Shown here in pieces: positions 1 to 51,286 of a stretch of 51,286 nt of DNA. Made by a program: the position numbers and the translations under genes. Source of the DNA: Bradyrhizobiaceae bacterium (GTDB lineage Bacteria > Pseudomonadota > Alphaproteobacteria > Rhizobiales > Xanthobacteraceae); NCBI GenBank assembly GCA_947481635.1, contig CANKHJ010000009.1, forward strand, positions 1 through 51,286, read 5' to 3'. Positions within the stretch are counted from its first letter, which is position 1, and each line of letters begins with the position of its first letter. A model generated the notes under the pieces. The model was not told where the DNA came from and ran no database searches. It was given only the letters and a program-made list of their open reading frames with translations.

Positions 1-751
1 AGCTTCCGGCCTGTGAGGCCAGCAGCAATGCGAGCCCCTTGATCTCGTTGGTGTCGCCGAGCCGGCCGAGCGGCACGCCGTCCGCGAAGGCCTGCACCCG
101 TGCCGGATCGGTATGCAGCCGCCCGTCGCCGATATTGGTGAGAAACGGGCCAGGCGCGATCGCGTTGACCCGCACATTATAGGGCGCGAGGTCGATCGCG
201 GCCTGGCGCACGGCGTTGGCGAGGCCGGCCTTCGACGCGACGTAGCCATACCCGACGATCGGCTCGGCAAGCATTCCGGCGACCGACGTGGTCACGACGA
301 TGCTGCCGCTCTTGCGCGCTTTCATGTGACGCGCGGCCAGCGAGATGGTGAGCAGATTGGCGGTGAGGTTCACGTCCAGCACGTGGCGAAAATGCTTGAA
401 GTCGATGTCCGACACGCTGCCCTTGTCAGGGTCCATCAGAAATCCAATTCCGGAACTGATGCCGGCATTGGCGAAGACGATGTCGAGCCGCCCGTGTTTT
501 GAGGCGACGCCGTCGATCGCCGCGCGGAGCGCGACATCGTCGGCGATGTCGACGAGCTTGCTCTCGACCGAGCATCCCTCGCTGCGCAGTCGTTCGGTGT
601 GCTCCTCGAGCGTGCGCGGGTTGATGTCCGTGAGCAGCACATGAGCGCCGTTTTCGGCCAGCACCTCGGCGAAGGCGAGGCCGAGCCCGCTGGCGGCTCC
701 GGTCACCACCGCCACCTGGCCGTTGACGTTGAACAAGTTCGCCTGTTTCAC
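1..751 (-). CDS. SDR family NAD(P)-dependent oxidoreductase (3' end beyond window)
   Basis: This gene encodes a classical short-chain dehydrogenase/reductase, reading off the left edge of the window, so about 250 residues are visible and only a short C-terminal tail is missing. A Rossmann nucleotide-binding motif (TGAASGLGL) lies near residues 17-25, an NAG motif (FANAGIS) follows beta-strand 4, and the YxxxK catalytic pair is seen as YVASK. I start it at a GTG at 751 because a GAGGAGG ribosome binding site sits 6-7 bases upstream and the protein then begins just before the Rossmann strand. It is divergent from the alpha/beta hydrolase at 886 with about 130 bases between them. The family oxidises or reduces many alcohols and ketones. 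A role in the adjacent aromatic pathway is inferred from position only. Confidence 0.9.
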   Translation of the reverse strand, partial: MKQANLFNVNGQVAVVTGAASGLGLAFAEVLAENGAHVLLTDINPRTLEEHTERLRSEGCSVESKLVDIADDVALRAAIDGVASKHGRLDIVFANAGISSGIGFLMDPDKGSVSDIDFKHFRHVLDVNLTANLLTISLAARHMKARKSGSIVVTTSVAGMLAEPIVGYGYVASKAGLANAVRQAAIDLAPYNVRVNAIAPGPFLTNIGDGRLHTDPARVQAFADGVPLGRLGDTNEIKGLALLLASQAGS

Positions 752-885
752 GCACGCCTCCTCGAAAATTTCCGAGGGAGCCTAGCAAATGGCGTGTATC
801 AGGCCAGCCATCAAACGGCTTCTTTTGGCGCCGCTTGGCGGCTATAGAACACCGTCAAAGAAGGCGCCATCACTGGGGACGAGCT

Positions 886-1665
886 ATGCCGGGACGCGAG
901 ACTTTCGAGACCATTGCGGGCTGCAAGACGCGCATCATGCGGGGCGGGCGGGGTGCGCCGCTGCTGTTCCTGCATGGCGGCGGCGGCGCAAGCGTGTGGG
1001 TGCCGTTCATGGAGAAGCTGGCCGAGAAGTTCGAGGTGATCGTGCCCGAACATCCGGGCTTCGGCGGGTCGGACTCCCCCGAGTGGCTCGATAACATCGG
1101 CGACGTCGCCTATTTCTATCTCGATCTCATCGAGCAGCTTGGGCTCAAGGGCATCCACCTGGTCGGGACTTCCCTTGGCGGCTGGATCGCATGCGAGATC
1201 GCGGTGCGTGACGATTCCGCGCTCGCCAGCATCACTCTGGTCGATCCGGTCGGCATTCGCGTCAAGGGCGTGCGCAAGGCGGATATCTTCCTCCTCTCGC
1301 CCGAAGAGTCGATCCAGCATCTGTTCCATGGCAAGGCGCTGGTCGAGGGCGCGCTGGCGCGCGTCCCGTCCGAGGCCGAGATGGATATCGCGGCGCGGAA
1401 CCGGCTGACCATGGCCAAGCTCTCCTGGGAGCCGCGGCTGTTCAACCCGCATCTCTATAAATGGATGCACCGTATCAAGACACCGACGCTGGTGGTGTGG
1501 GGCGAGAATGACCGCATCGTGCCGAAGGAATACGGCCCGGCCTTTGTCGACCTGATCCCGGGATCGAAGCTCGAGATGATCCCGGAATGCGGCCACGTGC
1601 CGCATGTCGAGAAGCCGAACGAGCTCGCTGCCAAAATCATTGCCTTTGCCGGAGCGTCGCGCTGA
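886..1665 (+). CDS. alpha/beta hydrolase, possible meta-cleavage product (C-C) hydrolase
   Basis: A 259-residue alpha/beta-hydrolase-fold enzyme. The oxyanion region is HGGGG (about 27-31), the nucleophile is Ser96 in GTSLGG, the acid is probably Asp209 in GENDRIVP, and the base is His237 in CGHVPHVE. This MhpC/BphD-like architecture is used by hydrolases that split ring-cleavage products and also by many esterases, so the exact substrate is unknown. The ATG at 886 is chosen over an in-frame upstream ATG at 835 because GGGGACGAG precedes it and the protein then matches the family length. Its TGA stop shares a base with the ATG of the next gene (TGATG), so the two are translationally coupled. 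An extradiol dioxygenase encoded 12 kb away on the same strand could supply its substrate. That link is inference. Confidence 0.88.
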   Translation: MPGRETFETIAGCKTRIMRGGRGAPLLFLHGGGGASVWVPFMEKLAEKFEVIVPEHPGFGGSDSPEWLDNIGDVAYFYLDLIEQLGLKGIHLVGTSLGGWIACEIAVRDDSALASITLVDPVGIRVKGVRKADIFLLSPEESIQHLFHGKALVEGALARVPSEAEMDIAARNRLTMAKLSWEPRLFNPHLYKWMHRIKTPTLVVWGENDRIVPKEYGPAFVDLIPGSKLEMIPECGHVPHVEKPNELAAKIIAFAGASR

Positions 1666-2843
1666 TGAAGTTCTTCTTCTTTCACTTGATGCCTTATGCC
1701 GACCTCGATCTCGACTACGACAAAAAATACAACTCGGCCTGGATCACGCTTCCAAACAGTTATTTCGATCCGAAAAAGGGCCACGCGCTCTACAATCGCT
1801 ACCTCGACGAATTGGAGATGGCCGACACGCTCGGTTTCGATGGCGTCTGCGTCAATGAGCATCACCAGAATGCCTATGGCCTGATGCCGATTCCGGGCGT
1901 GATGGCCGGTGCGCTGGCGCGCCGCACCACCAACGCCAAGATCGCCGTGCTCGGCCGCGCGCTGCCGCTGCTCAACAACCCGGTCACGGTCGCGGAAGAA
2001 TACGCGATGCTCGACGTGATCACCGGCGGGCGGCTGATCGCGGGCTTCGTGCGCGGGATCGGCGCGGAGTATCACTCTTGGGGTGTGAACCCGGCGAATT
2101 CGCACGAGCGCTTCCACGAGGCGCACGACATCATCATCAAGGCCTGGACCGAGATCGGTCCGGTTCCCTATGAGGGCAAGCACTATAATTTCGAATACAT
2201 CAATTGCTGGCCACGGCCCTATCAGCAGCCGCATCCGCCGATCTGGATCCCCTCACAGGGCAGCCGCGAAACCATCGAATGGGCGGCGCATGCGTCGCGC
2301 CGCTACACCTATCTGCAGACCTTCAGTCCGGTGGCGGCGCTGGCGCATTTCATGAAGCTCTACAGCGAAGCGGCGGACCGCCAGGGCTGGACCGCGACGC
2401 CGGAACACAAGGGCTGGTCGGTGCCGACCTATGTTGCCGAGAGCGACGGACGCGCCTATGCGGAGGCGAAGCCGCATATCGAGAACTTCCTCAACAAGTT
2501 CCTGAAGATGCCGATCGAGATGCTGGCGCCGCCCGGCTACCAGTCGCTGGCGTCGGTGAAAGCGATCCGCGCCGCGAAGGAATCGATCCGCAAGCACCAG
2601 ACCATCGATGAACTGATCGCCAAGGGCATGTTCCTGTGCGGTTCGCCGGCCAGCCTGCGCGCAAAGATCGCGCAATATCAGAGCGAGATCGGCTTCGGCT
2701 ATCTGCTCGCCAACCTGCAATTCGGCACGCTGCCGCATGAGCTAACGCGCAAGTCGGCGACGCTGTTCGCGCAGGAGGTGATGCCGCATTTTCGGGATGC
2801 AGCGGCGCCGTCCGCCGCACGCGAGCCGGCGCACGCGAAGTAG
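1665..2843 (+). CDS. LLM class flavin-dependent oxidoreductase
   Basis: A 392-residue protein of the bacterial luciferase-like monooxygenase fold, an FMN- or F420-dependent TIM barrel. Typical features are the N-terminal segment with a conserved EHHQNAYG near residues 64-71, a strand with LGRALPLLNNPVTVAEE, the GGRLIAGFVRG motif near residue 123, and an insertion ending in CGSP late in the chain. Members with this EHH pattern are usually reduced-flavin monooxygenases acting on small organics or aromatics. The start codon overlaps the stop of the hydrolase upstream (TGATG), which makes a two-gene operon. No flavin reductase partner is encoded nearby, so reduced flavin would come from elsewhere. 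The substrate is unknown; oxygenation of a ring intermediate is an inference from the neighbourhood. Confidence 0.9.
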   Translation: MKFFFFHLMPYADLDLDYDKKYNSAWITLPNSYFDPKKGHALYNRYLDELEMADTLGFDGVCVNEHHQNAYGLMPIPGVMAGALARRTTNAKIAVLGRALPLLNNPVTVAEEYAMLDVITGGRLIAGFVRGIGAEYHSWGVNPANSHERFHEAHDIIIKAWTEIGPVPYEGKHYNFEYINCWPRPYQQPHPPIWIPSQGSRETIEWAAHASRRYTYLQTFSPVAALAHFMKLYSEAADRQGWTATPEHKGWSVPTYVAESDGRAYAEAKPHIENFLNKFLKMPIEMLAPPGYQSLASVKAIRAAKESIRKHQTIDELIAKGMFLCGSPASLRAKIAQYQSEIGFGYLLANLQFGTLPHELTRKSATLFAQEVMPHFRDAAAPSAAREPAHAK

Positions 2844-2863
2844 GTCTGCAAACCCCGCTCCGC

Positions 2864-2955
2864 TGTCATCGTCCGCGAAAGCGGACGATCCAGTATTCCG
2901 TGTCCTATCGATAGGCCTCGGAATACTGGATGCCCCGCTTTCGCGGGGCATGACA
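2864..2955. repeat. large intergenic palindrome, REP-like copy 1
   Basis: An imperfect long inverted repeat between two convergent genes. The outer arms are TGTCATCGTCCGC on the left and GGGGCATGACA on the right. The inner arms CCAGTATTCCG and CGGAATACTGG are perfect complements around a central loop. Each arm carries its own small hairpin (GTCCGCgaaaGCGGAC and CCCCGCtttcGCGGGG), so the transcript could form a cruciform-like structure. Lying between convergent genes, it could act as a bidirectional terminator or mRNA 3' stabiliser. It belongs to the same family as the copies at 4641, 12651, 14501 and 46724. Confidence 0.8.
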
Positions 2956-2978
2956 ATTGAGGGAGCGAGGCGAACGCC

Positions 2979-3929
2979 TCACATCTTCAGCAGCTTCTCC
3001 GCGTTGCCGTGCAGCACCTTCTCGCGGTCTTCTGCACACAGCGGCACGGTCTTCATCCATTCAGTGCCGAGCTTGTTGTTCACGAACGGATAATCGACCG
3101 AGAACAGGATCCGGTCGATGCCGAGTTCCATCATCGTGCAGAGCAGTGCCGGGTTGGAGAAGTTGCCACTGGTCGTGACCCAGAAATGGTGCGCGAAGGC
3201 CTCGCGGAATTTCACCTTGCCGTCGCGGGAGAACGACTCGTCGAGGCGGTGCAGCAGGAACGGCAGGCCTTCGCCGAGATGGCCGAGCACCATCTTGAGG
3301 TTGGGATATTGCTTGAACGCGCCGCTCAGCACCATGCGAACCGCCGCCGTGCCGGTCTCGACACCGAAACCCCAGCCGGCCGACAGGATCGCCGGATATT
3401 CCTTGGCATACTCCTTGTAATAGCGGTCGATCACCGTCGGATCCGGGACCGCGGGATGCAGATAGATCGGCACGTCGAGCTTCTCGGCGCGCTCGAAGAT
3501 CGGCCAGAACTGCTTCTCATCGATGAAGTGGCCATTGGTCAGGCCATGCACCATGGCGCCCTTGAAGCCGAGCTTGGTGATGCAGCGCTCCAACTCGTCG
3601 GCGGAGGCCTTCGGGTCGGCGGTCGGAAGCGCCGCAAATCCCGCGAAGCGGGTCGGGTGCGCCTTCACGATCTCGGCCAGCCGGTCGTTGATGCGGCGCG
3701 CCATCGGCACCGCGGTCTCGGCATCCATCTTCTGGACCGACGGCGCGGCCTGCGACAGCACCTGGACGTCGATGCCGCCCTCGTCCATTTCCTTGAGGCG
3801 GAGGTCAAAGTCCACCATGCGCGGGGCGACATGCGGCGGACCGGCCACGTCGACGCCCTTAAGGTGGTTCTTCAGTTCGGAATCCCAGTAATGCTCTTCA
3901 AGCGCGATCACGCGCGTGCCGCCGGCCAT
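2979..3929 (-). CDS. amidohydrolase-2 family protein, gamma-resorcylate decarboxylase-like
   Basis: A 316-residue metal-dependent TIM-barrel protein of the ACMSD/amidohydrolase-2 family. The expected ligands can be read: Glu11 and His13 in ALEEHYW, His158 in IYLHP, His217 in LGHLGEG and Asp279 in FSVDYPF. The EEH start, the TTSGNF segment and the FSVDYPF motif match non-oxidative (de)carboxylases such as gamma-resorcylate (2,6-dihydroxybenzoate) and 5-carboxyvanillate decarboxylases. These remove CO2 from phenolic acids without oxygen or an organic cofactor. I start it at the ATG at 3929, preceded by AAGGAGGAGCG, instead of an upstream ATG at 3983. It is divergent from the cupin gene at 4056. 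The substrate is not determined; hydrolysis of a lactone is a possible alternative in this superfamily. Confidence 0.85.
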   Translation of the reverse strand: MAGGTRVIALEEHYWDSELKNHLKGVDVAGPPHVAPRMVDFDLRLKEMDEGGIDVQVLSQAAPSVQKMDAETAVPMARRINDRLAEIVKAHPTRFAGFAALPTADPKASADELERCITKLGFKGAMVHGLTNGHFIDEKQFWPIFERAEKLDVPIYLHPAVPDPTVIDRYYKEYAKEYPAILSAGWGFGVETGTAAVRMVLSGAFKQYPNLKMVLGHLGEGLPFLLHRLDESFSRDGKVKFREAFAHHFWVTTSGNFSNPALLCTMMELGIDRILFSVDYPFVNNKLGTEWMKTVPLCAEDREKVLHGNAEKLLKM

Positions 3930-4055
3930 TCGCTCCTCCTTTGAAAGGCCGGGGATATGAGCATTCCCGACCCGCGCCTGCAAGCTATGCGCAAGATCAG
4001 GTGGACGCGCGACGGAAAAAATCTAGGATGCGCGCCGCATAGCGGGAGGAATGAC

Positions 4056-4610
4056 ATGAGTGGAATCAGGCGTGTGGTCACCGGCCACGACAAGGACGGC
4101 AAAGCGGTGGTGGTGATCGACGGCACGGCGCCGAATGTGAAGGAGCGTAAGGCCGCCAACGTCGTCTCGACGCTGATGTGGGTGGTCAACGAAACCCCGG
4201 CCGATATTTCCGGCAGCGCCGATCGCGCAACGGCCGATATCGGGGTCGCGCCCCCGCCCAACGGCCACATTTTCCGCATCGTCGACTTCCTGCCGGCGTC
4301 CGGTGCTTCCGGGGAGGGCAATGAGGCGATGCTGCGCGAGATGGGGATCAAGAATGATGGCGGCACGCCGCCGCGCCACGCCTTCACCCACCGCACCAAG
4401 AGCATCGACTATGCGCTGATCCTCGAGGGCGAGATCGACATGCTGCTCGACGACAGCGAGATCCACCTCAAGGCCGGCGACGTGCTGGTCCAGCAGGGCA
4501 CCAACCATGCCTGGGTCAACAACACCGACAAGGTATGCCGTGTGGCCTTCGTGCTGATTGATGGGGTCGAACCGCCGGCGTGGAAGCTGAAGCCAAGCGC
4601 CGGGCATTGA
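4056..4610 (+). CDS. cupin domain-containing protein
   Basis: A 184-residue protein with a single conserved beta-barrel in its C-terminal half. It runs from HAFTHRTKSIDYALILEGEI through DVLVQQGTNHAWVN, which fits cupin motif 1 and motif 2 with metal-binding histidines. The glutamate usually seen in motif 1 seems to be replaced by Asp in SIDY, so whether it is a catalytic dioxygenase, an isomerase or a binding protein cannot be said. The ATG at 4056 follows GGGAGGAATGAC; the ATG five bases earlier is out of frame. It is divergent from the decarboxylase-like gene at 3929 and followed by a palindromic repeat. Placement inside the catabolic island suggests a role on an aromatic acid or its cleavage product. 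Confidence 0.82.
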   Translation: MSGIRRVVTGHDKDGKAVVVIDGTAPNVKERKAANVVSTLMWVVNETPADISGSADRATADIGVAPPPNGHIFRIVDFLPASGASGEGNEAMLREMGIKNDGGTPPRHAFTHRTKSIDYALILEGEIDMLLDDSEIHLKAGDVLVQQGTNHAWVNNTDKVCRVAFVLIDGVEPPAWKLKPSAGH

Positions 4611-4640
4611 GGCGCCAACTGGCGTCACAGTCTCTCGCTC

Positions 4641-4739
4641 GTCATGGCCGGGCTTGTCCCGGCCATCCACGTCTTTCTTGTTTCTTGGCCGGTCGAAAAA
4701 AGCAAGACGTGGATGCCCGGCACAAGGCCGGGCATGACG
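4641..4739. repeat. large intergenic palindrome, REP-like copy 2
   Basis: A long inverted repeat between convergent genes. GTCATGGCCGGGCTTGTCCC on the left pairs with a right end reading GGCCGGGCATGAC, and ACGTCTTTCTT pairs with AGCAAGACGT. Each outer arm is itself a small hairpin around CCGGGC/GTCCCGG. Position and architecture match the other palindromes in the window, especially copy 5 at 46724. It could terminate transcription of both the cupin gene and the leftward ABC operon. Confidence 0.8.
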
Positions 4740-4744
4740 GAAAA

Positions 4745-5596
4745 CTACTGGTTCGCCTTCCACGGCACGCAGATGCGCTCCAGTTCCTGGAACAGCGCCG
4801 AGGCGATCAGGCCGATGAAGCCGATCGTGACGATGCCGACGAACATCACGTCGACCTGCAGCAATTCCCACGAGCTCCAGATCAGATAGCCGATGCCGGT
4901 CTTCGAGGCGACGAATTCGGATGCCACCAGGATGATGAACGACACCGCGAGCGCGATGCGCAGGCCGGCGAAGATCATCGGCAGCGCGCCGAAGAAAATG
5001 ATGCGCCGGAACAACATGCTCTGGCTCGCGCCGTAATTCCTGGCGACGTCCCAGTAAATCTTTTCGATATTCGAGGCGCCGGCGTAAGTGTTCACGATCA
5101 CCGGGAAGAACACGCCGATGGCGACCAGCGCGATCTTGGATGCGTCCCCGAAGCCGAGCGCCAGCAGCAGCAGCGGCATCAGCGCGACCTTCGGGATCGG
5201 AAACAGCGCGGCGATCAATGGATCGAAAAAGATCCGTACCGGCTTGAACATCGCCATCAGCAGGCCCATCGCCACGCCCGGGATCGCGCCCAGCAGGAAG
5301 CCGGTGATCGCGCGGTAGAGGGTCGCCGCGGTGTGGATCGGAAGCATGCCGACGGTCAGCTCCTCCCAATATTTCACCGCGATGTCGCTCGGCGTAGGAA
5401 TGAAGCGGCGATCGCCGAAGCCGGCCATCAACAAGAGCTGCCACACCAGCAGCAGGCCGAGCGGCGAGATGAAATAGAGCAGGCGCTCGCGCGCCTTCGG
5501 CGAAAACATTGATTTTTTCACCTCGACGACCGGACGGGCCGCGCGGGTCTTCACCGTACTCTTGGTTGTCGGCCCGGTGGTGCTCGCGATTGTCAT
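4745..5596 (-). CDS. ABC transporter permease (SsuC/TauC type)
   Basis: A 283-residue inner-membrane permease of the binding-protein-dependent transport family. After a charged, Thr-rich N-terminal tail of about 38 residues there are six predicted hydrophobic segments. The EAA-type loop is visible as ARNYGASQSMLFRRIIFF, which contacts the ATPase. This subclass serves importers of sulfonates, nitrate, taurine, pyrimidine precursors and aromatic carboxylates. Its ATG overlaps the TGA of the ATPase gene by four bases (ATGA), so the two are translationally coupled. It is the last gene of the leftward operon ubiD, two binding proteins, ATPase, permease, and is followed directly by a palindromic repeat. 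Confidence 0.93.
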   Translation of the reverse strand: MTIASTTGPTTKSTVKTRAARPVVEVKKSMFSPKARERLLYFISPLGLLLVWQLLLMAGFGDRRFIPTPSDIAVKYWEELTVGMLPIHTAATLYRAITGFLLGAIPGVAMGLLMAMFKPVRIFFDPLIAALFPIPKVALMPLLLLALGFGDASKIALVAIGVFFPVIVNTYAGASNIEKIYWDVARNYGASQSMLFRRIIFFGALPMIFAGLRIALAVSFIILVASEFVASKTGIGYLIWSSWELLQVDVMFVGIVTIGFIGLIASALFQELERICVPWKANQ

Positions 5597-6390
5597 AGCG
5601 CCATCTCCGCTCTTGCGCGGTTTACTTCATCTTCGAGCACGCGCCAGATATCGAGCTTGAGCTTGCCGAATTCCGGCTCCGCCTGCAGCGTGACGACGTC
5701 GCGCGGATGCGTGAAAGGAACGTTGATAATGGTTTTGATGCGGCCGGGCTGCGCGGTCATGACCACGATGCGGGTGCCGAGCAGCAGCGCTTCCTCGATC
5801 GAGTGGGTGACGTAGATGACGGTCTTGCCGGTCTGCTCCCACATGCGGACCAGCTCGGCCTGCAGAATGGTGCGGTTCTGCGCGTCGAGCGCCGCGAAGG
5901 GCTCGTCCATCAACAGCATGCCGGGGTTGGTGACGAATGCGCGCGCGATCGCGCCGCGCTGGCGCATGCCGCCCGAAAGCTGATGCGGATAATGTTTGCG
6001 GAAACGGGTCAGGCCGACCAGCGTCAACGCCTCGTCGACGCGCTTCCTGGCCTCTTCGCGCGGCACGCCGCGGGTGTCGAGGCCGAAGCGCACATTGGTC
6101 TCGACGTCCATCCAGGGGAACAATCCGCTGTCCTGGAACACCATGGCGTTTTCCACGTCCCAGCCGGCGGCATCGACCCCGATTTCACCGCCGGTCTGAT
6201 GATCGAGGTTGGCGAGGATTCGCAGCAACGTCGACTTGCCGCAGCCCGAAGGGCCGAGCAGACAAAGGAATTCGCCGGATTCGATCCGCAGATCGATATG
6301 GTCGAGCGCGATCACGGCGTTGGGGCCGATGCCGTATTGCTTGTCTACGCTGACAATGTCGATGGACGCACCGCGCCGCTCAAGAGCCAT
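5593..6390 (-). CDS. ABC transporter ATP-binding protein (SsuB/TauB type)
   Basis: A 265-residue ABC ATPase. Walker A is GPSGCGKST (46-54), the Q-loop is at Gln86 in FQDSGLFPW, the signature is LSGGMRQR (138-145), Walker B is LLMDEP (159-164), and the switch histidine is His196 in THSIEE. The form and length match the nitrate/sulfonate/taurine importer subfamily. The ATG at 6390 is preferred over the GTG at 6396 because GGAG lies five bases before it. The gap to the upstream binding-protein gene is about 70 bases. It energises the permease encoded immediately downstream and takes substrate from one or both binding proteins of the operon. Confidence 0.94.
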   Translation of the reverse strand: MALERRGASIDIVSVDKQYGIGPNAVIALDHIDLRIESGEFLCLLGPSGCGKSTLLRILANLDHQTGGEIGVDAAGWDVENAMVFQDSGLFPWMDVETNVRFGLDTRGVPREEARKRVDEALTLVGLTRFRKHYPHQLSGGMRQRGAIARAFVTNPGMLLMDEPFAALDAQNRTILQAELVRMWEQTGKTVIYVTHSIEEALLLGTRIVVMTAQPGRIKTIINVPFTHPRDVVTLQAEPEFGKLKLDIWRVLEDEVNRARAEMAL

Positions 6391-6462
6391 AACCACTCCG
6401 ATATCCAGTTCCGTCCCGCATCCGCCGACCAGGAGACGCGACTCTCTTGATAATGCCGGCCG

Positions 6463-7491
6463 TTAACGGCAGCCGGCGAGCTTGCTGTCTTTGTTCTCGA
6501 CTTCGAACGGGCCGAGTTGCGCATTGGCGTAATCGACATAGGTGCTTGTGACCAGCTTGTCGGCCGCGAAAGTCTTGCCCGCGAGACCTTCCTTCACGAA
6601 GAACGCCTGAAGATCAAGCGCGCTGTCCATCGGCACGCGTCCGGTCGGGCTGCGCGCCGGCCATGGGTATTTATTGAGCATGTCGGGATTGCGCTCCGTG
6701 CCGGTGCGCACCGCGATGTCGATCGCCTCGGCGCGGTTCTTGCCGCCGTGATAGGCTTGGCAATAATCCCGCACCGCGCGCATATAGGCCACGAAGTAGC
6801 GCTTGACCATCGCGTCATTCTTGGCCGCCCAGTCGGTATTCATGAACGCCACGGCGATGATCATCGGGCTGGGTTTCATATACGCATCGACCTCGGCGAG
6901 GACATAGCCGAGGCCCTTCTCGACGATCTGCGAACCATAGGGCGGCGCCAGCATGCCGGCATCCAGCGCCTTGTTGGCGAAGGCGAGCGCCACCTGGCTG
7001 AACGGCATGAACTTCACCTCGACATCCTTCAGCGTCAGACCGACGGTCTCGAGCGCCTTGGAGATCTCGTAATTGTTCACCGCGCCGCGCGAATTCGCGC
7101 TGATCGAGCGGCCCTTGAGGTCCGCGAAGGTCTTGACGCTGTCCTTGAGGTCGATGCGCACGACGAGATCATGTTTCACGGGCGTGCTCACCCGGTCCGC
7201 CGCCACGATCACCGGCAGGTCCTTCTGCAAGGCGTTGAAGTAAGTCGCCGACAATCCGCCTTCGACCACCTGGAGCCGGCCCTGTGCGAGCAGCGCCATC
7301 GCGTCGCCCGAGGTATCGAGATCGACCAGTTCGACGTTGACGCCGGCCTCTTTGAAATAGCCCTTCTCGACCGCGAGGACGGTCGCAAGCGACCCAAGCG
7401 AGCGCACCGTACCGACACGGACCGGCTCCTGTGCCTGCGCGGCCGTGAGGCCGCACAGGATGGCGAGGACGAGTGCGACCGCGCGGGTCAC
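6463..7491 (-). CDS. ABC transporter substrate-binding protein, SsuA/NMT1 type (paralogue 2)
   Basis: A 342-residue periplasmic binding protein of the NMT1/THI5-like family. A Sec signal peptide is clear (about residues 1-20, cleavage after AQA). The mature protein starts with VRVGTVRSLGS and has the usual EKGYFKEAGVNVELVDLD segment. It begins at a GTG one base after the stop of its upstream neighbour, so translation is coupled. By eye the first 94 mature positions share about 57 identities with that neighbour, so the two are tandem duplicates that have diverged. Both end in a Cys-containing tail (LAGCR here, LKNCGK there). The ligand is unknown; a small organic acid is a reasonable inference from the UbiD and other enzymes nearby. 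Confidence 0.9.
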   Translation of the reverse strand: MTRAVALVLAILCGLTAAQAQEPVRVGTVRSLGSLATVLAVEKGYFKEAGVNVELVDLDTSGDAMALLAQGRLQVVEGGLSATYFNALQKDLPVIVAADRVSTPVKHDLVVRIDLKDSVKTFADLKGRSISANSRGAVNNYEISKALETVGLTLKDVEVKFMPFSQVALAFANKALDAGMLAPPYGSQIVEKGLGYVLAEVDAYMKPSPMIIAVAFMNTDWAAKNDAMVKRYFVAYMRAVRDYCQAYHGGKNRAEAIDIAVRTGTERNPDMLNKYPWPARSPTGRVPMDSALDLQAFFVKEGLAGKTFAADKLVTSTYVDYANAQLGPFEVENKDSKLAGCR

Positions 7492-7492
7492 G

Positions 7493-8542
7493 CTATTTGC
7501 CGCAATTCTTCAGCGTGCTGGCCGTGTTCTTGAGAACGAACGGGCCGAGCTGCTGATTGGCGTAATCGATGTATTCGGTGGTGGCGATGCGCTCGATCGG
7601 AAGATTGGCCTTGGTGAAGCCGTTCTCGCGGAACCATTTCTGCGAGTCGAGCAGGCTCGCCTTGTTCACATTTCCGGTCACGTCGCGGCCGGCCCAGGGA
7701 AACTTGTTCAGGAATTCCGGACGGCGCTCGACGCCGGTGCGGGTGGCGATCTGGACGGCTTCCTCGCGTGCCTGCGGATCCATATGATAGGCTTGGCAGA
7801 AGTCGCGCACGGCGCGCTGGTATGCGACGAAATATTTCTTCGCGACTTCCTTGTTGTCCTTGGCCCAGTCGGTGTTGACGAGGACGCCCGCGATCTGGAT
7901 CGGGAACGGCTTGATCACGTCGTCAGTGTCGAGCAGTTCGAAGGCGTCGCCCGCTTCCGGCAGGCTGTGCGACCATGGCGTGATGGTGAGCGCCGAATCG
8001 ATTGCGCGGTTCTTGAACGCGACCACGAGTTGCGGGAACGGCATCACCTTGACCTCGACGTCCTTGATCGAGAGGCCGGCGCTTTCCAACACCTTGCCGG
8101 TCTCGTAGAGCGAGATCGAGCCCGCGCCGTTGGTCGTGGTGATCGTGCCCTTGAGGTCCTTGATCGACTTGATCTTGTCCTTCAGGTCGCTGCGGACCAG
8201 GATCTTATGCCCGATCGGTGAACTGGTGCGGTCGGCGGCGATGACAATCGGCAGGTTGCGGTCGAGCGCGTTGAAGAACCCGGCGCTGATGCCGCCCTCG
8301 ATCATCTGCATCGAGCCTTGCGCCAGGATCGCCATCGCATCCGCGCTGGAATCGAGGTCGATGATTTCGACATTGATGCCGACCTCTTTGAAATAGCCCT
8401 TTTCCATGCCGATATAGGTGCCGAGCGACGCCAGCGAGCGCGCCATCCCGACCTTGACCGTCACCATCTGCTGCGCCTGCGCGAGCGACGCGCCCGCGAT
8501 GATCATCACCGATGAAAGCAGAATGGGCTTTAAGATTTTCAT
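7493..8542 (-). CDS. ABC transporter substrate-binding protein, SsuA/NMT1 type (paralogue 1)
   Basis: A 349-residue exported binding protein with a signal peptide of about 23 residues ending in SLAQA. The mature protein shows the NMT1-like fold, with KVGMARSLASLG, EKGYFKEVGINVEIIDLD and later a conserved YFVAYQRAVRDFCQAYH helix shared with paralogue 2. It starts 46 bases after the ubiD stop and ends one base before the start of paralogue 2, inside the same leftward transcription unit. Keeping two binding proteins for one permease/ATPase pair suggests the importer handles two related ligands, or that the proteins form a heteromeric sensor/transport pair. Both options are inference. Confidence 0.91.
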   Translation of the reverse strand: MKILKPILLSSVMIIAGASLAQAQQMVTVKVGMARSLASLGTYIGMEKGYFKEVGINVEIIDLDSSADAMAILAQGSMQMIEGGISAGFFNALDRNLPIVIAADRTSSPIGHKILVRSDLKDKIKSIKDLKGTITTTNGAGSISLYETGKVLESAGLSIKDVEVKVMPFPQLVVAFKNRAIDSALTITPWSHSLPEAGDAFELLDTDDVIKPFPIQIAGVLVNTDWAKDNKEVAKKYFVAYQRAVRDFCQAYHMDPQAREEAVQIATRTGVERRPEFLNKFPWAGRDVTGNVNKASLLDSQKWFRENGFTKANLPIERIATTEYIDYANQQLGPFVLKNTASTLKNCGK

Positions 8543-8588
8543 AGTGTCCTCCGGTCAGTGCTTTTGTTTTGGATGAAGGTGGATCGGT

Positions 8589-10154
8589 CTATTGTGGCTT
8601 GATCGAGTAGCGGCCCTCGTTGTCCTGCTCCACGATCATGGTCTGGCGCATAATGGCCAGCTCGCGCACGATCTCGCGGCCGTCACGGCTTCCGATCGCC
8701 GTCATCAGGTCTTCGAAGAATTTCGGACCGTCCGCCAACGCTGCAAAGGTCGATTCGAAACGCTTGCCTTTAAAATGCGGCGGCTCCGGCACGCGCGTCT
8801 CGATGCGTCCACCGGTGCCGAAGGTCCAGGTGCAGTCGAAGCCGGCCTTGGCGCCGGTGCGGCTGCCGTGGTCGAGCGACGGGTCGAGCGGCAGCGCGCG
8901 CAGGCCCTCGACCAGCACCAGATCGCGGTCCGCCTGGAAGCGGGTCGCGAGCGCCCAATCCATCTGCGCGTCGGAGAAGATATCGATGTCCGGATCGACC
9001 ACGAAGACATGCTTCACATTGGCGAGCGAGGCGAAGCAGGCGGTGATGGCGTTGCGCGCCTCACCCGGCACGCGCTGGCGCAGCTTGACGCGCACGTTGA
9101 GCATGCCGCCGCTCGCCGCATTGGCATAGACCGCCAACGGCTCGCGCACCGCGATCTCGAGCGCGCGCCAGATCATCACTTCGGTGCGCAGGCTGCAGAG
9201 TTGTGCGGTGTCGGTGTGTTCCATGGTGCGGCCGCCGATGGTGGCTGTCTGGAACAGCGCGTCCTCACGCCGGGTGATGGCGGTGAGGTGGAACACCGGA
9301 TTGCGTTTCACCGCGCCGTAATAGCCGAGGAACTCGCCATAGGGGCCTTCCTGCTCGACATGCCCGCGCTCGTCGAGATAGCCCTCGAGCACCCATTCGG
9401 CGTCGGCCGGAACCTTGATGTCGCTGGTGATGCATTTCACCACCGGCATCGGTGCGTCGCGCAGCGAGGCGCAGAGCCCAAGCTCGTCGACCGGGAGCCG
9501 CATCGTCGCCGCGACCTGATCGATCGGATGCGAGCCGACCACGAACGCGACCGGGAGCCGCTTTCCGGTCGAGGCGGTCGCTTCATAGATCGCGCGCAAG
9601 TCGCTCGGCGAGACCAGGTCAATGCCGGTTTCGGTCTTGCCGCGCAGCATCAGCCGGCGCATGCCGGAATTGGTCATTCCGGTTTTCGGATCGACCACAA
9701 AATCGACCGATGCGGAGATATAAGGCGCGCCGTCGGTGCCATGCTGAAAATGGACGGGGAGCGCGGTCACGTCGATCTGGTCGCCGGTCAGCACGACCTG
9801 TTGGGCCGGCGCCTCGGCGCGTGTCACATCGATGAATTCCGGCCGGTTGCGCAGCCGGCGCTGGACTTCTTGAAGCAGTTCGCCGGGTTCGACGCCGAAC
9901 GCATGCGCAAGGCGCGAGCGGCTGGCGGCGACATTGCCGACCAGTTCCTGCCCTTCGGGGCCGACCGAGCGGAACAGAACCGCCTTGGGATTGCCTTCGA
10001 GAATGGATGCGACATCCGCGAGATCGACTGGCTCATTGCGGATCTCAAGTTCGCCATGCTGGGCCAGGCTGTCGATAAAACTGCGCAACCGGAAGCGGTC
10101 GAAATCGACTCCGGTTGACGGCCTTACGGCTTTGGTCTTTTCAATAACGTTCAT
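8589..10154 (-). CDS. UbiD family (prenylated-FMN-dependent) decarboxylase
   Basis: A 521-residue member of the UbiD family, reversible decarboxylases of aromatic, heteroaromatic or alpha,beta-unsaturated acids that use prenylated FMN. The central region carries the conserved EGPYGEFLGYYG (269-280) that holds the catalytic acids, preceded by PADAEWVLEG. Length agrees with the family. The ATG at 10154 follows AAGGAG within a small hairpin and is preferred over an ATG 51 bases upstream. It is the first gene of the leftward operon that continues with two binding proteins and the ABC pair, which links import of an acid with its decarboxylation. No UbiX flavin prenyltransferase is encoded in the window, so the cofactor must be supplied by a remote gene. 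Confidence 0.92.
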   Translation of the reverse strand: MNVIEKTKAVRPSTGVDFDRFRLRSFIDSLAQHGELEIRNEPVDLADVASILEGNPKAVLFRSVGPEGQELVGNVAASRSRLAHAFGVEPGELLQEVQRRLRNRPEFIDVTRAEAPAQQVVLTGDQIDVTALPVHFQHGTDGAPYISASVDFVVDPKTGMTNSGMRRLMLRGKTETGIDLVSPSDLRAIYEATASTGKRLPVAFVVGSHPIDQVAATMRLPVDELGLCASLRDAPMPVVKCITSDIKVPADAEWVLEGYLDERGHVEQEGPYGEFLGYYGAVKRNPVFHLTAITRREDALFQTATIGGRTMEHTDTAQLCSLRTEVMIWRALEIAVREPLAVYANAASGGMLNVRVKLRQRVPGEARNAITACFASLANVKHVFVVDPDIDIFSDAQMDWALATRFQADRDLVLVEGLRALPLDPSLDHGSRTGAKAGFDCTWTFGTGGRIETRVPEPPHFKGKRFESTFAALADGPKFFEDLMTAIGSRDGREIVRELAIMRQTMIVEQDNEGRYSIKPQ

Positions 10155-10172
10155 CGGGCGCTCCTTCGCCCG
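10155..10172 (-). promoter_or_regulatory. hairpin presenting the ubiD ribosome binding site in its loop
   Basis: Read on the minus strand, CGGGCG-AAGGAG-CGCCCG directly precedes the ATG of the UbiD gene. The six-base arms are perfect complements and the loop is exactly the Shine-Dalgarno sequence AAGGAG. The structure touches the start codon. It may present the site to the ribosome or make initiation sensitive to RNA folding. It lies in the roughly 116-base divergent region shared with the molybdenum hydroxylase gene, which must also hold both promoters; I cannot place those with confidence. Confidence 0.6.
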
Positions 10173-10270
10173 ACCTATAGAGTAAAAGATGTTATCCGTC
10201 ATCACGGGATGCCCGCGACTTCTTGCTCCGGTTGCAATTCCGAGGACCCGAAAAGGCGCAGTTTGATCTG

Positions 10271-12643
10271 ATGGATGCGAAAAACGAGAAGGCCGCCCGG
10301 GAAAGCGGTCCTTTCATCGGCCGCCCGATGCCACGCTTCGAGGACCTGCGCTTTGTGCGTGGGGCCGGCCGCTATACCGACGACACGTCGCTGCCGGGGC
10401 AGGTGTTTGCTGCTTTTGTACGCACGCCTCATGCGCATGCAATGATCCAGGGCGTCGATACCGCGGCTGCGAAAGCGGCGCCGGGCGTGCTGGCGGTGCT
10501 GACCGGCGCGGATTACGTGGCCGCGGGCTACAAGGGCATCACGCAGGTGCCGGTTCCGACCGATGTTATAGACCATACCAAACCGGCCTTTATCGACAAC
10601 GCGCGCAAAGTCCTCGACGAGCCGCATTGGCCTCTCTGCTACGACCGCGTTCGCTTCATCGGCGAGCCGGTTGCGGTGGTGGTCGCGCAGACCATGCTTC
10701 AGGCGCGCGACGCGGCCGAACTGGTCGCGGTGGATTATGAGGTCCTTCCGGCGGTGGTCGACGTTCTCGACGCGATCGCGCCGGGCGCACCGACGCTGTG
10801 GGACAAGGCGCCCGACAACATCGCGATGGAATCCGAATTCGGCGATCGCGCCGCCGTCGATGCGTTGATGGCGGACGCGCACCTCGTCATCGAGCATGAA
10901 TTCCGCAACCAGCGCGTCGCAAACATGCAGATGGAGCTTCGCTCCTCGATCGGCAGCTACGACGCGGCATCCGGCAAATACGAATTGCTCTCAGGCAGCC
11001 AGAGCGCGCATCGCCTGCGTTTCTACATCATGAGTGCGCTCGGCATGACCTCCGAGCAATTGCGCGTCGTGACGCCGGATGTCGGCGGCGGCTTCGGGCC
11101 GCGCACCAATCTGCAACCCGAACAGGCCATTTTGCTTTGGGCGGCGAAGGTGGTCGGCAAGCCGGTGAAGTGGACCGCGGACCGTTCGGAATGCTTCCTC
11201 ACCGACTATACCGGCCGCGATCTCGTGACCCGCGCGAAGCTCGCCTTCGACCGGCGCGGCCGCATCAAGGCTTTCTCGGCCGAACTGATCGGCAATGTCG
11301 GTGGCCAAACCGTTTCGTTCGTCTCGCTCAACAACGGCTGGCGCATTTCGCCGGGCGTCTATGTGGTGCCGAAAGCGTGGCTGCGGGTCGTCGCGGTGAT
11401 GACCAACACCGTGCCGACCGCACCCTATCGCGGCGCCGGTCGTCCCGAGGCGATGTTCGTGATCGAGCGGCTGATGGACATGGCCGCGAAGCGGCTCAAG
11501 CTCGACCGCGTCGAGATCAGGCGGCGCAACATGGTGCCGCATGACATCCTGCCGTATCACACCGCCACCGGGCTGAACTACGACAGCGGTGCCTTCGCCG
11601 CCAATCTCGACCACGCGCTGGCGCTCTCCGACTGGAACGGCTTTGCGGCGCGCCGCAAGGACGTGAAGAAGCGCGGCAAGCTCGCCGGCATCGGGGTCGC
11701 GAATTACATCGAAGCGCCGGTCGGCGCGCCGCATGAGCGCGCCGACGTCACCGTGATGGCGGATGGCAGTGTCGAGCTCAAGGTCGGCACCCAGGCGTCA
11801 GGCCAGGGACATGAGACGAGCTTCGCGCAAGTGGTCGCCGACCAGCTTGGGGTGCATCCCGCCGACGTGCGTTTCGTACAGGGCGACACCAGCAAGGTCG
11901 TGTCCGGCGGCGGTACTCATTCGGATCGTTCGATGCGCTATGCCGGCCGGATGATCGTCGAGGCGTCCGCGGACATCGTGGCGCGCGCGAAGAAGGTCGC
12001 GGCGGCTTTGCTCAATGTCCATGAGGACCAAGTCGTCTTCGAGGATGCGCTGTTTTCCGCCAAGAACAGCAACCGCCGGCTCACCATCGCCGATATCGCG
12101 CGCGCGATCGACGAGGACCCCTTGCCCGACGAATTGCGCAAGCCGCTGACCGCGACGGCGCATCACACCGGTCGCATTCCGGCGCATCCGACCGGCGTCG
12201 CGGTGTGCGAACTGGAGCTCGATCCGGACACCGGCGTGATCGCGATCACGCGCTACACCTCACTGGACGACGTCGGGCAGCCGATCAATCCGCTGATCCT
12301 GCATGGCCAGACCCACGGTGGCATCGCACAGGGCATCGGCCAGGCGCTGATCGAGAACCTGGTCTATTCATCCGATGACGGACAGCTCCTGACTGGGAGC
12401 CTGATGGATTACGGCGTGCCGCGCGCGCATATGCTGCCGAATTTCACGGTCGAGATGACCGAAGATCCCACACACGGCAATCCGCTGCGCGTCAAAGGCG
12501 GCGGCGAAGGCGGGCTGACGCCCTGCCTTGCGGCCGTGATCAACGCGGTGGTGGACGCACTCGCGCCCTATGGCATCGAGCACATGGAGATGCCGGCGAC
12601 GCCGTATCGGGTCTGGGCTAAGATCAAGGACGCGACGGGTTAA
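10271..12643 (+). CDS. xanthine dehydrogenase family molybdopterin-binding large subunit
   Basis: A 790-residue molybdenum hydroxylase large subunit of the CoxL/aldehyde oxidase type. The N-terminal domain begins RPMPRFEDLRFVRGAGRYTDD. The cofactor-binding region has GGGFGPR, the active-site loop reads PYRGAGRPE (385-393), and the catalytic glutamate is Glu746 in VKGGGEGGLTP. The loop is not the AYRCSFR of true CO dehydrogenase, so this is a form-II/hydroxylase type that puts water-derived oxygen onto aldehydes or N-heteroaromatic rings. The ATG at 10271 is chosen because the protein then begins a few residues before the conserved GRPMPR; an alternative at 10223 has no better signal. The usual FAD and 2Fe-2S subunits are not encoded next to it, which is odd. 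It is divergent from the UbiD operon. Confidence 0.9.
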   Translation: MDAKNEKAARESGPFIGRPMPRFEDLRFVRGAGRYTDDTSLPGQVFAAFVRTPHAHAMIQGVDTAAAKAAPGVLAVLTGADYVAAGYKGITQVPVPTDVIDHTKPAFIDNARKVLDEPHWPLCYDRVRFIGEPVAVVVAQTMLQARDAAELVAVDYEVLPAVVDVLDAIAPGAPTLWDKAPDNIAMESEFGDRAAVDALMADAHLVIEHEFRNQRVANMQMELRSSIGSYDAASGKYELLSGSQSAHRLRFYIMSALGMTSEQLRVVTPDVGGGFGPRTNLQPEQAILLWAAKVVGKPVKWTADRSECFLTDYTGRDLVTRAKLAFDRRGRIKAFSAELIGNVGGQTVSFVSLNNGWRISPGVYVVPKAWLRVVAVMTNTVPTAPYRGAGRPEAMFVIERLMDMAAKRLKLDRVEIRRRNMVPHDILPYHTATGLNYDSGAFAANLDHALALSDWNGFAARRKDVKKRGKLAGIGVANYIEAPVGAPHERADVTVMADGSVELKVGTQASGQGHETSFAQVVADQLGVHPADVRFVQGDTSKVVSGGGTHSDRSMRYAGRMIVEASADIVARAKKVAAALLNVHEDQVVFEDALFSAKNSNRRLTIADIARAIDEDPLPDELRKPLTATAHHTGRIPAHPTGVAVCELELDPDTGVIAITRYTSLDDVGQPINPLILHGQTHGGIAQGIGQALIENLVYSSDDGQLLTGSLMDYGVPRAHMLPNFTVEMTEDPTHGNPLRVKGGGEGGLTPCLAAVINAVVDALAPYGIEHMEMPATPYRVWAKIKDATG

Positions 12644-12650
12644 CCTCGGC

Positions 12651-12771
12651 CGTCATTCCGGGGCGCTCCGAAGGAGCGAGCCCGGAATCCATACGCCGCA
12701 GCAGTCGTTATTGAGTCGAAAGTGTCGTTATGGATTCCGGGCTCGGCCCTGCGGGCCGCCCCGGAATGACG
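12651..12771. repeat. large intergenic palindrome, REP-like copy 3
   Basis: Long inverted repeat between two same-direction genes. CGTCATTCCGGGGCGCTCC on the left pairs with GGCCGCCCCGGAATGACG on the right, and GCCCGGAATCCATA pairs with TATGGATTCCGGGC. Small hairpins lie within each arm. The sequence differs from copies 1 and 4, but the GTCAT...ATGAC ends and two-tier stem plan are the same. As it separates the molybdenum hydroxylase gene from the dioxygenase gene, it may attenuate or process a joint transcript. Confidence 0.78.
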
Positions 12772-12793
12772 GGTGAGACCAAGGGATATCGCG

Positions 12794-13792
12794 ATGCTTC
12801 AGTCTCTCGGCTACGTCGGCCTGCGCGCCAAAAATCTCGATGACTGGGCCGCCGCCGGCGTCAATCTCTGCGGCCTGCAACTCGCCGAGCGCAGCGGCGC
12901 GATGCTCCGCTTCCGCATGGATGACCGCAAACAACGCATATTCGTCGAGGCCGATGGCGGGCAGGGCGCGTCCTTCCTCGGCTTCGATGTTGCAGACTCA
13001 CACGCACTCGACGCGCTCGCGGCGCGGCTGGAAGCCGCCGGCGTTGCGGTAGCGCGCATGCCGCGTTCGCTCGCGGAAGAGCGCTGGGTCGCGGACGGTA
13101 TCGTGTTCGCCGATCCCGCCGGCAATCGGATCGAGGCGGTGCATGGCGCGGAAAGCGCGAGCGATCCGTTCAAGCCCGGCCGCGCGATGTCGGGCTTCCG
13201 CACCGGCGCGCTCGGCATGGGGCACGTGGTGCTCAACGTCACGCGTATCGAACCGATGCTCGCCTTCTACCAGGATCTGCTCGGCTTTCGCCTGAGCGAC
13301 TACTTCCTGAGTCCGGTGAAGGCCTATTTCATGCACCTCAATCCGCGCCACCACAGCATCGCGCTGATCGAGGGCGGTTCGGACAGCGTGCATCACATGA
13401 TGATCGAGACCTTCATGCTCGACGATGTCGGGCAGGGCTATGATCTCGCGCTGCAGGAGGAAGGCCGCATCGCGCAGACCTTCGGCCGGCACATCAACGA
13501 CATGGTGACGTCGTTCTATTCCTACACGCCGTCCGGCTTCATGCTCGAATATGGCTGGGGCGGGCGCGCGATCGATCCCGCAACCTGGACGCCGTCGGAA
13601 GTCACGCATGGACCGAGCCTGTGGGGCCATGAACGTTATTGGCTGCCGCCGGAGGGCCGCGCCGCATCGCGCGCGCTGCGGATGCGCGCCGCCGCCGAAG
13701 GTCTGCGCTCGCCGGTGCAGGTGCTGGAAGGAAACTACACGCTCGCGCCCGGAACCTGTCCGTGGTTCGACGCGATGCGCAAGACGGGTTGA
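12794..13792 (+). CDS. extradiol ring-cleavage dioxygenase, BphC/VOC superfamily
   Basis: A 332-residue two-domain vicinal-oxygen-chelate protein. The N-terminal domain (1-130) is a degenerate repeat. The C-terminal domain keeps the Fe(II) ligands of type I extradiol dioxygenases: His144 in GMGHVVLNV, His200/201 in DSVHHMMIE, and Glu252 in FMLEYGWGG. The second-shell residues in NPRHHSIAL and SYTPSGF are also present. Enzymes of this group (BphC, HsaC, 2,3-dihydroxybiphenyl dioxygenases) open catechols next to the two hydroxyls using O2. The ATG at 12794 has AAGGG upstream and starts at the typical LGYVGL strand. It may share a transcript with the molybdenum hydroxylase gene 150 bases upstream. 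The product would suit the alpha/beta hydrolase at 886; that pairing is inference. Confidence 0.9.
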   Translation: MLQSLGYVGLRAKNLDDWAAAGVNLCGLQLAERSGAMLRFRMDDRKQRIFVEADGGQGASFLGFDVADSHALDALAARLEAAGVAVARMPRSLAEERWVADGIVFADPAGNRIEAVHGAESASDPFKPGRAMSGFRTGALGMGHVVLNVTRIEPMLAFYQDLLGFRLSDYFLSPVKAYFMHLNPRHHSIALIEGGSDSVHHMMIETFMLDDVGQGYDLALQEEGRIAQTFGRHINDMVTSFYSYTPSGFMLEYGWGGRAIDPATWTPSEVTHGPSLWGHERYWLPPEGRAASRALRMRAAAEGLRSPVQVLEGNYTLAPGTCPWFDAMRKTG

Positions 13793-13795
13793 GGT

Positions 13796-14347
13796 TCAGC
13801 GCAGCCGCAGTTTCGGCCGCCGCCGGATGAACGCCGCGGCGCCGATCGCGACTGCGAAAGCGAAGCCGACGCTCAACAGCAGCGGACCGATCCACGAAAA
13901 ATTAGTCGGGCGATGATTTTGCGCCGGTGCGCCGGCCTGACCGGTGGTTGCGCGTTCGGCTTGTACTGGCCGTATGTCGGCAGCGCGATCGAGGTCGTTC
14001 AACTCATTGCTCGCCATCACGAAGGGCGGATCGCTGTTGAGGTCGATCTCGTTCAACTCGTCCGGCGACACGACTCGGACCGGAATCGTGGTGATGCGGA
14101 TGTTGCGGTCGTCGGCGAAGCCGCGGCCAGTGGTTTCCGCCGCAGGGATATCGCCATCCTGCCTGGCCATCGACTCTGCTTCCGCGGGCGAGGGCCGTGG
14201 GACTTTGACGGCTTTCTTCGGCGCCGGCGCCTTGCGGTATTGTCCAAGGTTCAACGGCGCGGAGTTGCTTCCCTGCGCGAAGGCAGCGCTCGCGCCGGTG
14301 AGACCGAGCGTCAGCGCGGTGCAGGCAATGATGCAGTCACGAAGCAT
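13796..14347 (-). CDS. hypothetical exported protein with C-terminal membrane anchor
   Basis: A 183-residue protein I do not recognise. It begins with a Sec signal peptide (about 1-24, ending ASAAFA), continues with a Pro/Ala/Lys-rich low-complexity stretch and an acidic central part containing VVSPDELNEIDLNSDPPFV, and ends with one hydrophobic helix (about 152-173) followed by a basic RRRPKLRLR tail. This fits an N-terminus in the periplasm and a C-terminus anchored in the inner membrane. The ATG at 14347 is chosen for the AGGAGG site 8-9 bases before it and because the signal peptide then starts at residue 1. It is convergent with the dioxygenase gene, ending three bases after it. No function can be proposed. 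Confidence 0.75.
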   Translation of the reverse strand: MLRDCIIACTALTLGLTGASAAFAQGSNSAPLNLGQYRKAPAPKKAVKVPRPSPAEAESMARQDGDIPAAETTGRGFADDRNIRITTIPVRVVSPDELNEIDLNSDPPFVMASNELNDLDRAADIRPVQAERATTGQAGAPAQNHRPTNFSWIGPLLLSVGFAFAVAIGAAAFIRRRPKLRLR

Positions 14348-14500
14348 GCAGCCGTCCCTCCTGTGAGACGGTGCATTGGGCACTGCGCGGGGTGTCCTCA
14401 ACTGGGCGCAATTGGGGAATTGTTGGGGCGATCCCGGCTTCGAACGCGGCGTTATCCCGGGCCGCGTATCTCTCGACTGTTCATGCCCAACTCTCTCAAA

Positions 14501-14622
14501 TGTCATGCCCCGCGAAAGCGGGGCATCCAGTACGCCGTGTCCTATCAGTAGAAAGCCGGAGAGAGCTTTCCTTGATCATTCTGCACGGGGTACTGGATCC
14601 CCCGCTTTCGCGGGGGATGACA
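14501..14622. repeat. large intergenic palindrome, REP-like copy 4
   Basis: Inverted repeat in the 315-base gap between two leftward genes. TGTCATGCCCCGCGAAAGCG begins the left arm; the right arm ends CCCCGCTTTCGCGGGGGATGACA. Inner arms GGGGCATCCAGTAC and GTACTGGATCCCCC are complementary. It is nearly the same sequence as copy 1 at 2864 (shared CCCCGC/GCGGGG hairpin and CCAGTA segment), which shows that the family is dispersed. The rest of the gap holds nothing I can identify. Confidence 0.8.
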
Positions 14623-14662
14623 ATAACGAGGAGCGGTGACTGCTACGGCGCGACGTAGCAGC

Positions 14663-15637
14663 CTAATCGATACTCACGCCGCTGGCCTTGATTGGTGCGG
14701 CCCATTTCACGATTTCCTCTTTGGTGAATTTAGCGAGGTGCTCGGGTGTCGCCTGGTCATCCGCGACGATCGCCGCGCCGAGCCCTTCGAGCCGCGTGCG
14801 CAAGGCCGGCGTCTTCATCGCCTGTTTCATCGCGTCGTTGAGCTTCGCCACCACCGCGGCCGGCGTGCCTTTCGGCGCGTAGAGCGCGTTCCAGGTATAG
14901 GCGAGGAGGTCCGGCGAGCCGCCTTCGGCCGTGGTCGGCAGGTTTGGCAGCACCTTGGAGCGCTCCTTGGTCATGATCGCGATACCCTTCACCGCGCCAC
15001 CATCGATCTGTGGCTTCGCGGTCGAGATGATCTCGCAGAGGAAGTCGATGCGACCGCCGATCAGGTCCTGCATCGCCGGACCGGTGCCGCCATACGGCAC
15101 ATGGGTGATGTTGGTTCCGAGCATGGAATTGATCAGCACGCAGCCGAGATGCGTCGCCGAGCCCGCGCCGGCCGAGCCGTACTGCATCTTGCCGGCATTG
15201 GCCTTGGAATAGGCGACGAATTCCTTCAGGTCCTTCACCGGCAGATCGGGCTTGGTGATCAGTGCGATCGGCACTTCGGCAATCAGTCCGATCGGCGCGA
15301 AGTCGGTGGTCGCGTCATAGGCCGGCTTCTTGTAGAGAGTCTGGCCCTGTGCGTGGGTGCCGACCGTGCCGAGCACGATGGTGTAACCGTCCGCATCCGC
15401 CTTCGCGACGCGCCCCGAGCCGAGCATGCCGCCGGCGCCGGCGACGTTCTCGACGGTGACCGCCTGGCCGAGGATTTCACCCATGCGCTGCGCCATCACG
15501 CGGCCGAGCACGTCGGTCGGTCCACCGGCGGCGAACGGGATGACCATGGTGATAGGCCGGGTTGGGAATGTCTGCGCCGAGGCCGATGCGGTCAGGGTCA
15601 TGGTCGCGGCAAAGGCGCCGATTATCAGCTTGAGCAT
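14663..15637 (-). CDS. Bug/TctC family tripartite tricarboxylate transporter substrate-binding protein
   Basis: A 324-residue periplasmic binding protein of the Bug family. It has a 21-residue signal peptide (ending SASA), then the hallmark FPTRPITMVIPFAAGGPTDVLGR near the mature N-terminus and VENVAGAGGMLGSG after it. Members usually bind carboxylates for TctAB-type permeases, but many are orphans and may act as sensors. No tctA or tctB gene lies in the window, so this one is an orphan. The ATG at 15637 has GGAG seven bases upstream; longer readings upstream are rejected because the signal peptide starts here. It is divergent from the aspartate dehydrogenase-like gene, with about 95 bases between. 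Confidence 0.92.
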   Translation of the reverse strand: MLKLIIGAFAATMTLTASASAQTFPTRPITMVIPFAAGGPTDVLGRVMAQRMGEILGQAVTVENVAGAGGMLGSGRVAKADADGYTIVLGTVGTHAQGQTLYKKPAYDATTDFAPIGLIAEVPIALITKPDLPVKDLKEFVAYSKANAGKMQYGSAGAGSATHLGCVLINSMLGTNITHVPYGGTGPAMQDLIGGRIDFLCEIISTAKPQIDGGAVKGIAIMTKERSKVLPNLPTTAEGGSPDLLAYTWNALYAPKGTPAAVVAKLNDAMKQAMKTPALRTRLEGLGAAIVADDQATPEHLAKFTKEEIVKWAAPIKASGVSID

Positions 15638-15732
15638 TTCCGTCTCCAGTTTGTGACAGTTTTTTTGAAAAATGATGTCTGAGCCGGTCGCGGTCAAGTT
15701 GCAATCATGGGCGGCATCCCGAATATGCCGCG

Positions 15733-16560
15733 ATGAGCAGCGGGAACAAATCATTGGGCGGGATTCGCGTCGGAATCGCCGGGCTCGGCACCGTGGGGCG
15801 TGCGTTGGCGCGGCCCCTTGCCGCAGGTCTTGCCGGGTTGTCGCTGACCTGCGTCGCCGCCCGCGACGAGGCCAAGGCGCGCGCCTGGCTTGCGTCCGCC
15901 GGCATCGACTGCCCGGTGGTGCCGCTCGGCGCAATCCCCGACCATGCCGATCTCGTCGTCGAGTGCGCGCCGGCCGCTCTGCTGGCGCAGATCGCCGAAC
16001 CGATGCTCGCGCGCGGCAAGTCGGTGATGGTATTGAGCTGCGGCGCGCTGTTGCGGCACGGCGAGCTGATCGACCTGGCCGAGAAATCCGGTGGCCGCAT
16101 CATCGTGCCGACCGGTGGCCTGCTCGGCCTCGACGCGGTCGCCGCCGCGCGGGAAGGGACGATCCATTCGGTGCGCATGATCACGCGCAAGCCACCGAAC
16201 GGCCTCGCCGGCGCGCCTTACCTGATCGAGAACGGCATCTCGGTCGACGGCCTGGTTGCGCCGAAGCGTGTGTTCGACGGCACCGCGCGCGGCGCCGCCG
16301 CCGGCTTTCCCGCCAACGTCAACGTGGCGGCCGCATTGGCGCTTGCCGGCATCGGCCCGGACCGCACCCTGATCGAGATCTGGGCCGATCCGACCGTGAC
16401 ACGAAACTGCCATACGATCGAAGTGGATGCCGACTCCGCCCGTTTCACGCTCTCGATTGAAAACATACCGTCGGAAAATCCCAAGACCGGGCGGATCGTG
16501 GCGCTGTCGGTGCTCGCGACCTTGCGCAAGCTCGGCGCTCCGTTGCAGGTGGGTACGTAA
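15733..16560 (+). CDS. nadX: aspartate dehydrogenase-like oxidoreductase (NadX/DUF108 type)
   Basis: A 275-residue NAD(P)-binding protein. Residues 10-25 give the GIAGLGTVGRALA Rossmann motif, and the DUF108 region carries PANVNVAAALALAG and ENIPSENPKTGRI, the motifs of L-aspartate dehydrogenase. That enzyme oxidises aspartate to iminoaspartate with release of ammonia, feeding NAD synthesis in some species. Here it stands alone at the edge of a catabolic island and not beside nadA/nadC. A role as an amino- or imino-acid dehydrogenase for a nitrogen-containing breakdown product is therefore worth considering. The start at 15733 lacks a strong ribosome site but fits the family. The gene symbol reflects family membership, not proven function. 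Confidence 0.8.
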   Translation: MSSGNKSLGGIRVGIAGLGTVGRALARPLAAGLAGLSLTCVAARDEAKARAWLASAGIDCPVVPLGAIPDHADLVVECAPAALLAQIAEPMLARGKSVMVLSCGALLRHGELIDLAEKSGGRIIVPTGGLLGLDAVAAAREGTIHSVRMITRKPPNGLAGAPYLIENGISVDGLVAPKRVFDGTARGAAAGFPANVNVAAALALAGIGPDRTLIEIWADPTVTRNCHTIEVDADSARFTLSIENIPSENPKTGRIVALSVLATLRKLGAPLQVGT

Positions 16561-16660
16561 GGCCGCTGCGTTATTGTATCCAGCAGGTCGGCACCCTTCG
16601 CGTACACATGTTAGTGGGGATAATAATCTCATATAGAGACATAATTCCCTTCATGTGCTA

Positions 16661-17040
16661 ACCTTCCCTCATCCCTGCTCATGAGGGGGCGTCTTCTAGA
16701 GACGGTCCTGAAGGCGGAGCAGGGTGCGGTGCCTGCGGCCGTGGCTCGTAACCACGCACTCGGGCGACCCCGGGACTCCGCCCTGCGGGCATTACGACCC
16801 GCACGCGAGGAGCTCGCTGGACTGGATCGGCGCGTTGCCGGTCAGGTTCGCGCGGCCGGGTCGATAAATCCGCAAGTGGAGCGCCGAGAGGCGGGCGCGT
16901 CGATCGCAAGACGCGCGCTGTGCCATCGCAGGCACAGCTCCTGATACTGCGCCTCCCGGCGCTCCGCTCCCCCTCGCTTTTTGAACGTGGGGGACATGGC
17001 ACAACTCGGGCGCGACGGCGCCGCGAGACCAATTCATGCT
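16661..17040. repeat. candidate dispersed non-coding element upstream of the hyf-like operon
   Basis: This 380-base stretch lies in the 575-base gap between the aspartate dehydrogenase gene and hyfB. It carries no convincing coding sequence: frames on both strands show no recognisable protein or family motif. It is rich in small inverted repeats (CCCTCAT/ATGAGGG, GCCGTGGCTCGTAACCACG, CTGCGGGCATTACGACCCGCA). Its composition differs from nearby coding DNA. From memory, stretches resembling 16800-16975 recur in Bradyrhizobium-group genomes and are often wrongly annotated as short proteins. I could not check this here. It may be a dispersed repeat or a structured leader RNA. Confidence 0.5.
16666..16687. 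repeat. short perfect hairpin at the start of a non-coding element
   Basis: CCCTCAT-ccctgctc-ATGAGGG is a seven-base perfect inverted repeat with an eight-base loop. It opens the structured non-coding stretch upstream of the hyf-like operon. The AT-richer 100 bases before it, ending the aspartate dehydrogenase intergenic space, contain no gene. Confidence 0.6.
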
Positions 17041-17055
17041 GTCTGGAGATAGAGG

Positions 17056-17139
17056 ATGACGCAGCTCACGCCGATCGATGCAGACGCAGGTGACACCGGC
17101 TTGCTCCGCCCGCTTTCGGTGTGCTTTGTCACCGCATGA
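17056..17139 (+). CDS. 27-residue leader ORF overlapping hyfB
   Basis: A short ORF (MTQLTPIDADAGDTG followed by 12 mostly hydrophobic residues ending CFVTA). It has a good ribosome site: GGAG seven bases before its ATG, inside GGAGATAGAGG. Its stop codon TGA overlaps the hyfB start as ATGA, the same coupling used between most genes of the operon. The hyfB start itself has no visible ribosome site, so translation of this small ORF probably delivers ribosomes to hyfB. It could be a leader peptide, a small membrane-associated protein or the remnant of a longer gene. No similarity is recognised. Confidence 0.5.
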   Translation: MTQLTPIDADAGDTGLLRPLSVCFVTA

Positions 17140-19142
17140 CACCGGTCCTGGTCGAATCCGGGTGTGTCGCGGCGCTTCTGGCGGCCGCGGCGATCGCCAT
17201 TGCGCTTGGCCGCTTTCGGGCCGGCTCGCCCGTGCTTTATGCCGCCACGCTGGCGATCTCGCTGGTCGCGGGCGGTCAGGCCTTCCTCGTCTTGCTAGCG
17301 GGAGGCGCGGTCTCGGACCTTCTCCTGCCGCTCGGATTGCCGGGCGTCGGCGCAAGACTCCGGCTCGATGCGCTGTCGGCCTTTTTCCTGGTCGTGATCA
17401 ATCTGGCAGGCGCAGCGGCGAGCCTCTATGCGCTCGGTTACGGCCGCCACGAAGCGGCGCCGTCGCGCGTCCTGCCGTTCTTCCCGGCCTTTCTCGCCGG
17501 CATGAACCTCGTCACCCTGGCCGCCGATGCCTTCACCTTCCTGCTCGCCTGGGAGTTCATGTCGCTGTCGTCCTGGGCGCTGGTCACGGCGCATCACGGG
17601 GACGACCGCAATATTCGCGCGGGCTATGTCTACCTGCTGATGGCGAGCGCCGGCACGCTGTGCCTGTTGCTGGCCTTCGGCCTGCTCGGTGGCGGCGGAT
17701 TGTCGTTTGACGCGATCCGCGCCGGCCAGCCCGGAGGCGTCGTCCTCGTGGCGGCGATCATCCTGGCGCTGATCGGCACCGGCTCCAAGGCTGGCCTGGT
17801 GCCGCTGCATGTATGGCTGCCGCTGGCGCATCCGGCCGCGCCCAGCCACGTCTCGGCGCTGCTATCGGGGGCGATGACCAAGGTCGCGGTTTACGGCTTC
17901 ATCCGCATCGTGTTCGACCTCATTCATGCCCCGGCGTCGTGGACGGCGATGGTGGTGGTGGCGGCCGGCGGCATCACCGCGGCGATCGGCATGCTCTATG
18001 CGCTGATGCAGAGCGATCTGAAGCGGCTGCTTGCCTATTCGACGGTGGAGAATATCGGCATCATCTTCGCCGGCCTCGGTCTGGCGCTGGCGTTCCAGGC
18101 CAATGGAATGGACTGGGCCGCGGCGCTCGCGCTCACGGCGGCGCTGTTTCACGCCTTCAACCATGCGGTCTTCAAGAGCCTGCTGTTTTTCGGCGTCGGC
18201 GCGGTTCTCACCGCGACCGGCGAGCGCAGCATGGATCGCCTTGGCGGGCTGATCCACCGCATGCCCGCGACCGCGGTGTTTGTGCTGATTGGATGCGCCG
18301 CGATCGCGGCGCTGCCGCCGCTCAATGGCTTCGTCTCGGAATGGCTGACCTTCCAGGCGATCCTGGTGTCGCCGCAATTGCCGCAATGGGGCCTGAAGTT
18401 TCTCATTCCCGCGGTCGGCGCGCTGCTGGCATTCTCGGCCGCGCTCACCGCGACCTGCTTCGTCAAAGCCTTTGGCGTGACCTTCCTCGGCCGGCCGCGC
18501 ACGCCCGCCGCCGAGACCGCGAACGAGACCGACGGTTTCTCGCTCGCAGCGATGGGCATCCTCTCCGCGCTCTGCTTCATCGCCGGTATTCTGCCGGGCT
18601 TGGTCATCGACCTGCTCGCGCCGGTGACGCAAAGCCTGGTCGGTCGCAGCATGCCGGTGCAGCACGCGTTGCCGTGGCTCTCGCTGGTGCCGGTGGCTGA
18701 GCGATCGAGTTCCTATAACGGCATCATCCTGCTCGCCTTCCTGATCCTGGCGGGCGCGCTGACCGCGATGGTGATCCATCGCGTCGCGACGCGCGCGACG
18801 CGGCGCGTTCCGATGTGGGATGGCGGCTATCCGCAGACATTACCGGCGACGCAATATGCCGGGTCGAGCTTCGTGCAGCCGATCCGCAGGGTGTTCGGTT
18901 CGAGCGTCTTCATCCTGCGTGAGACCGTCGACATGCCACGGCCCGGCGACGTGCGGGCCGGCACTTTCCGTATCAAGATGATCGATCCGGCCTGGCGCTT
19001 CGCCTATGGCCCGATCGGACGCCTGGTGCGGATCGGCGCGGCGCGCCTCAATCGCCTGCAATTCCTCACCATCCGCGCCTATCTCACCCTGGTTTTCGGC
19101 GCGCTGATCGTGTTGCTCGTCATGGTGGCGGCATGGCGATGA
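17136..19142 (+). CDS. hyfB: Ehr/hydrogenase-4 subunit B-like antiporter protein
   Basis: A 668-residue integral membrane protein of the NuoL/NuoM/MrpA antiporter family with about 14-16 hydrophobic segments. The Proton_antipo_M core includes WEFMSLSSWALV, GSKAGLVPLHVWLPLAHPAAPSHVSALLSG, LLAYSTVENIGI and HAFNHAVFKSLLFFGVGAV, which contain the Lys and His residues thought to conduct protons. A C-terminal cytoplasmic-looking segment with MWDGGYPQTLPATQYAGSSF matches HyfB/HycC-type proteins. The ATG at 17136 overlaps the leader ORF stop. It is the first large gene of a six-gene train and would form one of two ion-pumping modules of the complex. The symbol denotes homology to hydrogenase-4; the complex here is probably not a hydrogenase. 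Confidence 0.9.
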   Translation: MTPVLVESGCVAALLAAAAIAIALGRFRAGSPVLYAATLAISLVAGGQAFLVLLAGGAVSDLLLPLGLPGVGARLRLDALSAFFLVVINLAGAAASLYALGYGRHEAAPSRVLPFFPAFLAGMNLVTLAADAFTFLLAWEFMSLSSWALVTAHHGDDRNIRAGYVYLLMASAGTLCLLLAFGLLGGGGLSFDAIRAGQPGGVVLVAAIILALIGTGSKAGLVPLHVWLPLAHPAAPSHVSALLSGAMTKVAVYGFIRIVFDLIHAPASWTAMVVVAAGGITAAIGMLYALMQSDLKRLLAYSTVENIGIIFAGLGLALAFQANGMDWAAALALTAALFHAFNHAVFKSLLFFGVGAVLTATGERSMDRLGGLIHRMPATAVFVLIGCAAIAALPPLNGFVSEWLTFQAILVSPQLPQWGLKFLIPAVGALLAFSAALTATCFVKAFGVTFLGRPRTPAAETANETDGFSLAAMGILSALCFIAGILPGLVIDLLAPVTQSLVGRSMPVQHALPWLSLVPVAERSSSYNGIILLAFLILAGALTAMVIHRVATRATRRVPMWDGGYPQTLPATQYAGSSFVQPIRRVFGSSVFILRETVDMPRPGDVRAGTFRIKMIDPAWRFAYGPIGRLVRIGAARLNRLQFLTIRAYLTLVFGALIVLLVMVAAWR

Positions 19143-20110
19143 CCTCGAGCATGCTCGCATGGTGGCCCGATCTCCTGGCGCAACTGGTGCAGATGCTGCT
19201 GGTGCTGGTGATCGCGCCTCTGGTGCTCGGCATCACCCGCAAGGTGAAGGCGCGCGCGTTGCGCCGTATCGGCGCGCCGGTGTTGCAGCCCTATCGCGAT
19301 CTCTGGAAGCTGATGCACAAGGAGGCGGTGCTGGCGCATAACGCCTCCTGGCTCTACCGCGTCGCGCCGTATTTCGTGTTCGCCGCGATCTGGGTCGCGG
19401 CCGCTTTGGTGCCGACCTACGCCACTGGCTTGTTGTTCTCCTGGTCGGCCGACCTGATCGCCATCGTCGCGCTGCTGGCATCGGCGCGTTTCGCGCTGGC
19501 GCTCGCCGGCATGGATGTCGGTACCGCGTTCGGCGGCATCGGTTCGTCGCGCGAGATGCTGATTGCTTCACTGGCCGAGCCGGCGATGCTGCTGGTGGTG
19601 TTCACGGTCGCGCTGGTCGCCGGCACCACGCAGCTCTCGGCGGTCGCAATTCATATGGTCGAGGAACCGGTCGGGCTGCGCGTTTCGCTGGCGCTCGCCT
19701 TGTTCGCTTTCGTCGTCATTGCGCTCGCCGAGAATGCGCGCATCCCGATCGACAATCCGGCAACCCATCTTGAATTGACCATGGTCCATGAAGCCATGGT
19801 GCTGGAATATTCCGGACGTCACCTCGCGATGATCGAGGCCGCCGCCGCGCTCAAGCTGGTGCTGTATTTTTCGCTGCTGATCTGCCTGTTCGGGCCCTTC
19901 GGCATGGCGACCGGCGCACAGACTTTCAAGGCGCTGGCGCTCGGGCTCGGCGTCTATCTCGCAAAGATCCTCGTGCTCGCGGTGGCGCTCCCGGTCGGCG
20001 AGACCACGATCGCCAAGATGCGCGTGTTCCGCTATCCGGTCTTCCTCGGAGGCGCCTTTGCCGCGGGCGCGCTCGCGGTCTTCCTCCTGTTCGTGTCAAA
20101 GAGCTTCTGA
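19139..20110 (+). CDS. hyfC: Ehr/hydrogenase-4 subunit C-like (NuoH family) membrane protein
   Basis: A 323-residue membrane protein of the NuoH/ND1/HyfC family with about eight hydrophobic segments. Characteristic pieces are RRIGAPVLQPYRDLWKLMHKE after the first helix, GIGSSREMLIASLAEPAM, and AENARIPIDNPATHLELTMVHEAMVLEYSG, which carries the acidic cluster of the quinone-chamber/proton entry region. In complex I and group 4 hydrogenases this subunit joins the soluble arm to the membrane arm. The ATG at 19139 overlaps the hyfB stop by ATGA; an in-frame ATG at 19133 is an alternative. Its stop overlaps the next ATG as TGATG. Confidence 0.92.
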   Translation: MTSSMLAWWPDLLAQLVQMLLVLVIAPLVLGITRKVKARALRRIGAPVLQPYRDLWKLMHKEAVLAHNASWLYRVAPYFVFAAIWVAAALVPTYATGLLFSWSADLIAIVALLASARFALALAGMDVGTAFGGIGSSREMLIASLAEPAMLLVVFTVALVAGTTQLSAVAIHMVEEPVGLRVSLALALFAFVVIALAENARIPIDNPATHLELTMVHEAMVLEYSGRHLAMIEAAAALKLVLYFSLLICLFGPFGMATGAQTFKALALGLGVYLAKILVLAVALPVGETTIAKMRVFRYPVFLGGAFAAGALAVFLLFVSKSF

Positions 20111-20792
20111 TGCCGTCGCTCACGCTCGACATCGCGCATTCCTGGCCGGCGGCATGCTGATGCTGAGCTTCCTGCTGCTCTATCAGGATCGCATCACCGC
20201 GACACTCAACGTGTTCGCCTTGCAGTCCGTGATGCTCACGCTGGCGGTGGCCTGGCAGGCCTATAGCCAGGGCGCGCCGCATCTGCTCGTCACCGCACTG
20301 CTGGCGCTCGTGGTCAAGGGCGTCGTCATCCCCGGCGCGATGCATCGCATCGTGCGGCGGCTCGAAATCCACCGCGAGGTCGAGCAGGTGATCGGGGGCG
20401 GCCCGACCATGCTGGCCGGCCTCGGACTTGTGGCGCTGTCGTTCCTGCTGGTGCTGCCGATCGGCAAGTCCGGCCGTGCATTGACCAATCCGCTGGTGCG
20501 CGAGGATCTTGCCTTCGCGCTCGCGATCATTCTGCTCGGCATGTTGATGATGATCACAAGGCGCAACGCGGTGACTCAGGTGGTCGGCTTCATGTCGCTG
20601 GAGAATGGCTTAGTCTTGGCGGCGACCGGCGCCAAGGGAATGCCGCTGGTGGTCGAAGTGTCGGTTGCTTTCTCGGTCCTGATCACGCTGTTCGTGTTCG
20701 GGCTGTTCGTGTTCCGGATCCGGGAGCGCTTCGACAGCGTCGATGTCGGCGCGCTCGACCGGTTCCGCGGCGAGCGCGGGGAGCCGTCATGA
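20110..20792 (+). CDS. hyfE: Ehr/hydrogenase-4 subunit E-like protein, apparent 5' frameshift
   Basis: The membrane protein resembles HyfE (NuoK-like) and has about six to seven hydrophobic segments, with conserved TRRNAVTQVVGFMSLENGLVLAATGAKGMPLVVE. The natural start at 20110 overlaps the hyfC stop (TGATG) and encodes MPSLTLDIAH, exactly the family-like N-terminus, but this frame hits TGA at 20158. The continuation FLAGGMLMLSF is in the frame reached by adding one base near 20139. Repaired, the product would be about 227 residues. Without repair, re-initiation at the ATG at 20154 or 20160 would give about 210-212 residues lacking part of the first helix. It may be a sequencing error, a true mutation or a coupled re-start. 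The rest of the gene is intact. Confidence 0.85.
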
Positions 20793-22225
20793 TCGAACCG
20801 ATCTATGCACTCCTGCTCACGCCTTTGCTTGCGGTCGCGATTCTTGCGGCCGTGTCGAATTATCGGGTTGGCGCAGCGATCAACATGGTCGCTTCGGGAC
20901 TCTCGTGCTGCGCCGGGGTGGCGCTGCTATTTGTCGAGCGCGTGCGCGGCGACCTGCTGATCATCGATGACTTCAACATCTACCTCGTGATCCTGACCAC
21001 CTTTGTCGGTTTCACCACGTCGATTTTCAGTGCCAGCTATATCGGGCATGAACTCGAGACCGGCCGCCTGACACCGGTATTCCTGCGATTCTATCACGCG
21101 CTCTATCAGACCATGATGGGCGCGATGACGCTCGCGCTGGTGGCGAACAATGTCGGCTTGCTCTGGGTCGGGCTGGAACTCGCGACGCTGTCGACCGTCG
21201 TCATGGTCGGTCTCTATCGCACTCCCGCGGCGGTCGAGGCGGCGTGGAAATATTTCATCCTCGGCTCGGTCGGCATCGCTCTCGCTTTCTTCGGCACCAT
21301 CCTGGTTTATCTGGTCGCGCAGGACGTGCTGGGCCAGGGGCTCGCGGCGATGCGCTGGGACGCATTGGTGCGCGAGGCCGCGAAATTCGATCCGCAGCTG
21401 CTGTCGCTCGCCTTCGTGTTTCTGCTGGTCGGCTACGGCACCAAGGTCGGCCTTGCGCCGTTCCATGCCTGGCTGCCCGACGCGCATTCCGAAGGCCCGA
21501 CACCGATCTCGGCTGTGCTGTCGGGCCTGTTGCTCAATGTCGGCCTCTACGCGCTGCTGCGCTTCAAGATGGTGCTGGCGGCGAATCCGGCCGCGCTCGA
21601 TGTCGGCAAGATCATGATCGGGCTCGGCCTCATCAGCGTCGTGTTTGCCGCGCTGATGCTGTACCGGCGGCGCGACATCAAGCGGCTCTTCGCCTATTCG
21701 TCGATCGAGCATATGGGCATCATCACCTTCGCCTTCGGCATCGGCGGCCCCTTGGCGAATTTCGCCGGGCTGCTGCATATGACGATGCATTCGCTGACCA
21801 AGTCGGCGATCTTTTTCGTTGTCGGGCATATCGCGCAGGTCAAGGGCACGCAGCGTCTCGACGATATCCGCGGCCTCTCGACAACCCACCCGACGCTTGC
21901 CGTCGGTCTTGCGATCGGCGTGTTTGCGATTGCCGGCATGCCGCCATCGGGCGTGTTCATGAGCGAATTTCTGCTGATCTCGTCGAGTTTCCCGCACGCG
22001 CCGCTGCTCACGGCGATCCTTGTGATCGGCGTTCTGCTGGCCTTCGGCGCGCTGGTGCTGCGGTTGCAGGGCGTGTTGTTCGGAACACCAAGCGGCGAGC
22101 GCGGCGCGGTGAGGGCGACCTACATCCCGCTCTTCATCCACCTCGCCATCGTCATCATTGCCGGACTCTGGCTGCCGGAACCGGTGATCAAGTGGTTCCG
22201 GATCGTCGCGGCGCAGCTCGGGTGA
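20789..22225 (+). CDS. hyfF: Ehr/hydrogenase-4 subunit F-like antiporter protein
   Basis: A 478-residue polytopic membrane protein of the NuoL/NuoN antiporter family, about 13-14 hydrophobic segments. Core motifs include WVGLELATLSTVVMVGLY, GTKVGLAPFHAWLPDAHSEGPTPISAVLSG, LFAYSSIEHMGIITFAFG and HSLTKSAIFFVVGHIAQ, with the Glu, Lys and His residues expected in the proton path. It is the second antiporter-like module of the complex. The ATG overlaps the hyfE stop (ATGA), and its own stop overlaps the next start (TGATG), so expression is tightly coupled. Confidence 0.93.
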   Translation: MIEPIYALLLTPLLAVAILAAVSNYRVGAAINMVASGLSCCAGVALLFVERVRGDLLIIDDFNIYLVILTTFVGFTTSIFSASYIGHELETGRLTPVFLRFYHALYQTMMGAMTLALVANNVGLLWVGLELATLSTVVMVGLYRTPAAVEAAWKYFILGSVGIALAFFGTILVYLVAQDVLGQGLAAMRWDALVREAAKFDPQLLSLAFVFLLVGYGTKVGLAPFHAWLPDAHSEGPTPISAVLSGLLLNVGLYALLRFKMVLAANPAALDVGKIMIGLGLISVVFAALMLYRRRDIKRLFAYSSIEHMGIITFAFGIGGPLANFAGLLHMTMHSLTKSAIFFVVGHIAQVKGTQRLDDIRGLSTTHPTLAVGLAIGVFAIAGMPPSGVFMSEFLLISSSFPHAPLLTAILVIGVLLAFGALVLRLQGVLFGTPSGERGAVRATYIPLFIHLAIVIIAGLWLPEPVIKWFRIVAAQLG

Positions 22226-23751
22226 TGGCGATGGCAACAGACATCGCGGCGCTTCTCGCGGACCAGGCTCCGCTTCCGGGCCATGAACCCTGGCCGCGCT
22301 ATCAGGTCGATGCGCTGCTGTGGACCGACATCGGCCGGCTGCTCGGGGCAGGCGAGGGCGACTTGCTCGGCCTCTGGGCTGAGCGTGACGCGGTGCATCT
22401 TGCATTGCGCGCGCCGACCCTGCCGTCGCCCTGCGTGATCTCGCTTCCGGTCACCGACGGTGCGTTTCCGTCGATCGGCCACCATCACGCGCCCGCGATC
22501 CGGCTGGAGCGGGCGGTGCACGATCTCTATGGCTTCATCGCGCATGATGCGCAGGACGAACGGCCCTGGCTCGATCACGGCGCCTGGGGCGTGCGCGTCC
22601 CGCTCGGCGTCCCGGAAGAGGTGTCGCCGCGCGATCCCGCCGATTATCCGATGTTGCAGGTCCGCGGCGAGGGCTTGCACCAGGTTCCGGTCGGCCCGGT
22701 TCATGCCGGCATCATCGAGCCCGGCCATTTCCGTTTCACCGCCAATGGCGAGACCGTGGTGCGGCTGGAGCAGAGGCTCGGCTACACCCACAAGGGCATC
22801 GACGGTCTGCTGACCGACGTGGCCCTGCCGCAGGCGCAGCGCATCGTCGCGCGCGTGTCGGGCGATTCCACCGTGGCGCTGAGCTTCGCCTTCGCGCGCG
22901 CGGTCGAGGCGGCGCTCGGCATCGCGGTGCCGGAACGCGCGCAGGTGATCCGCGGCGTCATGGCCGAGCTCGAGCGCATCGCCAACCACTTCGGCGATAT
23001 CGGCGCGATCGGCAACGACGCGTCCTTCCCGCTGATCCATGCTTATTGCGGCATTTTCCGCGAACGCGTGCTGGCGGCCTGCGATGCGCTGTTCAGCCAC
23101 CGCCTGATGATGGACGAGATCATTCCCGGCGGCGTGGTACAGAACATTTCCGCCGCGGGCATCGCCGAACTCGTCGCCGCACTCGACGAGATCGAGCCGC
23201 GCTTTGCACAGATCGTGCGGCTCTATGACGACACGCCGTCGCTACAGGACCGGACCTGTTTCACCGGCATCGTTTCGAACGAACTGGTGACGCGCTGGGC
23301 GGCCGGCGGACATGTCGGCCGCGCCTCCGGCCGCGATTTCGATACGCGCCGCGATCTTGCCTATGCGCCCTACCTTGGCCTCACGCTCGCCGTGCCGTTG
23401 TTCAAGAGCGGCGATGTCGATGCGCGTGTGCGCGTGCGCATCCGTGAGGTCGAGGAGAGCATCCGGTTGCTGCGCCGCTGGCTCGCTGCGTTGCCAGACG
23501 GCGAGGTGATCGTGAATATTCCGCGCATCGGCGAAGCGCGTGAAGGCATCGCCATGGTCGAGGCGTTTCGCGGCGATGTGCTGGTCTGGCTGCGTCTCGA
23601 TGCGGATGGCCGCGTCGCGCGCTGTCATGTCCGCGATGCATCCTGGTTCCAGTGGCCTTTGCTTGAAGCCGCGATCGAGAACAACATCGTTGCGGATTTT
23701 CCGCTCTGCAACAAATCGTTCAATTGCTCTTACGCGGGGCACGACCTCTGA
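22225..23751 (+). CDS. Ehr large subunit (HyfG/HycE-like) without Ni-Fe ligands
   Basis: A 508-residue soluble subunit with a NuoC-like N-terminal domain (about 1-150) and a NuoD/NiFe-hydrogenase-large-subunit-like domain. The second domain starts at RLEQRLGYTHKGIDGLL. In group 4 hydrogenases the N-terminal nickel motif CGIC follows at this place; here it reads S-G-D-S (212-215). The C-terminal DPCxxC motif is also absent; the chain ends PLCNKSFNCSYAGHDL, with Cys495 and Cys501 spaced differently. A Ni-Fe centre therefore cannot be bound in the known way. These traits fit the energy-converting hydrogenase-related (Ehr) family, whose reaction is unknown. The ATG at 22225 overlaps the hyfF stop. 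I give no symbol because hyfG would imply a hydrogenase. Confidence 0.9.
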   Translation: MAMATDIAALLADQAPLPGHEPWPRYQVDALLWTDIGRLLGAGEGDLLGLWAERDAVHLALRAPTLPSPCVISLPVTDGAFPSIGHHHAPAIRLERAVHDLYGFIAHDAQDERPWLDHGAWGVRVPLGVPEEVSPRDPADYPMLQVRGEGLHQVPVGPVHAGIIEPGHFRFTANGETVVRLEQRLGYTHKGIDGLLTDVALPQAQRIVARVSGDSTVALSFAFARAVEAALGIAVPERAQVIRGVMAELERIANHFGDIGAIGNDASFPLIHAYCGIFRERVLAACDALFSHRLMMDEIIPGGVVQNISAAGIAELVAALDEIEPRFAQIVRLYDDTPSLQDRTCFTGIVSNELVTRWAAGGHVGRASGRDFDTRRDLAYAPYLGLTLAVPLFKSGDVDARVRVRIREVEESIRLLRRWLAALPDGEVIVNIPRIGEAREGIAMVEAFRGDVLVWLRLDADGRVARCHVRDASWFQWPLLEAAIENNIVADFPLCNKSFNCSYAGHDL

Positions 23752-24281
23752 TGCGCACCCTGCTGTTCCGCTCGCTGCTGTCCGCGCCGGTCACCATGGG
23801 TGCGCCGAAGCCGGAGATTGCCGACCTCGAAGAGGTCGGCGCGGCATTGACGGCGCGCGCGCGAAAACTGTTCGGCCGCTCGATCTCGATCCGCGAGGTG
23901 GATGCCGGCTCCTGCAATGGCTGCGAACTGGAAATCAACGCGCTCAACAACGCTGTCTACGACGTCGAGCGCTTCGGCATCCGCTTCGTCGCCTCGCCGC
24001 GCCATGCCGATGTGCTGCTGGTCACCGGGCCGGTGACCAAGAACATGAAAGTCGCGCTGGAGCGCACCTTCGATGCGACGCCGGCGCCGAAATGGGTGGT
24101 CGCGGTCGGCGACTGCGCCGCCGGCTGCGGCATATTCCAGGCGAGCTATGCCGTGGTCGGCTCGGTCGCCGATGTTGTCCCGGTCGACCTGCACATCAAG
24201 GGCTGCCCGCCGCGCCCGATCGACCTGCTGCGCGGGCTGATCGCTCTGATGGACCTCGCGACCGCCGGCAAGCGGGCCTAG
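23751..24281 (+). CDS. hyfI: Ehr small subunit (HyfI/NuoB-like), one 4Fe-4S cluster
   Basis: A 176-residue soluble protein of the NuoB/HyfI family. It keeps the ligands of the proximal N2-type 4Fe-4S cluster: Cys55 and Cys58 in GSCNGCE, Cys122 in VGDCAAGCG and Cys152 in KGCPPRP. An additional Cys126 is present. The N-terminal MRTLLFRSLLSAP could form an amphipathic helix near the membrane. The ATG overlaps the large-subunit stop (TGATG). It is the last gene of the operon, and no ferredoxin-like (HyfA, HyfH, NuoI) gene follows, so this cluster is the only iron-sulfur centre encoded here. A weak inverted repeat (CCCCG/CGGGG) follows the stop. Confidence 0.92.
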   Translation: MRTLLFRSLLSAPVTMGAPKPEIADLEEVGAALTARARKLFGRSISIREVDAGSCNGCELEINALNNAVYDVERFGIRFVASPRHADVLLVTGPVTKNMKVALERTFDATPAPKWVVAVGDCAAGCGIFQASYAVVGSVADVVPVDLHIKGCPPRPIDLLRGLIALMDLATAGKRA

Positions 24282-24449
24282 CGCCCCCGCCGGTCGGGGA
24301 AATCCGCATCGCTGGTAATATCCTGCTAAGCTATTGATTTATCCTTTTGTTTGATCGGGGACAGGAATTATTCCCGGATCACAATTATCGGCTATGATCG
24401 GTCTGCCGATAATCCTTTGAACCTTCCTCGCTCTTCGAGCGACCAACCT

Positions 24450-25031
24450 GTGAGCCGAACGTTGGGTGTTAACCAGGCCACTTCGGACGAGGTTCTGATC
24501 GGGCGTATCGCGTCCGGCGACCGGCTCGCCATGCAGGTGCTGTATGCGCGGCACCATGTGCGGGTGTTCCGGTTCACGCTGCGCTTCGTGCGTAACGAGG
24601 CGACGGCGGAGGACCTGATCAGTGAGGTGTTTCTCGACGTGTGGCGTCAGGCCGGCAAGTTCGAAGGGCGTTCCGCCGTTTCGACCTGGCTCCTGTCGAT
24701 CGCACGGTTCAAGGCGCTGTCCGTGGTGCGGAAGCGCTCCGAGACCGAGTTGGACGAAGAGACTGCGAATGCGATCGAGGATGACTCAGACGATCCCGAG
24801 GTCGTGGCGCAGAAGCGGGACAAAGGCGAAGCCTTGCGCAAGTGCATGAGCGCATTGTCAGCCGAACATCGGGAGATCATCGATCTCGTCTACTACCACG
24901 AGAAGTCCGTGGAAGAGGTGGCCGAGATTGTCGGAATCCCGGAGGCGACCGTGAAGACGCGCATGTTCTATGCGCGCAAACGGCTCGGAGAGCTGCTCAA
25001 GGCAGCGGGAATTGATCGAGGTTGGCCATGA
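24450..25031 (+). CDS. ECF-type RNA polymerase sigma factor
   Basis: A sigma-70 family extracytoplasmic-function factor of about 193 residues. Region 2 is seen in LYARHHVRVFRFTLRFVRNEATAEDLISEVFLDVWRQ, and region 4 in LSAEHREIIDLVYYHEKSVEEVAEIVGIPEATVKTRMFYARKRL, which contains the DNA-binding helix-turn-helix. The start is uncertain: I take a GTG at 24450, which begins a few residues before region 2; the frame stays open to a TTG at 24351. Its TGA overlaps the ATG of the anti-sigma gene (ATGA), so the two are made together. The target promoters probably include its own upstream region and the protease gene downstream, but I see no clear matching motif. Confidence 0.9.
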   Translation: MSRTLGVNQATSDEVLIGRIASGDRLAMQVLYARHHVRVFRFTLRFVRNEATAEDLISEVFLDVWRQAGKFEGRSAVSTWLLSIARFKALSVVRKRSETELDEETANAIEDDSDDPEVVAQKRDKGEALRKCMSALSAEHREIIDLVYYHEKSVEEVAEIVGIPEATVKTRMFYARKRLGELLKAAGIDRGWP

Positions 25032-25687
25032 ACGCGCAGATGCAGGACGAGCCACAGGAGATCGAGACGCTGCTGCCGTGGCATGCGGCGGGCACGCTCA
25101 ACCGGCGCGATGCGCAGCGGGTCGAAGCCGCCTTGAAGACCGACAGCGAGCTGGCGCGCCGTTTCGAACTGGTGCGCGAGGAACTCGGCGAAGCCATCCA
25201 TCTCAACGAGTCGCTTGGCGCGCCGTCGGTGCGCGCCATGGACAAGCTGTTCAAGGCGATCGACGCGGAGCGGCCGACGACGCGCAAATCCACGTTCAGC
25301 CTCGGCGCCTGGCTGACCGATTTCGTCGGCGGGTTTGCGCCGCGCACGCTGGCCTTTGCCGGCAGCGCTGCGGCGCTGGTCCTGTTGCTGCAGGCCGGCG
25401 TCATCACCGGCGTGTTGTTGAAGGATCGCGCCGGGCCCGATCTCGCCGGCTATGGCGAGACCAGCACGGAAGGCCGCAACGCTCTGGTTCAGTTCGCGCC
25501 GCAGGCGAGCGCCGCCGAGATCCAGAAATTCCTGGAAGCTTATAAGGCGGTGGTCGTCGATGGTCCGAAGGGCGGCCTGTTCACGATCCGCGTGACCGAT
25601 GCCGCAGCGACGAAAGACTTTGCCGCGTTCGTCGCCCGGATGCAGAATGAGAAGGCTGTCGTCGCGTTCGTCTCCGTCTCGAAGTAG
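25028..25687 (+). CDS. anti-sigma factor, membrane-anchored
   Basis: A 219-residue protein with an N-terminal cytoplasmic domain (ETLLPWHAAGTLNRRDAQRVEAAL near residues 13-38) typical of anti-sigma factors paired with this ECF group. It lacks the Cys pair of zinc-binding anti-sigma proteins. One transmembrane helix lies at about 105-128, followed by a periplasmic domain of about 90 residues. It should hold the sigma factor at the membrane until a signal from the envelope releases it. The ATG at 25028 overlaps the sigma stop; a TTG six bases earlier is less likely. The exported protease gene starts nine bases after its stop. Confidence 0.86.
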   Translation: MNAQMQDEPQEIETLLPWHAAGTLNRRDAQRVEAALKTDSELARRFELVREELGEAIHLNESLGAPSVRAMDKLFKAIDAERPTTRKSTFSLGAWLTDFVGGFAPRTLAFAGSAAALVLLLQAGVITGVLLKDRAGPDLAGYGETSTEGRNALVQFAPQASAAEIQKFLEAYKAVVVDGPKGGLFTIRVTDAAATKDFAAFVARMQNEKAVVAFVSVSK

Positions 25688-25696
25688 GAGGCCATC

Positions 25697-27226
25697 ATGC
25701 ATTTGCATCGGTCTACCGCGACACTGATCGTTGGTATCGCACTATCGGTCGCAATGGGCTCCGCCGCCTTCGCGCAGATGATGATCGGCCGTGGGCCCGC
25801 CATGGGCCCGAATGCGACCATGGCGCGTCCGCCGATGATGACCTTGCCGCCGCGCGGCATGAACCAGCCGCCGTCAATGCCGCCGGGCATGCGCAATCCC
25901 GGCCGGACGCGCGGTCCGGTGCTGATGATTCCGCTGGGCCCGCAGATCATCGAGACGGCCGGCGACGATCTGCCGCCGCGACGACTCGCCGGACCGCCGA
26001 AGAAATCCCCGCCCGCCAAGGGGCCGTCCTCAGCCGCGCCGCGTGGCCCGAGTGGTGCGCCGCCGGCGAATGAGCGTCGTTACGTTCCCGATGAATTGGT
26101 GATCACGGTTCCGTCCGGCTTCACCGCCCAGGCGGCGGATGCGCTGGCGGCGCGGATGCGGCTGGTCCGGCTGGAGCAGACCGCCTCGGCGCTTGGCGGC
26201 ACGACAGTGTTTCGCTGGCGCATTCCGGACCGGCGTTCGGTGCCGGCCGTGATCCGGGCGCTCGAGGCATTGCCCGGCAGCGGCATCCTGTTCGCGCAGC
26301 CGAACTATCTTTATGCGCTGGCTCAGGACTCGCAGACCAATGCCTCGGCTGCGCCTGCCGGTCCGCCGCAATACGCGCTGGCCAAGATGCGCCTGCAGCA
26401 GGCCCATGCGATCTCGCGCGGCGACAAGGTGCTGGTCGCGGTGATCGATTCCGGCATCGATATGCGGCATCCTGAACTCGACGGCATGATCGCCGATTCC
26501 TTCGACGCGACCGGAACCGGAGAGCCGCCGCACGTGCATGGGACGGCGATTGCCGGCGCCATCGTCGCGCATGCCAGGCTGCTCGGCATCGCGCCCGCCG
26601 CGCGCATTCTCGCGGTGCGCGCCTTCGGTTCGACTGGCGCAAGCGCCGATGCGACCACCTTCGCGATCCTCAAGGGGCTCGACTGGTCGGCCGCGAAAGG
26701 CGCTCAGGTCATCAACATGAGTTTCGCCGGTCCGGCCGATCCCGCCATGGGGCGCAGCCTCGCCGCAGCGCGCACGCGCGGCATCGTACTGGTCGCGGCG
26801 GCCGGCAATGCGGGGCCGAAGTCGGCACCGCTTTACCCGGCGGCGGACCGCAACGTCATCGCCGTCACGGCGACCAACGCTGACGACAAGTTATTCCCCG
26901 GCGCCAATCGCGGCCGCCATATCGCCGTCGCCGCGCCGGGGGTCGACCTGATCGTGCCGGCGCCCAACGGCGCGTATCAGATCCAGACCGGCACCTCGTT
27001 CTCCGCGGCTCTGGTCAGCGGCACCGTCGCGCTGTTGCTCGGCAGCAAACCGGGTCTCTCTCCGGACGCAGTGCGGAGCGCACTGACCGGCACCGCGCTC
27101 GACCTCGGCCCAGTGGGCAATGACGACCAGTTCGGCGCCGGCCTCGTCGATGCGCATCGCGCGGTGCTTTCCGTCACGGTGCAAGCGGCTGATACAGCAA
27201 CAGCAATTCCGGCGGCTGCGCGCTGA
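25697..27226 (+). CDS. exported S8 family (subtilisin-like) serine protease
   Basis: A 509-residue secreted protease. A signal peptide covers about residues 1-26 (ending SAAFA). A long Pro/Gly/Met-rich linker (about 28-125) and an inhibitor-like propeptide (about 128-210) with RYVPDELVITV follow. The catalytic domain carries Asp251 in VIDSGID, His281 in HVHGTAIAG, oxyanion Asn371 in AAGNAGP and Ser434 in GTSFSAALVSG, so it looks active. It lies nine bases behind the anti-sigma gene and probably shares its transcript. In related bacteria such proteases sit beside ECF/anti-sigma pairs. It may be regulated by, or feed into, the envelope signal, but this is inference. Confidence 0.92.
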   Translation: MHLHRSTATLIVGIALSVAMGSAAFAQMMIGRGPAMGPNATMARPPMMTLPPRGMNQPPSMPPGMRNPGRTRGPVLMIPLGPQIIETAGDDLPPRRLAGPPKKSPPAKGPSSAAPRGPSGAPPANERRYVPDELVITVPSGFTAQAADALAARMRLVRLEQTASALGGTTVFRWRIPDRRSVPAVIRALEALPGSGILFAQPNYLYALAQDSQTNASAAPAGPPQYALAKMRLQQAHAISRGDKVLVAVIDSGIDMRHPELDGMIADSFDATGTGEPPHVHGTAIAGAIVAHARLLGIAPAARILAVRAFGSTGASADATTFAILKGLDWSAAKGAQVINMSFAGPADPAMGRSLAAARTRGIVLVAAAGNAGPKSAPLYPAADRNVIAVTATNADDKLFPGANRGRHIAVAAPGVDLIVPAPNGAYQIQTGTSFSAALVSGTVALLLGSKPGLSPDAVRSALTGTALDLGPVGNDDQFGAGLVDAHRAVLSVTVQAADTATAIPAAAR

Positions 27227-27362
27227 ACGCAGTGTGGCGAAACGCATGCGGCGCGGGCGCTTTCCCACAGCTTACGCACAGGCCTCACTCTCTGGTTGCA
27301 TCCATGCATGGATGAGCCAATATGAGCATGTCGCGATTCTCGCGGCCTGCCCACGGCTTACC

Positions 27363-27590
27363 ATGTCGCTTCGGCACCCCTGGCGTCCCTACGATGGCCT
27401 CGCTCAAAAATGGAGCGATCTCGCCGAACGTCGCCGCGATTACTTCATCGAGCTCTACCGCAGCGGTCGCTGGAAACACTATTATACCGAAGCGGAATTT
27501 CTCGATCAGATGCGCGATGTGATCGGCGATGCCGAGCGCTGGGCGAAAATCGCCGGGCCTTCGCCCGAAATGCGCATCGCGGCTGAATAG
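27363..27590 (+). CDS. TIGR03809 family small protein
   Basis: A small soluble protein, about 75 residues from the ATG at 27363. An in-frame ATG at 27312 would add 17 residues. It is charged and helical, with the recognisable core WSDLAERRRDYFIELYRSGRW followed by HYYTEAEFLDQMRDVI. This matches the TIGR03809 group of small proteins from Bradyrhizobium-like bacteria, whose function is unknown. It has no signal peptide or cysteines. It stands alone between the protease gene and the aldehyde dehydrogenase gene; about 135 bases before it hold no other gene. Confidence 0.72.
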   Translation: MSLRHPWRPYDGLAQKWSDLAERRRDYFIELYRSGRWKHYYTEAEFLDQMRDVIGDAERWAKIAGPSPEMRIAAE

Positions 27591-27745
27591 CCGATCGCCT
27601 GAACAAGACATCCTGACGCCTGTGGATTGCCGGATTGCAGCGGCCAAGCCGCGCGACAGCGTCATCCTGCTGCTGCAAGATTGGTCGGAATTGAATCGAA
27701 TCGCGCCGCGTGGGGACGCGCGCCCGTTCGCAGGGGAGTTCAGTC

Positions 27746-29188
27746 ATGTTGCGTGTGAACCTGATGATCGGCGAACGCGACTTGCCGGCAACCGACGGGC
27801 GGACATTCGAGCGGGTCGATCCGGTCACCGGCGAAGTGGCGACCATGGCGGCAGCAGCGACAATCGCGGATCTGCTTGCCGCAGCCGAGGCGGCGGCGAA
27901 GGCAGCGCCGCTCTGGGCTGCGACCGGTCCAGCGGAGCGCCGCGCCAAACTGAATGCTGCAGCTGACATCATCGAAGCGCGGGTCGAGGATTTCGCCGAA
28001 GCGATGATGGCGGAAACCGGCGCTACGCCGGACTGGTGCGCCTTCAACATCCGCTTTGCCGCCGGCATTCTGCGCGAAGCCGCCGCAATGACGACGCAGG
28101 TGACCGGCGAGACCATTCCCTCCGAGAATTCCGGCACGCTGTCGATGACATTGCGCCAGCCGGTCGGCGTGGTGCTCGGCATCGCACCATGGAACGCGCC
28201 GGTGATCCTGGGCGTGCGCGCGGTGGCGATGCCGCTGGCCTGCGGCAATGCCGTGATCCTCAAGGCGTCCGAGATGTGCCCCGCAACGCACCGCATGATC
28301 GGCACCGCGTTGCGCGATGCCGGGTTGCCGAGCGGCGTGGTCAATGTTGTCACCAACGCGCCGGGCGACGCCGGCAAGGTGATCGAGACGCTGATCGCGC
28401 ATCCCGCGGTACGCCGGATCAATTTCACCGGCTCGACGCGCAGCGGCCGGCTGATCGCCGAGACCGCGGCGCGCTATCTCAAACCGGTGCTGCTCGAACT
28501 CGGCGGCAAGGCGCCGCTGGTCATTCTCGACGATGCCGATATCGACGCGGCGGTGGACGCCGCGGCGTTCGGCGCTTTCGCCAATCAGGGCCAGATCTGC
28601 ATGTCGACCGATCGGATCGTGGTCGACGAAGCGGTGGCCGATGAATTCCTCGAGAAATTCGCCGCCAAGGCGCGCGCGCTGTCCACCGAAGCCGAAAGCG
28701 GCGTGCTCGGCACGCTGATCAACCAGGACGCGGTGACGCGCGTGCGTGGCCTGATCGACGACGCTCTCGCGCGCGACGCGGTGCTGGTGACCGGCGGTCA
28801 GGTGAACGGGATGGCAATGGCCGCGACGATCATCGACCGTGTCACGCCGGCGATGCGGCTTTATCACGAGGAAGCCTTTGGCCCGATCGCCGGAATCGTT
28901 CGCGTCCGCGATGTCGAACAGGCGATCCAGGTTGCGAACGACACCGAATATGGCTTGTCGTCGGCGGTGTTCGGACGCGACGTCGCGCGCGCACTCACGG
29001 TGGCGCAGCGCCTGGAAACCGGCATCTGCCACATCAACGGCGCGACCGTCGCCGACGAGCCGCAGATGCCGTTCGGCGGCATGAAGTCCTCCGGCTATGG
29101 CCGTTTCGGCGGCTCCGCCGCGATCGACCATTTCACCGAGTTGCGCTGGATCACGGTGCGCACCGAGAAGCAGCATTATCCGTTCTAG
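27746..29188 (+). CDS. aldehyde dehydrogenase, salicylaldehyde/vanillin dehydrogenase type
   Basis: A 480-residue NAD(P)-dependent aldehyde dehydrogenase. Active-site residues are visible: Asn150 in GIAPWNAP, general base Glu251 in LLELGGKAP, and nucleophile Cys285 in GQICMSTDR. The FTGSTRSGR nucleotide site lies at 227-235. The N-terminus (MLRVNLMIG...) and the CMSTDR motif resemble salicylaldehyde and vanillin dehydrogenases, which oxidise aromatic aldehydes to acids. The ATG at 27746 follows AGGGGAG. It is followed after nine bases by an EamA transporter gene in the same direction. It could serve the aromatic island at the left end of the window, but lies 11 kb away. Confidence 0.92.
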   Translation: MLRVNLMIGERDLPATDGRTFERVDPVTGEVATMAAAATIADLLAAAEAAAKAAPLWAATGPAERRAKLNAAADIIEARVEDFAEAMMAETGATPDWCAFNIRFAAGILREAAAMTTQVTGETIPSENSGTLSMTLRQPVGVVLGIAPWNAPVILGVRAVAMPLACGNAVILKASEMCPATHRMIGTALRDAGLPSGVVNVVTNAPGDAGKVIETLIAHPAVRRINFTGSTRSGRLIAETAARYLKPVLLELGGKAPLVILDDADIDAAVDAAAFGAFANQGQICMSTDRIVVDEAVADEFLEKFAAKARALSTEAESGVLGTLINQDAVTRVRGLIDDALARDAVLVTGGQVNGMAMAATIIDRVTPAMRLYHEEAFGPIAGIVRVRDVEQAIQVANDTEYGLSSAVFGRDVARALTVAQRLETGICHINGATVADEPQMPFGGMKSSGYGRFGGSAAIDHFTELRWITVRTEKQHYPF

Positions 29189-29197
29189 ACGCGTTCC

Positions 29198-30043
29198 ATG
29201 GACGCGACGGTCTTTCTCGCGGTCCTGTTCGCGGCCGCGTGTCATGCCGGCTGGAATGCTGTGGTCAAGATCGGGCTCGATGCGTTCAGCACGACCTCGC
29301 TGATTGCGGTCGGAGCAGGCGTCGTCGCCATCGTCCTGCTGCCCTTCTTCCCGATTCCGCCCGCGGCCGCCTGGCCGTGGCTGATCGCGTCGATGATCCT
29401 CCACCTCGCCTATTACATCGCGCTGATCGAAGCCTACCGCGCCGGCGACATGGGACAGGTCTATCCGATCGCGCGCGGTACGGCGCCGCTGATGACCGGG
29501 ACCCTCAGTCCGTTTCTCGTCGGCGAAAGTCTCGACCTGCTGACATGGATCGGGATCCTCGGCCTGGCTTTTGGCGTGCTTCTGATCTCTTTCCGAGGAG
29601 GCCAGGATATCGCTCGTTTCGAGCGGCGCGCGGTCGGCTTTGCACTCGTGACCGCGGTGACGATCACCGGCTATTCCTTTGTAGACGGGATCGGTGCGCG
29701 CATTTCGGGCAATGCGGTTGCCTATACCCTTTGGCTGTTCGCGCTCGACGGCGTGATGATGCTCATGGTGGCGCTTTATTGGCGCGGAACGGCCTTCGTT
29801 CCGCACCTGAAGCGCTATTGGAAGAGTGGCGTGTTCGGCGGCGGTCTGTCGATGGCGTCCTATGGAATCGCCATCTGGGCCATGACGGTTGCGCCGATCG
29901 CTCTCGTGGCGGCTTTACGCGAGACCAGCGTGCTGTTCGGCTCGATCATCGCCGTGATCTTCCTCAAGGAAAAGCTGCGTGCCAATCGCGTGGTTGCGGC
30001 GGTCATGATCGTCGGCGGGATGATGCTCATTCGTCTGCATTGA
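29198..30043 (+). CDS. EamA/DMT superfamily transporter
   Basis: A 281-residue inner-membrane protein with ten hydrophobic segments arranged as two repeats of five, as in the drug/metabolite transporter superfamily. The first repeat has CHAGWNAVVKIGLDA and AYRAGDMGQVYPIARGTAPLM. The second has ALRETSVLFGSIIAVIFLKEKL near the end, the typical family signature. It probably exports a small metabolite or amino-acid-like compound. The gene starts nine bases after the aldehyde dehydrogenase stop, so the two are likely co-transcribed. It is convergent with the DUF3750 gene, with only 12 bases between. Confidence 0.9.
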   Translation: MDATVFLAVLFAAACHAGWNAVVKIGLDAFSTTSLIAVGAGVVAIVLLPFFPIPPAAAWPWLIASMILHLAYYIALIEAYRAGDMGQVYPIARGTAPLMTGTLSPFLVGESLDLLTWIGILGLAFGVLLISFRGGQDIARFERRAVGFALVTAVTITGYSFVDGIGARISGNAVAYTLWLFALDGVMMLMVALYWRGTAFVPHLKRYWKSGVFGGGLSMASYGIAIWAMTVAPIALVAALRETSVLFGSIIAVIFLKEKLRANRVVAAVMIVGGMMLIRLH

Positions 30044-30055
30044 GCGGCGCAAGCG

Positions 30056-30829
30056 TCAGCGCTTCTCGAGCGGCGCGGCCATCGCCGGCATATCGAAGCC
30101 GATGCGGCCAAAGCCCGGCAGCTTCACCGCAGGACTGCGCAGATCGAGGCCGGCGACCAGGCCGAGGACATTCAGTTCGATCCCTTCCGCCCAGGCCAGC
30201 GTGACACCGAGAAGGCCGAACAGGCTGGCCTCAACGCCGGTCCGGCTGCCGGTCAACCCGGCAAAGGCGACGCCACGAAAATCGCGGCCAACCGCATTCG
30301 GCGGCAGTGATATTCCGAGCTCGGGAACCTCGCGCAGCACGGTCGCGACGAAGGTGTTGCTGTTCGGCCCCGGCCAGACGCGATAGTCGCCCGCGTTGGC
30401 ATAGGCATAATCCTTCACCGCTGCTTGCACCTTGGGGATAAGCGCCGTGGCTGCAGCACCGCGCAGATCGGCCAGCACGATCGGGTTGTCGCCGAACCAG
30501 CGTCCGTCCGGCGCCCAGCCGTTGACGCGGACCGGCGAGCCCCAGCCGACCACGTCGTATCGCGTCCACGACGTCGCGCCTTCCGGCTTCACAACGATCC
30601 AGCTATGCAGCGAGAAAATGCCCTTCCAACGGCCGGTGCGCGCGGCAAACACCAGCAGCCGCGCCTCACGCGCGGTCGCGGCCGGCTCGAGCATGCCGAT
30701 GCTGCCCCAGTTCGCCTCGTTCCAGCGCTGCGGCCGCTCCTGGGTCGCATAGAGCGCGGCATAGATGGCGAGGGGAAACAGGAAGAGAGCGAGAAACCAG
30801 ATGATGATCGGCTTGACCCCGAAGCGCAT
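30056..30829 (-). CDS. DUF3750 domain-containing membrane-anchored protein
   Basis: A 257-residue protein with a single N-terminal hydrophobic helix (about 8-26, IIIWFLALFLFPLAIYAALY) and a soluble, probably periplasmic remainder. The domain contains LLVFAARTGRWKGIFSLHSW, NPIVLADLRG and PNSNTFVATVLREVPEL, which I recognise as DUF3750. The WKGIFSLHSW and SNTF pieces hint at a papain-like or amidase-like fold, but no role is established. The ATG at 30829 is chosen because the anchor then starts at residue 8. It lies 83 bases behind the Tat-exported repeat protein gene and may be in its operon. Confidence 0.8.
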   Translation of the reverse strand: MRFGVKPIIIWFLALFLFPLAIYAALYATQERPQRWNEANWGSIGMLEPAATAREARLLVFAARTGRWKGIFSLHSWIVVKPEGATSWTRYDVVGWGSPVRVNGWAPDGRWFGDNPIVLADLRGAAATALIPKVQAAVKDYAYANAGDYRVWPGPNSNTFVATVLREVPELGISLPPNAVGRDFRGVAFAGLTGSRTGVEASLFGLLGVTLAWAEGIELNVLGLVAGLDLRSPAVKLPGFGRIGFDMPAMAAPLEKR

Positions 30830-30912
30830 GACGCGATTTAGAACCGGTGTATTCGCCGGAAATATGGCGACGGGTCTTCGCTGCGCAATGGGCGGATTAC
30901 AAATCCGTAAGC

Positions 30913-32286
30913 TCAGCTCGCGTGATTGCCGCTGGCCGCGATATGGGCGTAGCGGTTGAGGCCGGATTTGAGCAGGTCGCCGGTCACCGGCTTGGCGTGG
31001 TCCATGCCGACCACCGCGCCGCGCGTTGAGCCGGTGATGACATTGTCCGCGATCAGCGCCGACCCCGAACCCGGAAACACCGAGACGGCAATCCCGATAT
31101 CGGACTTGCGCACCACGTTGCCGGTCACCGCGACGTCGCGCAGATAGCGTCCCCAGCCGAGCATCATGCCGGCGCGCGACGCGCCCTCGACCACGTTGCC
31201 GGTCACGGTGGCGTCGGCCTCGACATAGATGCCGATGCCGGCATCGTCGTCGGGCGCGGTGGAGGGCGGCCGCTTCGGCAGCAGCCCGCGGATGATGTTG
31301 CCGGACACGATGGCGAGCCGTCCGCCTTCGTTGAAATTGCAAACCGAGACGCCGACGGCCGCGCCATCCACCGTGTTGTTGGCAATCACCGCGCCCTCGA
31401 ACGCGAATTCCGAATAGAGCGCGACCTCGCGCACGTCGGTGACGCTGTTGTTGGTGATGTGGATGTTGTTGGCAGTGTTGCCGCGCACCGCCGAGAAGGC
31501 GCAGTCCTTGATGCGGTTGCCGCGCACGATCACGTTATGCGCATTATGCGCATTCACGCCGTTGCCGTATTGGCCGGAGCCGCCGGCACGATCGGTGATC
31601 CCCTCGATGCGATTGTCGAGCACCATGGTGCCGTCATCGCCGGCATCCCAGCGTCGGATCTGGATGCCGTTATTGCCGGCCTTGCGGATGGTGTTGCGCG
31701 CGATCGTCAATCCGATGGCGTTGAACGACAGGATCGCGACGTCGGCAATGTCGGAGACGGTGTTTCCGGAAATCTCGCCCTCGACACCGATCAGGAACAG
31801 GCCCTGACTGCCGGAGTTGAGGATCTCGCAATCGGTGATACGCAACCCGCGCGCATTCTCCAGCCGCAGCAGGCCGGTCTTGTCGGAGAGCGGACGCTTG
31901 GCGCCGTCGAGGATCAATCCGCTCAGCGTGACGTTGTTGGCGCTGACGCCGGAAAGCAGCGCCGGACCATTGCTCAAGACGATGCGCGTCGCGCCGCGGA
32001 TGCCGACAATCTGGGCGCCGTTCTGCAATCGCAAGTCACCGGCGCGGTAGACACCCGGCATCAATGCGAGCGGCACGCGTTCGCCGGCGGCATGATCGAT
32101 CGCGCGTTGCAGCGGGCCGGTCTGGTCGTCCGGGCTGCCAGGCCGCACGCCGAAACGGGTGGCGTCGATGCCGAACGCGGAAATGGTCGTGGCAGCGCTC
32201 GGCGCGGCCTGCGCCGGGAGCGTTGCCGCGGCAATGCCGGCGCCAGCACCGGACCACTTCAGGATTTTGCGACGATCGATGTCCAT
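30913..32286 (-). CDS. TIGR03808 family Tat-exported parallel beta-helix protein
   Basis: A 457-residue protein exported by the twin-arginine pathway. The signal is DIDRRKILKWSG followed by a hydrophobic stretch ending in PAQAAPS near residue 30. The mature part is made of repeating 20-25-residue units rich in Asn, Gly and Val (for example NNVTLSGLILDG and NHVIVRGNRI-like units), each a coil of a right-handed parallel beta-helix as in PbH1 repeat proteins. This matches TIGR03808. Such folds bind or cleave polysaccharides, but no catalytic residues can be assigned. The ATG at 32286 has GAGGG seven bases upstream. Confidence 0.87.
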   Translation of the reverse strand: MDIDRRKILKWSGAGAGIAAATLPAQAAPSAATTISAFGIDATRFGVRPGSPDDQTGPLQRAIDHAAGERVPLALMPGVYRAGDLRLQNGAQIVGIRGATRIVLSNGPALLSGVSANNVTLSGLILDGAKRPLSDKTGLLRLENARGLRITDCEILNSGSQGLFLIGVEGEISGNTVSDIADVAILSFNAIGLTIARNTIRKAGNNGIQIRRWDAGDDGTMVLDNRIEGITDRAGGSGQYGNGVNAHNAHNVIVRGNRIKDCAFSAVRGNTANNIHITNNSVTDVREVALYSEFAFEGAVIANNTVDGAAVGVSVCNFNEGGRLAIVSGNIIRGLLPKRPPSTAPDDDAGIGIYVEADATVTGNVVEGASRAGMMLGWGRYLRDVAVTGNVVRKSDIGIAVSVFPGSGSALIADNVITGSTRGAVVGMDHAKPVTGDLLKSGLNRYAHIAASGNHAS

Positions 32287-32372
32287 GGCGCGCCCTCTGG
32301 TCTCCAGGCGTACAAGTTTCGCGCCAGGATAACGTGCCGGAGCGGGACATTCCGCGAAGCTTCGGGATTGCG

Positions 32373-33002
32373 TTAACGAAGCGTTAAGGCCGCGCTCAGG
32401 ATCGCGGCGCCGGCGCGCACCAATTGGGCCGGCGAGAGTCTTGTGTTCGGGACATGAACGAACGCGGCAATGCGTGGTCCGCCGGGTGCTGCGGCCTGCT
32501 TGGCGGCGCGCCAGCACAGATAATTGCAAAGATAGCCGCCGGCATCTTTGGAGACGGTGACGGGTAATCCAGCCTGCTTCACGGCGGCGAACATCGCCTT
32601 CGCCGCGGTCGGCAGAGCCGCCGTCGCTGGTGCGTCAGGCGCGATCTGCGCCGTACCGGCATAAGCGCCCGTCGCATCGGGGATCGCGGTCGAGCGGTTG
32701 TTGCGCGCCAGCGTCTCGATCCGAATGCTCCGGGTTCGCCCGGCGACGCCGAACATCAGCAGCACGTCGGGACGATGCCGCGCGATCAGGTCCGGCAATT
32801 CTCGGTCCACGGCCGCGTAGCTGGTCTCGAAAATATGGGCGGTGCGCTTGATGCCGTCGAAGGCACGGCGGTCGAGCGTGGCTAGCTTTTCCACCAGCGG
32901 TCCGGTCGGATTGACCGGCATACCGGGAAACGGCCCGAAGCCGGTGATCAGCACCTTGAGGGGTTTCGACGTCTTTTTCGTGGAATTTGCCATCTCACGC
33001 AT
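32373..33002 (-). CDS. pcp: pyroglutamyl-peptidase I (peptidase C15)
   Basis: A 209-residue cytoplasmic cysteine peptidase that removes N-terminal pyroglutamate. The conserved start ITGFGPFPGMPVNPT is at 19-33. The catalytic triad is visible as Glu96 in IRIETLARN, Cys159 in DAGGYLCNY and His183 in FVHVP. Length agrees with the family. Start is ambiguous between the ATG at 33002 and the one at 32993, neither with a strong ribosome site. It lies 86 bases upstream of the Tat-exported protein gene on the same strand, and is divergent from the membrane protein gene at 33088. Confidence 0.9.
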   Translation of the reverse strand: MREMANSTKKTSKPLKVLITGFGPFPGMPVNPTGPLVEKLATLDRRAFDGIKRTAHIFETSYAAVDRELPDLIARHRPDVLLMFGVAGRTRSIRIETLARNNRSTAIPDATGAYAGTAQIAPDAPATAALPTAAKAMFAAVKQAGLPVTVSKDAGGYLCNYLCWRAAKQAAAPGGPRIAAFVHVPNTRLSPAQLVRAGAAILSAALTLR

Positions 33003-33087
33003 TCAACAACGGCCGTCGCCCCCGCGGCAACGGTAATCCGGGCTTAAGGCGAATCTTCTAGCGTCCGGCGAAACCCAGAGTCCCGCT

Positions 33088-35340
33088 ATGGCCTCCATCG
33101 AAGACACCAGAGCCCCGCGCGCCAAGTCCGCGTTCAGCGCCGCTGTGCCGCTCTATACCCCGACGCTGTTCATCTCGGCGCTGCTGCTGTTCTCGGTGCA
33201 ACCGATGTTCACCAAGATGGTGCTGCCGCGCCTCGGCGGATCGCCGGCGGTGTGGTCGGTTGCCATGGTGGCGTTCCAGGGCTTTCTGTTCGTCGGCTAT
33301 ATCTACGCGCATCTCTTGGCGCGCCTGCTCGCACCGGCGCGCGCCGCCTTGCTGCATCTCGCCTTGCTCGCGCTCGCCGCGGCGATGTTGCCGCTCGGTG
33401 TAGCGGCCGGCTTCGATACACCGCCGTCAGACGGCGTCACGTTGTGGCTGGTCGGCCTGTTTACATTGTCGATTGGGTTTCCTTTCATTGCGCTATCGGC
33501 GACTGCGCCATTGCTGCAATCGTGGTTTGCGGCCAGCGGCCATCCGCAGGCCGGCAATCCGTATGTGCTTTATGCGGCCTCCAACCTCGGCTCGTTCTGC
33601 GCGCTGCTCGCCTATCCGTTCCTGATCGAGCCGATGCTGACGTTGCAGGGGCAGTCGCTCGCCTGGTCGGCCGGCTTCTCGTTGCTGGCGCTGCTGGTCG
33701 CGATGGCGGCGTGCATCGCCACGTCACGGGTGATCGCGCAATCGGCTTCGATCCGCGTCGAGTCGCCAGCCGCGGGCGTCATGCAGCGTCTCGCCTGGAT
33801 GCTCCTGTCGGCAATCCCGGCGGGACTGGTGGTGGCGGTGACCGCCTACATCACCACCGATGTCGCTGCCGCGCCGTTCCTCTGGGTATTTCCGCTCGCG
33901 CTCTATCTGCTCACCTTCGTCGCAGTGTTCCGCGCGCGGCCCTGGCTGCCGCATGATGCCGTATTGCGTTATCTGCCTTACGTGATCGCGCCGTTGGCGG
34001 TGAGCGTGTTCGGACGAGACAAGGTGTTCTTCCTCGCCACCATCGCGCTCAACCTGGTGGCCTTCGTGATGATCGCGCTCGCCTGCCACGGCGAGGCGTA
34101 TCGCCGCCGTCCGTCGGCTGATCGGCTGACCGAATTCTATCTCTGGACCTCGTTTGGCGGCGTACTCGGTGGCGTATTTGCCGGTCTGCTGGCGCCGAAC
34201 CTGTTCAACGACATCTACGAATATCCGATCCTGATCCTGGCGGCGCTGCTGGCTTTGCCGGCGGTGTGGAACGGTGGCGTCCGCCATGGGTTGCGCGAAG
34301 CCGCGCCCGGACTGATCGCGGCGCTATCGGTCGCCGTCGTGCTGTCGCTGGTCGACATCCCGCGCGCGCTCGATCTCGATCTGGTGCGCCACGTTGCCGT
34401 AGTCGGCATTGCCGCGCTGATGCTGTTCCTTGCGCGCCGGCCGGCGCGCTTCGCGGGCTTCGCGGTGCTGGCTTTCACTGTGACCGGGCTGTGGCAGCCG
34501 GGAATGACAATAGTCGCCAAGGCGCGCAGCTTCTTCGGCGTGCATCATGTGGTCGAGACATCCGATGGGGCTTACCGCCTGTTGTTTCACGGCACGACTT
34601 TGCATGGCGCCGAGCGCGTGCGCGATGTTATCGGACAACCCATCGGCGACCGGCCGGAGCCGCTGACCTATTATTATTTCGGCGGGCCGATTTCCGAAGC
34701 GGTGCAGGCGGCGCGCAGCGCGAACGGCTTGGCGCGCGTCGCCGCGGTCGGTCTCGGCACCGGTTCGCTGGCCTGCCATCGCCGCGCGGGCGAGGACTGG
34801 CAGTTCTTCGAAATCGATCCGGAGGTGGTGCGCATCGCGCGCGATCCGCGCCTGTTCCGCTTTCTCAGCGCCTGCGCGCCGGATGCACGCATCGTGTTGG
34901 GCGACGGCCGTCTGACGCTCGCGGCATCGCCGGATCGTTACGACCTCATCGTGCTCGACGTGTTCTCGTCCGACGCCATTCCGGTCCATGTGCTGACGCG
35001 CGAGGCGTTTGCCGGCTATCTGGCGCGGCTCACGCCGCGCGGCGTCATCGCGGTGCATGTCTCGAACCGTCATATGGAGCTTGCGGGGATCGTTGCCGCG
35101 GTGGCGCAGGATTCCGGTCTCGTCGCTTATGTCCGGCGCGACGACACGATTTCCGATCTGGCGGAGGATTATCGCTCCAATGCCGAGGTGGTGGTGCTGG
35201 CGCGTAACGTCGCCGATCTCGGCGGGCTGCCGTCGCGCAAGGGCTGGCGTGCGATCGAACCGCCGGCCGGCGTGACCGCCTGGACCGACGACTATTCCGA
35301 TATCTTGCGCGCCATCCTGCGCAGGAAATTCGGCGGCTGA
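33088..35340 (+). CDS. polytopic membrane protein fused to spermidine-synthase-like domain
   Basis: A 750-residue protein. The first about 480 residues form roughly 12-14 membrane segments (VQPMFTKMVLPRLGGSPAVWS near the start is typical of these fused proteins). The last about 250 residues fold like aminopropyl- or methyltransferases: VAAVGLGTGSLACH is the nucleotide-binding strand, FFEIDPEVV the acidic second strand and LGDGRLTL the third. The usual polyamine-binding DSTDP motif is replaced by DVFSSDAIP, so spermidine synthesis is doubtful. The function of this fused family is not known. Its 3' end overlaps the convergent oxidoreductase gene by 49 bases. A RBS is not obvious, but the start fits the first membrane segment. 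Confidence 0.88.
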   Translation: MASIEDTRAPRAKSAFSAAVPLYTPTLFISALLLFSVQPMFTKMVLPRLGGSPAVWSVAMVAFQGFLFVGYIYAHLLARLLAPARAALLHLALLALAAAMLPLGVAAGFDTPPSDGVTLWLVGLFTLSIGFPFIALSATAPLLQSWFAASGHPQAGNPYVLYAASNLGSFCALLAYPFLIEPMLTLQGQSLAWSAGFSLLALLVAMAACIATSRVIAQSASIRVESPAAGVMQRLAWMLLSAIPAGLVVAVTAYITTDVAAAPFLWVFPLALYLLTFVAVFRARPWLPHDAVLRYLPYVIAPLAVSVFGRDKVFFLATIALNLVAFVMIALACHGEAYRRRPSADRLTEFYLWTSFGGVLGGVFAGLLAPNLFNDIYEYPILILAALLALPAVWNGGVRHGLREAAPGLIAALSVAVVLSLVDIPRALDLDLVRHVAVVGIAALMLFLARRPARFAGFAVLAFTVTGLWQPGMTIVAKARSFFGVHHVVETSDGAYRLLFHGTTLHGAERVRDVIGQPIGDRPEPLTYYYFGGPISEAVQAARSANGLARVAAVGLGTGSLACHRRAGEDWQFFEIDPEVVRIARDPRLFRFLSACAPDARIVLGDGRLTLAASPDRYDLIVLDVFSSDAIPVHVLTREAFAGYLARLTPRGVIAVHVSNRHMELAGIVAAVAQDSGLVAYVRRDDTISDLAEDYRSNAEVVVLARNVADLGGLPSRKGWRAIEPPAGVTAWTDDYSDILRAILRRKFGG

Positions 35341-36923
35341 AGATCGTCGATCACGGCCTTCGCCGCGTTATGTCCCGGCGCACCGGTGACGCCGCCGCCG
35401 GGATGCGCGCCTGAGCCGCAGAGGTAAAGCCCGGCCAGCGGCATGCGGTAGTCGGCATGGCCGAGCATCGGGCGCGCCGAGAATAACTGGTCGAGCGTCA
35501 GCGCGCCGTGGAAGATGTCGCCATTCACCAGGCCGAAATCGCGTTCGAGGTCGAGCGGCGAGTTGATCTGGCGGCCGAGCACGCTCTGCTTGAAGCCCGG
35601 CGCGTAGCGGTCGACGGTGTCGATCATCAGGTCGGCGACCTCGTCACGATGGTCGTCCCAGGATGCGCCGCCCGGAAGCTGCGGCGCGACATGTTGACAG
35701 AACAGGCTCGCCACATGCGCGCCGGCGGGCGCCAGTGAATCGTCGAGCGTCGAGGGGATCAGCATTTCGACGATCGGGTTGCGGCTCCAGCCATGCAGCG
35801 CGCAGTCGTGATAGGCGCGGTCCATATAAGCCGGCGACGGCGCGAGGATGATGCCGGCGGTGTGATGATCGCCGATCTCCGGCAGTGCCGTGAAGCGCGG
35901 CAATTCCGACAGCGCGACATTCATCCGGAAGGTGCCGGAGCCGGACTTCCAGCCGCGCATGCGGGCATTCACCGACGGCAGAACCGCGCCGGCGGGTAGC
36001 AAGTTCTCGAACAACAATTTCGGATGGACGTTGGCGATCACGGATGTCGCGCGCAGCGTCGTGCCATCGGCAAGCACCACACCGCTGGCGCGCCCGCGCT
36101 CGACGATGATCTCGCGGACGCCGTTACCTGTGGTGATCTCCGCGCCGTGCGCCTGCGCCGCTTTGCCCATGGCCTGTGTGATCGCGCCCATGCCGCCGAT
36201 GGCGTGGCCCCATGCGCCTTTCTTGCCGTTCACCTCGCCGAAGGCGTGATGCAGCAGCACGTAGGCGGTGCCGGGCGTGTAGGGGCTCGCGTAATTGCCG
36301 ACGATGGAATCGAAGCCGAGCACGGCCTTGATCGGGTCGCTCTCGAACCAGCGGTCGAGGTAGTCGCCGGCCGATTTGGTGAACAGGTCGAGCAGCGCGC
36401 GCCGGCCTTCCATGTTGAGCCGGCGGATGCGGTTGCCGAGGATCGCGGCTTTGATCGCTTCGGCCGCGGACCGCGTGATGCCTCCCGCGACCACGTTCGG
36501 TGGTGCCTGCAGTACGACGTCGCGCAGCACGTCGGCGATCCGCTCGATCTCGGCGCAATAGCCGGAATAATTCGCCGCGTCGCGTGTGCTGAATTTCGCG
36601 ATCCCGGCCTGGTTGCGGCCTTCGCCGGTGAGCAGATAGCGTCCGTCTTCCGTCGGCAGGAAATTCTGTGCGCGGCGCTCGACGATGCGCAAGCCATGGT
36701 CGTGCAGCCGCAGGTCGCGGATGATCCTGGGGTTGAGCAGGCTGACGGTGTAGGCCGCGACCGAGTTGCGGAAGCCGGGGTGGAATTCCTGCGTCACGGC
36801 CGCGCCGCCGATGACGCTGCGCCGTTCCACCACGCGGGTCTTCAGCCCGGCCATGCCGAGATAGGCCGCGCAGGTGAGGCCGTTATGACCGGCGCCGATG
36901 ATGATCGCGTCGAGCTCTGCCAT
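35292..36923 (-). CDS. FAD-dependent oxidoreductase, phytoene desaturase/PYROXD2-like
   Basis: A 543-residue flavoprotein. The dinucleotide motif IIIGAGHNGLTCAAYLGMAG lies at 7-26, followed by ERRSVIGGAAVTQEFHPGF. A second conserved region near the C-terminus reads LYLCGSGAHPGGGVTGAPGHNAA, holding the FAD pyrophosphate. This layout matches the carotenoid-desaturase-related PYROXD2 group, whose substrates in bacteria are mostly unknown. No carotenoid genes are nearby. The start lies four bases after the meaB stop, so it is the last gene of the long leftward train. The 3' end overlaps the convergent membrane-protein gene. Confidence 0.88.
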   Translation of the reverse strand: MAELDAIIIGAGHNGLTCAAYLGMAGLKTRVVERRSVIGGAAVTQEFHPGFRNSVAAYTVSLLNPRIIRDLRLHDHGLRIVERRAQNFLPTEDGRYLLTGEGRNQAGIAKFSTRDAANYSGYCAEIERIADVLRDVVLQAPPNVVAGGITRSAAEAIKAAILGNRIRRLNMEGRRALLDLFTKSAGDYLDRWFESDPIKAVLGFDSIVGNYASPYTPGTAYVLLHHAFGEVNGKKGAWGHAIGGMGAITQAMGKAAQAHGAEITTGNGVREIIVERGRASGVVLADGTTLRATSVIANVHPKLLFENLLPAGAVLPSVNARMRGWKSGSGTFRMNVALSELPRFTALPEIGDHHTAGIILAPSPAYMDRAYHDCALHGWSRNPIVEMLIPSTLDDSLAPAGAHVASLFCQHVAPQLPGGASWDDHRDEVADLMIDTVDRYAPGFKQSVLGRQINSPLDLERDFGLVNGDIFHGALTLDQLFSARPMLGHADYRMPLAGLYLCGSGAHPGGGVTGAPGHNAAKAVIDDLQPPNFLRRMARKISE

Positions 36924-36926
36924 CGC

Positions 36927-37922
36927 TCACAACCCCAGCAATTGAGCGATCTGGTTCGCGGCCAGCGTCGGCGTCAGCGTGCCGGCGGAAACCTGCGCTT
37001 CGATCTTGGGCAGCTTCGACTTGAGCGCGGGATCGGACCGCAGCCGGCCGGCGAGGCGGTCGTCGAGCATCGCCCACATCCATTTCACCTGCTGCCGCCG
37101 CCGCCGCGCCGCGAATTCGCCCGCGCCGGTCATCACACTCCGGTGCGCGGTGACGGTCTCCCACAATTCGTCGATGCCGGTGTTGGCCAGGGCCGAGTAG
37201 GTCAGCACAGGCACCGGCCAATGTACCGAGGTCGGCACCAGGATCTGCAGCGCCGCGCGATATTCGGCGGCGGCACGTCTGGCGCGGGTGACATTGTCGC
37301 CGTCAGCTTTGTTGACGGCAATCAGGTCCGCGATCTCGACGACGCCCTTCTTGAGGCCCTGAAGCTCGTCGCCGGCGCCGGGTAGCATCAGCACCAGGAA
37401 TGTGTCGGTCATGTCGGCGACCGCGGTCTCGGATTGTCCGATCCCGATAGTCTCGATCAGGATCACGTCATATCCGGCCGCCTCACAGAGCAGCATGGTC
37501 TCGCGCGTCTTCGCCGCGACGCCGCCCAATGTTCCCGACGCCGGGGAGGGGCGGATGAAGGCGTTGGGATCGGCCGCAAGCTGCACCATGCGGGTCTTGT
37601 CGCCGAGGATCGAACCGCCGGTGCGCGCCGAAGACGGATCCACCGCCAGCACCGCAACTTTGTGCCCGCGCCCGGTGAGGTAAATGCCAAGCGTGTCGAT
37701 GCTGGTCGACTTGCCGACGCCCGGCGCGCCGGTGATGCCGACGCGCATCGCGTTGCCGGTCGCGGGGAGCAAGTCCTGCAACAGGTCGGCGGCGGATGTC
37801 TGGTGATCGGCGCGCCGACTTTCGATCAGCGTGATGGCGCGCGCGAGCGAAGCGCGGTCGCCGGCGCGGATTCCTGCAGCGAGGACGCCAGCCGGCACCG
37901 GACTCGCCCGCGCAGCTTTCAC
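36927..37922 (-). CDS. meaB: methylmalonyl-CoA mutase-associated GTPase MeaB
   Basis: A 331-residue G3E-type P-loop GTPase that protects and reloads adenosylcobalamin-dependent methylmalonyl-CoA mutase. Walker A is GAPGVGKST (65-73), AVDPSSARTGGSILGDKTRM contains the switch I and metal-binding region, ETIGIGQSE lies in switch II, and NKADGDN is the guanine-specificity motif. The helical arms at both ends and the length fit MeaB/ArgK. It begins with GTG at 37922, overlapping the stop of the cyclase-family gene by GTGA. The mutase subunit genes lie just upstream in the same direction, so the chaperone and its client are co-expressed. Confidence 0.95.
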   Translation of the reverse strand: MKAARASPVPAGVLAAGIRAGDRASLARAITLIESRRADHQTSAADLLQDLLPATGNAMRVGITGAPGVGKSTSIDTLGIYLTGRGHKVAVLAVDPSSARTGGSILGDKTRMVQLAADPNAFIRPSPASGTLGGVAAKTRETMLLCEAAGYDVILIETIGIGQSETAVADMTDTFLVLMLPGAGDELQGLKKGVVEIADLIAVNKADGDNVTRARRAAAEYRAALQILVPTSVHWPVPVLTYSALANTGIDELWETVTAHRSVMTGAGEFAARRRRQQVKWMWAMLDDRLAGRLRSDPALKSKLPKIEAQVSAGTLTPTLAANQIAQLLGL

Positions 37923-38728
37923 GGCAGGATCGCGAACGCACGCGCCGGGAAGCCGAGGCCGTCCTTCACCTTGGGCCAGGTGACGACGATCAGCGCGCCC
38001 TTGGCCGGCACCTTGTCGAGATTGGCCATCACCTCGATCTGGAAATGGCCCTGTTGCAACAGCCAGGTCTCGGAGTCCATTTTGTCGGTGATGTCGGTGT
38101 CGAGCGATTCATGGCCGGTCGCGGTCACGCCGCGCTGCTGATATAGAAACTTGATCGTATCGAACGACCAGGCCGGGAATGGCGCGCGCTTGAAGCGTTC
38201 CGGATTGGAGGTGAAGTCCTTGTACATGTCGGTGCGCAAAGCCACGAAGGCGCCCTTCGGCACGCGGCCATTCTTTCGCTCCCAGGCGCTCAGGTCGTCG
38301 ACCGAGAAAGCGTGGTTCTCGTCCTTCGTTAGATACGGCGTGGCGTCGAGCACGACGAGTTTGAGGATCATCTGCTTGAGCGGAATCTGATCCATCGTTT
38401 GCCCGCCCTCGGCGAAATGCCCCGGCGGATCGACATGCGTGCCGTACTGCCCGACCATCTCGTAATAGGTCGTGCGGAAACCGTCTTTCGCGATGGTGTA
38501 AGCCTGCTTGGTGGCCGGATCGCCCGCGGCGGAGAATTTGGCCTGGCCGAAGCCCGACCAGACCGGGCTGTCCGGCGAGAAGCTGTGCGTCAGATCGACG
38601 AAGCGTTTCCCGCTGATGATGCGGAAGGCGCGGTCGAGGTCGCTTGCGGCCTGCGCCGGAATGGCCATGATGCCGGTGATCGCGAGAGCAGTCAGGGCGG
38701 TTACGATTCTGTGTTTCGCTATGATCAT
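37919..38728 (-). CDS. exported cyclase family protein (kynurenine formamidase-like fold)
   Basis: A 269-residue protein with a signal peptide (about 1-27, ending PAQA). The mature part has the cyclase/kynurenine-formamidase metal motif GQYGTHVDPPGHF near residues 93-105, with the HxDxPxH-type ligands, and a later TGHESLDTD segment with another probable His ligand. Such enzymes hydrolyse amides or lactones. The periplasmic location excludes simple tryptophan breakdown, so the substrate is open. It sits between the mutase large-subunit gene (31-base gap) and meaB (overlap), an unexpected insertion in a B12-mutase operon. Confidence 0.87.
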   Translation of the reverse strand: MIIAKHRIVTALTALAITGIMAIPAQAASDLDRAFRIISGKRFVDLTHSFSPDSPVWSGFGQAKFSAAGDPATKQAYTIAKDGFRTTYYEMVGQYGTHVDPPGHFAEGGQTMDQIPLKQMILKLVVLDATPYLTKDENHAFSVDDLSAWERKNGRVPKGAFVALRTDMYKDFTSNPERFKRAPFPAWSFDTIKFLYQQRGVTATGHESLDTDITDKMDSETWLLQQGHFQIEVMANLDKVPAKGALIVVTWPKVKDGLGFPARAFAILP

Positions 38729-38759
38729 TGCTGTCCCCGTCTTCCCGATGTCGAAAGTG

Positions 38760-40919
38760 TTACTTCGCCGCGTCCTTGGTCTCGTATCCGAGCCGCTGGT
38801 TAAGCTGGTGAATTAAGTCTGCCGCCGCTTCGGCGATGACAGTGCCGGGCGGGAAGATCGCAGACGCGCCGGCGGCCTTCACCGCATCCCAATCCTGCGG
38901 TGGCACCACTCCGCCGACCACGATCATGATGTCGCCGCGCCCCTGCGCGTCGAGCGCGGCCTTCAGTTCCGGCACCGCGGTGAGGTGTGCGGCCGCGAGC
39001 GACGACACGCCGATGATATGCACGTCGTTCTCGACCGCCTGCCGGGCAGCCTCGCCTGGGGTCGCGAATAGCGGCCCGATGTCGACATCGAAGCCGAGGT
39101 CGGCAAAGGCAGACGCGATCACCTTCTGGCCGCGGTCGTGGCCGTCCTGCCCAATCTTGGCGACCAGGATACGCGGGCGGCGGCCTTCCGCGACTTCGAA
39201 TTCGGCGGTGAGCCGCAGCACCCGAGTGATGGCGTCGGTCATTCCCGCCTCCCGCTTGTAAACGCCCGTAATGGCGCGAGTCTCGGCGCGGTGGCGGCCG
39301 AATACTTTCTCCATCGCGTCGGAAATTTCGCCGACGGTCGCCTTGGCGCGCGCCGCGTCGATGGCGAGCGCCAGCAGGTTGCCGTTGCCTGCGCCGGCCC
39401 CGCGCGTCAGCGCGGCTAGTGCGGCGGCAACCGCGGCTGGATCACGCTCGCGCCTGAGGCGCGCCAGTTTGCCGAGCTGTAATTCGCGCACGGCTGCGTT
39501 GTCGACCTTGAGAATATCGATCGGCGGATCGCTTTCGGGACGGTATTTGTTGATGCCGATCAGCGATTGATCGCCAGCATCGATGCGCGCCTGGGTCTTT
39601 GCGGCGGCTTCCTCGATGCGCAGCTTCGGCACCCCGGCCTCGATCGCCTTGGCCATGCCGCCCAACTCTTCGACCTCGCTGATATGCGCCCAGGCTTTTT
39701 GCGCCAGATCGTGGGTCAGCCGCTCCATATAATAGGACCCGCCCCAGGCATCGACGACGCGCGTGGTGCCGCTCTCATGCGCCAGCACCAGCTGGGTATT
39801 GCGGGCGATGCGCGCCGAGAAATCGGTCGGCAGCGCCAGTGCCTCGTCGAGCGCATTGGTATGCAGCGATTGGGTATGACCCTGCGTCGCGGCCATTGCC
39901 TCGATGCAGGTGCGGACCACGTTGTTGAATACGTCCTGAGAGGCGAGCGACCAGCCCGATGTCTGTGTGTGGGCGCGCAGCGCCAGCGACTTGTCGGACT
40001 TCGGATCGAATTGCTTGATCAGCTTCGCCCACAGCATGCGCGCGGCGCGCTGCTTGGCGATCTCCATGAAATAATTCATGCCGGCGTTCCAGAAGAACGA
40101 CAGGCGCGGCGCGAACCGGTCGATATCCAGGCCGGCCGCTAAGCCGGTGCGGACATATTCGACGCCATTGGCAAGCGTATAGGCGAGCTCGAGATCGAGC
40201 GTCGCGCCGGCCTCCTGCATATGATAGCCGGAGATTGAGATCGAGTTGAATTTCGGCATATGCGCCGAGCTATAGGAGAAGATGTCGGAGATGATGCGCA
40301 AAGATGGGGCTGGCGGGTAGATATAGGTGTTGCGCACCATGAATTCTTTGAGGATGTCGTTCTGGATCGTGCCGCCGAGTTTTTCAGGTGGAACGCCCTG
40401 TTCCTCGGCCGCGACGATATACAGCGCGAGCACCGGCAGCACCGCGCCATTCATGGTCATCGACACCGTCATTTGGTCGAGCGGGATGCCGTCGAACAGC
40501 GTGCGCATGTCGTAGATCGAATCGATCGCGACGCCGGCCATCCCGACATCGCCCGAGACGCGCGGATGGTCCGAGTCATAGCCGCGATGGGTCGCGAGAT
40601 CGAACGCGACCGAAAGGCCTTTCTGTCCGGCGGCGAGATTGCGCCGGTAGAAGGCGTTGGAATCCTCTGCCGTGGAGAAGCCGGCATATTGCCGGACGGT
40701 CCAGGGCTGGGTGACATACATGGTCGGGTAGGGGCCGCGCAGGTAGGGCGCAAGGCCCGGCCAGGTGTCGAGGAAGTCGATGCCCTGGAGGTCGTTCGCG
40801 CCATAGACCGGCTTGACCGGGATGCCTTCGGGCGTGAGCCACGCCTTCGCAACCGCAAGCCGCGGCATCTGCGACGGGTCGCTCCAGGCGATGCGGGTGA
40901 AGTCAGGCACGGCGCTCAT
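38760..40919 (-). CDS. scpA: methylmalonyl-CoA mutase large (alpha) subunit
   Basis: A 719-residue adenosylcobalamin-dependent mutase that interconverts (R)-methylmalonyl-CoA and succinyl-CoA. The TIM-barrel domain contains the CoA-binding region [31 protein letters not shown]-like segment (about 65-95), and [15 protein letters not shown] near residue 350. The C-terminal cobalamin domain has the base-off motif DGHDRG (in [13 protein letters not shown]) and VVGGVVP. Length matches the active subunit. The ATG at 40919 is taken because earlier codons read through an unrelated region. It follows the small-subunit gene after 28 bases and is followed by the cyclase gene and meaB. Confidence 0.95.
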
Positions 40920-40947
40920 GCCAGGTAATCTAGCACGGCTGACGGTG

Positions 40948-42393
40948 TCATTCGAACGGCTCGGCGAGCCGCATCGGGAGCAGGGCCTCGATCCGGGCGG
41001 CATCTGCAGGCCAGGATGGCGCGGCGGCCGGAGCGACATCCAGCACCTGCGCCGGCACATCCTTGGGGTTGGCGAAGATGGTGGTGCCGACCAGCGGTTC
41101 GCGACCGTGCTTGACGGCCGCCTGCCGCGCCGCGCGGGTCTCGGCGATTTTCCGTTGCACCAGTCCCTGTTCGAAAGCCGGCCATGCGCCGCCGGCCTGC
41201 TCGATCTCCTGGAAGAAAGCCCAGCCGGAGACGCACAGCTTCTGCGTCAGGTCTTCGATGCTGCCGGAGCCGGCGGCCGGGTCGGCGACATTGGCGAGGT
41301 AGGATTCTTCCAGAAGGATCAATTGGGTGTTGCGCGCGATCCGGCGCGCCATCCGGTCCGGCAAGCCGAGCGCCAACGTGAACGGCAAGACGGTGATCGC
41401 GTCGGCACCGCCAAGTCCCGCGGCTGCGGCGGCGATGGTGCCGCGCAGGATGTTCACGTGTGGATCGCGCCGGGTCATCATGCGCCACGCCGTGTGCGCC
41501 GAGATGATGATTGGCTCCGGCGTCAGGCCGCAGGCCTCTTCGACCCGCGACCAGAGTTTCCGCAATGCGCGCAGCTTCGCCATCGTGAGGAACTGGTCGG
41601 CATCCGCGGACATGCGGAAGAACACCATGCGCCGCGCCGCATCGAGCGGCACGCCATGGGCTTCGAGTGTCCGCAGATAGGTCAGCGCCACCGCCAGCAT
41701 GGTGCCGAGTTCCTGCGCCTCGGCGGCGCCCGCATCATGGAGGATGCGGCTGTCGGCGACCGCGAAGGGGCCCTTGAAGCCCAGCCCGACGAGGTCGATC
41801 AGTGTTCGCGCGAAATCCGGAGCGATTTCCTCCCAGCGCCGCGTGACCACGCCACTTGCGAGCATCGCGCCGAGCGGCGCGATGGCGAAGCGGATATCGG
41901 TGGCGGCCGGTGCGGTGCCGCGCTGCCGCAACAGGTCGGCGAACAGGCGAGGGGCATCGGCGGCCTGCGCGCTCAATTCAAGCTCGATCGAAATTCCCGC
42001 ATCGAGATGGACGTCTTGAAGCACCGGCCCCAGCGTCGCCGCCGAAGCTTCGAGGCCAAATCCCCGCGCGCCGGGCGATCCGGCGAATACCAGCGACAGG
42101 CCGGTCGCGCCATTCTCCAATTCGTGCAGCGCGTCCGCGTTGGATGCGGCGGGATCCGGATGGTCGATCCGCTGCATCACGCGCCAGGGCGTGCCGGGCG
42201 TGCGGCCAACCACCGGCTGCGCATTGCGCGCCCGCTCCGACAGCGCCTCGATCGCGATGCCGTCAGCGGTGCGCGCGGTCAGCGTCTCGAATGGGGCGCC
42301 CTTGAGCACCTTGTCGACCAGCTTGCGCCATTGCTCGCGCGTCGCCGGCGGGAATTCGGAAGCGAGGGGCAGGCCGTCCATGGCGGGAGTCAT
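40948..42393 (-). CDS. mutA: methylmalonyl-CoA mutase small (beta) subunit, lacking the C-terminal B12-like domain
   Basis: A 481-residue protein homologous to the inactive small subunit of heterodimeric methylmalonyl-CoA mutase. It shows [52 protein letters not shown] and [15 protein letters not shown], i.e. the complete barrel domain. Many homologues carry an additional degenerate cobalamin-binding domain of about 130-150 residues. Here the chain stops after [11 protein letters not shown] and the large-subunit gene follows 28 bases later. The domain is therefore absent, either by deletion or as a lineage trait. The ATG overlaps the folK stop by four bases (ATGA), tying it to the folate genes. 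Confidence 0.9.
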
Positions 42394-42869
42394 AGGCGCT
42401 CGATGCCGGTGGTGTCGAGCAGCGCCAGGCCGTCGCGCACCGTGCGGCCTCCGATGATCCGGTCCGGCGCGATCTCCGCCAGCGGCGCCAGGACGAAGCC
42501 ACGCTCGAACAGCCGCGGATGTGGCAGCGTCAGCCGTTCGTCGTCGAGCGCCACGTCGTCATAGGCCAGGAGATCGATGTCGATTTTGCGGGGGCCCCAA
42601 CGGCGCTCGTTGGCGCGGTCGCGGCCGAACTCGCGCTCGACCGCGTTGGCACGTGCCAGCAGATCATGTGGCGCCAGGAGGGTCTCGACCCGGATGGCGG
42701 TGTTCACGAACGGGGGCTGGTCCTCGACGCCCCAGGGCGGGGTGCGGTAATTGGAGGCGCGGGCCACGAGCGTCACCGCGACACCATCGCAGAATTCGGC
42801 AATCGCCCGGTCCAGCGTCGCCGGGACGTCTCCGACATTGCCGCCGAGAGCGACCAGCGCCTCAGCCAT
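42390..42869 (-). CDS. folK: 2-amino-4-hydroxy-6-hydroxymethyldihydropteridine diphosphokinase
   Basis: A 159-residue cytoplasmic enzyme that transfers pyrophosphate from ATP to hydroxymethyldihydropterin in folate synthesis. Conserved parts are ALVALGGNVGD at the N-terminus, the YRTPPWGVEDQPPFVNTAI substrate loop and the RWGPRKIDIDLLAYDD motif with the two metal-binding aspartates. The ATG at 42869 overlaps the end of folB by eight bases. Its stop overlaps the start of the mutase small-subunit gene by ATGA. Length fits the family. Confidence 0.95.
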   Translation of the reverse strand: MAEALVALGGNVGDVPATLDRAIAEFCDGVAVTLVARASNYRTPPWGVEDQPPFVNTAIRVETLLAPHDLLARANAVEREFGRDRANERRWGPRKIDIDLLAYDDVALDDERLTLPHPRLFERGFVLAPLAEIAPDRIIGGRTVRDGLALLDTTGIERL

Positions 42870-43233
42870 TGCCGCGCGCGCGAGAAATGATGACGCCGAC
42901 ATCGTCGAAGGCGGCTGCGATCGGCGCATGCGGCTTGTGGATCGTGATGGCGACCTCGGTGATGGCTGGGTATCGCTCCAGGATGGCGTCCGCGACTGAT
43001 CCGGCCGCTGCCTCGATCAATTTGTAGGGCCGCGCCCGAAATGTTTCGCCGACAAAGGACACCAGGCCACCGTAATCGATCGTGTCGCGCAGCTTGTCTG
43101 AACGCGAGGCCGCATCGAGATCGACGGTCAGGGTGAGGTCGAGCTTGAAGGTCTGACCCACCTTGCTCTCGTAAGGCAGCACGCCGTGATAGGCGTGCAG
43201 CGCGAGGCCCTTGACGAAAATCGTGCCGCTCAT
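42862..43233 (-). CDS. folB: dihydroneopterin aldolase
   Basis: A 123-residue protein of the FolB/FolX tunnelling fold. It converts dihydroneopterin to hydroxymethyldihydropterin and glycolaldehyde. Motifs include FVKGLALHAYHGVLPYESKVGQ with the catalytic-site Glu and Tyr, DTIDYGGL (with the conserved Tyr), and VAITIHKPHAPI with the catalytic Lys. The ATG overlaps the folP stop by ATGA and its 3' end overlaps folK by eight bases. Product and substrate flow matches gene order folP-folB-folK. Confidence 0.95.
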   Translation of the reverse strand: MSGTIFVKGLALHAYHGVLPYESKVGQTFKLDLTLTVDLDAASRSDKLRDTIDYGGLVSFVGETFRARPYKLIEAAAGSVADAILERYPAITEVAITIHKPHAPIAAAFDDVGVIISRARGNG

Positions 43234-44087
43234 TGTGCCCGTCCGATCGCCGCCGCGACGCGCAGCGCCTGCACGGTTTCAGCCACGTCATGGACCCGCA
43301 CGATCACGGCGCCATTCTCCACCCCAATCAGATGGCTCGCGATCGAGCCGCCGATGCGTTGATCGGGTTCCGAGGGCACGACCGAATTGATGAAGCGCTT
43401 GCGCGACGCGCCAAGCAGGATCGGCAGGCCGAAGCGTTTGAGCCGTCCGAGTTCCCGGATTGCCGTCATGCTCTGTTCCGGGGTCTTGCCGAAGCCGATG
43501 CCGGGATCGAGCACAATATTCTGTCGGGCGACGCCGGCCGCGTCGGCGATGGAGAGGCTGCGGGTGAAGAAGGCGTCGATGTCGGCCATGATGTCGATCG
43601 CCGGATCGGCGGCATCGCGATTATGCATCACGATCACCGGCACACCATGCGCCGCGACGACCCCGGCCATGTCCGGATCGCGCTGCAGGCCCCAGACGTC
43701 GTTGGCAATGGTCGCACCTTGCCTGAGCGCCCAATCCGCAACCTTGGCCTTCACAGTGTCGATCGAGACCGGCACGCCGATCGCCGCGATCCTGGCGAGG
43801 ACCGGCTCGAGCCGGCGCTGCTCGTCGTCCTGGTCGACCGGACGCTGGCCGCCATAGGGGCGGCTCGACTCCGCGCCGATATCGATGATGTCGGCGCCGC
43901 CTTCGATCATCCGCCATGCCTGGGCCATGGCCTGGTCCCGGTCGAGAAATTTGCCGCCGTCGGAAAAGCTGTCGGGGGTGATATTGAGCACGCCCATCAC
44001 CAATGGACGCCGCATCGCCAGCAGCCGGGACAGCGGTGTATCCCTTGCGGGTTCCGCGTGTGCGATGGGCTGGCGGGCGGCGATCAT
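43230..44087 (-). CDS. folP: dihydropteroate synthase
   Basis: A 285-residue TIM-barrel enzyme joining hydroxymethyldihydropterin pyrophosphate to p-aminobenzoate. The loop GVLNITPDSFSDGG is at about 32-45. The second loop reads DIGAESSRP, a variant of the usual GGESTRP with Ser for Thr. LDPGIGFGKTPEQS and LLGASRKRFI complete the active site. The ATG at 44087 (MIAARQPIAH) is picked because residues further upstream are unlike the family; the ribosome site is weak. It heads the gene train and its stop overlaps the folB start. Confidence 0.94.
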   Translation of the reverse strand: MIAARQPIAHAEPARDTPLSRLLAMRRPLVMGVLNITPDSFSDGGKFLDRDQAMAQAWRMIEGGADIIDIGAESSRPYGGQRPVDQDDEQRRLEPVLARIAAIGVPVSIDTVKAKVADWALRQGATIANDVWGLQRDPDMAGVVAAHGVPVIVMHNRDAADPAIDIMADIDAFFTRSLSIADAAGVARQNIVLDPGIGFGKTPEQSMTAIRELGRLKRFGLPILLGASRKRFINSVVPSEPDQRIGGSIASHLIGVENGAVIVRVHDVAETVQALRVAAAIGRAQ

Positions 44088-44168
44088 ACGGTCGCTTTGC
44101 GCGTTCCAATATGACGAGTCAAGAAGTGGGCCGGGTGGGAGAAGGACTCGTGCCCGCTCATCCTTCGA

Positions 44169-44213
44169 GGCTCGCAAGAGCTCGCACCGTGGATGGTGGT
44201 CGTAGAGGGGACG
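44169..44213 (+). repeat. degenerate dispersed repeat, copy a
   Basis: GGCTCGCAAGAGCTCGCACC followed by GTGGATGGTGGTCGTAGAGG, in the 130-base gap between folP and the DUF4332 gene. It aligns in the same orientation with 46841-46880 (GGTTCGCAAGGGCTCGTAAG, then ATGACGGCCGTAGGGGGAGG). Shared letters run through most of the length, with transitions at the differing places. It looks like a decayed copy of a family repeat and not a gene. Confidence 0.45.
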
Positions 44214-44217
44214 GCCC

Positions 44218-44628
44218 CTAATAAGTGATCTTCGGTTCGAGCTTCTTCGCCGCATCGATCCAGCGGCCGATCGCGTTCTCGGATGGCAGCACGCGGACCA
44301 GCTTGCGCTTGCGATTTGCCTCGGCCATCGCCTCGGCCAGGCGGGCGGGGTTGCGATACTTGAGTTCTCTCACGGTATCGACGCCGACCGCGCACAGCAG
44401 CACCGAATATTCCTTGCCCATGCCCTTGATGCGCATGCGGTCGGCGCAATTCGCGAAGGAGAGCAGCTTTTTGGCGTCGATACCGGTCTGCTCGGACAGG
44501 TTCTTGCGGCCTTTGGAGTTTTTTGCAGCTTCGAGCAACTTGGTCGACGTTCTGATGCCGACCGCCTTCAGCGACTTCGCCACATCCGCGCTGATACCGT
44601 CAATCGCGGTGATGGGATAATACGGCAT
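44218..44628 (-). CDS. DUF4332 domain-containing protein
   Basis: A 136-residue soluble, basic protein. It starts MPYYPITAIDGISADVAKSLKAVGI, a helix-hairpin-helix-like turn, and contains a second such segment, CADRMRIKGMGKEYSVLLCAVGVDTVRELKYRNP. This pair of helical hairpin units is the DUF4332 pattern and resembles DNA-binding or protein-binding HhH domains. The function is not established. GGAAAGAC precedes the ATG. It is on the same strand as the folP train, 130 bases upstream of folP, and is divergent from the HerA-like ATPase gene with a 400-base gap. Confidence 0.83.
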   Translation of the reverse strand: MPYYPITAIDGISADVAKSLKAVGIRTSTKLLEAAKNSKGRKNLSEQTGIDAKKLLSFANCADRMRIKGMGKEYSVLLCAVGVDTVRELKYRNPARLAEAMAEANRKRKLVRVLPSENAIGRWIDAAKKLEPKITY

Positions 44629-45031
44629 CGTCTTTCCGCTCTGCGAAACGCTAAACGAGTATCAGGGGTTTGGTGGCGCCGAGGGCGGGTTCGGAAACTG
44701 AATGCTGATCGTCGACGACGTCGACGTTGCGTTCTGTCATGTGTTGCATGCGCCCCTCACAGCCCCCGCGCTTCGGCGAGTTGAGAAACATCATGACCGC
44801 CGACATCGAGGATGACAAGCTACGAAACGTCACACGACGCATGAGATTTCTGACAATGTCGCGGCGTGTCGCCGGTGCAACATCAGCCTTTCGTTGATCC
44901 CGTCAACGTTGAGGTGACGCTTTCTTGAAATTTATCACGCTGCCGTGCGAGGTGATGCGTCCGTCAGTCTGTTGACCTGCCGTCACGCGAGGCGAATATT
45001 GCACGCAGGTGCTCAGATCCAGGTTTGCAAC
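44629..45031. other. 403-base divergent intergenic region
   Basis: This region separates the DUF4332 gene (minus) from the HerA-like gene (plus) and should hold both promoters. It has a near-palindrome around 44708-44724 (GTCGACGACGTCGAC). A 63-codon ORF on the minus strand (44651-44842) has no family resemblance and no clear ribosome site, so I do not call it a gene. Nothing else is recognised, including RNA genes. Confidence 0.5.
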
Positions 45032-46672
45032 ATGGCCACTCCGCGGAAGACGACGACGAAAAGCGCTACGACGACCGGCAAAGTCGCCAAGCCCGCGCCG
45101 GTGATCGATGACACCGACGCAGCCGGCACGATCTTCGTCGGCAAGGGAACCAAGCCGGAGCGGTTGACGCTTGCGCTTGCGAACCGGCACGGCCTCGTCA
45201 CCGGTGCAACCGGCACCGGTAAGACCGTGACGTTGCAAGTCTTGGCCGAAGGCTTCTCGCGTGCCGGCGTTCCGGTCTTTGCCTCCGATATCAAGGGCGA
45301 TCTCTCCGGGATCTCGGTGCTTGGCGAAGCCAAGGAAGCCCTTGTGGCCCGGGCTCAATCGCTAGGCCTCAACTATCAGCCGGACGAGTTTCCGGCGGTG
45401 TTCTGGGACCTGTTCGGCGAACAGGGCCACCCTGTGCGGGCGACTGCCTCGGAGATGGGACCGCTGCTGCTCGCGCGTCTGCTTGATCTCAACGATGTGC
45501 AGGAGGGTGTGCTCAACATCGCGTTCCGCGCTGCCGACGAACAGGGGTTGCTGCTGCTCGACCTGAAGGATCTGCGAGCGATCCTGAACTACGTCGCCGA
45601 GCATGCCGCCGAACTGACCACCAAATATGGCAACGTCGCGAAGCAGACCATCGGAACGATCCAGCGCCAGTTGCTCGTCCTGGAGAACCAGGGTGGCTCC
45701 AAGTTTTTCGGCGAGCCGGCACTGGCGCTGAAAGATTTCATGCGCGTCGACCGGGACGGCCGCGGCATCATCAATATCCTGGCTGCGGACAAGCTGATGG
45801 AAAATCCACGGCTCTACGCCACGTTTCTGCTATGGCTGCTCTCGGAGCTGTTCGAGGAATTGCCGGAAGTCGGCGACGTCGACAAGCCGAAGCTGGTGTT
45901 CTTCTTCGATGAGGCGCATCTGCTCTTCACCGATGCTCCGAAGGCGTTGCTCGACAAGATCGAGCAGGTCGTACGCTTGATCCGCTCCAAGGGGGTCGGC
46001 GTGTATTTCGTCACCCAGAATCCACTCGACGTTCCGGACAAGGTGCTGGCGCAACTCGGCAACCGGGTGCAGCACGCGTTGCGTGCATTCACGCCACGCG
46101 ACCAGAAGGCGGTGAAGGCCGCGGCCGAGACGTTCCGGCCGAACCCGAAGCTTGATACCGCGAGCGTCATCACCCAACTCGGCAAGGGTGAGGCGCTGGT
46201 GTCGTTCCTCGAGGGCAACGGCACGCCCAGCATGGTCGAGCGCTGCATGGTAGCGCCGCCAATGGCGCGGATCGGGCCGGTGCAGCCGGCCGAGCGGTCG
46301 GCGATCCAGGCCAAGAGTCCGTTCAAGGGAAAATACGACACCCCGATCGATCAGGAATCCGCCTATGAGGTGCTCGGCAAGCGTGTCGAGAAGAGCGGGA
46401 CAACAGATGCGCCGGCGCCAGACGTGGCAGAGACCGGCGGCATCTTCGGTCAGATCGGCAATGTGCTCGGCGGGATCTTCGGTACCGGTCGCCCGCGTGG
46501 AACCAAGCTCTCGACCGGCCAGGTGATCGCGCGCGAGGTGACCCGCTCGATCACGGGCCGGATCGCCGGACAGATTGCTGCCGATCTCGGCAAATCGATC
46601 GGCGGCAAAATGGGCAGTTCCGTCGGCCGCGCGATCATCCGCGGGACGCTGGGTGGGATTCTTCGGCGTTAG
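45032..46672 (+). CDS. HerA-like ATPase, DUF853/YjgR family
   Basis: A 546-residue P-loop ATPase. After a basic Thr/Lys-rich tail (1-24) come Walker A GATGTGKT (58-65), the segment [10 protein letters not shown], Walker [13 protein letters not shown] (288-299) and a sensor-like [13 protein letters not shown] Gly-rich C-terminal tail ([15 protein letters not shown], then [23 protein letters not shown]-like repeats) ends the chain. The layout is that of DUF853 proteins, related to HerA/FtsK DNA translocases; their role is not firmly known. The ATG at 45032 lies 87 bases after the first possible start of the frame and begins at the typical tail. It is monocistronic by spacing. Confidence 0.9.
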
Positions 46673-46723
46673 GTCCGGCGCCGGGGCGCTCGGCGCGGAT
46701 TTCGTTGGCCAACCAACAAACGG

Positions 46724-46810
46724 TCGTCATGCCCGCGCTTGTCGCGGGCATCCAAGTCCTTTCTGCCGTCAGCAAGACGTGGATGGCCGGAACAAGTCCG
46801 GCCATGACGG
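46724..46810. repeat. large intergenic palindrome, REP-like copy 5
   Basis: Inverted repeat between two same-direction genes. The left arm begins TCGTCATGCCCGCGCTTGTC and the right arm ends GGAACAAGTCCGGCCATGACG. Inner pieces TCTTTCTGCC and CAGCAAGACG are only partly complementary, so the arms are more diverged than in copy 2 (4641), which it resembles by sharing CAAGACGTGGATG and GGCCATGACGG. It may end the HerA-like transcript. Confidence 0.72.
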
Positions 46811-46840
46811 CTGAGAGAGTTGTGCCTACTCGTCCGTCGT

Positions 46841-46880
46841 GGTTCGCAAGGGCTCGTAAGATGACGGCCGTAGGGGGAGG
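46841..46880 (+). repeat. degenerate dispersed repeat, copy b
   Basis: GGTTCGCAAGGGCTCGTAAG then ATGACGGCCGTAGGGGGAGG, similar to 44169-44213 in the same orientation. It lies between the palindrome copy 5 and the M20 peptidase gene. No coding potential is evident. Confidence 0.42.
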
Positions 46881-46966
46881 CTAAATTCTGGCCTTCCTTC
46901 CGCCTGCTGGTCCGACGATACTGCGGCGGACACCCCCCAGCCATTTTGCCAATCAGGTCCCAGGCC

Positions 46967-48376
46967 ATGACTGCACAACAGACTCCCGTTCAAGCTTTGC
47001 CGGCGGTTCTCGAACGGATCGACGCCGAGCTCGATAACAGCCTCGCACGGCTGTTTGACTTCCTGCGCATCCAGTCGATTTCGACCGATCCGGCCTTCGC
47101 GCCGCAATGCCGGAGCGCGGCGGAACACATTGCGAAGGACCTGGCCTCGCTGGGCTTCGACGTCAGCGTGCGGCCGACCGGTGGCCATCCGATCGTCGTC
47201 GCCAAGGTGGCGAATGGCGGCGCGGGACCGAATGTCCTGTTCTACGGACACTACGACGTGCAGCCGGTCGATCCGCTCGACTTGTGGGAGACGCCGCCAT
47301 TCGAGCCGCGCATCGCGACCACGCCGGATGGCCGCAAGATTATCGTCGCGCGCGGCGCCTGCGACGACAAAGGCCAGGTGATGACCTTCGTCGAGGCGCT
47401 ACGCGCCTATAAGACGGTGATGGGCGCGCTGCCGCTGTCGTCGATCACCATGATGATCGAAGGCGAGGAGGAGTGCGGCTCGCATCACCTGTTCGGCTTC
47501 GTCAAGGACAATGCCGCCGAGCTGAAGCAGGATTTCGCGCTGGTTTGCGATACCTCGATGTGGGACCCGACCACGCCGATGGTGACCACCTCGATCCGCG
47601 GGCTGGTCTATGAGCAGGTCAATCTCACCTGCGCCGACCGTGACCTGCATTCCGGCCTGTTCGGTGGCGCCGCGCAGAATCCGATCCGCGTCCTGACCCG
47701 CATTCTGTCGTCGATGTATGACGATACCGGCCGCATCACCATTCCGGGCTTCTATGACGGCGTGTCCGACCTGCCGCCTGACATCAAGAAGGAACTCGCC
47801 AGCCTCGACCTGACCGCCGAGGATTTCCTCGGCGCGGTCGGCCTCAAGGCGCCCGCCGGCGAGAAGGACCGGCTGCTGATCGAGCAGATCGCGACCCGGC
47901 CGACGGCTGAGATCAACGGCATCATCGGCGGCTATACCGGCGAGGGCGCCAAGACCGTGATCCCCGGTAAGGCGATGGCTAAGGTGTCGTTCCGCCTGGT
48001 CGGCGATCAGGATCCGGAGAAAATCCGTACGGCATTCCGCGCCTTCGTGCGCGAAAAGCTGCCGGTCGATTGCAGCGTGGAGTTCGGGAATTTCGGTGGC
48101 GCGGCGGCGGTGCAGCTTCCGTTCGACAGCCCGGCGCTCGGCAAGACCCGCGACGCGCTCGCCGCCGAATGGGGCAAGAAGGCGATCACGGTGGGTGAGG
48201 GCGGTTCGATCCCGATCGTCGGCGACTTCAAGCGCGTGCTCGGGATGGACACGATCATGGTCGGCTTCGCGCTCGATGACGACCGCGTCCATTCGCCGAA
48301 CGAGAAATACGACCTGACCTCATTCCATAAGGGCGCCCGGAGCTGGGCGCGGATATTGGCGGCGTTGTCGGTGTGA
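46967..48376 (+). CDS. M20 family metallopeptidase (dipeptidase-like)
   Basis: A 469-residue cytoplasmic zinc hydrolase of the M20/M25/M40 family. Metal ligands and catalytic residues are visible: His95 and Asp97 in LFYGHYDVQP, Asp133 in GACDDKGQ, Glu167/Glu168 in MIEGEEECGS, an Asp ligand in VCDTSMW and a His near the C-terminus in RVHSPNEKYDL. The dimerisation (lid) domain occupies about 205-370. Relatives cleave dipeptides or N-acyl amino acids. The ATG at 46967 is the first that precedes family-like sequence; its ribosome site is weak. It is convergent with the Bug gene downstream. Confidence 0.92.
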   Translation: MTAQQTPVQALPAVLERIDAELDNSLARLFDFLRIQSISTDPAFAPQCRSAAEHIAKDLASLGFDVSVRPTGGHPIVVAKVANGGAGPNVLFYGHYDVQPVDPLDLWETPPFEPRIATTPDGRKIIVARGACDDKGQVMTFVEALRAYKTVMGALPLSSITMMIEGEEECGSHHLFGFVKDNAAELKQDFALVCDTSMWDPTTPMVTTSIRGLVYEQVNLTCADRDLHSGLFGGAAQNPIRVLTRILSSMYDDTGRITIPGFYDGVSDLPPDIKKELASLDLTAEDFLGAVGLKAPAGEKDRLLIEQIATRPTAEINGIIGGYTGEGAKTVIPGKAMAKVSFRLVGDQDPEKIRTAFRAFVREKLPVDCSVEFGNFGGAAAVQLPFDSPALGKTRDALAAEWGKKAITVGEGGSIPIVGDFKRVLGMDTIMVGFALDDDRVHSPNEKYDLTSFHKGARSWARILAALSV

Positions 48377-48424
48377 TCGTGCAGCAAGGGCCCGGCGCGG
48401 CATGAACCTGCGCCGGCCGCGCTT

Positions 48425-49393
48425 TCAGTCGATCTTGAAGTTTCCGGACTTCACCAGCGGTCCCCATTTCGCCGTTTCGCTCTGGATCAGTTTGCCGAAT
48501 AATTCCGGCGAGGTGGTCAGATCGCTCCAGCCCTGTTTTTTCGAGCCGTCTCGGAATGCCGGCGCCGCCAGCGCGGCTTGAGCCGCGACGTTCAGCTTGG
48601 CGAAGACATCCGCGGGCACGCCTGCCGGCAACAGCAATCCACCCCAGCTCTCGGTTTCCAGCGCCGGAAATCGCGCTTCGGCCATCGTGACGACATCCGG
48701 CAGCAAGGACGAACGGTCGGGCGAGGTCACCGCCAGCGCGACGAGCTTTCCGGTCATGATGTTCGGGGCAAGCACCGCGACATCGCCGAACAGCGCTTCG
48801 ATCTGTCCGCCGAGCAGGTCGGTCAGCGCGCCGCTGGTCCCGCGATAGGGCACGTGCACCAGCCCGGTCCCGGCCTCCTTGTTCATCAGTTCGATCGAGA
48901 GATGCGGCAACGTGCCGACGCCGGCTGATCCGACATTGACCTTGCTGGGATTGGCCTTCGCATAGGCGACAAACTCGGCGACCGTCTTGACGCCGAGCTT
49001 GGGATGCACCGCGAGCACCTGCGCCGAGCGGTAGACCTGCGCCAGAGGAGCCAGATCCTTGGCGACGTCATAGCGCAGCGGCTTGACGCTCGGGCTGACC
49101 ACCAGCGGGCCGGCTGCGCCGAGCAACATCGTGTAGCCATCCGGCGCGGACGTCGCGACCACTTCCGCACCGGCCACACCGCCTCCGCCACCGCGATTTT
49201 CCACCACGACCGACTGCCCAAGCGGCGCGCGCAGCGACTCGGCGATCAGGCGTGCCGCGACATCGTTGGGACCACCGGCGGCAAACGGCACGATGACGCG
49301 CAGGGGACGGTTCGGAAAATCCTGGGCGGAGGCGCCGGCGATCATGGCGGCTGCAGCCGACAGGACCGCGAAGCTGGTGGCGACGAGTCTCAT
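48425..49393 (-). CDS. Bug/TctC family substrate-binding protein (second copy)
   Basis: A 322-residue periplasmic binding protein with a 23-residue signal peptide (ending AGASA) and the Bug signature FPNRPLRVIVPFAAGGPNDVAARL at the mature N-terminus, then VENRGGGGGVAGAE. It is a distant paralogue of the protein at 14663 and is also an orphan, as no TctA/TctB permease is nearby. It is divergent from an enolase-superfamily gene at 49548, 154 bases away, and the pair may serve a sugar acid or similar carboxylate. That pairing is inference. Confidence 0.92.
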   Translation of the reverse strand: MRLVATSFAVLSAAAAMIAGASAQDFPNRPLRVIVPFAAGGPNDVAARLIAESLRAPLGQSVVVENRGGGGGVAGAEVVATSAPDGYTMLLGAAGPLVVSPSVKPLRYDVAKDLAPLAQVYRSAQVLAVHPKLGVKTVAEFVAYAKANPSKVNVGSAGVGTLPHLSIELMNKEAGTGLVHVPYRGTSGALTDLLGGQIEALFGDVAVLAPNIMTGKLVALAVTSPDRSSLLPDVVTMAEARFPALETESWGGLLLPAGVPADVFAKLNVAAQAALAAPAFRDGSKKQGWSDLTTSPELFGKLIQSETAKWGPLVKSGNFKID

Positions 49394-49547
49394 GTCCGAA
49401 TCCTCCCCGGGGGATGATGCTGCGTTGCGTCCGCGCCCATGTGTCTAAGGGGCAGCTTATTGAACTTTCACGTTTGCCGTTCAAGCCTCATTCTGTACAT
49501 TCTCATCGTCAGCGCCCGGATGGGGCGGCTCTCGTGAAAGTGCCGGC

Positions 49548-50612
49548 ATGAAAATCGTCGCGACTGAGCTGAAACCGTGTGTGCAACGGCAGGCCGACCC
49601 TGATTGGAAATTTGCACGCGGTACAGTGCCCGCTTTGCACGGGTGGACGCTGGCTCTGACCGATGAAGCGGGGACCGTCGGGCTTGGCTATGTGCACGCC
49701 ATTCCGACGATCACCACCCACGGCGAGGGCGCGAAAGCTGCGGCCGATTATCTCACCCCCCGTCTGATCGGCTGCGATCCGGCGGCGGTCAACGAGATCA
49801 TGGATGACGTCGACGCCGCGCTCGCCGGCAACACCAGCGTCAAGGCTGCGATCGACATGGCGCTGCATGACCTGCTGGCGCGCCGGCTCGGCGTCCCGCT
49901 GCATGTGCTGTTCGGCGGCAAGCGTCGCGACACGATTCCGCAAGGCCGTATCGTGCCGATCAAGTCGCCGGCCGACATGGCCGCGATCGCGCGAGGGCTG
50001 GTCGGCGGAGGCTATAAGATGGTGAAGGTCAAGCTCTCGGGCGAAATCGAACTCGATATCGAACGCGTGGCGGCGGTGCGCCAGGCGATCGAGGCGAAGA
50101 CCATCCTGACGGTCGATCCCAATCAGACCTATTCGGCGAAGTCCTTCATCCGTTCCTTTTCCCGATTCGAAAAGCACGACGTTGCGCTGGTCGAACAACC
50201 GGTGCCCGCGGCTGACTGGAAGGGCTTGGCGCTGCTGACGCGGACACTGCCGGTCAGTGTCGAGGCCGACGAAAGCGCGGGCTCGCTCGCCGATGTCGCG
50301 CGGCTGGTCAACGATGGTGTTGCCGATGTGATCAACATCAAGGTGACCAAGCTCGGCGGGCTGCGCAACACGCTCGCGGCCGTGAAGATCTGCGAGGCGG
50401 GCGGCGTGGTCTGCCGGATGGGCGCGGCGTTCGGACCGGCCTTGCTGCAGGCCTGTTCGGCGCATGTGGCGGTGACGTTCCGGAAGCTGGAACTGCCGTG
50501 CGAATTATCCGAACATCTTCATCTGCATGATGATCCCTTCACGCCGGCCGCCGTCGACAACGGCGTGATGCGCGTGCCGCAGGGGAATGGATGCGGCGTG
50601 ACGCTGGCGTAA
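49548..50612 (+). CDS. mandelate racemase/muconate lactonizing enzyme family protein
   Basis: A 354-residue enolase-superfamily enzyme. The N-terminal capping domain (1-125) is followed by a barrel with the KxK motif Lys160/Lys162 in MVKVKLSG, metal ligands Asp190 in TVDPNQ, Glu216 in LVEQP and Asp241 in EADES, and a Lys in IKVTKLGG (about 265-268). The two-lysine arrangement resembles the muconate lactonizing/dipeptide epimerase subgroup more than the mandelate racemase subgroup. The reaction is abstraction of a proton next to a carboxylate; the substrate is unknown. It is divergent from the orphan Bug gene and convergent with the membrane-protein gene at the right edge. Confidence 0.9.
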   Translation: MKIVATELKPCVQRQADPDWKFARGTVPALHGWTLALTDEAGTVGLGYVHAIPTITTHGEGAKAAADYLTPRLIGCDPAAVNEIMDDVDAALAGNTSVKAAIDMALHDLLARRLGVPLHVLFGGKRRDTIPQGRIVPIKSPADMAAIARGLVGGGYKMVKVKLSGEIELDIERVAAVRQAIEAKTILTVDPNQTYSAKSFIRSFSRFEKHDVALVEQPVPAADWKGLALLTRTLPVSVEADESAGSLADVARLVNDGVADVINIKVTKLGGLRNTLAAVKICEAGGVVCRMGAAFGPALLQACSAHVAVTFRKLELPCELSEHLHLHDDPFTPAAVDNGVMRVPQGNGCGVTLA

Positions 50613-50624
50613 ACGTCCGCTGAT

Positions 50625-51286
50625 TCACTTCAGCGGTGTGAGGCCGGGTTGCGTCAGCAGATTGTCCACCATCCTGCCGCGCAGATCATAGACCCGCGCG
50701 TAAATGACGCCGGCGCGCGTGATCTCGGCGATCAGTGGCGCGTCAAGCCTGGCACAATAGAACACGCCGAGCGTGATCGCGAATTGCGCGCCTTTCGGGT
50801 CCCAGGTGGTTTCGACATTGTCCTGGCCAAGCGCGACCTGCACCGGACGATGTGGGCCGCAGACAGCGATGCGCCATTTTCCCGACGGCGGCTGTTCGCC
50901 GCTGGCATTGAGATGCGCGCTCAATGCGTCCGCCGCCTGTTTGAAGGACAGCCCCCAATAGTCGATCATGTAGCGCCCGTCGGCGCCGCGCACGCCGCCG
51001 GCGATACGATTGAAATGCGTGTATTCGAATGGGTGCAGCCGCATCATTTCGACGACCGGCGACAGGATTCCGATCAGCAGCACAGCGGCCGCCCCGTAAA
51101 GCGTGGGGCGCGAGCGCTCGCGCAGCCACCCGGCGACCCACACGGCGGCGAGCCCGCCCAGCACGGCGAGCGGCGGCAGCACGAACACGAAATGTCGAAT
51201 GCCGTTATACATCGCGGGCCGCTCCGCGACTGTGATCGCGACCGGCAATGCGGCCGCGAGGGCCACCAGCAGCAACGTGGCGCGGC
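50625..51286 (-). CDS. polytopic membrane protein, glycosyltransferase-39-like, 5' end beyond window
   Basis: The C-terminal 220 or so residues of a protein that is still open at the right window edge. Visible are three hydrophobic segments (RHFVFVLPPLAVLGGLAAVWVAGW, then LYGAAAVLLIGILSP) followed by a soluble domain with RLHPFEYTHFNRIAGG and GRYMIDYWGLSFKQAADAL. The segment YNGIRHFVFVLPP and the FEYTHFN piece resemble the end of dolichyl-phosphate-mannose-type (GT39) bacterial glycosyltransferases or related hypothetical membrane proteins. The assignment is tentative because the catalytic N-terminal region is not in the window. It ends 12 bases from the enolase-family gene, in convergent orientation. 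Confidence 0.7.
   Translation of the reverse strand, partial: RATLLLVALAAALPVAITVAERPAMYNGIRHFVFVLPPLAVLGGLAAVWVAGWLRERSRPTLYGAAAVLLIGILSPVVEMMRLHPFEYTHFNRIAGGVRGADGRYMIDYWGLSFKQAADALSAHLNASGEQPPSGKWRIAVCGPHRPVQVALGQDNVETTWDPKGAQFAITLGVFYCARLDAPLIAEITRAGVIYARVYDLRGRMVDNLLTQPGLTPLK

Follow-up and report, generated by a model that had tools for sequence, protein, structure and literature searches.

The 380-base block at positions 16661–17040 of the window (the whole stretch of 51,286 nucleotides analysed here, from the Bradyrhizobiaceae bacterium assembly GCA_947481635.1) is probably one member of a family of free-standing RNA genes, highly structured and about 400 nt long, which has spread at the DNA level. 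In the mechanism that we propose, each copy would be transcribed as its own RNA; this RNA would act in trans, through its fold by itself or in partnership with a protein, and duplication at the DNA level, promoter included, would give rise to new copies.

The window copy sits between an aspartate dehydrogenase gene (15733–16560) and the first gene of an Ehr operon, all on the plus strand. Similarity among the copies in the window's own genome spans approximately 16606–17049, making the limits 16661–17040, set in an earlier reading of the DNA letters (hereafter the sequence-only reading), slightly short; the best-supported RNA helices lie within approximately 16672–16976. The outer features are:

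16606–17049, plus strand: whole dispersed element, bounded by own-genome copy similarity, with 5′ end ACATGTTAGTGGGGAT and 3′ end CAATTCATGCTGTCTGGAGA.
16606–16621, plus strand: 5′ end motif, GCATGAACAGTGGGGAT in other own-genome copies; by eye, an imperfect, weak inverted match to the 3′ end TTCATGC.

Searching the host genome by BLAST returned 13 strong pieces (E below 1e-50) of partial or full length, at 86–95% identity to the window copy (itself 100%), with all other matches at chance level. Eight of the 13 pieces end at a contig end, and the element thus accounts for some of the breaks in this fragmented assembly (338 contigs). The 3′ end is present in 10 pieces, the 5′ end in eight and both in five, which places the copy number between 10 and 13.

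The description of the block as rich in hairpins, made in the sequence-only reading, is borne out by its predicted fold. On the plus strand, 16661–17040 folds to −203.8 kcal/mol compared with −176.6 kcal/mol for shuffled sequence (z −4.5), better than all of 100 dinucleotide shuffles; 16664–17043 on the same strand gives z −5.0 and the minus strand of the block z −3.9. The covariance modelling suggested in the same reading reveals strong covariation among relatives. In a first alignment (A2; 41 of 43 usable references, with L002 and L076 omitted), RNAalifold predicts 33 pairs, and in 21 of these both sides are changed in one or more sequences. In a larger one (A3; 53 of 54 filtered sequences plus the window's stretch, with L126 omitted, from 66 before a 93% identity filter), 22 of 34 pairs are changed on both sides. 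The A3 helix cells contain 95.1% standard pairs versus 81.3% after shuffling, and two-sided changes occupy 265 cells, whereas shuffling leaves 74 on average and sliding no more than 63; none of 500 shuffles reaches any of five pairing measures. This structure was derived from the same alignment, which biases the comparison somewhat in its favour, yet the margin is large. The paired cells of A3 hold 265 G-T but 22 A-C combinations; since pairing on both strands would give similar counts of the two, the plus strand is the acting strand. The helices are as follows:

16673–16724, plus strand: helix P1 (16673–16680 with 16717–16724) around hairpin P2 (16690–16694 with 16700–16704); A3 helices 1 and 2, formed in the single-sequence fold.
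16729–16770, plus strand: helix P3 around hairpin P4 (16740–16744 with 16752–16756, loop CUCGUAA); A3 helices 3, 4 and 5.
16785–16802, plus strand: hairpin P6 (16785–16789 with 16798–16802, loop CAUUACGA); A3 helix 6, with two-sided changes in 5 of 5 pairs.
16805–16817, plus strand: hairpin P7, GCGAG-GAG-CUCGC; a regular expression matches it in 68 of 100 copies, with G-C/C-G swaps in A2; weaker than P1–P6.
16875–16968, plus strand: long hairpin P8 (16875–16893 with 16950–16968; 19 nt, 89% complementary) with a variable two-hairpin tip.
16683–16975, plus strand: proposed long-range helix, GAGGGGG (16683–16689) with CCCCCUC (16969–16975); modest support.

The pairs of P4 carry two-sided changes in 4 to 27 of the 54 sequences. 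Both arms of P8 are near-invariant in the 24 sequences of a 3′ alignment (A6), chosen from the 43 loci listed with a 3′ stretch. The long-range helix may close the molecule: own pairing scores 5.89 versus 5.58 shuffled, with 24 of 5000 shuffles as high, among the 41 of 100 copies that were usable (59 were dropped, as the anchor or enough sequence was missing), a result that lends the closure modest support; the single-sequence minimum free energy fold pairs these bases otherwise. ARAGORN finds no tRNA in the block, and a tRNA-like reading of its hairpins was rejected. Elsewhere in the window the same program calls a 97-base tRNA-Ile (gat) at 12226–12322 (minus strand), a call that may be false, the Rfam scan of the window being without any match.

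Apparently, the block is a folded RNA gene and not protein-coding, as judged from the pattern of its sequence variation. No open reading frame inside it matches Pfam or NCBIfam, in keeping with the sequence-only reading, which had seen no credible gene there and had named a conserved protein within the block as the finding that would speak against a structured element; no such protein was found inside the block. Among 54 relatives, the length is divisible by three in 163 out of 6059 pairwise gap runs, and each forward frame contains a stop in 31–33 of the 54 sequences (approximately 60%). It is therefore very improbable that the block is a coding remnant, despite open frames on both strands, given the missing protein family match and a gap and stop pattern that is non-coding; the same low probability attaches to a known RNA missed by the search. 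Rfam does lack some published motifs, for example Rhizobiales-1 (PMC2864571). Against this, Rfam 15 gives zero matches in the window at gathering score, the matches at E up to 5 all falling far below these scores, and in 20 loci of relatives no match to the element at gathering scores, the only matches being to 6S RNA and a TPP riboswitch, both outside the element.

Many copies in relatives carry a conserved promoter. A sigma70-like TTGACA/TATAAT pair with at most three mismatches is present, within the 57 bases around the start of the conserved domain, in 44 of the 90 copies whose upstream DNA is long enough, compared with 4 of 270 windows further upstream and 1 of 90 antisense windows. The start of the −10 box clusters at −3 to −1 relative to the domain start, and a second promoter type, TTATCC with a TTATCT-like box, is present in 12 further copies. 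The corresponding place in the window is:

16622–16665, plus strand: site at which relatives have the promoter block (TTGACA, 16–19 nt, TATAAT-like); the window copy is without a consensus promoter here.

Among the observations that count against the reading as an RNA gene, no TTGACA-type promoter was found in the eight own-genome copies inspected, the window's included, whose 5′ ends share GTGGGGAT in its place; no terminator has been identified for the element; and conservation is low in the 3′ third (mean column identity 33% in A6). Furthermore, covariation alone cannot tell RNA from structured single-stranded DNA. In relatives, many promoters contain ATTCCTA in the spacer, between approximately 45 and 10 bases before the RNA, sometimes as the palindrome ATTCCTATAGGAAT (L065); this motif could be an operator.

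The element is concentrated in one bacterial family. When 60 relatives were compared by BLAST, the element was matched in 24 of the 36 that belong to the same family and, weakly, in one of the 24 from other families. A covariance model of the 5′ domain (R1; 146 positions, built from the 54-sequence alignment A3) matches 70 of 119 family genomes and 33 of 47 genera, with at least 26 matches in the richest genomes (two in number, these copy numbers being lower bounds). Together with the at least 10 copies (13 pieces) in the host, this rules out a single occurrence, the repeat search of host and relatives having been proposed in the sequence-only reading. Of 160 genomes drawn from the order, six match, namely the window's own genome and five of the 159 others, the latter in three other families and aligning over the whole model; for family and order alike, the genomes drawn are a sample. 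When named genomes were scanned with an exact pattern, 58 stretches were returned, of which a profile search confirms all but three, these three being actinobacterial; the named matches include Pseudolabrys, Tardiphaga, Rhodoplanes, Pseudorhodoplanes, Variibacter and Rhodopseudomonas, and also Bauldia and Devosia. The host family is probably the Xanthobacteraceae, taken as broadly as the genome collection defines them. The earlier suggestion of a dispersed element of the Bradyrhizobium group holds in substance: the element is multi-copy, structured and in the same family; no Bradyrhizobium-named contig occurs among the 58 stretches, some of which are labelled ‘Bradyrhizobiaceae bacterium’. The element pattern does not occur in viral contigs, plasmids give no match to DNA queries taken from three copies, and phages give none to the window copy. 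One Pseudorhodoplanes contig (L116) contains two tandem element matches (4215–4364 and 4381–4472), and at another locus (L146) the 5′ domain lies shortly upstream of a putative ribosomal protein S2 gene.

Comparison of four sister species informs on the turnover of the element. Of their 49 copies, all but two singletons fall into 11 flank-linked groups, each with members in three or four of the species, a pattern which suggests that sites are mostly stable, with some gained or lost. At the site of one singleton (L224), the element is replaced in two sisters by other intergenic DNA of 75 or 87 bp, and the third has an apparent diverged relative of the element in the same place. Another candidate empty site (L213) was set aside as uninformative: its flanks are found in three sisters (in one of them on two contigs), and the other two have approximately 850–990 bp of other DNA between the flanks. 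Identities of the sister flanks lie near 0.72, the level of unalignable DNA, and no claim about selection is drawn from them. In the window genome, all copies are closer to one another than to any relative retrieved (the best match outside has 74% identity across 351 bases, reaching approximately 84% over short parts), which points to a family that has recently multiplied and spread there, or has been homogenised.

These properties invite an explanation as a non-autonomous mobile DNA element (MITE- or REP-like), in which the hairpins serve a transposase as DNA and transcription is incidental. The many dispersed intergenic copies, the imperfect 7-bp terminal inverted match GCATGAA/TTCATGC, the copy of one species that is missing at the same site in two sisters, and the high identity of the own-genome copies, suggesting a recent burst, are all in its favour. 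Nonetheless we consider it rather unlikely, as the multi-branched fold, the conserved loops and the G-T excess exceed the needs of a simple palindrome and the promoters are conserved at a fixed place. Moreover, a target duplication is not evident by eye in the five complete own-genome copies, and no other element with the same ends is found in the genome (a fragmented assembly), save for one match with three mismatches.

The surroundings of the element are varied. Among the flanking frames of 102 copies there is no dominant neighbour family, the largest cluster containing six, at varied distances and on varied strands; a protein partner encoded next door was rejected on this basis, and no transposase, integrase, nuclease or helicase recurs in these flanks. 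The next downstream gene shares the strand of the element in 54 of 85 cases and lies opposite in the other 31, and the upstream gene is on the opposite strand in 49 of 89; these are rough counts from a crude gene caller. Roughly, they suggest that promoter-side intergenic regions are favoured, and not a strict leader position. In the window's own genome, nine of the 10 copies with a called downstream gene point at that gene, an arrangement that suits a 5′ leader there. The calls were made with a hexamer script; at least its upstream call in the window is wrong, being an antisense frame of the aspartate dehydrogenase gene, and the one downstream gene that it places on the opposite strand in the own genome (L008) appears to be an antisense frame as well.

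The downstream side of the window copy comprises:

17056–17139, plus strand: 27-codon reading frame (MTQLTPIDADAG...) directly after the element, preceded by GGAGA at 17045–17049; no Pfam match; putatively expressed.
17136–19142, plus strand: first Ehr gene, a proton-antiporter-like membrane subunit, next downstream (PF00361, E 5e-49).

The ribosome-binding-site-like GGAGA constitutes the 3′ end of the window copy, and the stop of the 27-codon frame overlaps the first Ehr start at 17136, so that translational coupling of the short frame to the Ehr start is a reasonable inference from the overlap. Lacking a consensus promoter, ending in GGAGA and followed by the short frame, the window copy appears to have been incorporated into the 5′ region of the Ehr operon. 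A similar overlap of frame and gene start occurs downstream of copy L004, and at copy L007 a gene begins directly after the element; other own-genome copies are followed by frames starting MTEPTPID or similar.

This order of element, GGAGA, short frame and overlapping start, with its parallels at L004 and L007 and the predominance of codirectional genes, would be expected of a cis-acting leader, by which the window copy controls the Ehr operon and other copies their own downstream genes. So would the repeated placement before what we take, from the translations, to be serS, with a tatC-like gene upstream (L133, L139, L059 and L346), and before one presumed GMC oxidoreductase gene (L007, L140, L144 and L306). 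Such a role is unlikely as an account of the family. The element occurs at none of 29 other Ehr-gene loci (among the 30 best loci of 58 genomes with a match), and its neighbours are unrelated genes in both orientations; the function as an Ehr leader RNA that the sequence-only reading had considered is thus not supported as a conserved one. Neither recurrent placement proved to be conserved: a strong match is found at one of 30 serS loci, plus one weak match (30 best loci of 112 genomes with a match), and at two of 30 GMC loci, the own genome's included (30 best loci of 92 genomes with a match). The downstream gene families are unrelated, more than a third of the called downstream genes lie on the opposite strand, and the conserved promoter in relatives marks the start of an RNA rather than the leader of fixed genes. 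A local effect of the element on the Ehr operon in its own genome may nevertheless occur.

With the RNA-gene reading preferred, the element can be set beside known systems. Mobile or repeat sequence candidates, as described in PMC11109978, are similarly structured, present in several copies per genome and inconsistent in orientation relative to their neighbours; unlike them, the element has no recurrent transposase, integrase, nuclease or helicase, and many copies have a conserved promoter. Br-REP1 and Br-REP2 of Bradyrhizobium and Rhodopseudomonas are likewise intergenic structured repeats of related bacteria, but are palindromes of approximately 20–40 nt (PMC5082802), and neither consensus occurs in the window with up to three mismatches. 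A REP-like palindrome, CATGCCCCGCGAAAGCGGGGCATCCAGTA, occurs three times in the window (2924–2952, minus strand; 14504–14532, plus; 14591–14619, minus; zero expected), and similar palindromes come after own-genome copies L008, L009 and L010. The Bradyrhizobium sRNA families BjsR1–BjsR10 are sRNA genes with predicted RpoD-type promoters, some with two to four imperfect copies; they are reported (PMC5082802) as mostly Bradyrhizobium-specific and few-copy, features in which the element would differ from them.

The element shares with OLE, ROOL and GOLLD an elaborate bacterial RNA fold of unclear function; it differs in having no Rfam match, in being shorter than the approximately 600 nt of OLE and in having far more copies per genome. 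HEARO, the omega RNA of IscB, is a dispersed structured RNA of a few hundred nucleotides; in contrast, the element has no recurrent adjacent gene family (102 copies) and no Rfam match. On the basis of Rfam 15 and a limited literature search, the family is apparently undescribed.

More tentatively, this large RNA gene class may constitute a selfish or semi-domesticated genomic family, in which each copy has its promoter and fold, no protein is encoded beside it, and the RNA would be needed for its own spread or would form a trans-acting ribonucleoprotein. At least 26 copies of a structured RNA of approximately 400 nt in the richest genomes would mean a sizeable unannotated component, both transcribed and mobile, in a large and much studied group of bacteria from soil and roots. 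Model R1 makes the family searchable, and its promoter and transcript are directly testable. The window copy, for its part, would show how a copy of an RNA gene can join the 5′ region of an operon.
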